DNA of 36,544 nucleotides from a virus. Where the stretch lies: the IMG/VR virus record IMGVR_UViG_3300047560_001611, positions 1 through 36,544 of that record; one strand, given 5' to 3'. The notes under the pieces were generated by a model. The model had not been told where the DNA came from, searched no databases, and was given only the letters and a program-made list of their open reading frames with translations. Position numbers and translations under genes: made by a program. This document shows, one piece after another, positions 1 to 36,544 of this stretch; position 1 is the first letter of the stretch, and the number at the start of each line of letters is the position of its first letter.

Positions 1-127
1 ATCGAGCGCAACCCGCGCAACGTCTGGCGGAATTTCCCCGTTCAGCAGCTTTTGTTCGAGATCGAGAATCCCGTCCGCGTGGTGCATGGCTCGTGCTTGG
101 ATCGCGCGCGCATAGTCGTCGCTGAAG
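1..127. repeat. Left copy of 127-bp terminal direct repeat (assembly overlap)
   Basis: Bases 1-127 are identical to 36418-36544, the last 127 bases of the window. A length of exactly 127 is a common assembler k-mer size, and the small terminase reading frame continues through the join. The simplest reading is a circular or circularly permuted genome written once with a k-mer overlap. It is not evidence for a genuine terminal repeat on the virion DNA. Confidence 0.93.
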
Positions 128-321
128 CTCTTATCTTCCGATAACCAACGCCAAATCGTCTTATCGTCTGGCATATCTTCTTCACGGCAAACGTTAGCCA
201 CAGACCTGCCATTAGCCACACGACGGCAAAATTCTTCGAGCAACGCCTTACTTTTCATCGTCGGGCGACCGTTCTTCTTTGCCTCTTTCATTCGCTCATG
301 CCTTAACTTGTTGGTAACCAT
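1..321 (-). CDS. terS: Terminase small subunit, N-terminal part (gene continues across the circle junction)
   Basis: Reading from ATG at 321 downwards gives 107 codons to base 1, in frame with 36417-36238 after the 127-bp overlap is collapsed, for a 166-residue protein. It begins MVTNKLRHERMKEAKKNGRP and continues with a helix-turn-helix-like segment: VANVCREEDMPDDKTIWRWL, then FSDDYARAIQARA. This pattern, a short HTH followed by a D-x-Y-A-x-A-R helix, is typical of phage small terminases that recognise the packaging site and hand DNA to TerL. The ATG at 321 lacks a good ribosome site. The internal ATG at 291 (MKEAKKNGRP) has AAGG upstream and may be the real start. The gene is unusual in being about 4 kb and one promoter away from TerL. 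The family call is by motif only. Confidence 0.8.
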   Translation of the reverse strand, partial: MVTNKLRHERMKEAKKNGRPTMKSKALLEEFCRRVANGRSVANVCREEDMPDDKTIWRWLSEDKSFSDDYARAIQARAMHHADGILDLEQKLLNGEIPPDVARVALD

Positions 322-336
322 GTTCAACTTATACGA

Positions 337-365
337 TTGACCGCTTCTCGTCACCGTCCTAATAA
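337..365 (+). promoter_or_regulatory. Weak sigma70-like promoter candidate facing the 29-codon plus-strand gene
   Basis: TTGACC at 337-342 (5 of 6 matches to the -35 consensus) is followed by a 17-bp spacer and TAATAA at 360-365, a poor -10 element (3 of 6). It lies in the divergent gap between terS (minus, starts 321) and the small plus-strand ORF (starts 415). The leader after it contains the ACACGGAGA box at 400-408. Confidence 0.3.
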
Positions 366-414
366 GGCTCATCCTAATCGGAAATACTGAAACACAGAAA
401 CACGGAGAATCAAT

Positions 415-504
415 ATGTTACGCGCAATTCTTGAAGACGTTCTCGAACTGGTCTCACTAACCCTGTTTCTCGGACTGATCTTCGTGGTCTGCATTGCGGT
501 GTAA
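415..504 (+). CDS. 29-residue single-pass membrane peptide, the only plus-strand gene
   Basis: ATG at 415 preceded by GGAG with a 7-nt gap; stop TAA at 502-504. The peptide starts MLRAILEDVLELV and continues with a hydrophobic stretch (about residues 12-29, SLTLFLGLIFVVCIAV) that would span a membrane once, leaving a short acidic N-terminus. No family is recognised. Its leader carries the same 9-mer, ACACGGAGA, that precedes the first gene of the early and late minus-strand units, which argues that it is a real translated gene. It converges on the minus-strand gene ending at 524. Candidate roles (holin-like, superinfection or membrane effector) are speculative. Confidence 0.55.
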   Translation: MLRAILEDVLELVSLTLFLGLIFVVCIAV

Positions 505-523
505 TAATTTCCTCGCCCCGGTA

Positions 524-817
524 TCAGTCTACCATCGACTCTTTGAGTTCGAATTTCCTGTACTTCACGAATACCGGTCCACGCTTTTCGTTTTCCAGTA
601 TCGAGAGACCGGAGAACTGTCCCACTTTCCCTCTGAACGAGATAGTTCCGCTCGGACCGATCATTGTGACAGGATCGCTCTCACTTCCCCCGTTTTCCAG
701 AATTTTGCGGGCACCCGTCAGAAACGGCGTTCTGCTCCTAAAACTAAACCGTGTTGCTTTTTCTCCGACTTTGCCAAATTCAGCCGACACCGCGTCACGG
801 CAAACTACTTCCCACAT
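524..817 (-). CDS. Hypothetical 97-residue early protein
   Basis: ATG at 817 has GGAG about 9 nt upstream, 15 bases after the stop of the preceding gene, so it is the last gene of the early minus-strand unit before terS. The protein (MWEVVCRDAVSAEFGKVGEK...) is basic and soluble, without cysteine motifs, signal peptide or membrane segments. It contains a GTISFRGKVGQFSG segment that looks beta-rich. No family is recognised. A reading frame on the opposite strand over the same bases (543-836) lacks a ribosome site and is treated as a shadow. Confidence 0.7.
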   Translation of the reverse strand: MWEVVCRDAVSAEFGKVGEKATRFSFRSRTPFLTGARKILENGGSESDPVTMIGPSGTISFRGKVGQFSGLSILENEKRGPVFVKYRKFELKESMVD

Positions 818-832
818 GCTTTTACTCCTTCG

Positions 833-1402
833 TTAAAACGGTATCTCATCCCCACCACGCGGCAACCGACCCTTGCTGCCCGTCCGCGGCCTCTCATCCG
901 TAACGGTCGCGCCTCGGAACGCATCCTTGACCTTCCCCACGCTCTCGTAGCGATTCTGCCAACAGACCAGCAGTTCCTCGACGCACACGACCGTCTCTGG
1001 CTCGGCGGCACTCAAGGCTGGCGCGTCAACGTCTTCCCTGATGAGTGCCACCGTGAACGTCTTCCCGCCGCTCTTGGCCTGCCACAGCCCCTGACCGAGC
1101 GGTGTGTGTCCCGCGTCGACTGCTGCCTTCTCCAGTGCCTGCCATCCCCTGATCATGATCGCGGCACGCTTAGCCACCTCGTCAGTGTCCTGCGCCTTGA
1201 TCGCCTCATCGAGTTTCTGGCGCGCTCCCTCAAACTTCACGGCTAGCTCTGGCGAGGCGAGCGACTGAAGACGGCGGTACCCCCACTTGCCCTCAAACTC
1301 TCTCGCTACCCGGTCGAGCGGAACGAGCGCCGCGTCCACCTGCCTCTGCCGCATCTCCCAGATCATGAGGTCATTCGGTGTTCTGATTTCCGAGCGCGCC
1401 AT
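833..1402 (-). CDS. Hypothetical early protein ending in an SSB-like acidic tip (GGDEIPF)
   Basis: 189 residues starting MARSEIRTPNDLMIWEMRQR; the ATG at 1402 shares bases with the TGA of the upstream gene (TGATG). The N-terminal half is helical and charged (DAALVPLDRVAREFEGKWGYRRL), the middle has a compact GLWQAKSGGKTFTVALI segment, and the C-terminus is Gly/Arg rich and ends GGDEIPF. Bacterial SSB proteins end in D-D-D-I-P-F, the tip that docks replication and repair enzymes, so this tail may compete for or recruit the same host partners. That is inference from seven residues; the body of the protein is not recognised. Confidence 0.75.
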   Translation of the reverse strand: MARSEIRTPNDLMIWEMRQRQVDAALVPLDRVAREFEGKWGYRRLQSLASPELAVKFEGARQKLDEAIKAQDTDEVAKRAAIMIRGWQALEKAAVDAGHTPLGQGLWQAKSGGKTFTVALIREDVDAPALSAAEPETVVCVEELLVCWQNRYESVGKVKDAFRGATVTDERPRTGSKGRLPRGGDEIPF

Positions 1403-1704
1403 CAGTTCATCCTCACAGCTTCATCGAACTCGCCGCACCAGTCCGAGGCACCAGTGATGGGCCACGAGCAACTGATGAAGGGTTCCTTCGAGGAACCAGT
1501 CGCTGAGACCTGTGGCGGCAACCGGTGACACTCTCCCTCCTGCTCGTTTTCCTCATTCTCATTGAACCCCACCCAAAAGAGACACCGCTCGCAGCACCCT
1601 TTCTTGACCCTGTCCGCGTCACCCTGCTCCTGCATCACGACCTGGTACAACTGGATCACGGGGCGCTCACCAGAGTCCCCGTCATTCTCATCGCCATCAC
1701 CCAT
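1402..1704 (-). CDS. Small Cys-rich, probably zinc-binding protein
   Basis: 100 residues from ATG at 1704, with GGGAG upstream. After an acidic N-terminus (MGDGDENDGD) come CCERCLFW (residues 37-44), GECHRLPP (57-64), a cysteine at 79 followed by WPIT, and DWCGEF (88-93). The order C-x2-C, then C-H-R-x-P-P, then W-P-x-T and W-C-G-E-F resembles small phage and prophage zinc-ribbon-like proteins of unknown function. The cysteines can form one four-ligand metal site. It is first in a three-gene tail of the early operon after the primase-helicase, overlapping the next gene by one base pair. Function is unknown. Confidence 0.72.
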   Translation of the reverse strand: MGDGDENDGDSGERPVIQLYQVVMQEQGDADRVKKGCCERCLFWVGFNENEENEQEGECHRLPPQVSATGSSKEPFISCSWPITGASDWCGEFDEAVRMN

Positions 1705-1771
1705 CGCTCATCTCCCTTCAGCTAAAACTCACAACTCAGTCTAACCCTAAAACTCACCCCGACAGAAACGG

Positions 1772-1939
1772 GCGACAGCGAAGCGACATTGTTGGGTACC
1801 CCCTAAAGGGGGTAACCACAAACGACATGTCGCCTCACGTCCTGTCCAGAAGCGACAAATTATTCCGTGTCGCCCCATGTCGCCGTGTCGCTTGTAGCTG
1901 TAACTCGTTGATCTATATCGTTTTTCCATAAAATGTCGC
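1772..1939. repeat. Cluster of eight TGTCGC/GCGACA hexamers around the end of the primase-helicase gene
   Basis: GCGACA occurs at 1772-1777, 1783-1788 and 1852-1857; TGTCGC at 1828-1833, 1868-1873, 1878-1883, 1886-1891 and 1934-1939. CGACATGTCG at 1823-1832 is a perfect palindrome. Four copies lie in the non-coding gap 1705-1859, the others in the last codons of the primase-helicase gene. The same gap holds a 7-bp stem (TACCCCC/GGGGGTA, loop TAAA) at 1797-1814 without a T-run. Clustered short repeats beside a replication gene suggest iterons or a protein-binding site, but chance enrichment has not been excluded. Confidence 0.4.
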
Positions 1940-4073
1940 CCATGACGCCTATGATTTTTGCGATGCTGAGGTCTTTGACGGCTCTTTGGTACGTTCTGTC
2001 GCTGAATTTGTCGTCAGCAGCACACAAATGTCGGAATGAGGACAGTAGATCTGCGCGTCTGACACACAGTTTTTCTGCCGGTATTCCGGGTACTCCATAC
2101 CGTTTTCCGAAGTCCGCGATGGCTTTGTCGAGCGCCTCAAGCACGAAAATCTCGGCCTGTGTGAGGTTCTTTTTCTGTCGCTTTTTAACTTCGATTTTCT
2201 CACAGGGTCTAAGCCCTAGTGAGACGATATTCGGGTCCAGTTTGTCTGTCCTGATGCGCTGCATAATGAAGTGAAACTCGACCCCGTCCTCTGATTCCTT
2301 CTGCTTTGTCGTGGTCAGTTTCCCGGTCAGGTGGTCCTTGTCCTCTTCATCTGATGTGCGGGTGCATTCGAGTTCCGCGTCCACGGCACCGAGCAATGCT
2401 GACGAGCCACGCATGCCCTTTGACTCGTCCTTACCGGCATGGTGGACCACCAGCACCGAGCAACTGAGCTGCGCTATTAGTTCGCCGATTACTGATATGA
2501 ATTGGCTCATGTCTGCCGAGCTGTTCTCGTCCCCGACGAAGTTCCGAGCTAGCGTATCTATGACTATAAGGGATGGCGCGATACCGAGTTCCCTGATCTC
2601 CTTGATGAGCTCCTGCATGTCTTCCAGCGTCGAGCTGAGGTTCAGGCTTCTCTTAATGAAATAGAGAGGCACAGACGGCTCAATCTCGTGAGCTATACGT
2701 GATGCGTCAGAGCGCTTCTTAAGCCCTGCTTGGCCTTCCCCTGCGATGTATAGGCACGTCCCTTGAGTAGTCGGCTTATCGAATGCGGGTTTACCCGCTG
2801 CGATCATCTGGCTGAGGTATATTGCCACGAATGACTTGAAGCTGCCCGGTCTTCCGTAGATCGCTGCGAATGCCTTTGCTGGTATTAGGTCTTCTATCAG
2901 CCATTGCACTGGCTCGTCGGTGAGCTGGTCCATGCGCAGGATTTCGATGCGCTTTTTGTTTTGCGGTGCAGCATTATCTTGTTGCGGTGCAACGATGCTC
3001 GCACTGTGATCCCGCATCTCCGAGAGCTGTTCCGTGATGCTCTTTTCTCTTGGTTGCAGCGACCGGAGTGCGGCAGAGTTATCCCCAGAAAAATTTACTA
3101 GTGCGTAGATCGCGAACGGGTCCATCACTTTCTCTGACAGCGGATCATGCGCGCCGTGATGGGAATAGGTGATCCAGTCGCCACGAGATCCACGGAACAG
3201 TAATACTCCCGCTGTGCCTGTGCTGCTCGTGGGAGACACGTATCGGTATGCGTCATGCCGCTTGTCGTAATGGCTAAACTTGTACCCCATCGATGCCAGT
3301 TGCGCGCGCATCCATTCGAGACCGTGCTGCTGATTGAAATCTGTGATCGTGTTGCTCGACTGGTTATGCGGAAGAGCGATCTTCAACAGGTCTATCTGTG
3401 CGTCCAAACTGGTCTGTTCGCGCTGCCACTTTAAGGCTGTCTCGATCTCGAAGATCTTCCCGTCGAGGTAATCGCGGTGCACGAAACGCTCGCGCTCTTC
3501 CTCTTTGCTGACGCGTGGGAGGAACCACGGCTGTGACCAACGATAGTTCTCTGTTACGCAGTTCATCCAGATCTTACGCTTATGGAGTTCTGCGATCAGG
3601 TAATCAACAGCAGCGGTCAGATCCTCTTGCGACTGCATCTGGCACGGGATGACTACACGGAATTTCCAGAAGCTGACAACGCCATCAGAGCCACGGTTGC
3701 TGTGTGACGTGTGCATGATGTGAGCGATGCCCATGTCTTTGAGCGCTTCGTGCACGTCATAGAAATAGGGGGCACCGGGTGTGATCTCGCCTGTCTCTGG
3801 ATCGATGGACGAGTCGCCGTCGAGGATAATCAGTTCCGCTGATCTGAGGTTCTCGTCGGCGCGCTTGCAGATCGTGAGATCACCGCCCCGTATCATGTAT
3901 GAGCCATCCTTTGGCCCGACACGAACGCGCTTCAACCGGTCACTGAGATCCTTCAACGTGTAATCTTTAGATGTGAGGCTTGTGTCCTTAAAACCGTTAT
4001 TGGCAAAGGCTAACGACATCTTGTGCATAGCAGAGTTGTGTATCACTGCATCTTGTTGTAGGCTTTCACTCAC
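1860..4073 (-). CDS. Bifunctional primase-helicase (AEP-like primase plus RepA/DnaB-type RecA-fold ATPase)
   Basis: 737 residues from a GTG start at 4073, with GGAG six bases upstream. The N-terminal half has archaeo-eukaryotic-primase-like features: ILDGD (residues 83-87) as the metal-binding D-x-D, HTSHSN (121-126), FRVVIP (138-143) and QPWFLPR (181-187). The C-terminal half is a hexameric-helicase ATPase: Walker A GRPGSFKS (407-414), GEGQAG (445-450), Walker B SLIVID (501-506), the sensor-like VVHHAGKD (542-549) and RGSSAL (555-560). Together they indicate a replicative enzyme that opens and primes DNA, as in RepA-like AAA_25 helicases of phages. The N-terminal primase assignment rests on motifs only. 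The last codons fall in a cluster of TGTCGC repeats, and a 17-bp hairpin precedes the gene. Confidence 0.85.
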   Translation of the reverse strand: MSESLQQDAVIHNSAMHKMSLAFANNGFKDTSLTSKDYTLKDLSDRLKRVRVGPKDGSYMIRGGDLTICKRADENLRSAELIILDGDSSIDPETGEITPGAPYFYDVHEALKDMGIAHIMHTSHSNRGSDGVVSFWKFRVVIPCQMQSQEDLTAAVDYLIAELHKRKIWMNCVTENYRWSQPWFLPRVSKEEERERFVHRDYLDGKIFEIETALKWQREQTSLDAQIDLLKIALPHNQSSNTITDFNQQHGLEWMRAQLASMGYKFSHYDKRHDAYRYVSPTSSTGTAGVLLFRGSRGDWITYSHHGAHDPLSEKVMDPFAIYALVNFSGDNSAALRSLQPREKSITEQLSEMRDHSASIVAPQQDNAAPQNKKRIEILRMDQLTDEPVQWLIEDLIPAKAFAAIYGRPGSFKSFVAIYLSQMIAAGKPAFDKPTTQGTCLYIAGEGQAGLKKRSDASRIAHEIEPSVPLYFIKRSLNLSSTLEDMQELIKEIRELGIAPSLIVIDTLARNFVGDENSSADMSQFISVIGELIAQLSCSVLVVHHAGKDESKGMRGSSALLGAVDAELECTRTSDEEDKDHLTGKLTTTKQKESEDGVEFHFIMQRIRTDKLDPNIVSLGLRPCEKIEVKKRQKKNLTQAEIFVLEALDKAIADFGKRYGVPGIPAEKLCVRRADLLSSFRHLCAADDKFSDRTYQRAVKDLSIAKIIGVMGDILWKNDIDQRVTATSDTATWGDTE

Positions 4074-4105
4074 AGCAATCTCCGTTGTTGGAATCCTCCC
4101 GACTA

Positions 4106-4150
4106 AAACCCCCGTACTGATATCGGGTATCAGTGCGGGGGTTTCTTTTA
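4106..4150 (-). terminator. Strong 17-bp hairpin between the ssDNA-binding gene and the primase-helicase gene
   Basis: Bases 4106-4122 pair with 4128-4144 (arms beginning AAACCCCCG and ending CGGGGGTTT, one G-T wobble, 5-nt loop). On the minus strand the stem is followed by TTTTAG, a short T-run; on the plus strand by TTTCTTTTACTT. It lies just after the stop of the upstream gene (4152) and before the GTG start at 4073. It could be a partial intrinsic terminator or attenuator that lowers primase-helicase expression relative to the upstream genes, or a bidirectional terminator. The stem is certain; its direction is not. Confidence 0.65.
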
Positions 4151-4151
4151 C

Positions 4152-4694
4152 TTAGAACTCGTCATCCGAGTCATGCGCTGATGCAGGTGCTGATGCAGGA
4201 GCTTCCTCTTCAGCCGAGAACCATTTCTCTTTCGGCGCAAGCGTAAAGTCGATCTGCACAGATGTGCCCTGACCGACCTTGATTGTCTTGACCGCATCAA
4301 CCTTTAGAGTTGCGAGTTTACCGGCTGGGATCGCTCCTGCCTTCTTCGCAACATCTGCAACGAATTGGGTCCACGCTCTCGAATTGCCACGAGCACTACG
4401 GAAAGGCGCGTCCCCGAATGACGAATCCTTTGAGTAGATCGTGACATCCACGCCCGGCTTATGATCTGGCGATGGTGGGTTGCCCCATGCACCGTTGACC
4501 TCTTGCCAGTCCACACCAGCTGCGCCAACCATGAGCCATCCCTGTGTAGCGTTAGCGATGTCTAACCCGAATACTTTCCCTTTCATGTCGACCGGTGTCT
4601 TTTCCCCATCTGCCGATGACACAAATAGAATGCCTGTACGTGCATCGAGACGCGCCCAAGGTTTGCCTGATGCATGCTGCGGAAAGTTCAACAT
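4152..4694 (-). CDS. Probable single-stranded DNA-binding protein (acidic C-terminal tail)
   Basis: 180 residues from ATG at 4694, with an AAGGAG ribosome site five bases upstream. The body is predicted beta-rich (GILFVSSADG, GWLMVGAAGVDW, VDVTIYSKD, LATLKVDAVKTIKVGQGTS, VQIDFTLAP). The C-terminus becomes Ala/Pro/Glu rich and ends HDSDDEF: acidic residues capped by phenylalanine, as in bacterial SSB and T7 gp2.5. It sits between a RuvC-like resolvase and the primase-helicase, the usual place for a phage SSB. The fold family is not recognised from sequence alone, so the role is inferred from the tail and the context. Confidence 0.62.
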   Translation of the reverse strand: MLNFPQHASGKPWARLDARTGILFVSSADGEKTPVDMKGKVFGLDIANATQGWLMVGAAGVDWQEVNGAWGNPPSPDHKPGVDVTIYSKDSSFGDAPFRSARGNSRAWTQFVADVAKKAGAIPAGKLATLKVDAVKTIKVGQGTSVQIDFTLAPKEKWFSAEEEAPASAPASAHDSDDEF

Positions 4695-4762
4695 TGTTAC
4701 TCCTTCAGAGTTACTGATTGGTCAGACCGTGACCATGTCGGATGAGAGTAATCCCTCTCTCA

Positions 4763-5236
4763 TTAGGGTTCCTGTGTTACACCAAACCACGCGATGAGCG
4801 CAGCGTCACTTCTTCCGTTGTCCTTCACTCTTGAGAAGTGTTGGGCAAATGTAGGAAAAAGTTCCTGTGCTCGTTGCCGTGATCCGTCTTTCCCTGCTCG
4901 CATACCTGATGCCTTCTGCCACTTCTGCGGCGTGACATACGAGATGGGTAAACGTAGTGCTGCAACTATTCCTTCGACTGTGCCGACGCTTCTGCCAAAC
5001 TGGAACATCGAACTAACACCCTGTCCCGGCATTGCACCGACTCTCTCAACCCATACGTGATCCGGTTTCTCGTCTTCGAGATAGCGAGCCAGTATCTGCG
5101 CTGAGATTTCGTTCTTCTTCTTTCCGTTGCGCTCGACCGCGTGCACCGGCATATCAATCACTGACAGATATCCTTTTTCGATATCGAGTATCGCGATTGC
5201 GCCGCTTGCCCCAGGATCGATGCCGCAGATCTTCAT
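4763..5236 (-). CDS. RuvC-like Holliday junction resolvase
   Basis: 157 residues, close to the usual RuvC length. The N-terminus MKICGIDPGASGAIAILD carries the first catalytic aspartate (D7) in the characteristic G-I-D-P-G strand. HVWVERVG supplies E64, and KDNGRSDAALIAWFG near the C-terminus supplies D139 and D144. These acidic residues form the two-metal site that cuts four-way junctions during recombination and before packaging. The ATG overlaps the stop of the GNAT gene by four bases. A hairpin with ATGAGAG/CTCTCAT arms (4742-4748 and 4757-4763) lies at its 3' end but lacks a T-run. Confidence 0.88.
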   Translation of the reverse strand: MKICGIDPGASGAIAILDIEKGYLSVIDMPVHAVERNGKKKNEISAQILARYLEDEKPDHVWVERVGAMPGQGVSSMFQFGRSVGTVEGIVAALRLPISYVTPQKWQKASGMRAGKDGSRQRAQELFPTFAQHFSRVKDNGRSDAALIAWFGVTQEP

Positions 5237-5841
5237 TTCTTTTCCTTCAAAGATTCTGCGATCACGAGTTCACGGTATTCTTTAAGCGCATCTCCACGTT
5301 GGAATGACGAGATCTTTAAGTTTCCTCGTTTTCTCCAAATTGAAGCATCCTTTTGTTTCGTTGATGGTTCTACCCCAATGATAAATAGTTCTGGCTGTAG
5401 TGATAGTTTCCAATGGTTAATGTCGCGCATTCTTCTCACGCCACCCTGACTGATGGACTCACAAATGAAACCCATCGCCTTCCAAAAACCATTAGCTGCG
5501 ATATCACTGCCGCACCTTAATGATATAGAACTGCTGTTGGCGGCCTTGCAAAGAGATACAAGATGATTAACCAATTTTGCTCCGTACAACTGACCTCTTA
5601 AGTCGTACTGAATACATGCTTGGTGAACCCTGCAAATTTCTCCAAAAGCACCATGATAAAGATAACCACATGGTTCATTATTAAACTCTGCGAGAACAAC
5701 TCTTTGCTTTGTGATCTCTCTTTCAAATACCACTTTTGGGTAAAATGCTAACTCCTCAGCATTTTTCTTTTGCAAAAAATCTATATAGGACAAGTCCTTC
5801 TCGACGGCTGGTCTTACTGTAAAATCATCTGAAGTGCTCAT
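5233..5841 (-). CDS. GNAT-family N-acetyltransferase with an extra C-terminal region
   Basis: 202 residues. Residues 1-135 follow the GNAT fold: FTVRPAVEKDLSYIDFLQKK at the start, RVVLAEFNNEPCGYLYHG (strands 3-4), the acetyl-CoA-binding turn YDLRGQLYGAKLVNHL, and NGFWKAMGFICES near the end of the domain. About 60 further residues (ELFIIGVEPSTKQKD...SLKEKK) are lysine rich and unassigned. It is coupled by ATGA overlaps to the XRE regulator upstream and the RuvC gene downstream, and it looks more AT-rich than its neighbours, suggesting separate acquisition. Phage GNAT proteins can modify host proteins or neutralise toxins; the substrate here is unknown. Confidence 0.72.
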   Translation of the reverse strand: MSTSDDFTVRPAVEKDLSYIDFLQKKNAEELAFYPKVVFEREITKQRVVLAEFNNEPCGYLYHGAFGEICRVHQACIQYDLRGQLYGAKLVNHLVSLCKAANSSSISLRCGSDIAANGFWKAMGFICESISQGGVRRMRDINHWKLSLQPELFIIGVEPSTKQKDASIWRKRGNLKISSFQRGDALKEYRELVIAESLKEKK

Positions 5842-6044
5842 TCTGTCACCGGAACTGGTATCGCGACAATGGTATAACCAAGCACCTTTGCTATTCGCAT
5901 CAGCGTGTCAAAGTTCGCCGATCTGGTCTTTCGCGATATCTGCCACCAATGACTTGGAGTAAGACCGGCGCGCGATGACAGCTCCCTCGTGCTCATGCCA
6001 GCAGTGATGCGGACACTCTCTAACTCGTCTATGATGTCATCCAT
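5838..6044 (-). CDS. Small XRE-family helix-turn-helix regulator
   Basis: 68 residues. The segment ITAGMSTRELSSRAGLTPSHWWQISRKTR is a lambda-repressor-like HTH with the recognition helix around SHWWQISR; NFDTLMRIAKVLGYTIVAIP is the usual third to fifth helix. It is the only recognised transcription regulator in the genome and sits mid-operon, overlapping the nuclease gene by 8 bp and the GNAT gene by 4 bp. Possible targets are the repeated operator-like motif at 36151-36201 or the early leader near 7.95-8.0 kb; neither link is shown by the sequence. It lacks a dimerisation or cleavage domain typical of a CI-type repressor. Confidence 0.85.
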   Translation of the reverse strand: MDDIIDELESVRITAGMSTRELSSRAGLTPSHWWQISRKTRSANFDTLMRIAKVLGYTIVAIPVPVTE

Positions 6045-6855
6045 TTACTTCACCTGCCACCCATGACGGAACAGAGAGCGTGACAATGTCGGGCGAGTAA
6101 CCCTTCCACGCTGTCGCGCTCTTCGTTGCTTTATAGGCTTCCGCTGCAAGAGCCATCTTATGCCGACCAGCTTCGAGCGCCACGAAGTCGAGTTCGTAGA
6201 TGCCAATGGCGAACGGCGCTTCTGTCTCTACTGCGATGAAGATGAAGTTGCGCTGCTCGGTGCCAGTGACATGGGCGAACCCGTCGAGATAATGGGCGGC
6301 TTGCACGTAGTACTTCAGCCCTGCCATCGTCTTAGCGAAACCATCAGGAGACGCGTCTTGCGTTGTCTTCAGGTCCACTATGAGATCGCCCTGTATCGCG
6401 TCCATGCGAGCCTTGCATGGGACACCGTGTTGATCCCACCGGAACGATTGCTCGACGCTCGCGCCTTTCAAGAGATCGTTATAGAGATGATGTGATCTCA
6501 CTGCGTCTGCTGTTCTCTGCGCACGCTGGAAGTCATCCATATCAACGATCACTTTACCCGCGTTCGTCACTGCAAAGAGTTCAGCTTGCTGTTTGCCCGC
6601 TGTGGTACGCTTATCGACTTTCGGCATCGCTGCGAAGTCAGTGTCAACTGTGTCTGGCTCTAACACCATTGCGTGGACGAGTGTGCCGAATTTCATTGCT
6701 GGTGTTGGTTCACGCTGCACTTCTTTCGCTGCGAGATAGTGTGCCGGTGATCTCAGCAACTGCTTTGCGCCTGAAGCTGATAGTGCATCCCATGAGTGAT
6801 ACTCTGATGCTGGTACGTTATCGAGTCGCATGTACTTCGATGTCCTCTGCGTCAT
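6037..6855 (-). CDS. RecE-like PD-(D/E)XK exonuclease
   Basis: 272 residues. Motifs of the exodeoxyribonuclease VIII/YqaJ-like fold are in order: an early helix-rich part (SASGAKQLLRSPAHYLAAK), KFGTLVHAMVLEP (H61), a glutamate around 136, KARMDAIQGDLIVDLKTTQD (D152, D161, K163), and YYVQAAHYLDG (182-192). Such enzymes resect double-stranded ends for annealing-based recombination with a phage SSB or annealase, fitting its position with RuvC and the SSB-like protein. Two starts are possible: ATG 6855 (used here) or ATG 6831 (MRLDNVPASE), which would shorten the overlap with the upstream gene from 38 to 14 bp. Confidence 0.87.
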   Translation of the reverse strand: MTQRTSKYMRLDNVPASEYHSWDALSASGAKQLLRSPAHYLAAKEVQREPTPAMKFGTLVHAMVLEPDTVDTDFAAMPKVDKRTTAGKQQAELFAVTNAGKVIVDMDDFQRAQRTADAVRSHHLYNDLLKGASVEQSFRWDQHGVPCKARMDAIQGDLIVDLKTTQDASPDGFAKTMAGLKYYVQAAHYLDGFAHVTGTEQRNFIFIAVETEAPFAIGIYELDFVALEAGRHKMALAAEAYKATKSATAWKGYSPDIVTLSVPSWVAGEVNG

Positions 6856-7021
6856 CCGCTACTGCTGAGAGTGCTGATGTGAGTGTCCAGTGATGTGTGA
6901 GATGACCGTCAACTGTCAGCGCACGGTACTTCTTATCGCTTGCAAGATGCACCCAACCAGCAACAGAATGATCTTTTAAGATCACGTATTCGTTTGGTCC
7001 GTCAGGTCTTACTTCCACCAT
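6818..7021 (-). CDS. Hypothetical 67-residue early protein
   Basis: Starts MVEVRPDGPNEYVILKDHSV at ATG 7021, with GGGGAGAG upstream, and overlaps its neighbours on both sides (20 bp and up to 38 bp). The sequence is a short alternating beta pattern (EYVILKDHSVAGWVHLASDKKYRALTVDG) followed by an acidic helix. No known family was recognised. Dense overlap and a good ribosome site support it as a real gene of the early operon. Confidence 0.65.
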   Translation of the reverse strand: MVEVRPDGPNEYVILKDHSVAGWVHLASDKKYRALTVDGHLTHHWTLTSALSAVADDAEDIEVHATR

Positions 7022-7361
7022 TGCTCTCTCCCCTGATTGCTTCGTTTAAGTTTGACTGCACGCGCTTTAGTGACAGATCCAGCACAGCATCTGGTGCATC
7101 TCTTCCTTGGAACTCTGCACAGAATGCCATGTAGTTAATCCCATCTACCCATGAGTCATGGTGGTCTGGGCTATTCGCAAGACGTGATAGTTTGATCGCA
7201 AGCATCGCCAACGACATATCGTATGCCGAATAGCTCTTGCCTGAGAGAACGCTCATCAGTGTTGCTGCACGAGCAAAATTATATTGCGCCTCTCCGTAAT
7301 TATTACTGCGTTGCGATAAAATAGACTGAGCTTCCTTAAGTACATCTCTGTGGTCCATCAT
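7002..7361 (-). CDS. DUF6378-like helical protein, possibly MazG-related
   Basis: 119 residues from ATG 7361 (MMDHRDVLKEAQSIL), which overlaps the TGA of the DnaA-like gene as ATGA; longer upstream frames run through that gene and are rejected. The sequence is all-helical: RSNNYGEAQYNFARAATLMS, YSAYDMSLAMLAIKLSRLAN, DSWVDGINYMAFCAEF. The K-x-x-R-x-x...D-x-x-D-G-I-N-Y pattern is like phage DUF6378 proteins and weakly like the MazG NTP pyrophosphohydrolase helices. A nucleotide-pool role is possible but unproven. Confidence 0.7.
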   Translation of the reverse strand: MMDHRDVLKEAQSILSQRSNNYGEAQYNFARAATLMSVLSGKSYSAYDMSLAMLAIKLSRLANSPDHHDSWVDGINYMAFCAEFQGRDAPDAVLDLSLKRVQSNLNEAIRGESNGGSKT

Positions 7362-7828
7362 TCTTTCCCTATTGCCTTTACGTATTCCCTCACACCGTGA
7401 AGAACGCTCGTGTGATCCTTGTTCAGCTTGAGCCCGATCTGATTCAAACTCATCCCTAACTCTGTCCTCAGTCGGTAATAAACTTCGCGGCGACACCTTA
7501 CCAAAGGCGCTTCTCGCGATTTGCCAATAATTTCCTCTGGGTGAATCTTGTGCTTGCTGCATGTCTCCCTCAGAATTTCCTTCCACCGTGGTACGACCGT
7601 GATCTTAGCCGCGCGGAGAAGCTGATGTGCTTCGCTGAATTGCTTTGCCAGTAATGGCGGAAGCGGTGCCGGTCCTTCTTCGACCTGTACCTCTTCCTGT
7701 ACAGGTTCTGGCTCAGGCTGTGGTGCAGGTGGCTCCCTTAGTTGTGCCCTGACAAGGTTATGTTGCGGTGCAGCACGCAGTCTCAGTCGCACGTCTTTGT
7801 AATGCGATCTCCAATCAACGCTGGTCAT
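7358..7828 (-). CDS. DnaA domain-IV-like DNA-binding protein without an ATPase domain
   Basis: 156 residues from ATG 7828, which overlaps the stop of the membrane peptide gene by four bases; the longer frame starting upstream is rejected. Residues 1-33 are basic, 34-60 are a Pro/Glu linker, and about 65-156 match the C-terminal domain of bacterial DnaA: LETCSKHKIHPEEIIGKSRE-like helix pair (here RETCSKHKIHPEEIIGKSRE), VRCRREVYYRLRTELGMSLNQIG, and the signature KDHTSVLHGVREY (137-149; DnaA usually R-D-H-T-T-V). That domain reads DnaA boxes. The AAA+ ATPase of DnaA is absent. A perfect DnaA box lies 200 bp upstream (8029-8037), so it may mark the phage origin or interfere with host DnaA. Confidence 0.85.
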   Translation of the reverse strand: MTSVDWRSHYKDVRLRLRAAPQHNLVRAQLREPPAPQPEPEPVQEEVQVEEGPAPLPPLLAKQFSEAHQLLRAAKITVVPRWKEILRETCSKHKIHPEEIIGKSREAPLVRCRREVYYRLRTELGMSLNQIGLKLNKDHTSVLHGVREYVKAIGKE

Positions 7829-7938
7829 TGCACATACCCATCTACGATATAAGCTAGACCGAATACGATAATCGAGAATAGGCACATCGCAAGTAAATTT
7901 ATCAGAAATCTTACGACGCGCGGATCTGGCTCTGACAT
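7825..7938 (-). CDS. 37-residue membrane peptide, first gene of the early operon
   Basis: ATG at 7938, stop TGA at 7825-7827 overlapping the next start. The peptide reads MSEPDPRVVRFLINLLAMCL and then a hydrophobic span (about residues 11-31, ending VFGLAYIVDGYVQ), i.e. a short charged N-terminus plus one transmembrane helix. It is too short for usual ORF cut-offs but is placed exactly between the early leader and the translationally coupled DnaA-like gene, so it is likely translated. Function is unknown; coupling to a DNA-binding protein may mean a membrane anchor or only a leader peptide. Confidence 0.6.
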   Translation of the reverse strand: MSEPDPRVVRFLINLLAMCLFSIIVFGLAYIVDGYVQ

Positions 7939-7948
7939 AGTTTCCGTG

Positions 7949-7957
7949 TCTCCGTGT
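7949..7957 (-). promoter_or_regulatory. ACACGGAGA leader box of the early operon
   Basis: On the minus strand ACACGGAGA precedes the ATG at 7938 and includes the GGAG ribosome-binding core, followed by a second, similar CACGGA. The same 9-mer precedes the plus-strand gene at 415 (400-408) and the late-unit recombinase at 35936 (35943-35951). Confidence 0.5.
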
Positions 7958-7990
7958 TACTCAGCCCCATCGCTGATTTGGAGACCGTAT

Positions 7991-8037
7991 CATATATTTT
8001 TTTATATGCAATACCTGTCTAACAAACCTGTGGATAA
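7991..8037. other. Candidate replication origin: AT-rich palindrome plus perfect DnaA box
   Basis: CATATA (7991-7996) and TATATG (8003-8008) form an inverted repeat around a run of six T, an easily melted AT-rich element. Bases 8029-8037 read TGTGGATAA, the exact complement of the consensus DnaA box TTATCCACA. Both are in the intergenic region between the late terminator and the early operon, whose second gene is a DnaA domain-IV protein. No clear -35/-10 pair was found here, although the early operon must start in this region. A single box is weak evidence for an origin on its own. Confidence 0.45.
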
Positions 8038-8040
8038 CTC

Positions 8041-8081
8041 TAAAAAAATGGCCCCCACGCCTGATGGGAGACGCAGGGGCC
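8041..8081 (-). terminator. Rho-independent terminator at the end of the late operon
   Basis: On the minus strand GGCCCCTGCG (8081-8072) pairs over ten positions with CGTGGGGGCC (8059-8050), two of them wobble pairs, around a 12-nt loop, and is followed by ATTTTTTTA. This is a textbook intrinsic terminator 63 bp beyond the last late gene (stop at 8144). A second 8-bp stem, CGCTGCTC/GAGCAGCG (8081-8088 and 8099-8106), stands directly upstream without a T-run. Confidence 0.88.
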
Positions 8082-8143
8082 GCTGCTCCAGGGAGGATGA
8101 GCAGCGCGGAGCAAGGCTCAACGCATTGAGATTATAGCATAAA

Positions 8144-8632
8144 TCAGCGCTTGATGTACTTCTTACCGGTCACGTGAGACCACGTCTTACCGACCTTTAA
8201 CTGAGATACGGTGGACTTGTTTAACCCATACTCAGCACAAATTAGTGGGTATGGTCTCTTATCGTTGAAAATCTTTTTCGCTAATTCGGCTGTCAGCTTT
8301 GCTTTGCCGTTGCGTTCGCCGATTGCAGAACGACCGCGAATCACTCGATCCATGACGTTGTCAGCGACAGTGCCAGTCTCAAGGTGATACGGATTTACGC
8401 ACAGCGGTGTATCGCACTTGTGCCGCACGATTAACCCGTCACCGATCTTGCCGTGGAATACCTGATACGAAAAACGATGCGCTCTTACCTGCACACCTGA
8501 AAGAGTAAAGCAGCCATACCCAAATCTATCGACATGCACGCCGTTCACGAGCCAGCACTCGTGCTTCTTGCCAACATCAACCTTGGAGTAGAACCGAGCG
8601 ATGTCGAGTATGTCGTATGCCTGCTTTACCAA
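8144..8632 (-). CDS. HNH endonuclease (homing type) with C-terminal HTH
   Basis: About 162 residues. The His-Asn-His core is VRAHRFSYQVFHG, then GLIVRHKCDTPLCVNPYHLE and GTVADNVMDRVIRGR; the C-terminus (LICAEYGLNKSTVSQLKVGKTWSHVTG) resembles a DNA-binding helix-turn-helix or NUMOD-like module. The first usable codon is TTG at 8632, directly after the TAA of the ejection-protein gene, and no internal ATG comes before the catalytic core, so the start is uncertain. It is the last gene before the late terminator. Its layout and motif match the HNH gene at 33507, suggesting two related mobile endonuclease genes in one genome. Confidence 0.85.
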   Translation of the reverse strand: MVKQAYDILDIARFYSKVDVGKKHECWLVNGVHVDRFGYGCFTLSGVQVRAHRFSYQVFHGKIGDGLIVRHKCDTPLCVNPYHLETGTVADNVMDRVIRGRSAIGERNGKAKLTAELAKKIFNDKRPYPLICAEYGLNKSTVSQLKVGKTWSHVTGKKYIKR

Positions 8633-10387
8633 TTAACGTCGTTCTTCAGTCGCCGCTCTTAGTGCTTCCCCTGCGAGAAGACCTTGCATTGGTGTTTCTA
8701 CGCGTGGTTTGTAATACAAACGTGACGCAGCATAAGGGCCACCAAGAGCAGCCGCCGGTCCAAGAACAGCAGTTCCTATACCTTGAGCAGCAGTACCGCC
8801 AAGAAAAAGCGGTGACTTAAGCAATCCGCCTGTAACCAAATCCTGCATAAAATTACGCTCAGGACTACCGCTACGTGGAGTTGGGTTTGGCAGTGTCGCT
8901 GCGCCAGAGCGCACTAACTCTGTAAATTTATTACCACCTTCTACCCATTCACGAGGATTGCGAGTACGCACAACTGTTGCGATTTGCTGTGGTGGGATAA
9001 ATCCAGTATTTAACTTTTCCTGACCAGCCATGCTCATCGCATCTTCAACGCGCATTAGATTTGCGTAGCGACGATTTGTGTCTTGCCAAACAGCTCTAAG
9101 CTCAGGATTAGTTGTTGATCTTTCCATAGCCGATGCAAGGGAATCTGATAAACCTTGGATAGCTTCAGCATATCGATTTGATCCAGGAGCATCGCTGCGA
9201 TTTGCTTTTGCAATTTCTTCAGCAAGAGATGATTGCATATCCTTATAGGATTTACCGCCTTTTGTTTTTTGCTTCTGTGGACCTACTTGCTTTCCTTGAA
9301 CGAAATCTAATATCTCATCTCGAAATGCTTTGTATGGTGCCTTCATTTGACTTGTAAAACCAGAAGCATAGTTCTGATCTATTGCGTTAATGTCAGAAAA
9401 CAGTTGTCCATCACTCTTGATTTGTGTTTGAGATTCAAGAGCATCGTATTCTTTTCCGATTGCCTTACGTGCATTACGCAAAACTTCAGGAGTTGCGATA
9501 TCACTTTCTACGCCAGCCTCTTTCATAAGAGCGCGAGTAAACATGCGTTGCTGTGCATCTTCAATCGATGCAACCTTTGGAGCTGACGTAGGAAGATACT
9601 TAAATACAGATTCCATTACTTGAGCAAATGGGTTTCCAGTCTCCTGCGCAGGAGTTGTTGGAACTCCAATATCTTGCATCGCTTTCAAATGCGTATCACG
9701 TTCTGCTGATGCAATTTTAGGAATAAGGTTTCTTCCACTTACAGCAAATGGTACTCCACCAATCAAACCAAGTGGCAATGATACAGCTTCTGGTGCTCCC
9801 ATTTCTCTAGCTGTTTGCGATACGCCACCAGATGTAGCCGATGCAGCCATTTGTGTTCCTGGTTGCTCTGCAAGAGTTCCAAGAACACGTTGAGTTGTTG
9901 TCTGAGGACCAAGAGGAGCAAGAGTTTTAACGGCCTGTTTTGCAGCGCCAGCCCCTGTAGCTGCGTCTATCAATGCTCCAGAAGCACTTTGCATCACACG
10001 CTCTGTAGGTGTTGCAGGAACTGGTAACCCAGCCGCAGTCATTACATTTTGGATACCTTGAGATGGAAGAGCAGCCTGTCTTCCTGTCGCATAGTTATAT
10101 CCAGCAGTAAGAATGTCTGCCACAGGTTGAGCTAAGTTAGCAGCGGCAGCTCCAGCAATAGCTCCGGGAATAGCGCCAACACCGGCAAACGGTGCACCAA
10201 TCGCAGCGCCAGCCGTAGCACCAGCAAGTGTTGGACCAGCAACTCTCGCTGTAAGACCAAGTTGCCGCAACAACTGATCACCATATGATGGTTGTTCAGT
10301 ATTTTGCTTCATCTTGAATTGCTCAAGAAGAATAGCCTTATCTAAATCAGAACCTTTAGACTTTGCGAGCAAATCAGAATTAGCCAT
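8633..10387 (-). CDS. Probable internal virion / DNA-ejection protein
   Basis: 584 residues, ATG 10387 overlapping the stop of the upstream gene. Residues about 45-100 are a long Ala/Gly-rich glycine-zipper stretch (GATAGAAIGAPFAGVGAIPG and following), and another hydrophobic Gly/Ala segment is near the C-terminus (LGGTAAQGIGTAVLGPAAAL). The centre is helical and charged. Such proteins in the block after the tail genes of podoviruses are packaged inside the head and leave with the DNA to form a channel through the cell envelope. No sequence family is recognised, so the role comes from position, length and zipper segments. The gene looks more AT-rich than those at 11.5-15 kb. Confidence 0.6.
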   Translation of the reverse strand: MANSDLLAKSKGSDLDKAILLEQFKMKQNTEQPSYGDQLLRQLGLTARVAGPTLAGATAGAAIGAPFAGVGAIPGAIAGAAAANLAQPVADILTAGYNYATGRQAALPSQGIQNVMTAAGLPVPATPTERVMQSASGALIDAATGAGAAKQAVKTLAPLGPQTTTQRVLGTLAEQPGTQMAASATSGGVSQTAREMGAPEAVSLPLGLIGGVPFAVSGRNLIPKIASAERDTHLKAMQDIGVPTTPAQETGNPFAQVMESVFKYLPTSAPKVASIEDAQQRMFTRALMKEAGVESDIATPEVLRNARKAIGKEYDALESQTQIKSDGQLFSDINAIDQNYASGFTSQMKAPYKAFRDEILDFVQGKQVGPQKQKTKGGKSYKDMQSSLAEEIAKANRSDAPGSNRYAEAIQGLSDSLASAMERSTTNPELRAVWQDTNRRYANLMRVEDAMSMAGQEKLNTGFIPPQQIATVVRTRNPREWVEGGNKFTELVRSGAATLPNPTPRSGSPERNFMQDLVTGGLLKSPLFLGGTAAQGIGTAVLGPAAALGGPYAASRLYYKPRVETPMQGLLAGEALRAATEERR

Positions 10388-11943
10388 TATTGAACTCCAG
10401 CATTCAATGTCTTAATGCGATCAAGAAACGCTCTTTTTTGAGCGTCATTCCATGATTGCCGTTGCGTCTCACTTATTGCTAAAGCATCAGAAATTGTCAT
10501 CTTATTGATTTGAGCAATTACAGGGTCGCTTGCATTTTGCTTTTCTTTTGCAGCGGCAATTCCTGATCTTGCTTCCTCTTCTTGCGCCTGCTTTGTTTTG
10601 AACTGAGGAGAACGTAAATCAATATCAACAAGTTCAGGGTTAATGCCAGACTGTTTAGCAAAACCTTTATAAGTTTCATTTAGATTTTTAACGTCTTGGT
10701 ATTGTTTATCCAAATATGTATTAGCAATACGAACAAGTTCGTCACGCGTTTCATTAGGCAAGAACCCGCCACCAGAAACTTTTTGAAATGCCGATACAAC
10801 ACTTGCTGGCAAACCCATGTTCTGAGCAACTGATCCAAATTCACTTTCTCTAACTACTGATGTTGGATCAATAGTTTTAAAGAAGTTGTAGACAATAGCG
10901 ATATCGTTTGCACCAGTAGCAACACCTGCTTCTCCTGACTTTGCGCGATCAACCATATCTTTAAGAGCAAACGCATTCTTTTGAGTTGTAGCAAATGTCT
11001 TGACTGGCTCTTGCCCTAAAAATTCAGTGCGTATTGTGTGCGCCGCAGATGCAATATTTGGATCTAACTCTTTTGTCTTTGGAGCGAGTAGTTCTATTGT
11101 ATTTCCAGCAGCATCCAGAGAGTAATATCCAGTTTTTTCGCTGCCGAAGATTTGTAGTTTTTCTGGCTTTTTAGATGCAGCAATTATTTGAACAGGTTCT
11201 TTACCTGGAAGAACTCTGAAATACCCAGATTCAGACGATCCAACAATCTCTCCCTTCTGAGGAGCAAATGTCTGCGCAATGTCAGTAAGTTGCTTAGCTA
11301 AGGCAAGACCAGACGGACCTTGTTTTGCTGCTGTCTGTGCAGCCTTCATGTATTTATCGTATTCTGATACTGGTGCTTGAGCTCCGACTAACTTACCAGC
11401 TTCAACTGTTGGCCCCTTACCTTCAACTGATAAAGCTTCTGTAGGTGATACAGTTGGTTGTTCAGACAAAGCAGGTTGTATCTTTTCCCATAAACGCATT
11501 TGCGGAGCGTTTAGCGCATTGCTTTCAGCCACTTTGGTTACAAGCGACGAGATAGACTCAGCAGGCAACCCAACTGGGTTAAAGCCATACTTCTTCTCGA
11601 ACGCTACAGGGTCTGCCTTTGCTTCTTCCGCAAGTGCTGTTCGCGCGCTACGAGCTGCCATCTGTTCCGCAAACTGTGCCTGCATCAAGCGACGCTGTGC
11701 AGCGTTATAGATGTCGGTTTGCATACCGGAGATCTGAGGCCCGATCTGACCAAGAAGCTGTGCGCGTTGAGCACCAGTCATTGGCTGACCGGCAGCGATC
11801 AGAAGTGACCCGATATTGCCAAGAGCACCGAGTTGCGCTGCACGTGTATCGGCATAAGGCACACCTGTCTGCGGATCTACCGCATTAGGGTTTCCATATA
11901 CACCTGTGCCTGACATCCAATCGCTGAGAAGACCGTTAGCCAT
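10387..11943 (-). CDS. Probable internal virion protein, 518 residues
   Basis: Starts MANGLLSDWMSGTGVYGNPN at ATG 11943. Ala/Gln/Lys-rich helical sequence with a likely coiled region (AAQRRLMQAQFAEQMAARSA) near residues 80-100, a beta-like middle (GEIVGSSESGYFRVLPGKEP, EKLQIFGSEKTGYYSLDAAG: two related units with similar G-Y-x pattern), and a helical C-terminus. It lies between the transglycosylase and the 584-residue protein, the three-gene ejection block of podoviruses. No family was recognised. Base composition seems to change from GC-richer to AT-richer at about 11.5 kb within the gene. Confidence 0.58.
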   Translation of the reverse strand: MANGLLSDWMSGTGVYGNPNAVDPQTGVPYADTRAAQLGALGNIGSLLIAAGQPMTGAQRAQLLGQIGPQISGMQTDIYNAAQRRLMQAQFAEQMAARSARTALAEEAKADPVAFEKKYGFNPVGLPAESISSLVTKVAESNALNAPQMRLWEKIQPALSEQPTVSPTEALSVEGKGPTVEAGKLVGAQAPVSEYDKYMKAAQTAAKQGPSGLALAKQLTDIAQTFAPQKGEIVGSSESGYFRVLPGKEPVQIIAASKKPEKLQIFGSEKTGYYSLDAAGNTIELLAPKTKELDPNIASAAHTIRTEFLGQEPVKTFATTQKNAFALKDMVDRAKSGEAGVATGANDIAIVYNFFKTIDPTSVVRESEFGSVAQNMGLPASVVSAFQKVSGGGFLPNETRDELVRIANTYLDKQYQDVKNLNETYKGFAKQSGINPELVDIDLRSPQFKTKQAQEEEARSGIAAAKEKQNASDPVIAQINKMTISDALAISETQRQSWNDAQKRAFLDRIKTLNAGVQ

Positions 11944-11952
11944 TATGCGCTC

Positions 11953-13686
11953 CTAAGAGAATATGCCGCGTATCGCAGGACCAACAAGCGGTGCTTGAGC
12001 CATTTGGATACCATAGTTTTGCGGGATGCGGTTATAGTATTGCTGCCAGAGATATGGGTTTCTCGCCAATTCTTCTGGTGTTGGTATCTGTGCTTGAGTC
12101 CCAGCAGAAGGTGCTGGAGCTACTGCCGCAACAGTTTGAGGTTGCGCGCTACTGCCTCCACCATATTGCTGGCGATACTGTTCGGCTGTGAGATTCCCGT
12201 AAGGGCCATAATCAGCACGAGGAGTACCACTGAAAAGATTTCCGAAAATACTGCCAGTTGCGACAGGAGCGCCATAGGCTTCATTCGGACCCCGCATTGG
12301 TTGTTCTCCTCCCTTGAAGAGATTCCCAATACCGCCAAACAGACCTCCTATAGCTTCACCTGCTACGTCACCTAAATCCTTAACGTAATAGTCAACCACT
12401 GGACCCTGACCGAAATCAGTGATGCGCGAGCGCACCTTGCTGACATCGCCACCGGCGAACTGCGTTGCGTAAGTCTGCTTATCAAGACCTGCATAACGGC
12501 CTTCTGCCTCTAAAGCAGAAATGCGGTTTTGCAGTGCATCTGGTCCGCCGAATATCTGATCAAGCAACCCTGCTTGCTGTGCTGCTTTAGCTGCTGGCTC
12601 ACCACCAGAAGGCGGAGCAAATCCACTTGTTGGCTGATACGCATCAAGAGGGCCAGGCAAAGGTTCTGCACCAGCGGCAGCAACAGCTCCACGAGCAGGT
12701 GCGCTTGCGAGCATCTTGTTAGAAGCCCAGCGTGTAATGTCAGAAGCCGTCTTGTCTCCGCCAAGGATATTCTGGTTTGCGGCAATAGATGTCTCTTTAA
12801 CCAATTCTGAAATTGGCGTATCTGGCGCTGCTTTCAAAACCTTTGCGGCATCTCCAGCACCGAGAAAGTGCGAGAGATAGAGTGAGTTTTCATTTACCGG
12901 AACACCGCGCGACTCAAGGTAATTAGCGTTCTCACGAGCGAGATTACCCGTCATCTCAATGGATAACTCTGGGTCAGTCCGCAACTCCAAAACCTGCTGC
13001 CTATTACGGCCCTCTAAAAGTTCTGGCCGATAGGTTTCGATCATCTTCATCCATGTTCCTTGGGTGAATTGCCCAAGACCAGTTGCAGATGAAGTTTTAG
13101 CTTTTGCTCTAGGATCACCGCCTGACTCAATGTCGATGATTTTCCCAGTTGTGTTGAGAATTAACTGATTGCGCGCTGCTTGTTGCGCTGCAACTGATGC
13201 CGGTCCACCGCGTGTTGTTGGACCAGTTGCCTTAGACTGCATAAGCGAAAGCAAACCTTGTTGCTGCCGCTGATATGCTGCTCTCTCTGCTGCAATACGT
13301 GCTGCATTAGCGCGAGCAGCTTCTTCCTGCTGTTGACGTGCAAGCGCAGCTTGAACTGCTGCCTGTTGCGCTGCCTGTGCCGCTGCTCGCTGTGCGGCTG
13401 CCTGTTGCGCTGCTTGGGCTTGCTGTTGCTCATACGCAGCCCGTTCCGCTGCAATACGCGCAGCATTAGCGACTGCTTGCTGTGCTGCCATATCTGAGGC
13501 ATCACGACCGCCGCGATCACCGCCGCCAGCTAAGCCGCCACCAGAAACCCCGTATCCGCCGCCGCCGCCGACTGATCCACCACCGCCTGTACCAAAGCCA
13601 GGAGTATCACCGGCGCGCGGATTACTTGATCCACCGCTTCCGTATCCTGAATTATATGAACCGCCGCCGTATTCTCTATCTGGCAT
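11953..13686 (-). CDS. Virion-associated lytic transglycosylase with Gly-rich and Ala/Gln-rich N-terminus
   Basis: The start chosen is ATG 13686 (MPDREYGGGS), with AAGGAGAC upstream; the longer frame from 13728 would overlap the previous gene by 32 bp. Residues 1-60 are a Gly/Ser-rich linker, 65-145 an Ala/Gln/Arg-rich helix with NAARIAAERAAY repeated (74-85 and 127-138), and about 175-340 a soluble-lytic-transglycosylase-like domain: IIDIESGGDPRAKAK with E187 as the catalytic acid, ATGLGQFTQGTWMKM, then YLSHFLGAGDAAKVL. It probably opens the peptidoglycan locally during DNA injection. The C-terminal 200 residues are low complexity. This pairs with the two following ejection-type proteins. 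Confidence 0.82.
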   Translation of the reverse strand: MPDREYGGGSYNSGYGSGGSSNPRAGDTPGFGTGGGGSVGGGGGYGVSGGGLAGGGDRGGRDASDMAAQQAVANAARIAAERAAYEQQQAQAAQQAAAQRAAAQAAQQAAVQAALARQQQEEAARANAARIAAERAAYQRQQQGLLSLMQSKATGPTTRGGPASVAAQQAARNQLILNTTGKIIDIESGGDPRAKAKTSSATGLGQFTQGTWMKMIETYRPELLEGRNRQQVLELRTDPELSIEMTGNLARENANYLESRGVPVNENSLYLSHFLGAGDAAKVLKAAPDTPISELVKETSIAANQNILGGDKTASDITRWASNKMLASAPARGAVAAAGAEPLPGPLDAYQPTSGFAPPSGGEPAAKAAQQAGLLDQIFGGPDALQNRISALEAEGRYAGLDKQTYATQFAGGDVSKVRSRITDFGQGPVVDYYVKDLGDVAGEAIGGLFGGIGNLFKGGEQPMRGPNEAYGAPVATGSIFGNLFSGTPRADYGPYGNLTAEQYRQQYGGGSSAQPQTVAAVAPAPSAGTQAQIPTPEELARNPYLWQQYYNRIPQNYGIQMAQAPLVGPAIRGIFS

Positions 13687-13696
13687 AGCAGTCTCC

Positions 13697-14839
13697 TTAC
13701 GCGCGTTGCGCCATTGGCCCGAAACCAAGATTCACTGCCAGTTTACCGGCAACCTTCTTAACCTGATCGGGATACTTCTTCTCGATCTCTTGCGCCATAG
13801 GGCCGACCACTTTCGGATAGCTCTTCGGATCGCCCTTGTACCGATATGCGTACATCGTGAGACCTGACTCTTTGTCTTTGCCGAGCTTCTCGATATCGGT
13901 CTTCATGCGCTCATCTGAAAGGAACGCTGCGAGCGAACCAAGACCAGCACCATAACCCGCACCGAGACCAGGAATGAGGCCACCGATCTGGGCACCGAGA
14001 CCAGCACCACCAAGAGCCGTGAGACCGAGGTTACCGCCACCTGATGTCGTGGACGATGTCGTGGTGCTGTAAGGCACGCCTGTGAGACCGGCTTGGCGAA
14101 TACCGAGCTGCGTCAAGGGATAGTTACGCTCTTCTGCGTAACGGCGATAGGCTTCATCGAGCAGCGCTTGCTGTTGCAACTGCTGGGCTTTACCTGCCGC
14201 TTCAAGTGCACCTGCTTCGCTAACGAGCGCCTGCTGACCAGCACCGGCAAGAGCGCCGATTTGACCGGCACCGGCAAGACGCAACTGAGCTGCTGCCTGC
14301 TGACGAGCTTGGTCTTGAGCCATGAGATCTGCCGCAGTGCGGAAGCCTTGCGACCGGATACCGGCAGACGTTTCGCCGGCAATGCGTGCCGCTTCAGCGT
14401 TAGTGAGAGCTTCCTGCACGGCCTGACGCGAACCACCGAAAGCACCAGCCGCGCGAGCCTGTTGGCCTACTTGATTGGTTGCAAGCTGCCGCTGCCGCTC
14501 AATCGCCGCAAGCGCCCCTTGCTCTACTTGGGCTTGGTAAGGGTCCATGTATTGCTGCAAGCTTTGCGCGCTGAACTGACCGGGCTGGTATGTAGCGACA
14601 CCTTGCGCCGATTGCAGTGCTGACTGATAGGCTGGCTGATACGCGCCAAAGTTAGAGCGAAGAGCTTGGTATGCCGCCTGCTGGTCAGGGGACATCGCCG
14701 CAACTGTCTCGCCAGAATAAGCCTGATACGGTGTCGCTGCGGCCTTCTTCGCCAGCTCGACATTCTCTTGACCGAATTGCTCAACCCACGCAGGGACTGA
14801 GGAACTCTGTACAGTTGTAGGGCCTGATCCACCGCTCAT
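13697..14839 (-). CDS. Structural protein with a C-terminal S74-like chaperone motif
   Basis: 380 residues. The first 300 are Gln/Ala-rich and helical (QLATNQVGQQARAAGAFGGS and similar), then a Gly-rich hinge (GLIPGLGAGYGAG), then FLSDERMKTDIEKLG (306-320) followed by YAYRYKGD and VVGPMAQEIEKKYPDQV. SDER-x-K-T-x-I plus G-x-M-A-Q-E is the signature of the intramolecular chaperone (peptidase S74) found at the ends of tail spikes, where the S-D pair (308-309) is the cleavage site. Here it is short and on a helical protein next to the ejection block, so it may be a degenerate or repurposed copy. Location suggests a tail-tube or internal protein. Confidence 0.65.
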   Translation of the reverse strand: MSGGSGPTTVQSSSVPAWVEQFGQENVELAKKAAATPYQAYSGETVAAMSPDQQAAYQALRSNFGAYQPAYQSALQSAQGVATYQPGQFSAQSLQQYMDPYQAQVEQGALAAIERQRQLATNQVGQQARAAGAFGGSRQAVQEALTNAEAARIAGETSAGIRSQGFRTAADLMAQDQARQQAAAQLRLAGAGQIGALAGAGQQALVSEAGALEAAGKAQQLQQQALLDEAYRRYAEERNYPLTQLGIRQAGLTGVPYSTTTSSTTSGGGNLGLTALGGAGLGAQIGGLIPGLGAGYGAGLGSLAAFLSDERMKTDIEKLGKDKESGLTMYAYRYKGDPKSYPKVVGPMAQEIEKKYPDQVKKVAGKLAVNLGFGPMAQRA

Positions 14840-14840
14840 C

Positions 14841-15206
14841 TTAACTCTCCAAGTCGAAGAACATTACGGTTTGAGCCTTACGCCATCCCGCCTGCTCCAT
14901 TGGTACAACTAAACCGGGGCGAACGAACGCTCGACCCATTGTGCAATTCTGTTCTTTGGCGAACTCGACGAGCTTTGACCTCATGTTCATTACTTCGTCC
15001 AGTACACCGGCACACCATAAAACTTCTAGGACGCGCCTCTGAGGGAAATCCACGACCTGTGTGATCGCGAGTGACCCGTCATTCAGAAAAGCCTGCATCT
15101 TGCCTGTCTGAAGCGCCTCTAAGATATCCCTTATGCTGTGCGTATAACCGCCTTTCTTCAGCCCCGACTCTAGGAGCTTCAGGATCTGTTTCTCATCAGC
15201 CGCCAA
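14841..15206 (-). CDS. Hypothetical 121-residue virion-block protein
   Basis: MAADEKQILKLLESGLKKGG, a helical N-terminus, followed by strands AFLNDGSLAITQVVDFPQR and VLEVLWCAGVLDEV, then a helix (LVEFAKEQNCTMGRAFVRPG) and a final W-R-K-A-Q-T-V-M-F-F-D-L strand. The pattern resembles small GNAT-fold proteins present in the tail or internal block of some podoviruses, but a clear acetyl-CoA loop is missing. It overlaps the upstream gene by 11 bp. Function is unknown. Confidence 0.62.
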   Translation of the reverse strand: MAADEKQILKLLESGLKKGGYTHSIRDILEALQTGKMQAFLNDGSLAITQVVDFPQRRVLEVLWCAGVLDEVMNMRSKLVEFAKEQNCTMGRAFVRPGLVVPMEQAGWRKAQTVMFFDLES

Positions 15207-15408
15207 GAGGCACCACCGTCGTTGTAAGAGTTCCCGCGTTATCTACTGTAACCTTATACACCGTTCCGTTTGGACTTTGAAGGAGCACTGATTCTACCGC
15301 TTCTTGCGTAGAAACGCCGAAGATCATGGCTCTCTTGATCGTGTCAAAGATCGTGTAGAACGCGTTTGGGTCATAGCTCTGCGGAGCATTAGGGATAAAG
15401 ATTTTCAT
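15196..15408 (-). CDS. Hypothetical 70-residue structural-block protein
   Basis: MKIFIPNAPQSYDPNAFYTI at the start, a central segment (ESVLLQSPNGTVYKVTVDNA) and GTLTTTVVPLGG at the end: a small beta-rich protein without cysteines. It is coupled by a 4-bp overlap to the tail gene before it and an 11-bp overlap to the next gene. Similar short proteins occur between tail and ejection genes in podoviruses; the exact role is not known. Confidence 0.62.
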   Translation of the reverse strand: MKIFIPNAPQSYDPNAFYTIFDTIKRAMIFGVSTQEAVESVLLQSPNGTVYKVTVDNAGTLTTTVVPLGG

Positions 15409-17138
15409 CGACCACCTCGCGGTACGAGATCGAGACGGGTTTCACCGATAGACCAAGGCGCATCTTGGGTAGACTCAATTCTGACCCGCATTTCTCGTCC
15501 TGTGACACGGACATCCGTATATCCGTCTGAACGAGGGTTGTAGGTAGATGACAGCGTCTCTGTGCCTTCTGGCGTGTAAGACGTGTAGAACTGCAATGAT
15601 GTCGAGTCATAGCCATAACCGCTGTCGGTCAAAGCCTGACGTACCATCATCACATTGTTACCCTGTTGCAGATTGAGTGATCCTGATTCGACCCACCGAT
15701 CACCGACAAGAGATGCACCATTATTGGTCCATCCATTTTCGTGATAAAATAGATCATTGTTATCGTCTGCTGCGATAGGATAAGGGAATACACCTGCTCC
15801 AGTAGAAGATGTGCGCGTCATCGAGCCGATAGACCACCATCCCTCAGCATAATTGAACACGACATACTGATCTGGAACGCTTGATCCTACGCTTGGATAC
15901 CAGAACCATGCTTCTGGGAATAATCCATTCTCAGCACCATGAGTGTATAGACCTCCGGCAGTCGGGTCCATGTTGTTGATTACGTATTCATTAACATCGC
16001 ACGGCAAAGGTTTTACGTAACCGCCATCGTAGATCCAGAAGTTTTCGCGGCCCATCCAGACGCAACGTCCACCAAATGTCGCAAAAGACCTTGGGGCCAT
16101 AAGACCGCACCCAAAACCGATACGCTCAAAGCCGTAGATGTATGGCAATCCGACATACCGCATCAACCATGCTTCATCTTCAGTCCAGATCAGCGTACCT
16201 TCGCGAACGCTGGCAGCCATAATGATGCGAGATTGAGTATCAAGATCAAAGAAACCAGCCTGCGTTGTAGCTGAGGCAAAATCCCATTCAGCATAGTCTT
16301 CAGAGTCAGACCACCCGACACGACGAGGATTGCCGTTCAACCCAAAAAGAACAGCGTGACGCTCTGGAGTAACAATAACCCCGCGATTGTTAGTCGGTGT
16401 ACCAGTATGTGTTACATCGCCACCGCTTGATGTCGCATTTGTATCTGATTGTGCATACGTAAATGTATCAAGTGTTGGTGTTCCGGTAATTGTAAATGTG
16501 CCGTTGAATGACGAAGTAGTGACACCAGTGATAGTGACAACCTGACCAGTTTTAAATGAATGATCGAGAGTTGTAGTAACAGTAACGACATTGCTTGTGC
16601 GACTAATTGACTGAATAAGAGAATATCCAACAACTCCAGCTTGCGGGTCTCCTGGATGATATACAAAAAGACGCCCGTCGCTTGAAGCAACAGACAGCAC
16701 GTCCTCACCCCAGTTATCCATTGTCCATGTGAAAGATGGAACGCTCAGCTGGCTAGGAGGGCGCGGGTAAGTTGGATCTGTATCATCGCCGTAAAGCAAT
16801 GCACCATAATTATAAGCACCGTATCCACCATATAATCCGCTTTCGGCAGAGACAAATCCGGTAGGCGTTACATCTGTGTAAGTTGAACCCTCACCAGCAT
16901 AAAGATTACCTTCACAGCCGATCATAAACCAGCTTGACCCGTCATTTGCCATAAACGGAAATAATGCTCTTACAGTGCTCGCCAAAGGGGATGATGTGAT
17001 ACGCTGCCACCCGCCAACCGGAAGGAGCTTGTTTGACCGCCACCGCACAAGGTTTGCGTCCCAGTAACGCCCTTTAGCCAAAAGCGGAGTTGCAGGCTTA
17101 ACTACACCGGGCGGGATGGTCAGCGGGACGAGAGGCAT
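15405..17138 (-). CDS. P22 gp10-like tail accessory / DNA-stabilisation protein with an inserted beta domain
   Basis: 577 residues. The opening NLVRWRSNKLLPVGGWQRI, repeated W- and G-rich strands (SSDGRLFVYHPG, FATFGGRCVWMGRENFWIYD, YVVFNYAEGWWSIG, DNNDLFYHENGW) and terminal VRIESTQDAPWSIGETRLDL fit the beta-propeller-like tail stabilisation proteins of P22-like podoviruses, which plug the portal-adaptor tube after packaging. Residues about 175-247 (SRTSNVVTVTTTLDHSFKTG to the ATSSGGD segment) look like a separate small beta-sandwich with the motif VVTITGV-SSFNGTFTITG; it appears inserted and more AT-rich. Start ATG 17138 overlaps the endolysin stop. Confidence 0.72.
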   Translation of the reverse strand: MPLVPLTIPPGVVKPATPLLAKGRYWDANLVRWRSNKLLPVGGWQRITSSPLASTVRALFPFMANDGSSWFMIGCEGNLYAGEGSTYTDVTPTGFVSAESGLYGGYGAYNYGALLYGDDTDPTYPRPPSQLSVPSFTWTMDNWGEDVLSVASSDGRLFVYHPGDPQAGVVGYSLIQSISRTSNVVTVTTTLDHSFKTGQVVTITGVTTSSFNGTFTITGTPTLDTFTYAQSDTNATSSGGDVTHTGTPTNNRGVIVTPERHAVLFGLNGNPRRVGWSDSEDYAEWDFASATTQAGFFDLDTQSRIIMAASVREGTLIWTEDEAWLMRYVGLPYIYGFERIGFGCGLMAPRSFATFGGRCVWMGRENFWIYDGGYVKPLPCDVNEYVINNMDPTAGGLYTHGAENGLFPEAWFWYPSVGSSVPDQYVVFNYAEGWWSIGSMTRTSSTGAGVFPYPIAADDNNDLFYHENGWTNNGASLVGDRWVESGSLNLQQGNNVMMVRQALTDSGYGYDSTSLQFYTSYTPEGTETLSSTYNPRSDGYTDVRVTGREMRVRIESTQDAPWSIGETRLDLVPRGGR

Positions 17139-17674
17139 CAGGCATCTCCAGAGCGGGAAAGATCTATTGCCTCTTTATTTACCTCATTCACGCGCCGCAT
17201 CCAACCTTTACCGAATGTCTCGAAGGTCGGCAGTGCTTGGAGAAACGCGATACGGGCATCGCAGAACTGATCGATGAAGAACATCGCACCAGTGTCATCG
17301 ACGATCTTACGAATTGCGGCAAGAGACGTTGGCCCTATCGCTCCGTCCTGCGCCACACCGGAAATCTTCTGGGCGATCTTTGCCGCTCGTCCCGTGCCAG
17401 AATTGATAGCGCAGTCGAAGACAGCCATGTCTACACCGGAAGGGAGATCGTCGCCTCTAACAGCGTCCCAGTAACGCTTGCGGTAAAGCGGTGCTACGTC
17501 TGACACTGTTAGTGCGCGTATATCGTCCTTCGACACCTCATGACCGACCCACTCTTCCCAGACCTTCTTGGTGCAGCCGAGATTGGTAGCACCGCCGGGA
17601 TCACGCGGATGGTCAACGTAACCGCCCTCGTGCTTCAGCACAGCTTTCAGGCAATGTTCAAAGTTATCGCGCAT
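17138..17674 (-). CDS. Endolysin, glycoside hydrolase family 108
   Basis: 178 residues, the family norm. LKHEGGYVDHPRDPGGATNLG (residues 13-33) is the GH108 catalytic motif with E16 as the acid; YRKRYWDAVRGDDLPSGVDM and VFDCAINSGTGRAAKIAQK are conserved downstream blocks. The C-terminal part (DGAIGPTSLAAI, then FGKGWMRRVNEV) corresponds to the PG_binding_3 peptidoglycan-binding region. It cuts the muramic acid-glucosamine bond at lysis. No signal peptide is seen, so it needs the holin encoded just upstream, whose stop overlaps this start. Confidence 0.92.
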   Translation of the reverse strand: MRDNFEHCLKAVLKHEGGYVDHPRDPGGATNLGCTKKVWEEWVGHEVSKDDIRALTVSDVAPLYRKRYWDAVRGDDLPSGVDMAVFDCAINSGTGRAAKIAQKISGVAQDGAIGPTSLAAIRKIVDDTGAMFFIDQFCDARIAFLQALPTFETFGKGWMRRVNEVNKEAIDLSRSGDA

Positions 17675-18171
17675 TACTTGCTGTCCGTATGCCGGTGAGC
17701 TGAACCGAAATAGTATGAGAGAACCAGCATCAGCGCGCCATCAAGTGTACCGAGAACCCGTGCAATTAACTCGCGCATAGATGGCTCGATCACGTTGTGG
17801 AGCATGAACCACTGGACGCATCCCCATGCCACGACAACGATAACCGCCAAGACACGCGGTGTAAGGTCGTGAGTCATAATTGCGTAGTTTCTGGCGCTAT
17901 CTCTGTCAGAGGCAGCGATGCGCTCCAAGTCAATGTCGAGAGACTTCATCTGCACCTTGAAGTCAGCGTCAACCTTCTTCAGCGCAGCTAATTGCTCCGC
18001 TGTAGGGTTTGCCAGTGCGAGTTTAATCTCCTCGTCAGAGGCATCCTGATGACCGAAAAGCGCGCCAGACAGTGCTTTCACAGCCATGCCACCAACAGGT
18101 CCAACCAATGCTGTAGCGATTGTTGGCGCTACTGATGATATTAACGGACCAAATGTTTTTGCTATATCCAT
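17674..18171 (-). CDS. Holin, 3TM family (gene-transfer-agent type)
   Basis: 165 residues. An Ala/Gly-rich hydrophobic N-terminus (SVAPTIATALVGPVGGMAVK), a helical charged linker (AEQLAALKKVDADFKVQMKS), then two clear membrane helices, RVLAVIVVVAWGCVQWFML and GTLDGALMLVLSYYFGSA, and a polar tail. The family is Holin_3TM (PF11351-like), common in alphaproteobacterial phages and GTA clusters, always beside a muramidase-type endolysin. It forms inner-membrane lesions that release the endolysin. An HNH gene is inserted directly upstream, separating it from two other small membrane genes. Confidence 0.83.
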   Translation of the reverse strand: MDIAKTFGPLISSVAPTIATALVGPVGGMAVKALSGALFGHQDASDEEIKLALANPTAEQLAALKKVDADFKVQMKSLDIDLERIAASDRDSARNYAIMTHDLTPRVLAVIVVVAWGCVQWFMLHNVIEPSMRELIARVLGTLDGALMLVLSYYFGSAHRHTDSK

Positions 18172-18172
18172 T

Positions 18173-18796
18173 TTAATTTTCCCAAACAGAAATTTTTAAA
18201 CCCAAAGAATATATCTTTTTCATAAAGGTATATGCATATTGAGCTTCTGATTTTTTTACACCAATTTTATCAGCAAACTCCATTAGTGGAACTTTTTCAC
18301 CGTTAATATTCAAATAACGTGTATTTGTCCTATTATTTTGTTGTGTTTTTGCAGATGCCCATCTGCAATTTTCTGGGCTATAATTTCCGTTTACATCAAT
18401 CCTATCGATTGACATACCAATAGGAGCTTCACCCATATCATCATAAAAATTTTCAAAAATTTTCCATCGTTCGCAAACACTAATCCCACGATCATAGTAA
18501 TTTTGTTTATCTTTATAGTGTGATTCACATCTATCTATCATTCCAGACCAAATTTTGTGAATGCGAGTTTTGGCCATACCATGGATTGGTTTAAAGCTAT
18601 TCTTAAAACAGTTTTCTTTTGCTGCTTCTTTTTTTCTACATCCGCATGATGTAGTAACACCAGCGTTCAACCTATATGTAGCAACCCATGTTTTTTTACC
18701 ACATTCACATTCACACGCCCATTCCTTACGATTTAGTCGGCTTCTAGTGTCATTAAGAACTGTAAGTTTACCAAAATTTTGACCAGCTAAATCCAT
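18173..18796 (-). CDS. HNH/AP2-type endonuclease inserted in the lysis module
   Basis: 207 residues. The N-terminal segment FGKLTVLNDTRSR-WACECECGKKTWV and SCGCRKKE is a zinc-ribbon-like region common to these mobile nucleases; IDRIDVNGNYSPENCRWAS (residues about 130-148) with TQQNNRTN following is the typical HNH-AP2 core. The coding sequence is strikingly AT-rich compared with the lysis genes on both sides and sits cleanly between a membrane protein (stop 18806) and the holin start (18171), the pattern of a free-standing homing endonuclease that entered an intergenic site. Confidence 0.88.
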   Translation of the reverse strand: MDLAGQNFGKLTVLNDTRSRLNRKEWACECECGKKTWVATYRLNAGVTTSCGCRKKEAAKENCFKNSFKPIHGMAKTRIHKIWSGMIDRCESHYKDKQNYYDRGISVCERWKIFENFYDDMGEAPIGMSIDRIDVNGNYSPENCRWASAKTQQNNRTNTRYLNINGEKVPLMEFADKIGVKKSEAQYAYTFMKKIYSLGLKISVWEN

Positions 18797-18805
18797 GAGA
18801 GTTCC

Positions 18806-19279
18806 CTATAGCTTAATCAGTAGAAGAAAACCGACAATACCCATCGCTAATACTAAACCCATTACGATTAAGAATAGCCCAGCAGCGTCTCTAAGCTCTG
18901 CATTGCGTTCTGCGGCGATTCGCTCTTCTTCTCGGTGTTGCCGGTCGACCTCTTTGCGGATCTCGATCACTTCGCGCTGAACTGACTCGTATGCGTGTAT
19001 CCCATAGACAGAGATGAAGAGATTCTTGATCTCTTCCTGCATCTTGAACGCCTTTGCTTTCGCGGCGTAACGCTCCATCGCCTCTTTCTCAATCTCTGCA
19101 GGATTAGAGAATAGGCGCTTCTTTGGCGGCGTAGCGGCAATATGGGTTAGTTGACCAACGGCGTTCCACAGAGATCCAAGATCCTGTGCCATTTCCTGTA
19201 TTTCTTTACCGGCAGCAATAGCACCTTTCAGCCCATTGTAAGCGGCTGTCGCTGTTGCAATTAGTGTAATTGGGTCCAT
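18806..19279 (-). CDS. Membrane protein with coiled coil and C-terminal transmembrane helix
   Basis: 157 residues. MDPITLIATATAAYNGLKGA is a weakly hydrophobic N-terminus, residues about 60-130 are a charged coiled coil (AMERYAAKAKAFKMQEEIKN and VIEIRKEVDRQHREEERIAA), and FLIVMGLVLAMGIVGFLLLI spans the membrane at the end. The topology (helical stalk on one C-terminal anchor) and the location with holin and endolysin suggest a lysis or spanin-like role, although no lipobox partner was seen. Similar proteins occur beside tail genes in other phages without known function. Confidence 0.68.
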   Translation of the reverse strand: MDPITLIATATAAYNGLKGAIAAGKEIQEMAQDLGSLWNAVGQLTHIAATPPKKRLFSNPAEIEKEAMERYAAKAKAFKMQEEIKNLFISVYGIHAYESVQREVIEIRKEVDRQHREEERIAAERNAELRDAAGLFLIVMGLVLAMGIVGFLLLIKL

Positions 19280-19483
19280 TCATCGACCTAACGCTTTAAA
19301 GACCAAGTCAACGAAGAAGCCGAACACTACGCCGATAAGAGCGAGAAGAGCACCTGCACCCTTCCACCGGTTCATGGCAGAAGCAATAGATTTAACCTCA
19401 GTCTTAAGCTCGCCCATGTCACGATGAAGCATCTCGATTTGAGCTTCCATGCGTCCGATTTGCTGGTTCAGACCATCTGACAT
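19280..19483 (-). CDS. XhlA-like small membrane protein, holin/lysis accessory
   Basis: 67 residues. The first 38 form a coiled coil (IGRMEAQIEMLHRDMGELKT), followed by a single transmembrane helix, WKGAGALLALIGVVFGFFVD, and a short basic end. This coiled-coil-then-helix arrangement is shared with XhlA and related hemolysin/holin accessory proteins. Its ATG follows the tail-fibre gene block, and its stop abuts the ATG of the next membrane protein, so the lysis genes form one group interrupted only by the HNH gene. Confidence 0.68.
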   Translation of the reverse strand: MSDGLNQQIGRMEAQIEMLHRDMGELKTEVKSIASAMNRWKGAGALLALIGVVFGFFVDLVFKALGR

Positions 19484-19493
19484 GCTTCACCTA

Positions 19494-19748
19494 TTAGACT
19501 GCTGGTGTTTCTTCTGGCTGTGCCGATGGATTTGGATCAGTAAACTGACCAGTCGCTGGGTTATAAAGCCAGCCAAAAGATACAGGTGAATCATCGGGAA
19601 GGCCGATAAGCGTGCATCCTTCTGGCGCAGGATCAACAGCAGGATCAGCAACAATAATATTTATCACCGTGTTGTCGCTGTTCTGCACAACTGCACAGCG
19701 TTGAGGATTACCATTAGGTTGAACCATTTGCATAGGACCGCCAATCAT
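19494..19748 (-). CDS. Small tail-associated protein, 84 residues
   Basis: The start chosen is ATG 19748 (MIGGPMQMVQ), which shares bases with the TAA of the fibre gene (TAATG) and has GGGAG 8 nt upstream; an earlier ATG at 19763 would overlap the fibre gene. The core RCAVVQNSDNTVINIIVADP, PEGCTLIGLPDD and FGWLYNPATGQFTDP is a recurring motif (D-N-x-V-x-N-I-I-x-A-D, G-W-x-Y-N-x-x-T-G-x-F) in short proteins encoded after tail fibres. It may assist fibre assembly or be a fibre tip protein; function is unproven. Confidence 0.7.
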   Translation of the reverse strand: MIGGPMQMVQPNGNPQRCAVVQNSDNTVINIIVADPAVDPAPEGCTLIGLPDDSPVSFGWLYNPATGQFTDPNPSAQPEETPAV

Positions 19749-21202
19749 TAGGTGTACTCCCAAATACGAATCATTCCTTGTGCGCCTGTGCCGCCATTTG
19801 CTCCTGCGCCGCCCCCATAATTGCCTCCAGCATTAGAGTTTCTTCCTCCACCGCCAAATACGGATGAGCCGCCACTACCGGAGCCTGCTACGCCAGAATT
19901 ACCGTCACCTTTTTGGCCATCTGATCCTTTAACGTTTAAGTCACCATTAGAACCAGTTCCGGCCAATCCGCCAGCAGCAGGGCCAGTTGCAACAGTCCCA
20001 CCAGATGCGGTAATTGTAGTCGCAGATACAGTAAACGTTGTATTGCCACCGCTACCTGATGTTGATCCACCACTACCGATTGCGTAAGTATAAGCTGTGC
20101 TACCAGTTACCGTAAAATACTTTGCAACATACCCGCCGCCGCCACCGCCTGCGTTCCCGGCATTTGTAGAACCGCCACCTCCCCCACCAACTGCTTCAAC
20201 ATAAATCTTCGTGCAGTTAGATGGGGTTGTGTATGATGTACCGCTTGTCAGAATTTGCGGAGCGCGAATGAGCGTTCCCGATGCTGATGTTGATATAGTT
20301 GTCCATGTAGGAGGAGCATTACCATTGGATTGTAGAACCTGACCAGATGTTCCGTATGCTGTGCCAGATGAGCCGAATGATACGCCACCGTTTGAGGTGA
20401 TGCGCATACGTTCGGAAGTTACGCTATTTGATTTTGTGAAAAAGCGCATATCTCCTTGATAATTTGATGATGCAGAATATCCACTAAAGCCGATAAATGA
20501 CGCGCCAACATACCCAGAACCGCTGTTCCATAAATCTGCTGAAGTTCCTGTAACGCCATTTTGCGAAACCCCGACAAACAAAGTTCCGCCACTACTATAA
20601 TCGGTATCAGACGATCTGGTTTGATTGTAAGCGACATTATAAATTTGCTGGGCGTTTGATGTTGCAGTGGTAGAATTAATGCGTATTTTTGCGCCAGATG
20701 TTGAAGATAAATTCAACAAATCAACTGGCGAACTCGTCCCTATCCCGACGTTGCCAGACGTATTAACTGTCATAGCGGTCGTAGCACCGTTATTGCCAAC
20801 CTTGAACGAGATCGCATCAGATGTGCCGACGCCTGAAGTTGATTTGAGAGTCAACGTCGATGACGCCGTTGTGCCACCAATAACTGTAGGCACAGTTTCA
20901 GATGTAGCGCCGACCGCAGTCGTATAGTTGAGAGTAGTAAATGTACCCGCAGCAGCCGCAGTTCCACCAATCGCTGGAGGAGATGCAAGATATGTCGAGA
21001 CACCTGCCCCCGTCAGAGTTCCGGTAACCGTCAAAGTCTTACCAGTACCGATATTCAGACCCACCGACGTGCCATTACCGGCAGCGTTAAAGATGCCGTC
21101 AACGATGTCCCAGTCGCTATTTGTCTTGGTGCCCCACGTATCGCGGGATGCTCCGACTTCAGGCTTCGTCAGGTTAAGGTTTGTGGTATAGGTATCCGCC
21201 AT
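19748..21202 (-). CDS. Tail fibre with glycine-rich receptor-binding-like C-terminus
   Basis: 484 residues. The N-terminus (MADTYTTNLNLTKPEVGASR, D-T-W-G-T-K-T-N-S-D-W-D-I-V-D) is the conserved virion-attachment module of many phage fibres. The middle is Ser/Thr-rich beta repeats (NVGIGTSSPVDLLNL, GQVLQSNGNAPP). The last ~175 residues are extremely glycine rich, with several runs of four to six Gly separated by short loops (AVGGGGGGS, GNAGGGGGGY, VFGGGGRNSN, GNYGGGAGANGG), ending GMIRIWEYT. Glycine-run sandwiches of this kind are known from gp38-type adhesins that bind host receptors. It is the best candidate host-range protein. Confidence 0.8.
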   Translation of the reverse strand: MADTYTTNLNLTKPEVGASRDTWGTKTNSDWDIVDGIFNAAGNGTSVGLNIGTGKTLTVTGTLTGAGVSTYLASPPAIGGTAAAAGTFTTLNYTTAVGATSETVPTVIGGTTASSTLTLKSTSGVGTSDAISFKVGNNGATTAMTVNTSGNVGIGTSSPVDLLNLSSTSGAKIRINSTTATSNAQQIYNVAYNQTRSSDTDYSSGGTLFVGVSQNGVTGTSADLWNSGSGYVGASFIGFSGYSASSNYQGDMRFFTKSNSVTSERMRITSNGGVSFGSSGTAYGTSGQVLQSNGNAPPTWTTISTSASGTLIRAPQILTSGTSYTTPSNCTKIYVEAVGGGGGGSTNAGNAGGGGGGYVAKYFTVTGSTAYTYAIGSGGSTSGSGGNTTFTVSATTITASGGTVATGPAAGGLAGTGSNGDLNVKGSDGQKGDGNSGVAGSGSGGSSVFGGGGRNSNAGGNYGGGAGANGGTGAQGMIRIWEYT

Positions 21203-21213
21203 AACGGTAACTC

Positions 21214-22044
21214 CTAGTTAACTGTCCAAGTCTCGCCAGAGATAGTCTGCGGCACCCATGTCGCTGACGGGATAACACTGCTATCCCATGACTCAGAGCT
21301 AACACTTTGCGTTGACCAATTCTCTATCACATTTTCTTGCGTTTGCCACGTCTCTGACTGGATACCCTCAGGCTCCCAGAGATAGCGACCAGCAGCACTC
21401 ATCCCAGATTGGCATAACACACCAGCGACAGCGTGAAGAACTCGTTGCGCTTCTGCTGTAGCTGTTGATACTGCAACGATATCAGCAATACCACGCCAGA
21501 TCACTGTCGCGTTCGCCGTCGTATCAGACTGAGATACAGCCGCAGCCGCAACAAGTCTCACGCGTGTCGCGGTGGCTGATGCCGCAGAAGTGGCGATCGC
21601 AGCGGCAGAGGCAAGCTGAACGGCATATCCGTCAGCCGTCGCTCCAGACTGCGCCGCGATAGTTTCGCTGACAGTGCGAATGACATACGGGCCAGCGGTC
21701 GCGCCACTCGTCGCCGCAATAGCATCAGCCGCAGTGCGAACCCGTGTTCCAGACGCTGTGGCAGAACTCGTGGCAGGTATGACACAAACTGCAATTTCGG
21801 TATCAGCCGCAGCCGCACCTGACGAGGAGACGGATATTACGTTCAGCGTTGCGTTCTGGACGCGGATGCCGGTTGCTGCGGCATTGCTCGTAGCTGCCGC
21901 TGTAGCTGACACGGTACGAGTACGGCTGGCAGAAGCCGTCGCGTTAGAGGTAGCCGTCATCGTACAGGTGGCATCTACGACTAATGCTGTGCCGTAAACG
22001 CCTAACCCGTAATCGAAACTACCGTAATCGCGACCGTTCGCCAT
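21214..22044 (-). CDS. Repeat-built fibre protein: ten 20-residue plus five 10-residue repeats
   Basis: 276 residues. After a 27-residue head (MANGRDYGSFDYGLGVYGTA...) residues 28-227 divide exactly into ten units of 20, for example AIAATSGATAGPYVIRTVSE, TIAAQSGATADGYAVQLASA and AAIATSAASATATRVRLVAA: a small-residue A-x-S-x-A-T-A half followed by a beta-like R-V-R half. Residues 228-276 divide into five units of about 10 with a central E-T/S/N-W: IQSETWQTQE, NVIENWSTQS, VSSESWDSSV, IPSATWVPQT, ISGETWTVN. No family is recognised. Constant period implies a solenoid or trimeric beta-fibre. It lies among tail-fibre genes between the adaptor and the main fibre. Confidence 0.75.
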   Translation of the reverse strand: MANGRDYGSFDYGLGVYGTALVVDATCTMTATSNATASASRTRTVSATAAATSNAAATGIRVQNATLNVISVSSSGAAAADTEIAVCVIPATSSATASGTRVRTAADAIAATSGATAGPYVIRTVSETIAAQSGATADGYAVQLASAAAIATSAASATATRVRLVAAAAVSQSDTTANATVIWRGIADIVAVSTATAEAQRVLHAVAGVLCQSGMSAAGRYLWEPEGIQSETWQTQENVIENWSTQSVSSESWDSSVIPSATWVPQTISGETWTVN

Positions 22045-22047
22045 TTA

Positions 22048-22440
22048 TCAGTCCAAGGTGATGGTCAAAGCACCTGTGTTGAAGCGAAGCACGTCGCCGG
22101 TATCGATTGTCTTCGAAGTCGTGAGATCAGCAAAAGCTAAAAGGTTACCGCTCGACGAGGCATCAAAGATACCCGCCGCTACAACTGTGCCCCATGAACC
22201 GCCTGCTGTTGGAAACTCTACAGCAGCAGAGTTGGCAGCTGTCGTTGGAGCTGTACCTGTTACGGAAAACGCAACACTCTGACGGGCATACGAAGTACCG
22301 CTGACCTCAGTACCACCACCAGATTCGCCAGGGGCAACAGTGTAAAGCGCAACGTACCACGATGTCGGGCGCGTCGCTGAGTTCGTCGTAAAAACCCAGT
22401 TCAGAACAAGATCTTCTGAGTAATTGGTAAAACCTGCCAT
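22048..22440 (-). CDS. Small tail fibre / tip protein, 130 residues
   Basis: MAGFTNYSEDLVLNWVFTTN, then TSWYVALYTVAPGESGGGTE, SYARQSVAFSVTG and AVEFPTAGGSWGTVVAAGIF, ending in DTGDVLRFNTGALTITLD. This order (Y-x-E-x-x-V-L-N-x-x-F, V-A-L-Y-T, Y-x-R-x-x-V, F-x-x-A-x-G-x-W-G) is a widespread phage tail-fibre-associated protein family. It is all beta, without membrane segments. It sits between the adaptor and the repeat fibre gene, each separated by only a few bases. Confidence 0.78.
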   Translation of the reverse strand: MAGFTNYSEDLVLNWVFTTNSATRPTSWYVALYTVAPGESGGGTEVSGTSYARQSVAFSVTGTAPTTAANSAAVEFPTAGGSWGTVVAAGIFDASSSGNLLAFADLTTSKTIDTGDVLRFNTGALTITLD

Positions 22441-22450
22441 TTCTAACTCC

Positions 22451-23068
22451 TTATCCGTAAGTTATTCGCGTACGAGCAATCAGCGGTCCACCACTGTGTA
22501 ACGCCTTATCGCTTTCAAGTTGCAGTGAATCAAGCCGCGAATTGTACATGTTCGCGAATAACCCGACACGCTGATCGTCCAATAAGAACGGTGAAGCGTG
22601 AACGAGAGCGCCATACAGGTAAAGGTCAGGAGCCTTTACGAGTAACCAATTAGAAGCAACGCTAACACTGAGAGACGGGATCTTACCGTAATAGATCATC
22701 TCAATGTCGATGTTAGAACTTGGTGCGGGGACAATCTCAAGCGCATCATCCATAATCGAATAGAATGACGGCTGAGTGATAACCTGCTGCTTCAGAATGC
22801 GGTCTGCCTCATCAAGCGTAACGAAACGCAGCGGCTGTGCACCGTCGATGATATGGATGTTGATTGCCTCAAGCCAGTCAGCAGGAAGCTGCACATATTC
22901 TTGGTTGCTGGTAGCCTGAGCACGCACAACCATCTTCTGGTGGCGTAAACGGCTGTTCACATCAGCTTCCACGAATTGGATAAAAGTAGGGATCTGAGAC
23001 GTTAAATCATCACGGTTCAACCATGACGCGATCTCTGACTGAAGGGTCGAGTAATTCGTAATTGTCAT
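22451..23068 (-). CDS. Head-tail adaptor, P22 gp4-like
   Basis: 205 residues. MTITNYSTLQSEIASWLNRD with IPTFIQFVEADVNSRLR and MVVRAQATSNQEYVQLPADWLEAINIHI is the conserved helix-helix-strand start of phage adaptor proteins that attach as a ring beneath the portal. Further conserved pieces are PSFYSIMDDALEIVPAP, IEMIYYGKIPSLS and NWLLVKAPDLYLYGALVHAS. Together with the P22-like portal and gp10-like protein it defines a short-tail connector. Its order after capsid genes is as expected. Confidence 0.85.
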   Translation of the reverse strand: MTITNYSTLQSEIASWLNRDDLTSQIPTFIQFVEADVNSRLRHQKMVVRAQATSNQEYVQLPADWLEAINIHIIDGAQPLRFVTLDEADRILKQQVITQPSFYSIMDDALEIVPAPSSNIDIEMIYYGKIPSLSVSVASNWLLVKAPDLYLYGALVHASPFLLDDQRVGLFANMYNSRLDSLQLESDKALHSGGPLIARTRITYG

Positions 23069-23070
23069 CG

Positions 23071-23400
23071 TCAGCTCGTGTAATGGTGAGTCCGATACGG
23101 ACGGGCTTCTTCAGTAGTCAACCACCGCTTCAAGGCATTCTTGTCGTGAAGAATACCACGCTCCTTAAGCTGCAACAAAACAAGCATAGGAAGACGAGCG
23201 ACTCTAACCATGTCTCCAGATCTGGTTGTCCGTGAAACATTGTTCATCTCTTCTTGGTTAAAATTCGCAACATCGCTGATGTCGGTTGTATCGATAAAGT
23301 GCATCGTGCCATCATGCTCGACCTTCATCTTGGTCGTAGTGCCGGTAAAACCGTCATGGCCTAAGATGAACTCACCCGGTGCGTAGTCTTGCTGCTTCAT
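23071..23400 (-). CDS. Hypothetical head/connector-block protein, 109 residues
   Basis: The start chosen is ATG 23400 (MKQQDYAPGEFILGHDGFTG), preceded by GGGGAGCAAC; the ATG at 23412 lies inside that ribosome site. The N-terminal half is beta-like with TTKMKVEHDGTMHFIDTTD; the C-terminal half is helical, with VARLPMLVLLQLKERGILHD and ALKRWLTTEEARPYRT. It lies between the major capsid and adaptor genes. No specific family is recognised; a small head-completion role is suggested by position only. Confidence 0.68.
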   Translation of the reverse strand: MKQQDYAPGEFILGHDGFTGTTTKMKVEHDGTMHFIDTTDISDVANFNQEEMNNVSRTTRSGDMVRVARLPMLVLLQLKERGILHDKNALKRWLTTEEARPYRTHHYTS

Positions 23401-23448
23401 GTTGCTCCCCAAGAGAAAAGAGGGGCGGCGAACCGCCCCTCTCTATTA

Positions 23449-24429
23449 TCAGGCTGAAGTCGTGAGGTTTGCGATAGCAGCATGAGCCTTTTCAGCCTTC
23501 ATGCGGAGACCGTATTCCACGACGAGTTCTTTCTTGATTGAGTCGCCGGTCTGGGCAACGTCAATCGTTTCGAACGGACGGAGATACGCAACAGATGCGT
23601 ATTCTGGGTCGAGAACGAGTGCGAAACGCTCATCAGCAAAGCGGTTCGGAACCATTGACACCTCGCCGAAGTCAGACAAGTAAACATCAGCGGTGGCGAT
23701 GATGCCAGCAGGCTGCACCTGATTGTAGGTGATGCGCTGTTGAGCGATACCTGCAAAGCCAGAAGCAACCGTCTTGTTGTACGGACCCGTCATGAGGATC
23801 TTTGCTTCGCCGCCCTGTGCCCAGACGTTCTGAATTGCCGTCTTGAGCATGGTTTCGGTGAAAGCAACGTCCGTCGATGTCGAGAGGTTCGTCCATGCTT
23901 GGTTAGGATAACCGTTAGGCGAAGACGAAAGCGTAGGAGCGGTAGCACCGTTCGCAACCGAGTTCGTGATCAACCAAGCGGGCGCGCCAGCCGTGTAACG
24001 AGCAGTTGAGCTGTTACCAGCAGAAGCAGCTTGGTTCGACAGGAGGATCTTTTCCATGTCGCGCTTCAGTTCCTTCGCAGACTTAGCCTGGTTGTAGGCC
24101 AAGAGCGTACGCATGCCAGCCATGTTTACAGCTTGAGCTGTACCCGAAACTGCAACGACCTTACCGCTGATCTGCGTGTAGTTCGCAACGCGGTTTGTAT
24201 CGGTGAAGTCCGTGTTACCAGCGTCTGCGCCTTCCACGAGGGCGTTCGAGCCGTTAGCTGCTGCGAGTGAGTCAGTCTGCCACTCGAAGTAGGTATTGTC
24301 AGCCGTGTCGCGACCAATGTTCGACATGAACGGGGTCGAGGTCGGGCTGATGTCATAGATGATGTTCGAGAGATCTTCTCGCTGTTCGTTCACAGCTTGA
24401 TAGGTTTGAACTTTACTTACGGAAGCCAT
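23449..24429 (-). CDS. Major capsid protein, SU10/DUF5309-like
   Basis: 326 residues. EDLSNIIYDISPTSTPFMSN at residues ~17-36 is the hallmark N-terminal start of the DUF5309 (SU10 major capsid) family, followed by YFEWQTDSLAAANGSNALVEG and KVVAVSGTAQAVNMAGM, KSAKELKRDMEKILLSNQA, and near the end FALVLDPEYASVAYLRPFET and KKELVVEYGLRMKAEKAHA. These form an HK97-type fold. The ATG overlaps the stop of the scaffold gene (TAATG). Spacing and order (portal, scaffold, capsid, adaptor) match podoviruses. Confidence 0.9.
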   Translation of the reverse strand: MASVSKVQTYQAVNEQREDLSNIIYDISPTSTPFMSNIGRDTADNTYFEWQTDSLAAANGSNALVEGADAGNTDFTDTNRVANYTQISGKVVAVSGTAQAVNMAGMRTLLAYNQAKSAKELKRDMEKILLSNQAASAGNSSTARYTAGAPAWLITNSVANGATAPTLSSSPNGYPNQAWTNLSTSTDVAFTETMLKTAIQNVWAQGGEAKILMTGPYNKTVASGFAGIAQQRITYNQVQPAGIIATADVYLSDFGEVSMVPNRFADERFALVLDPEYASVAYLRPFETIDVAQTGDSIKKELVVEYGLRMKAEKAHAAIANLTTSA

Positions 24430-25454
24430 TATCGTCTCCTGCTTTCCATTAGACCAAAGAGTTTAGCAGCGTCATCGACGCTACCGGTTTTACTGAGACG
24501 CATTTTCGCGCGAGCAACTTCGGTCTGCTGCTTAGGTGCGGAGGCAACATTTCCTGAACGCAACGGCTTCGGACCTTCCTTTTTATCAGGTTGCGGTTTC
24601 TTAGCCATTAGCATGTCGTACTTCCTTGCCTTCTCAAGAACAAGAATAGCTCGTGGGTCATAGGCTTGGGCTAACTCATCTTCAGAATAACCGACTTGTT
24701 GTCCGTATTCCTTCAGACGTGTCCGTGCCTCGTTCCACTTATCGGCATCATTCCATTCTGGAACCTGCTTCACCAAATATTGGCGACCCTGCTCCACAAT
24801 GGTCTTCAACCGCTCTTGCTCTTCCTTCTGCTGCAAATAGCTGAGACGTTCCTTTTCGGCTTTCGTCGCAGCCATGCGGGACTGGTAGTCTCGCCATTGC
24901 TTTTCGACCAGAGGAAAGTTTAACGGATCTTCCCGGTGCAACCGTTCCCAATCTGGCTCTTGCGGCATCAACTGCTGGAGTTGCTGGTCAAGCGCTTCGA
25001 TCAGGGTCGCGTATTGCTGGCGTTCCGTTCTTACTGCCTCAGATTCTTGCTCGAATGCGACCTTCTCCTCGCGGAGTTGGTTCATTCTACGCGAATAATC
25101 GGACTGTCGCTGGTAGCCTTCCAGAGCTTCTTTCAGCGGTATCTGCTGCGTCTGTCCGTCAATCTTGACGGTTACGAGCGATTCCGGTGACAGATTCTCT
25201 TCTGTGCCACCTTCTTGGTCCACGACATACTCGGTCTCCTCAGTGCCGTCTGACGCTTCTACAGCGTGACCTTCATCTTGCACTGGGGTCTCATCGACCT
25301 CATCTGCCGTCGCCTCGGCCTCTTGTGCCTCGGCAGGAGCTGCTTCCTGCTGCGCCGTGGGTTTCGGCTCATCGCCTCCCAGTAGTGCCGCCATACGGTT
25401 TGCAGCTTCTGATACACCGATTTCGCGGGTCTGCGACTGCTCGGTTAAACTCAT
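24429..25454 (-). CDS. Capsid scaffolding protein
   Basis: 341 residues. N-terminal acidic, disordered region (EAAPAEAQEAEATADEVDET) followed by a conserved short segment, ESLVTVKIDGQTQQIPLKEA and LEGYQRQSDYSRRMNQLREE, then a long coiled coil with Gln/Glu/Lys to about residue 240 and a C-terminal basic tail (AKMRLSKTGSVDDAAKLFGL). The G-Y-x-R-x-x-D-Y-S-R-x-M motif is typical of scaffold proteins in this group. It would guide capsid assembly and then leave. Position directly before the capsid gene supports the call. Confidence 0.83.
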   Translation of the reverse strand: MSLTEQSQTREIGVSEAANRMAALLGGDEPKPTAQQEAAPAEAQEAEATADEVDETPVQDEGHAVEASDGTEETEYVVDQEGGTEENLSPESLVTVKIDGQTQQIPLKEALEGYQRQSDYSRRMNQLREEKVAFEQESEAVRTERQQYATLIEALDQQLQQLMPQEPDWERLHREDPLNFPLVEKQWRDYQSRMAATKAEKERLSYLQQKEEQERLKTIVEQGRQYLVKQVPEWNDADKWNEARTRLKEYGQQVGYSEDELAQAYDPRAILVLEKARKYDMLMAKKPQPDKKEGPKPLRSGNVASAPKQQTEVARAKMRLSKTGSVDDAAKLFGLMESRRR

Positions 25455-25471
25455 AAGTAAATACTCCTAAA

Positions 25472-25720
25472 TTATCGCCCCTTCAAGCGGCGGTTAAACG
25501 CGACTACATCTGGGGCTGACGCCATCGTCTCAATCTGCCCCTGTAGATCCGCGATGGCACGTATCATCAGATACGCCTCATCCCTTACCTCGGAGTCATC
25601 TGGGTCTGATGACATCCACATCTCTGTATAGTTTTTCTTAAGAGCGTCGAACAAAGCCTTGGTAGCGATACTGTTTTTCAGCGCTATCGCAGCTCTATGG
25701 AGGTCCGCTTCCTCAACCAT
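25472..25720 (-). CDS. Hypothetical 82-residue helical protein after the portal
   Basis: MVEEADLHRAAIALKNSIAT, then FDALKKNYTEMWMSSDPDDS and REVR-like pairs (VRDEAYLMIRAIADLQGQIE): a two-helix protein. ATG 25720 overlaps the end of the portal gene by 8 bp. Small helical proteins of this pattern (W-x-x-S/T...E-x-x-Y-x-x-x-R-A-I-x-x-L) are often encoded between portal and scaffold genes in podoviruses, but their role is unknown. Confidence 0.68.
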   Translation of the reverse strand: MVEEADLHRAAIALKNSIATKALFDALKKNYTEMWMSSDPDDSEVRDEAYLMIRAIADLQGQIETMASAPDVVAFNRRLKGR

Positions 25721-27959
25721 ACATCATCCCCTGTGGCATCATCGGCTGTGGTGCAGGTTGCTGTAAGATCGCCTGCTCGCGCTGCGATTGCAGATTGAAC
25801 ATTGCCTCGATCTCTGCGCGCTGACGGTTAACTTCTGCGTTAATCGTGGCAACATCGACCTGTGAGCCATACTTTGCTTGGATCTCGGCAGCTCTGAGCA
25901 TCACGTCTGCGATCAACTGGTCACGCTTAAGATCTGCGTCAGCCTGTGCCTTCTTCGTCTCAAGTTCCTGCTTAGCTGCAGCAATGAGAATATCGGCGCG
26001 GGTCTTCTCTGCTTCAACCTGAGCAAGCATTTCTGCAGGGTCTTGCTTCTTCTCAGGAGCCATAGACTGCATGAATTGCTGCACCTGCTCTGGTGTCGGC
26101 TCTGAGTAAAACTGTGCAGGGTTCTGGAAGCCAGCCAACTGGGTGATCTGGTTCAGCGTCGAGACATACTGCTGGATCGACACCATCGGGTTATTCGGTC
26201 CATACTGCTGGAGGATCTGCTCCTGCTTTGCGGCGATCTGCTGCAAGAACATCATCCGTTGCTCATCTGAGCCACGTCCGAGAGCAATGTTCACGATCAT
26301 ATCCATGTCGGCTGTCCAGCCACGCGGATCAATCGGGACAAACTTGTTACGCAACCGGATAATCTTAGGCTTATCCTGATGCTGTGTAACGAGATGCAGC
26401 AAGCCCTTAAAGCAACGCTTCAAACCGTCAGCGAACAGGCGCGCGATCATCTCGATGCGCTCCTGCGATGAGGACAACTGAGCCTGCACAGCAGCGCGCG
26501 TCGTGCTTTGAAGTGCTTCTGCATCCAAGCCCTGAGACGCACGAGAAATGCCTGTGCGCTGTGTCTTGATCTCGTCCACATAGGCCATCACGCCGAGCGC
26601 TGGCTGACCGACGAACGGTGTCGAGAATGGCACAACTGCACCGGGATTACGGGCGCGGATCACGGCACCGATCTCGTTATTGAGCAAGTCATCCATGTTG
26701 ACTTGGCCCTCAACCGCAAGAGTACGAGGACGGATCGACTGAGCCAATGAGTCAAGCGTATTACGCATGATGCTCGACTTGATCAGTTGCAGGTCCATCG
26801 TTTGATCTGCAATCGACTTGCCGAAAATTGTATGCGGTGTCGGATCTGGCGAAAGTGTCGCAAATGGAATTTCTGTAACTATTTCTTGGTGGACGATGTA
26901 ACCACCATTGCCGACTGTGCAGACTTTATGCAGCTCGGCGATACCGTCGCCATCTTTGTCGATGCGGATATAGGCTTCAACGTAATAGACTTTGTCTGTG
27001 GACTCGTCGTTTCCATTAGCAATCCCAAAGAATGATTGGTCCGCAGGGTTACGAACCAGAGTTTCCATATTCAGCTCAAATCCACCTGAGCCAGCGTTCA
27101 TCTCAACCAAGTCTTTGTCGTAGCCCATCGCTACCAACTCTGACACAGTTGCAAGTTTACGACGCGCGACAATCAATGCGTCATCGATCGAAGTTGCCTG
27201 ATTATCGATCAAGAATTGCTCGACCGGAATACACTCAACCACATAGCGAGGTTCGCGAATGACGCGCTTAATCCGCATCGAGATCATCTGCGGCATCATC
27301 ATAACGTCAGGCGTCATGGTGACCACATTGTCGCGCTGCATCATGGATTGCTCTTCGCGGTATTCCAAAACCGTGACGCTTGGATCTTGAGCAATGAGTG
27401 CCGCTTCTTCTTGCGACAGACCTGAATAGCTATATTCTTCGACAGTCTCTTCGTCGCGCTTATACCAAGTCAGAACGCCTTCTTTCAGAATGAGCGCATC
27501 TTTCATCGCGTCATGGAGAATGCGGAAACCTGGGTTCTCCTGCATAAAGATGTAGTTGATGAAGTCTGTCTGCTGTTCAGCTACTTCGACATCCTCAGCC
27601 GTCTTCGGGACAAACTCTAAAACCTTATCGCCGCCGGTAAAGATACGGAGCAACGATGGCAGCATCGCCAATACCGTGTCGCGCACTTCTGTGAGCACAA
27701 CCTGCGAGCTGCCATCTTCCTCGTTACCAAACGAATTGCCCAGATAGTAGGACATCGCGGCTTCGCGCTCTGGGGCAATATAGGTATCGATATAGATTGC
27801 TGCGTCTTCGATGGACTGGCGAACGCGGGAGCGAAACTCTTCCTCGTCCATCGGCTCGTCTTGCAGACCTGGTGTCAGGATACCCGTCTCGTCATCATAG
27901 GCACGGGGCGCATCAACAGATACGGGGATGTAGTCGGGGTCATATCCTGAAATAGCCAT
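25713..27959 (-). CDS. Portal protein, P22-like
   Basis: 748 residues, within the range of large podovirus portals. Recognisable pieces: EFRSRVRQSIEDAAIYIDTY and YYLGNSFGNEEDGSSQVVLT near the start, VRDTVLAMLPSLLRIFTGGD, VLTWYKRDEETVEEYSYSGL, LDSLAQSIRPRTLAVEGQVN, and KTQRTGISRASQGLDAEALQ around residues 475-494. The C-terminus from about 640 is a long coiled coil with Glu/Lys/Ala (EMLAQVEAEKTRADILIAAA), the barrel seen in P22-type portals, and ends in Met/Pro/Gln-rich sequence. The dodecameric portal is the gate for packaging and ejection. Confidence 0.9.
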   Translation of the reverse strand: MAISGYDPDYIPVSVDAPRAYDDETGILTPGLQDEPMDEEEFRSRVRQSIEDAAIYIDTYIAPEREAAMSYYLGNSFGNEEDGSSQVVLTEVRDTVLAMLPSLLRIFTGGDKVLEFVPKTAEDVEVAEQQTDFINYIFMQENPGFRILHDAMKDALILKEGVLTWYKRDEETVEEYSYSGLSQEEAALIAQDPSVTVLEYREEQSMMQRDNVVTMTPDVMMMPQMISMRIKRVIREPRYVVECIPVEQFLIDNQATSIDDALIVARRKLATVSELVAMGYDKDLVEMNAGSGGFELNMETLVRNPADQSFFGIANGNDESTDKVYYVEAYIRIDKDGDGIAELHKVCTVGNGGYIVHQEIVTEIPFATLSPDPTPHTIFGKSIADQTMDLQLIKSSIMRNTLDSLAQSIRPRTLAVEGQVNMDDLLNNEIGAVIRARNPGAVVPFSTPFVGQPALGVMAYVDEIKTQRTGISRASQGLDAEALQSTTRAAVQAQLSSSQERIEMIARLFADGLKRCFKGLLHLVTQHQDKPKIIRLRNKFVPIDPRGWTADMDMIVNIALGRGSDEQRMMFLQQIAAKQEQILQQYGPNNPMVSIQQYVSTLNQITQLAGFQNPAQFYSEPTPEQVQQFMQSMAPEKKQDPAEMLAQVEAEKTRADILIAAAKQELETKKAQADADLKRDQLIADVMLRAAEIQAKYGSQVDVATINAEVNRQRAEIEAMFNLQSQREQAILQQPAPQPMMPQGMMYG

Positions 27960-27962
27960 GCC

Positions 27963-28517
27963 TTAAACCTTTCTCACGCGCCACCACTTCCAGCCGGTCT
28001 CTGAGCCAACCTCGTGCTTGGGCAGTAATTCTTTCACAGCCTTAGATACACCATCAAACGGGTAATCGTCACCTCCCATGACTCCGCCCCGTTTCAGCTT
28101 AGGCATCCACGCCTCGATATCAGCCTTCACTTCTTCGTATTCGTGACCCGCATCGACCCAAACGAAATCAACTGACTCGTCCTCAAACTTCGACGCGGCA
28201 GAGGCGCTGTCAGACCGGATAGGGGTCATCTTGAGACCCTCGATCTTCTTCATGTTCGCCTTAAAAATGGAATACACCGACTTCAGCTCCGGGTCATCTT
28301 TGTGGACTTGGTCAGAGCCCTTCCAGTGATCGACGCAGTATAACTGTATGTCTTTGCCAGAATTAACTATTTCTACTCCAAGATAAGCAGAAGAGCGCCC
28401 CTTCCAGCAGCCGATCTCAACGAACACGGCACCGCTTTTAGGAGCGCTCAGAACTGCTTCGCGATAAGGTTTGGTAAAGTTAAACCAACCCTGAATCTCT
28501 TCGTAGAAGTGGTTCAT
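27963..28517 (-). CDS. Class I SAM-dependent methyltransferase
   Basis: 184 residues. VFVEIGCWKGRSSAYLGVEI (residues 31-50) is the SAM-binding motif I with glycines; QLYCVDHWKGSD is motif II (acidic D after the second strand), and SVDFVWVDAGHEYEEVKADI followed by LKRGGVMGGDDYPFDGVSKA is the typical Methyltransf_24 ending. Such enzymes usually methylate small molecules or sugars rather than DNA. It is next to a glycosyltransferase gene and overlaps the DUF6496-like gene by ATGA, so a sugar-modification pair is plausible. Confidence 0.83.
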   Translation of the reverse strand: MNHFYEEIQGWFNFTKPYREAVLSAPKSGAVFVEIGCWKGRSSAYLGVEIVNSGKDIQLYCVDHWKGSDQVHKDDPELKSVYSIFKANMKKIEGLKMTPIRSDSASAASKFEDESVDFVWVDAGHEYEEVKADIEAWMPKLKRGGVMGGDDYPFDGVSKAVKELLPKHEVGSETGWKWWRVRKV

Positions 28518-28681
28518 TTCTTCTTTTTCGACATGCCTGCTTCAGAAAGAGCAATAGCAATCGCCTGCTTGCGGCTCTTCGCCAAAGGAGCTTTCTTCGG
28601 GCCTTTCGGGTTCACGCCAGCGTGGAGTTTGCCCTTTTTGTACTCCGACATCACAACAGCGACTTTCGACTTACCCTTCAT
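28514..28681 (-). CDS. Small basic DUF6496-like protein
   Basis: The start chosen is ATG 28681 (MKGKSKVAVVMSEYKKGKLH), which has AAGGAG upstream; the longer frame (from 28702) includes that ribosome site. The protein of 55 residues is strongly basic and carries VVMSEYKKGKLHAG and KSRKQAIAIALSEAGMSKKK, matching the DUF6496 pattern common in phage late regions. It may bind nucleic acid or be packaged; nothing specific is shown. Together with the protein at 29782 it belongs to a class of small Lys-rich late proteins. Confidence 0.78.
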   Translation of the reverse strand: MKGKSKVAVVMSEYKKGKLHAGVNPKGPKKAPLAKSRKQAIAIALSEAGMSKKKK

Positions 28682-28691
28682 CGGAAACTCC

Positions 28692-29312
28692 TTAAAGATC
28701 AACGTGTTCGTGCATGAACTCTAGCACACCGATATGTCTTACTTGTTTCGAGACATCATGGTCAATGTAGACCTTGAAGCCTGCCTTTTGCGCTTCGCGG
28801 CAGAAATACATGTCTTCACCGACAAACGCTTTCCAGTCTGGCGAATAGCCAATCTGAAACCACGGTTCTGCCATAGTACGGAACACATTTGCCTTAATCA
28901 GCATGCAACCCATACCGACAGCATCAACTTCTTCTAAGCCTGTTTTTGAAGAGTCTGACGTAACATACTGTAACTTCTGGAAATTCTTAAACGCGACAGT
29001 CTTAACAGGTAACCGGCGCGTCGCATAGTTTGCCGCGACAATGTCCAAGTCATGCCGCATTAGAGACACGATTACGTCAGACGGAAACCGCATATCGCTG
29101 TCGAGAAACAGGATATAGTCAGCCCCGCCATCCAAAGCCATACGGACCAACTTCATCCGCTGATCAGCGATCAGAGTGCCGCTGACCATGTGAATGTCGA
29201 ACCTAACACCGTCAGGAACGCTGGCATACCATTTGGCGGAAAGCACAGCTAGATCCTTCGCAAAACCGGCGTGAACCTCGTCCCTAGCCGGTATACAGAT
29301 TGCCAGATTCAC
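28692..29312 (-). CDS. GT-A fold glycosyltransferase (GT2-like)
   Basis: 206 residues, GTG start at 29312 with GAGG upstream and immediately after the stop of the preceding gene. NLAICIPARDEVHAGFAKDL is the nucleotide-sugar-binding start, DYILFLDSDMRFPSDVIVSL holds the metal-binding D-S-D (71-73), GMGCMLIKANVF and FVGEDMYFCREAQKAGFKVY provide the acceptor and catalytic region (G-E-D). The likely product is a transferase modifying a virion or host surface glycan, or DNA. It forms a unit with the methyltransferase 0.2 kb downstream. Confidence 0.85.
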   Translation of the reverse strand: MNLAICIPARDEVHAGFAKDLAVLSAKWYASVPDGVRFDIHMVSGTLIADQRMKLVRMALDGGADYILFLDSDMRFPSDVIVSLMRHDLDIVAANYATRRLPVKTVAFKNFQKLQYVTSDSSKTGLEEVDAVGMGCMLIKANVFRTMAEPWFQIGYSPDWKAFVGEDMYFCREAQKAGFKVYIDHDVSKQVRHIGVLEFMHEHVDL

Positions 29313-29780
29313 TTAGTCTACCTCACCCTCAGACATGTCTTCCCCTTCATCCATAGAACTGTACTCGTCCTCGGACTCTGACTCTGAACCTTGCTCTGTC
29401 TCGTCGGTAATCGGCCCACCAACGACCCACGCATCACAAGTTCTCTCAGCCGCACACTTGAAATCAAAGAAATCGCAAAATCCAAGATCCCCTGCGTTAA
29501 TCGTATCCATTGCATCTTTGTTGCTTCCACCCTTACCAGCAATTCCTTCTTCAATACATTTAAGCATTTTTGAAGTTTGCACAAACGCCGCGCAGTTACC
29601 GCAACGCTGAGACTTCGCCTCATCCGGTGATACGTCCCACATCTTGGCCTTCATAGCCCAGTAGCGGTCATTCGGTTGGTTCGGGTCCATCGGGCCATAG
29701 TGAGCCTTATCAATCGCTTTACCGCGATTCTGTAAGTTCACCGTAATATCGCTCGTGGCGACAGGACATGCTTCAGCCAT
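29313..29780 (-). CDS. Cys-rich protein with acidic tail
   Basis: The start chosen is ATG 29780 (MAEACPVATSDITVNLQNRG), two bases after the stop of the upstream gene; the longer frame from 29945 runs through it. 155 residues. Cysteines at 60, 63, 75, 102, 109 and 115 (CGNCAAF, KCIEE, FCDFFDFKCAAERTCDAWV) match a recurrent phage and metagenomic family with the F-x-F-K-C-A-A-x-R-T-C-D-A-W signature, probably a metal or iron-sulphur site. The C-terminal 35 residues are acidic Ser/Glu/Asp. Function is unknown; it sits between a Lys-rich protein and a glycosyltransferase. Confidence 0.76.
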   Translation of the reverse strand: MAEACPVATSDITVNLQNRGKAIDKAHYGPMDPNQPNDRYWAMKAKMWDVSPDEAKSQRCGNCAAFVQTSKMLKCIEEGIAGKGGSNKDAMDTINAGDLGFCDFFDFKCAAERTCDAWVVGGPITDETEQGSESESEDEYSSMDEGEDMSEGEVD

Positions 29781-29781
29781 T

Positions 29782-30081
29782 TTACTTACCCTTGTTTCTT
29801 GCGGAGATAGCCTTAGCCTTTCGCCGCGCGTCTTCCTTTGACGAAGCACCCCATGCCTTAAGCGACAAGAGCAACCGCGTCGGTTTACCTTTATCGTCAC
29901 GCTCTGGACCTGGCATGTTACCCATACGAGCCAAGAACGAAGCACGACGAGGATTATCTCCCGCTTTCACGGGCGCCTTCAAATTCATACCTTCAGCCTT
30001 AGCTGACGCGCGCCCCTTGGCGTTTAACCCACCGGCGGGGTTCTTGCCTTCCTTACGCTGCCACGCAGGTGTCTTTGCCAT
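29782..30081 (-). CDS. Small Lys-rich DUF6321-like protein
   Basis: The start chosen is ATG 30081 (MAKTPAWQRKEGKNPAGGLN) with GAGG upstream; the frame from 30129 overlaps the structural gene. 99 residues, very basic. TPAWQRKEGKNPAGGLNAKG, ASYL-like RASFLARMGNMPGPERDDKG and SLKAWGASSKEDARRKAKAI are motif blocks of a phage family near DUF6321. Such proteins are common beside TerL in podoviruses. Role unknown. Confidence 0.78.
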   Translation of the reverse strand: MAKTPAWQRKEGKNPAGGLNAKGRASAKAEGMNLKAPVKAGDNPRRASFLARMGNMPGPERDDKGKPTRLLLSLKAWGASSKEDARRKAKAISARNKGK

Positions 30082-30089
30082 TGAAAGCC

Positions 30090-30869
30090 TCAGTTCTTCA
30101 CAAGCACCATGATAAACATGGTAGAGCAACTATTATTCGCAGCAGACCCAACAGCTTGGGCCTCAACTGTAGTCTTCTCAGGAATAGCAATAGGATATTC
30201 AAATGAGTAATCAGCGGTGCCATTATTCAATGTAACAACTGCTGCTGTACGACGGATATCGTCATCTGCGCGAACCATCAAGCGACCGGTTATAGGATTA
30301 GACCCTGAAGATTGACCAACCGAAAACATTCCCTGCTCAAAATATGCCGTGTACCCAGCAGGGACAGTGTAACTACCTGTAACACGAGCATTATAGTCAT
30401 ACAGAATAACATCATACACAGTTGCCGGTACACCGGCAGTTACAGTGCCAGTGCCGATATAAATGCTACCCGCAGCGCTGTAGTTTGACCCAGCAGTAGC
30501 CACATAGCAGTTATTGATGTGCAAATAAGAATTAGTTGTCAGGACTGCTGTTTGACCATTAAGCGTCACTATCTCAGAAATAGGAGCATGGTCAGCGTCA
30601 AGCCCTTCGATATACACAGTCCGAGCGCCAACACCGGCAGCCGTATCGCTTGCGCTATCTGACGATACCTTCATCTGCAAAGCAGAAGTCGGAAATCCAA
30701 GTAACCCGCCATGAGGCCAAACTGTCTCGATGCTCGTATCAATGTCGGCATTATACCCAAATACGACAACTGTCTGGTGATTCGGGATCTGGCCTCGCGA
30801 CACCTGAAGATTGAACGGCTCAGAGCGCTTGTTCTGGCTGATGGAAAAGTTATTCGCGATATTTGCCAT
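30090..30869 (-). CDS. Virion structural protein, possibly a head decoration or fibre protein
   Basis: 259 residues, start MANIANNFSISQNKRSEPFN. It is Ser/Thr/Ala/Gly-rich beta sequence, with VVVFGYNADIDTSIETVWPH, TVYIEGLDADHAPISEIVTL, GSYTVPAGYTAYFEQGMFSV and RLMVRADDDIRRTAAVVTLN. This layout (a W-P-x-G-G segment, a V-x-I-x-G-L-D pattern, then G-x-Y-x-V-P-A-G-x-T) recurs in uncharacterised virion proteins encoded directly after TerL in marine and soil podoviruses. No membrane segment. The function is inferred from genomic position and similarity pattern only. Confidence 0.62.
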   Translation of the reverse strand: MANIANNFSISQNKRSEPFNLQVSRGQIPNHQTVVVFGYNADIDTSIETVWPHGGLLGFPTSALQMKVSSDSASDTAAGVGARTVYIEGLDADHAPISEIVTLNGQTAVLTTNSYLHINNCYVATAGSNYSAAGSIYIGTGTVTAGVPATVYDVILYDYNARVTGSYTVPAGYTAYFEQGMFSVGQSSGSNPITGRLMVRADDDIRRTAAVVTLNNGTADYSFEYPIAIPEKTTVEAQAVGSAANNSCSTMFIMVLVKN

Positions 30870-30879
30870 GTGTAAATCC

Positions 30880-32283
30880 TTATACGATGCTTCGAAGGTT
30901 TCTCTTCAAAGGCTTACCACGAACCCACGGTGTTGCGCGACCCCCTACCAATGCCGCATTGCCGGCAAAGGTCAGGCATACCGCGTCAGCCAAGTCAGGC
31001 GACCGCATCCCGCGTTTCTTCATCGCGTCCTTCGACTCTACCACAATCTTACCGGACGAGGAAAAGTTATACCGAGGCGCGACTAACTCATGGCGCAACG
31101 TCTGATCATTCGGGATACGCACAGTCCTACTCGCCAGCCAATCCTTCACCGCAAGCCATAGCTCATCGCGCAACTTGTTGGCATTAGGGTTCATGGCTGA
31201 AGACTCAGCGACGTTCACATCCCTGACATTGTACCCCATCTCACGTAACCTATCGGCTACACCTGAACCCAGACCAATAGTATCTACGCAAATCTCGACC
31301 GGATTATCTGTGCGCGCCTCGTTCACCACAGCACCGACCAGCTGCATCAGATCAAGCCCACCCCATGACTTGACCTCCATCACGACATTGCCTTTCCGCT
31401 TACACAAAGCAGATCTGTCGGTGCCAAACCGCGCAACGTCTAACCCGTAGATCATCCCGTCGGACACATCTACCGGTACATCTCGCCCCATTGCCGCATC
31501 TACTAGCTCTGCCGCAATAAGAGTATCATTATCAGCAACAGCAAATTCTCCCAGTACGCGGATACGATACGCATTGCTGCCCTCGCCATAGGTTGCCTTG
31601 ATCTGCTCAACGAAGTCCTTCGACACCAACGGAATATCAAGACACGAGACGTGCATCGTGTCCCAGTCAGAGGACAGCTCATGGTGTGTACGGTAAAACA
31701 ATCCGCTGTTACGCGTCGGGTTACCAATGAGAATTGTGCAAGCGCTGTGACCAGACATCGACCCTGCCGCTGCCTCGAACACAGGCTCTGGCACAGCTGA
31801 TGCCTCGTCCACAATCAGCAACACGTTCTCTGAGTGAATACCGGCAAGGGCTTCTGGTCGCTCTGAGGACGAGGTACGCGCTGATGCAAAGCTCGACTCT
31901 GGCGCTGCCTTCAAGCTAATCCTGTCACTCAGCACATCAAATGAGTCGCGCAATACAGGAGGCAGCTTGTTCACTTGCGCTTTCAACTCAGAGAACAACG
32001 CATCGAACAACTGCCCCGCTGTAGGCGCGGTCATTACGCATTTCTGTGGGAACCGCGTGCACATGACCCAGACAATGGCCCACGAACACACAGTACTTTT
32101 ACCGACACCGTGACCCGCGCGCACAGAGATGCGCCGTTTCCCTGCCGCGATCTTCCGCAGCAGTTCCTCCTGCCACTTTAACGGTGTCTCTCGCAGCACA
32201 ACGCGGACAAATTTGACCGGATCATTGCGATACAGCCGAATGAAATCCTCAAACTCTTTCGCGTCAGAAGAAGCCTTGCTCAT
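30880..32283 (-). CDS. terL: Terminase large subunit (TerL)
   Basis: 467 residues. ATPase: AGHGVGKS (56-63, Walker A), NVLLIVDEAS (153-162, Walker B plus catalytic E), and TILIGNPTRNSG (183-194, coupling motif). Nuclease (RNase H fold): GLDVARFGTDRSAL (280-293, first Asp at 282), EICVDTIGLGSGVADRL (330-346, Asp 334), and RSPDLADAVCLTF (427-439, Asp 430 and 433). It powers DNA packaging through the portal and cuts the concatemer. ATG 32283 overlaps the upstream stop by four bases. Its small subunit is encoded separately across the circle junction. Confidence 0.94.
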   Translation of the reverse strand: MSKASSDAKEFEDFIRLYRNDPVKFVRVVLRETPLKWQEELLRKIAAGKRRISVRAGHGVGKSTVCSWAIVWVMCTRFPQKCVMTAPTAGQLFDALFSELKAQVNKLPPVLRDSFDVLSDRISLKAAPESSFASARTSSSERPEALAGIHSENVLLIVDEASAVPEPVFEAAAGSMSGHSACTILIGNPTRNSGLFYRTHHELSSDWDTMHVSCLDIPLVSKDFVEQIKATYGEGSNAYRIRVLGEFAVADNDTLIAAELVDAAMGRDVPVDVSDGMIYGLDVARFGTDRSALCKRKGNVVMEVKSWGGLDLMQLVGAVVNEARTDNPVEICVDTIGLGSGVADRLREMGYNVRDVNVAESSAMNPNANKLRDELWLAVKDWLASRTVRIPNDQTLRHELVAPRYNFSSSGKIVVESKDAMKKRGMRSPDLADAVCLTFAGNAALVGGRATPWVRGKPLKRNLRSIV

Positions 32284-32489
32284 CTCGTAGACCTATTCAC
32301 TATCTCTTCAGCGTGCATCATCAAGTCATCGAATGCCGCGTAAGTATAACCAATAGCCATATTGAAAGCATCGCTCTCACCGGCTGACTCCATCATCGTC
32401 GCGATCTCTTCCCGCTTTCTCAGCTGATCAATCAACTTGAAGTAAGACGGAACAAGCAACGCCAACAGTTCTTCAGCTTCGCTTTTCAC
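32280..32489 (-). CDS. Hypothetical 69-residue helical protein upstream of TerL
   Basis: The likely start is GTG 32489 (reading VKSEAEELLALLVPSYFKLI after the initiator), with GGGGAG upstream and a 17-bp overlap with the previous gene; the longer frame from 32582 would overlap it by 110 bp. The protein is helical and charged (QLRKREEIATMMESAGESDA, FNMAIGYTYAAFDDLMMHAE). A coupling or packaging-related role is possible from position (ATGA overlap with TerL), but no family is recognised. Confidence 0.6.
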   Translation of the reverse strand: MKSEAEELLALLVPSYFKLIDQLRKREEIATMMESAGESDAFNMAIGYTYAAFDDLMMHAEEIVNRSTR

Positions 32490-32691
32490 TGAGTGGCTCT
32501 CCCCATTTCTCCTTGCCCATCTCCCATCCCTCCGACCATGCCTTATGCCGATCGGTGCCAGGCTCAAAAGGATTATGGTCAAACGGGCACCCGTATCGGA
32601 ATGACAGCATCGCGTCAGCCTTCACGGTATTCAGGCTGTTGACGAGCTTATCCCACTCATGAATCGGTTTCAGATTAGTCTTCCACATCAT
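32473..32691 (-). CDS. RMF/CrpP-like small protein
   Basis: 72 residues. AMLSFRYGCPFDHNPFEPGT followed by DRHKAWSEGWEMGKEKWG resembles the ribosome modulation factor / CrpP pattern: C-P-(F/Y)-x...-W-x-x-G-W-x-x-G, a small helix-loop-helix fold. Such proteins occur in phages and plasmids, but the function of this group is unsettled (ribosome hibernation or other binding). It overlaps the following small gene and the gene before it. The call rests on a short motif. Confidence 0.66.
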   Translation of the reverse strand: MMWKTNLKPIHEWDKLVNSLNTVKADAMLSFRYGCPFDHNPFEPGTDRHKAWSEGWEMGKEKWGEPLSEKRS

Positions 32692-32857
32692 CGTCTCCCA
32701 GCGCGATCTTCCCTATCACTACAGCGTCAACGATCCGCGCAAACTCGCTGTCTCTGTCCATCAACCGCTTCACCATGCGCTGTAAAGCGTCACGATACAC
32801 TATGAGCTGAGCCTCCAACTGCACAGCTTTCTCAGCAGCAGCGTAATCCATCTCCAT
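32675..32857 (-). CDS. Hypothetical 60-residue helical protein
   Basis: ATG 32857 (MEMDYAAAEKAVQLEAQLIV) shares bases with the TGA of the amidotransferase-like gene; an adjacent GTG at 32860 is also possible. It is helical, with RDALQRMVKRLMDRDSEFAR, and ends in an acidic GDDDVED tail. It overlaps the RMF-like gene by 17 bp. No family was recognised. Confidence 0.58.
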   Translation of the reverse strand: MEMDYAAAEKAVQLEAQLIVYRDALQRMVKRLMDRDSEFARIVDAVVIGKIALGDDDVED

Positions 32858-33504
32858 CACTTAGCCCTCATCAGCTTCTTCGTAAAAGATAAAAGTAACT
32901 CATGATGCGCACCGCCATGCCAGTGCTTATGCATATACGGTTTCGCGTACCACTTATGCTGCGACTCAAGGTGGCAACCAATGAGACCAACGCGGCCCTG
33001 AATAATTGCCATAGGTAAGCCATTCGCGTAACGAGCATGATGCTGGCAACGACCATCGCCGACAAAAGTAGGCCCATCATAGAAGAACATCTTCTCATCG
33101 CGCGTACCCCAACTCACTTTAGCCACTGTGGGATATGATCGCTTAATGTCGGCAGCAGTGCTTTTGATATACTGGACAGGCTCAAGGCCACTAAGAAGAT
33201 CAAAATAATTTCTCCCAGCCCAATATGCTCCGAGACAGATACCCAAATACTTGCCACCGCGAGATATGAAATCAGCAATCTCATTAGTTTCTCTCCGTTT
33301 AAAGAAATCGAAGAACTTGTAATAGGCATCTCCAATACCGCCGGGGAAAGCGACAATATCCGTCTCCTTTAATGGGTCGTTAGAGAAATCGCTCTCATCA
33401 AAAACCTTAATTAAGAAGTCACCAGATAACGCCTCAATCATACCGTCAACGCAATCCTGCGAAGCAACTGGGTGATGCCTAAAGATCGAGATTACCGGCT
33501 TCAT
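32857..33504 (-). CDS. Class I glutamine-amidotransferase-like protein (BPL_N type)
   Basis: 215 residues. FPGGIGDAYYKFFDFFKRRE and GGKYLGICLGAYWAGRNYFD place a nucleophile-elbow cysteine (C90) as in class I GATase/BPL_N domains, and GLIGCHLESQHKWY has the His and Glu (H178, E180) expected of the triad. There is no biotin ligase domain. Proteins like this appear in phages with no known substrate; it may be a hydrolase or amidase acting on a cell-wall or nucleotide compound. It overlaps the downstream small gene by TGATG, and an HNH gene is directly upstream. Confidence 0.78.
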   Translation of the reverse strand: MKPVISIFRHHPVASQDCVDGMIEALSGDFLIKVFDESDFSNDPLKETDIVAFPGGIGDAYYKFFDFFKRRETNEIADFISRGGKYLGICLGAYWAGRNYFDLLSGLEPVQYIKSTAADIKRSYPTVAKVSWGTRDEKMFFYDGPTFVGDGRCQHHARYANGLPMAIIQGRVGLIGCHLESQHKWYAKPYMHKHWHGGAHHELLLSFTKKLMRAK

Positions 33505-33506
33505 TG

Positions 33507-33950
33507 TCAGTCAACGTGAGTCCAAATTTCTTTTCTCTTTATGTATGATATTAAAGATTTACCAACGCCGTAAGCATCAGCAATGTCTCTTTGCCTACGG
33601 GTGTCCTTTCGTATTTCCTTAACCTGATCTTCTGTAAGTTTTGTTTTAGCGCATCTTGCACCTTTGGCCTGACGGTTCTTTGCAACCATATCTGTCATAT
33701 TATCCTTATGACTGCCAAAGAATAGATGATCACGATTTACACATGAACGGTTGTCGCATTTGTGCAAAACAAGCATCCCTTCTGGAATTGGCTCACAAAT
33801 CCATCTATGAGCTGAAATCATTTTCAATGTTCCATCGCCAACTCTAAACTGTCCATAACCATCGCGGAACTTTGCTCCGGTCCATTCATGGCATCCAGTT
33901 ACATCGTTAATTTTAACTTTGCTAAAAAAGCGTTCACGTGTTGTCTTCAT
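33507..33950 (-). CDS. HNH endonuclease (homing type) with C-terminal HTH
   Basis: 147 residues from ATG 33950 (TGATG overlap with the upstream stop; GTG at 33953 is also possible). MKTTRERFFSKVKINDVTGC, HEWTGAKFRDGYGQFRVGDG, SAHRWICEPIPEGMLVLHKC and DNRSCVNRDHLFFGSHKDNM contain the HNH core, with the K-C-D-N-x-x-C-V-N-x-x-H-L signature; the C-terminus (EIRKDTRRQRDIADAYGVGK then SLISYIKRKEIWTHVD) is a helix-turn-helix. It is the same architecture as the protein at 8144 (K-C-D-x-P-L-C-V-N-P-Y-H-L). It appears more AT-rich than its neighbours and is likely mobile. Confidence 0.87.
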   Translation of the reverse strand: MKTTRERFFSKVKINDVTGCHEWTGAKFRDGYGQFRVGDGTLKMISAHRWICEPIPEGMLVLHKCDNRSCVNRDHLFFGSHKDNMTDMVAKNRQAKGARCAKTKLTEDQVKEIRKDTRRQRDIADAYGVGKSLISYIKRKEIWTHVD

Positions 33951-34150
33951 CACTGTTCCCTCGTCACTTCTTGCACAATGCGGATCAGCTTCGCGTTCTC
34001 GCGGCGCAAGTCCATCACAACATCGATAGAGTTATCCCGCTGCGTCTCAGCATCGCTTAACCGTTTACGCAGATCTATGATGTGCGCCATCGTCTCGTCA
34101 TCGCAATGCCGTGAAGCCGCCATCTTACGCTTCGAGTCAAAGCCGACCAT
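33950..34150 (-). CDS. Hypothetical 66-residue coiled-coil protein
   Basis: The start chosen is ATG 34150 (MVGFDSKRKMAASRHCDDET), overlapping the previous TAA as TAATG; the earlier ATG at 34195 lies inside the upstream gene. The rest is a coiled coil: MAHIIDLRKRLSDAETQRDN and VVMDLRRENAKLIRIVQEVT. It belongs with the two preceding coiled-coil genes. Function unknown. Confidence 0.62.
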   Translation of the reverse strand: MVGFDSKRKMAASRHCDDETMAHIIDLRKRLSDAETQRDNSIDVVMDLRRENAKLIRIVQEVTREQ

Positions 34151-34383
34151 TAAGAGTTCTCCTTCAGCGCGGCACGGGCGGCTTTGGAATACCAAAGCGC
34201 CTCTTCAGCTATCATTTTAGGATCAATGTATTCTTCAGTTGCTATTTCTTTCAACGCTTCCCGCAACCGATCACGCTCCTTACGGAGAAACTCAATCTCA
34301 TCGGCGGCTTCATCGTGCCTATCACCACACGTCTTTGTGCCATTACGCCATCCGTATTGCCGCAACCATTTAACTATATCCAT
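34150..34383 (-). CDS. Coiled-coil small protein, paralogue of the gene upstream (copy 2)
   Basis: 77 residues from ATG 34383 (TGATG overlap; GTG 34386 is an alternative). MDIVKWLRQYGWRNGTKTCG, then DEAADEIEFLRKERDRLREA, LKEIATEEYIDPKMIAEEAL. The order M-D-I-V ... A-A-D/E-I-E-x-L-R-x-E-R-D-x-L is the same as in the gene at 34383-34622, so the two are tandem paralogues. This resembles a common small phage family with a D-E-I-E-x-L-R-x-E-R-D helix; role unknown. Confidence 0.65.
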   Translation of the reverse strand: MDIVKWLRQYGWRNGTKTCGDRHDEAADEIEFLRKERDRLREALKEIATEEYIDPKMIAEEALWYSKAARAALKENS

Positions 34384-34622
34384 CACTCATCATCCTTCAA
34401 TGCGGCATCACAAATCATTGATGCGATATTGGGATAACCAAGTCCCGCAAGAGAATTACGCGCCGCTGTCAACGCTCCCCACAACAAATCACGCTCATTA
34501 CGGAGCAACTCAATCTCGGCTGCCATTTCGTCAATCAAATCAACATCTGATCCAAATTTAATTGGCTCTCTAATTCTAAGCATGCCTGATTTTATTTTTG
34601 CCCGTGCAACTATATCCATCAT
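34383..34622 (-). CDS. Coiled-coil small protein, paralogue of the gene downstream (copy 1)
   Basis: The start chosen is ATG 34622 (MMDIVARAKIKSGMLRIREP), with GGGGAG upstream inside the 19-bp direct repeat; the longer frame from 34667 lies in the PP-loop gene. 79 residues, with DEMAAEIELLRNERDLLWGA the family helix. M-M-D-I-V...A-A-E-I-E-L-L-R-N-E-R-D-L-L matches copy 2. The two genes likely arose by tandem duplication and have diverged. No known function. Confidence 0.66.
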   Translation of the reverse strand: MMDIVARAKIKSGMLRIREPIKFGSDVDLIDEMAAEIELLRNERDLLWGALTAARNSLAGLGYPNIASMICDAALKDDE

Positions 34623-34636
34623 CCCATCTCCCCTAT
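34618..34636. repeat. 19-bp direct repeat, right flank of PP-loop gene (copy 1)
   Basis: The plus-strand bases 34618-34636 (ATCATCCCATCTCCCCTAT) are identical to 35384-35402. On the minus strand each contains GGGGAGATGGGATGAT, the ribosome site plus start codon of the following gene. The two copies bound the PP-loop protein gene (34633-35388), 766 bp apart, so homologous exchange between them could delete or duplicate that gene exactly while keeping a start signal. Confidence 0.9.
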
Positions 34637-35388
34637 ATCTTTTCCTCGCAGAACAACCCGCACTCAAAATCCATGTTCTTCATAGGTCTGCCTAAAGCCC
34701 CATCTGGCAGCTCATCTAAGAACATCCGTTTACCCTTGTGCCGTACTAGCTTTGCCCCAATGCGGCGCGATTGCTCGGCACGATCTCTAAACACATCTGG
34801 ATGCACAGATTTAACATGGCTCCAATACGTTGCGGATGTAGCCTTAACGCAACCAATGCAATTCGCATTCGGATAACCAAGACTATAAATCCGTGGCAAC
34901 TCAATCCCTGCCTTACGCAAATAGTCGTAGCACATGTCCTTAGTTACGCGCTCGTCTATAAGAACAGGAATAACATTATCCCTCTCAGTTAAAACAAACC
35001 TCTCATGCCGCCTGATCTCGTCAAAGGTAAAACCAAGAACGTGCCAGTCAACGTGATTCTGCCTCTCCCACTCCTGACGCGCCTTCTTCTTCAGCTCCAA
35101 GGTACACGGCGCACCAGCGTTACCGCTCATAAATTTCCGGTCATTCCAAACCTCAACAGCAGAACATGACGGATATTTCTTTGACCTGACTATGCCAATC
35201 TCAACGCCCAACCATTTTTCCACATCAGAAAGGAAGCGCCGATTATCCTCATCTTCCTCGGCAACCGGGCTATTCAGAACAGATACGCTACACCGATCTC
35301 CGTACTTCTCTATGGTTAATTTGGCAGCGACAGCACTGGCAGCGCCACAGGAAAACCAAACAGCAATCTTATCGCCATCAGAGATCAT
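34633..35388 (-). CDS. PP-loop ATPase / PAPS-reductase-like protein
   Basis: 251 residues. AVWFSCGAASAVAAK (residues 9-23) is a variant of the S-G-G-x-D-S PP-loop that binds the ATP alpha-phosphate, and cysteines at 95 (GAPCTLELKKKAR), 177, 180 (NCIGC), 243 and 247 (FECGLFC) suggest an iron-sulphur or metal site. PAPS-reductase/DndC-like proteins activate or transfer sulphur or adenylate; phages carry related proteins in DNA phosphorothioation or thionucleoside contexts. Here no DndA/D/E partner is seen, so a role in DNA or RNA sulphur modification is only a hypothesis. It is bounded by the 19-bp repeat and follows a recombinase. Confidence 0.8.
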   Translation of the reverse strand: MISDGDKIAVWFSCGAASAVAAKLTIEKYGDRCSVSVLNSPVAEEDEDNRRFLSDVEKWLGVEIGIVRSKKYPSCSAVEVWNDRKFMSGNAGAPCTLELKKKARQEWERQNHVDWHVLGFTFDEIRRHERFVLTERDNVIPVLIDERVTKDMCYDYLRKAGIELPRIYSLGYPNANCIGCVKATSATYWSHVKSVHPDVFRDRAEQSRRIGAKLVRHKGKRMFLDELPDGALGRPMKNMDFECGLFCEEKI

Positions 35389-35402
35389 CCCATCTCCCCT
35401 AT
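35384..35402. repeat. 19-bp direct repeat, left flank of PP-loop gene (copy 2)
   Basis: Identical to 34618-34636. It covers the end of the recombinase gene and the ribosome site/start codon of the PP-loop gene. The recombinase ending TGA at 35385-35387 falls inside the repeat. Confidence 0.9.
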
Positions 35403-35936
35403 CAAACGATAAACGCTGCTCTTCGAGATCTGCAGCTGAGAGGCAATCTGCAACGGCTTCGCACCCTCAGCCAATAGCGTCACGATCTCGTCTTTCCTTT
35501 TAGCCGCAGTCGGCTTCCTGCCCCTGTATTTCCCGTCTCGCTTCGCCTTCTGGATACCCTCACGCTGACGCTCAAGCATGATCTCACGCTCAAACTGCGC
35601 CACAGAGCCAATCACATTCAGCATCAGCTTGCCTGTCGGTGTGTGGGTATCAAGATTCATCGCAAGAATACGCAGGCTCGCGCCACGCTTCTCTATCTCA
35701 GCAACAATCGTCACTAGATCCGCGACACTGCGAGCAAGCCGGTCGAGCTTAGTCACGACAAGCACATCGCCATCACGCAAGTACTGGATGGCCTCATCAA
35801 GCCTGTCACGACGCGCGACAGATGACACCTGCTCGTCAAAGATGCGCTCGCACCCTGACGCGGCTAAGTCACGCCGTTGCGCGTCTAGCCCTGCGTGCTG
35901 GTCATTGGTTGAAGTACGAGCATAACCTATAAGCAT
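35385..35936 (-). CDS. Serine recombinase (resolvase/invertase type)
   Basis: 183 residues. MLIGYARTST provides the catalytic serine (S9) and R7; DQVSS-like DEQVSSVARRDRL and DVLVVTKLDRLARSVADL (R66, R69) are the resolvase active-site arginines; GSVAQFEREIMLERQREGIQ is the long E-helix; KAKRDGKYRGRKPTAAK the arm; and a C-terminal helix-turn-helix (IASQLQISKSSVYRLIGEMG). Small serine recombinases of this type resolve, invert or integrate DNA. It is the first gene after the late promoter and its leader has the ACACGGAGA box. No inversion repeats were found next to it; the tail-fibre genes lie far away. Confidence 0.9.
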   Translation of the reverse strand: MLIGYARTSTNDQHAGLDAQRRDLAASGCERIFDEQVSSVARRDRLDEAIQYLRDGDVLVVTKLDRLARSVADLVTIVAEIEKRGASLRILAMNLDTHTPTGKLMLNVIGSVAQFEREIMLERQREGIQKAKRDGKYRGRKPTAAKRKDEIVTLLAEGAKPLQIASQLQISKSSVYRLIGEMG

Positions 35937-35942
35937 ACCTTA

Positions 35943-35951
35943 TCTCCGTGT
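35943..35951 (-). promoter_or_regulatory. ACACGGAGA leader box of the late unit
   Basis: On the minus strand ACACGGAGA, with the GGAG core 8 nt before the recombinase ATG (35936). Same 9-mer as at 400-408 (plus strand) and 7949-7957 (minus strand). Confidence 0.5.
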
Positions 35952-35966
35952 GAGTTTTTCAGTTTT

Positions 35967-36024
35967 GGGGGAGCGGGTTGGCTGCAGCAGGCGCACCCCG
36001 GTGGGGGGTCGAGACGGGGGGGGG
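35967..36024 (+). other. G-rich tract with four G-runs (potential G-quadruplex)
   Basis: Plus-strand G-runs: GGGGG 35967-35971, GGG 35975-35977, GGGGGG 36003-36008 and nine G at 36016-36024, all in a non-coding region between the late promoter and the recombinase start. The late transcript would be C-rich here, with the G-run strand as its template. A quadruplex or slow polymerase point is possible; the nine-G run is also a place where the assembled length may be wrong. Confidence 0.5.
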
Positions 36025-36148
36025 TGTTGCGGTTTCACGGTCTCCCGATCCGCTTTTCCGCGCCGCGTTTCAGCGTTGCGCGTCCCTACCCCGTCAATCG
36101 TTGCGCTTGTTACATGAAACCGAATCCTTTCCCGTTAATGTCTTAGAC

Positions 36149-36177
36149 GTTGTAAGACTGTTTTCCAAAAACGTCAA
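36149..36177 (-). promoter_or_regulatory. Sigma70-like promoter of the late unit
   Basis: On the minus strand TTGACG (36177-36172; 5 of 6) is followed by a 17-bp spacer and TACAAC (36154-36149; 4 of 6). It is in the 301-bp gap 35937-36237 between the end of terS and the recombinase gene, and would drive the long minus-strand unit down to the terminator at 8041. The rest of that gap holds the G-rich tract and no gene. It implies a roughly 200-nt leader. Confidence 0.6.
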
Positions 36178-36201
36178 TAGCATTTATGTAGGACTGTTTT
36201 C
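36151..36201. promoter_or_regulatory. Direct repeat TGTARGACTGTTTTC overlapping the late promoter: operator-like
   Basis: TGTAAGACTGTTTTC at 36151-36165 and TGTAGGACTGTTTTC at 36187-36201 differ at one position and start 36 bp apart. The first overlaps the -10 element and spacer of the promoter at 36149-36177; the second lies just upstream of the -35. Two copies on one face near a promoter suggest a regulator binding site. A DnaA-box-like TGTTGATAA (36206-36214, one mismatch) is adjacent. Confidence 0.55.
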
Positions 36202-36237
36202 TGCCTGTTGATAACTTTCCCGCAAGGGCAAGCCCTA

Positions 36238-36544
36238 TTAGGACACGCTGACAATCTCGCCCTCGATGATATCTGCTGCTGGCAATGCCTTCGCTGAATC
36301 GTTCAACCGTTTAAGCGCATCGAGATGCAACTGGTGCGTGTGAGTCACGGCAACGTCCACGGTATGTCGGTCCCCGTAAGTTTTCGGCAAGAGACGCGAG
36401 GCAACCCATTTCCGCGTATCGAGCGCAACCCGCGCAACGTCTGGCGGAATTTCCCCGTTCAGCAGCTTTTGTTCGAGATCGAGAATCCCGTCCGCGTGGT
36501 GCATGGCTCGTGCTTGGATCGCGCGCGCATAGTCGTCGCTGAAG
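36238..36544 (-). CDS. terS: Terminase small subunit, C-terminal part (joins 1-321)
   Basis: Stop TAA at 36238-36240. The frame is open through 36417 and then runs through the overlap copy 36418-36544, identical to 1-127. The C-terminal half reads GILDLEQKLLNGEIPPDVAR, then DTRKWVASRLLPKTYGDRHT, DVAVTHTHQLHLDALKRLND and ends DIIEGEIVSVS. The L-D-T-R-K-W-x-A-S-R-L-x-P-K-x-Y-G segment is typical of this terminase group. A shorter frame beginning with an internal Met at 36504 is only an effect of the linear ends; the whole gene has 166 residues, with its N-terminus at 321. Confidence 0.85.
   Translation of the reverse strand, partial: FSDDYARAIQARAMHHADGILDLEQKLLNGEIPPDVARVALDTRKWVASRLLPKTYGDRHTVDVAVTHTHQLHLDALKRLNDSAKALPAADIIEGEIVSVS
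36418..36544. repeat. Right copy of 127-bp terminal direct repeat (assembly overlap)
   Basis: Identical base for base to 1-127; see the left copy. Removing one copy gives a 36,417-bp circle with an intact small terminase gene across the join. Confidence 0.93.

Follow-up and report, generated by a model that had tools for sequence, protein, structure and literature searches.

The 276-residue protein encoded at positions 21214 to 22044 of the window, the whole stretch of 36,544 nucleotides of viral DNA that was analyzed, is probably the string, or "rope," of a chain-like fiber of the type found in phage GP4, its repeats serving to dock gp80-type bead proteins; we place the probability of this reading at roughly 0.75. 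Each fiber I of GP4 is reportedly made of five dimers of gp80 that an elongated rope protein joins together. In the arrangement proposed here, the string would hardly fold by itself, each unit of 20 residues, composed of two short halves that could form β-strands, would dock one gp80-type bead subunit, and bead dimers would be threaded on the string at a fixed spacing, the repeat number setting both the number of beads and the length of the fiber. The conserved N terminus and the W-rich C terminus would serve as attachments to the virion and to a tip component. The features concerned are as follows.

21214..22044, minus strand: string ("rope") protein, 276 residues, from open reading frame and repeat analysis and linkage to the bead gene
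21964..22044, minus strand: conserved N-terminal segment of the string, residues 1-27 (MANGRDYGSFDYGLGVYG...), proposed on indirect grounds to be an anchor
21364..21963, minus strand: residues 28-227, ten repeats of 20 residues, each proposed to dock a bead subunit, from repeats, autocorrelation, and predicted strands
21217..21363, minus strand: five W-decapeptides, residues 228-276, in the same phase as the 20-mers
22048..22440, minus strand: gp80-type bead protein, 130 residues, PF23140 (GP4 fiber I protein gp80), Pfam E 4.9e-41
22451..23068, minus strand: SU10-type head-tail adaptor, PF24175, E 1.2e-34
19748..21202, minus strand: downstream tail-fiber gene with a Gly-rich C-terminal domain, phrog_863 (E 1e-21) and PF21722

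The string gene starts at 22044 and stops at 21214, its first base lying 3 nucleotides past the stop of the upstream gene. The initial annotation had divided residues 28-227 without gap into ten 20-residue units, and this division is borne out by the alignment of the units and by autocorrelation, in which the four best lags are 20, 40, 60, and 80 (z 9.7, 8.2, 8.1, and 7.5) and the score at lag 20 is 1.12 as compared with no more than 0.37 in any of 1000 block shuffles. S and A occupy positions 6 and 10, respectively, in all ten units, and the mean identity between units is 31% for amino acids and 40% for nucleotides; the strict structural period that had been suggested is supported, in the sense of a 20-residue period under structural constraint. 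The DNA is 43% identical at lag 60 versus about 21% at off-frame lags, and because about 60% of the bases differ between units, the repeats are, to judge from their divergence, old. Recent slippage as the sole cause of the repeats is therefore rejected, and the earlier statement that it played no part is correct for the present sequence, yet units have been gained and lost in evolution.

Tryptophan residues are present at positions 223, 233, 243, 253, 263, and 273, a spacing of exactly 10, so that the tail does fall into five units of about 10 residues as first described, but E-x-W is found in only four of the five decapeptides, the fourth having A-T-W, and the final unit has 9 residues. The accompanying proposal that the period changes from 20 to 10 does not survive, since the W series begins within the tenth 20-mer with its phase unchanged and the tail varies among relatives by 20 residues. 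Among 75 homologous loci, 33 have three decapeptides, 42 have five, and none has four. The W-rich tail is thus better read as a continuation of 20-residue units, each with halves that resemble one another, than as a switch to a half period and, being in phase with the 20-mers and varying by 20, may represent the same dock in other chemistry, for a different partner or for the last bead.

Homologues of the string were drawn from two scans of viral contigs and are 32-94% identical. They form length classes of 174, 236, 253/254, 256, 260/261, 273/274, 276/277, 296, and 336 residues, and in the main register the length to a conserved "LW" preceding the tail is 123, 203, 223, 243, or 283 residues, all of which equal 3 modulo 20; further values of 220, 224, and 227 belong mostly to subfamilies with a different N terminus. 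One string (L030) has five units fewer than its nearest kin and another (L014) has three units more than that of the window. The lengths and decapeptide counts come from related loci and are not independent events, but at the level of sequence the homologues clearly change by whole units, as the initial annotation had anticipated for copy number. Tyr7, Gly8, Gly13, Gly15, and Gly18 of the N-terminal segment are invariant in 40 homologues. Searches of Pfam, PHROGs, and the PDB with the window string itself gave nothing usable, a scan of bacterial genomes with the string alignment detected no relatives, and tblastn of the string against phage records gave no match, although MW202462 carries a protein of the same architecture.

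The genome in the window is podovirus-like, with genes for a terminase, for SU10-type portal, major capsid, and adaptor proteins, and for ejection-type proteins. Between the tail fiber and the endolysin, on the minus strand at 18173-18796, lies a gene for 207 residues whose best match among HNH endonuclease PHROGs has E 1.8e-61. The bead gene lies directly upstream of the string, between adaptor and string. By sequence, its product matches chain 8jou_a of the PDB with E 1.9e-10, and its AlphaFold model (pLDDT 92.4) has as its top PDB fold match the same chain, from "Fiber I and fiber-tail-adaptor of phage GP4" (TM 0.80), followed by connector or neck chains of Bas63 and Sf14. As the initial annotation had it, the string looks like a component of a fiber. 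Entry 8JOU contains 10 gp80 chains, and the fitted number of repeat units is 11 in the GP4-type rope and 10 in those of JC1 and BcepIL02 (self-fitted counts, with ends uncertain by about one); with ten units in the window string, one repeat per bead subunit would be the simplest count.

If it is the bead that sets the period, a period-20 gene should adjoin the bead even where the repeat sequence differs. A bead is directly upstream in 76 of 76 window-type strings tested, and in the window clade the gene at +1 has period 20 in 67 of 77 cases versus 1 of 541 at distant positions. That one distant gene is itself a string, which in L154 has been parted from its bead by the insertion of two genes, one tail-spike-like and one small (L154:6400-9051); the pair is thus separable. 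In loci fetched with divergent beads only, the +1 gene has period 20 in 41 of 59 distinct open reading frames of the MEP401 clade and 55 of 57 of the C72C1 clade, and the frequency at distant positions in the loci of these clades is 0 of 871. Many loci in each set are akin, and these counts are therefore not independent. Of the strings of the latter two clades, 40 of 98 match the window-family profile at E < 1e-3, which may reflect either remote homology or a common repeat pattern. Among annotated phages, a period-20 gene follows the gp80 homologue in MW202462, MEP401, MW202879, C72C1, BcepIL02, and JC1, and in the GP4-type genomes L103-L106 the gene after the bead (in L103, positions 2206-3183) encodes 325 residues with period 20. 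In mycobacteriophage Oline, the period-20 gene stands before the bead. This gene, encoding the minor tail protein gp32 (L091:4789-5949), has roughly eight well-defined repeats of 20 residues, ends in a Gly-rich domain, and lies just before the gp80-like gene; a bead-like gene of the Oline type is present in hundreds of mycobacteriophage records.

gp80-type beads are widespread and are often annotated as "head protein" or hypothetical. Contigs with beads are found in bacterial assemblies (Armatimonadetes, Chloroflexota, Nitrospira, Myxococcales, Rhodocyclales, Paenibacillus, and others), where they are probably prophages or phage contaminants, and strong period-20 proteins are often nearby. The strings in such assemblies, from several phyla, have lag 20 as the best among lags 8-45; some exceed 600 residues and some have an extra N-terminal region. 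Three very long period-20 proteins near beads, L364:9062-11236 (724 residues), L341:9287-11248 (653 residues), and L340:8570-12325 (1251 residues), have long non-repeat regions before the repeats, and in L340 also after them; they are possibly long strings carrying other domains. Under strict criteria, a period-20 neighbor is present in only 12 of 31 testable bead clusters (versus 0 of 214 background frames), which tells against the rope reading. In this cluster test the T4-like, Microcystis, and several Paenibacillus bead loci had no such neighbor; in the clusters that do not score, either the string goes unrecognized or the beads are used differently. CRP-4 gp54, Itty13 gp15, and Venkman gp58, which lie beside beads, have no clear period of 20, and three Slicko01 genes tested for bead and string were all negative. 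The gp54 protein of Roseobacter phage CRP-4 (L033:2447-3208), next to its bead, has a period of 8 (z 6.4) with RI-x-E motifs. It is possible, at somewhat less than even odds in our judgment, that many tailed phages share a 20-residue docking code in which n units recruit n gp80-type subunits, the repeat number acts as a ruler of fiber length, and the module has been joined to various tip or tail domains among the phages and prophages of numerous bacterial phyla.

A monomer model of the string based on 40 homologues has a mean pLDDT of 38.8 and a pTM of 0.31, so that the chain is not predicted to fold; its predicted strands, which are short and number two for every 20 residues, lie at 27-32, 37-40, 47-52, 57-60, and onward. 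The 20-residue periodicity expected in a predicted structure by the initial annotation is thus present in register, but at very low confidence and in a monomer, which has no bearing on a trimer. Such a model fits a chain that would gain order on a partner. The initial annotation had raised instead the possibility of a change of helical pitch or of trimer packing in a trimeric fiber. A self-folding trimeric shaft with a 20-residue structural period, to which beads would be attached elsewhere, is in keeping with the strict period, the alternating strand pattern, and the neighboring fiber genes, but we regard it as unlikely, given that the linkage to the bead holds across phages with differing repeat sequences, that the GP4-type rope adjoins gp80, and that the model, although of a monomer, has very low confidence; a self-standing trimer with a change of pitch is not supported, and the gp80 bead neighbor and the GP4 structure suggest a period set by a partner. 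As one specific form of shaft, the triple β-spiral, which has a repeat of 15 residues, was considered and rejected, the best lags being multiples of 20. Slightly less likely still is a β-solenoid spike with one coil per 20-residue unit. Solenoids are usually predicted well, and the low confidence obtained here despite 40 homologues argues against one, as do units that are rich in Ala, Thr, and Ser with no clear hydrophobic core, although the pair of strands that the model has in every 20 residues is a point in its favor, as are the poor β-helix predictions for stretches that adjoin a gp80-like gene of phage LSH1 (PMC13243795). Least probable, and already disfavored, is a low-complexity linker, rich in Ala, Ser, and Thr, that diverges while repeat expansion maintains it and whose units have no specific partner each; this would account for the composition and for the gain and loss of units among relatives but not for an exact unit length kept at about 31% identity or for its recurrence in phages with dissimilar repeats.

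The rope of a bead-chain fiber remains the preferred reading. The fiber type is already known from GP4, but neither the sequence rule of the string nor its spread has, judging by the databases, been described, although the rope gene may have been named in the GP4 paper. The repeats match no Pfam family, and the match in Oline gp32 falls in a Gly-rich domain apart from them; phrog_19041 ("virion structural protein") is limited to the GP4/Lessievirus type; PDB sequence searches with the JC1, BcepIL02, and GP4-type ropes did not find the string, and no chain matches the GP4-type rope; and a full-text literature search for "20-residue repeats" with tail fibers found nothing. If the reading is correct, a simple sequence rule would name the string in phages where it has been overlooked, and fiber length would be predictable from the number of repeats.

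The closest known system is fiber I of GP4 (PDB 8JOU), in which the bead is homologous by sequence and fold, the gene order is likewise adaptor-bead-string, and the gene next to the bead in GP4-type genomes also has period 20. The systems differ in that every unit in the window is exactly 20 residues long, the pattern being one of Ala/Ser/Thr and the tail W-rich, whereas GP4-type units are 19-22 residues, Gly-rich, and followed by another C terminus; sequence homology between the window string and the GP4-type string is not detectable. In the neck whiskers of Sf14 (gp30/gp31), one gp30 chain threads through two whiskers (PMC11821841); here, too, the whisker chain has the bead fold (9c39_K) and is threaded by the product of a neighboring gene, but the whiskers are short, with few subunits. 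Cyanophage A-1(L) is described as having a bead-chain-like neck fiber (gp80-gp82), five per virion (PMC10966104); the beads are gp81 trimers, and no threading string is reported. In the baseplate of A511, an extended chain runs across successive dimers in a beads-on-string manner (PMC10811340), but there are three dimers, no 20-residue repeat is reported, and by the naming in that paper the bead belongs to another family. According to the paper on phage LSH1, gp80 is dimeric and forms a fibril (PMC13243795). In LSH1 itself (gp34-gp36), a poorly predicted stretch of gp34, unexplained by the authors, lies beside gp35, which matches GP4 8JOU (PMC13243795). This stretch of gp34 may be a bead-string repeat, and the rope reading, if true, would be a likely reason for such poorly predicted stretches beside gp80-like genes.
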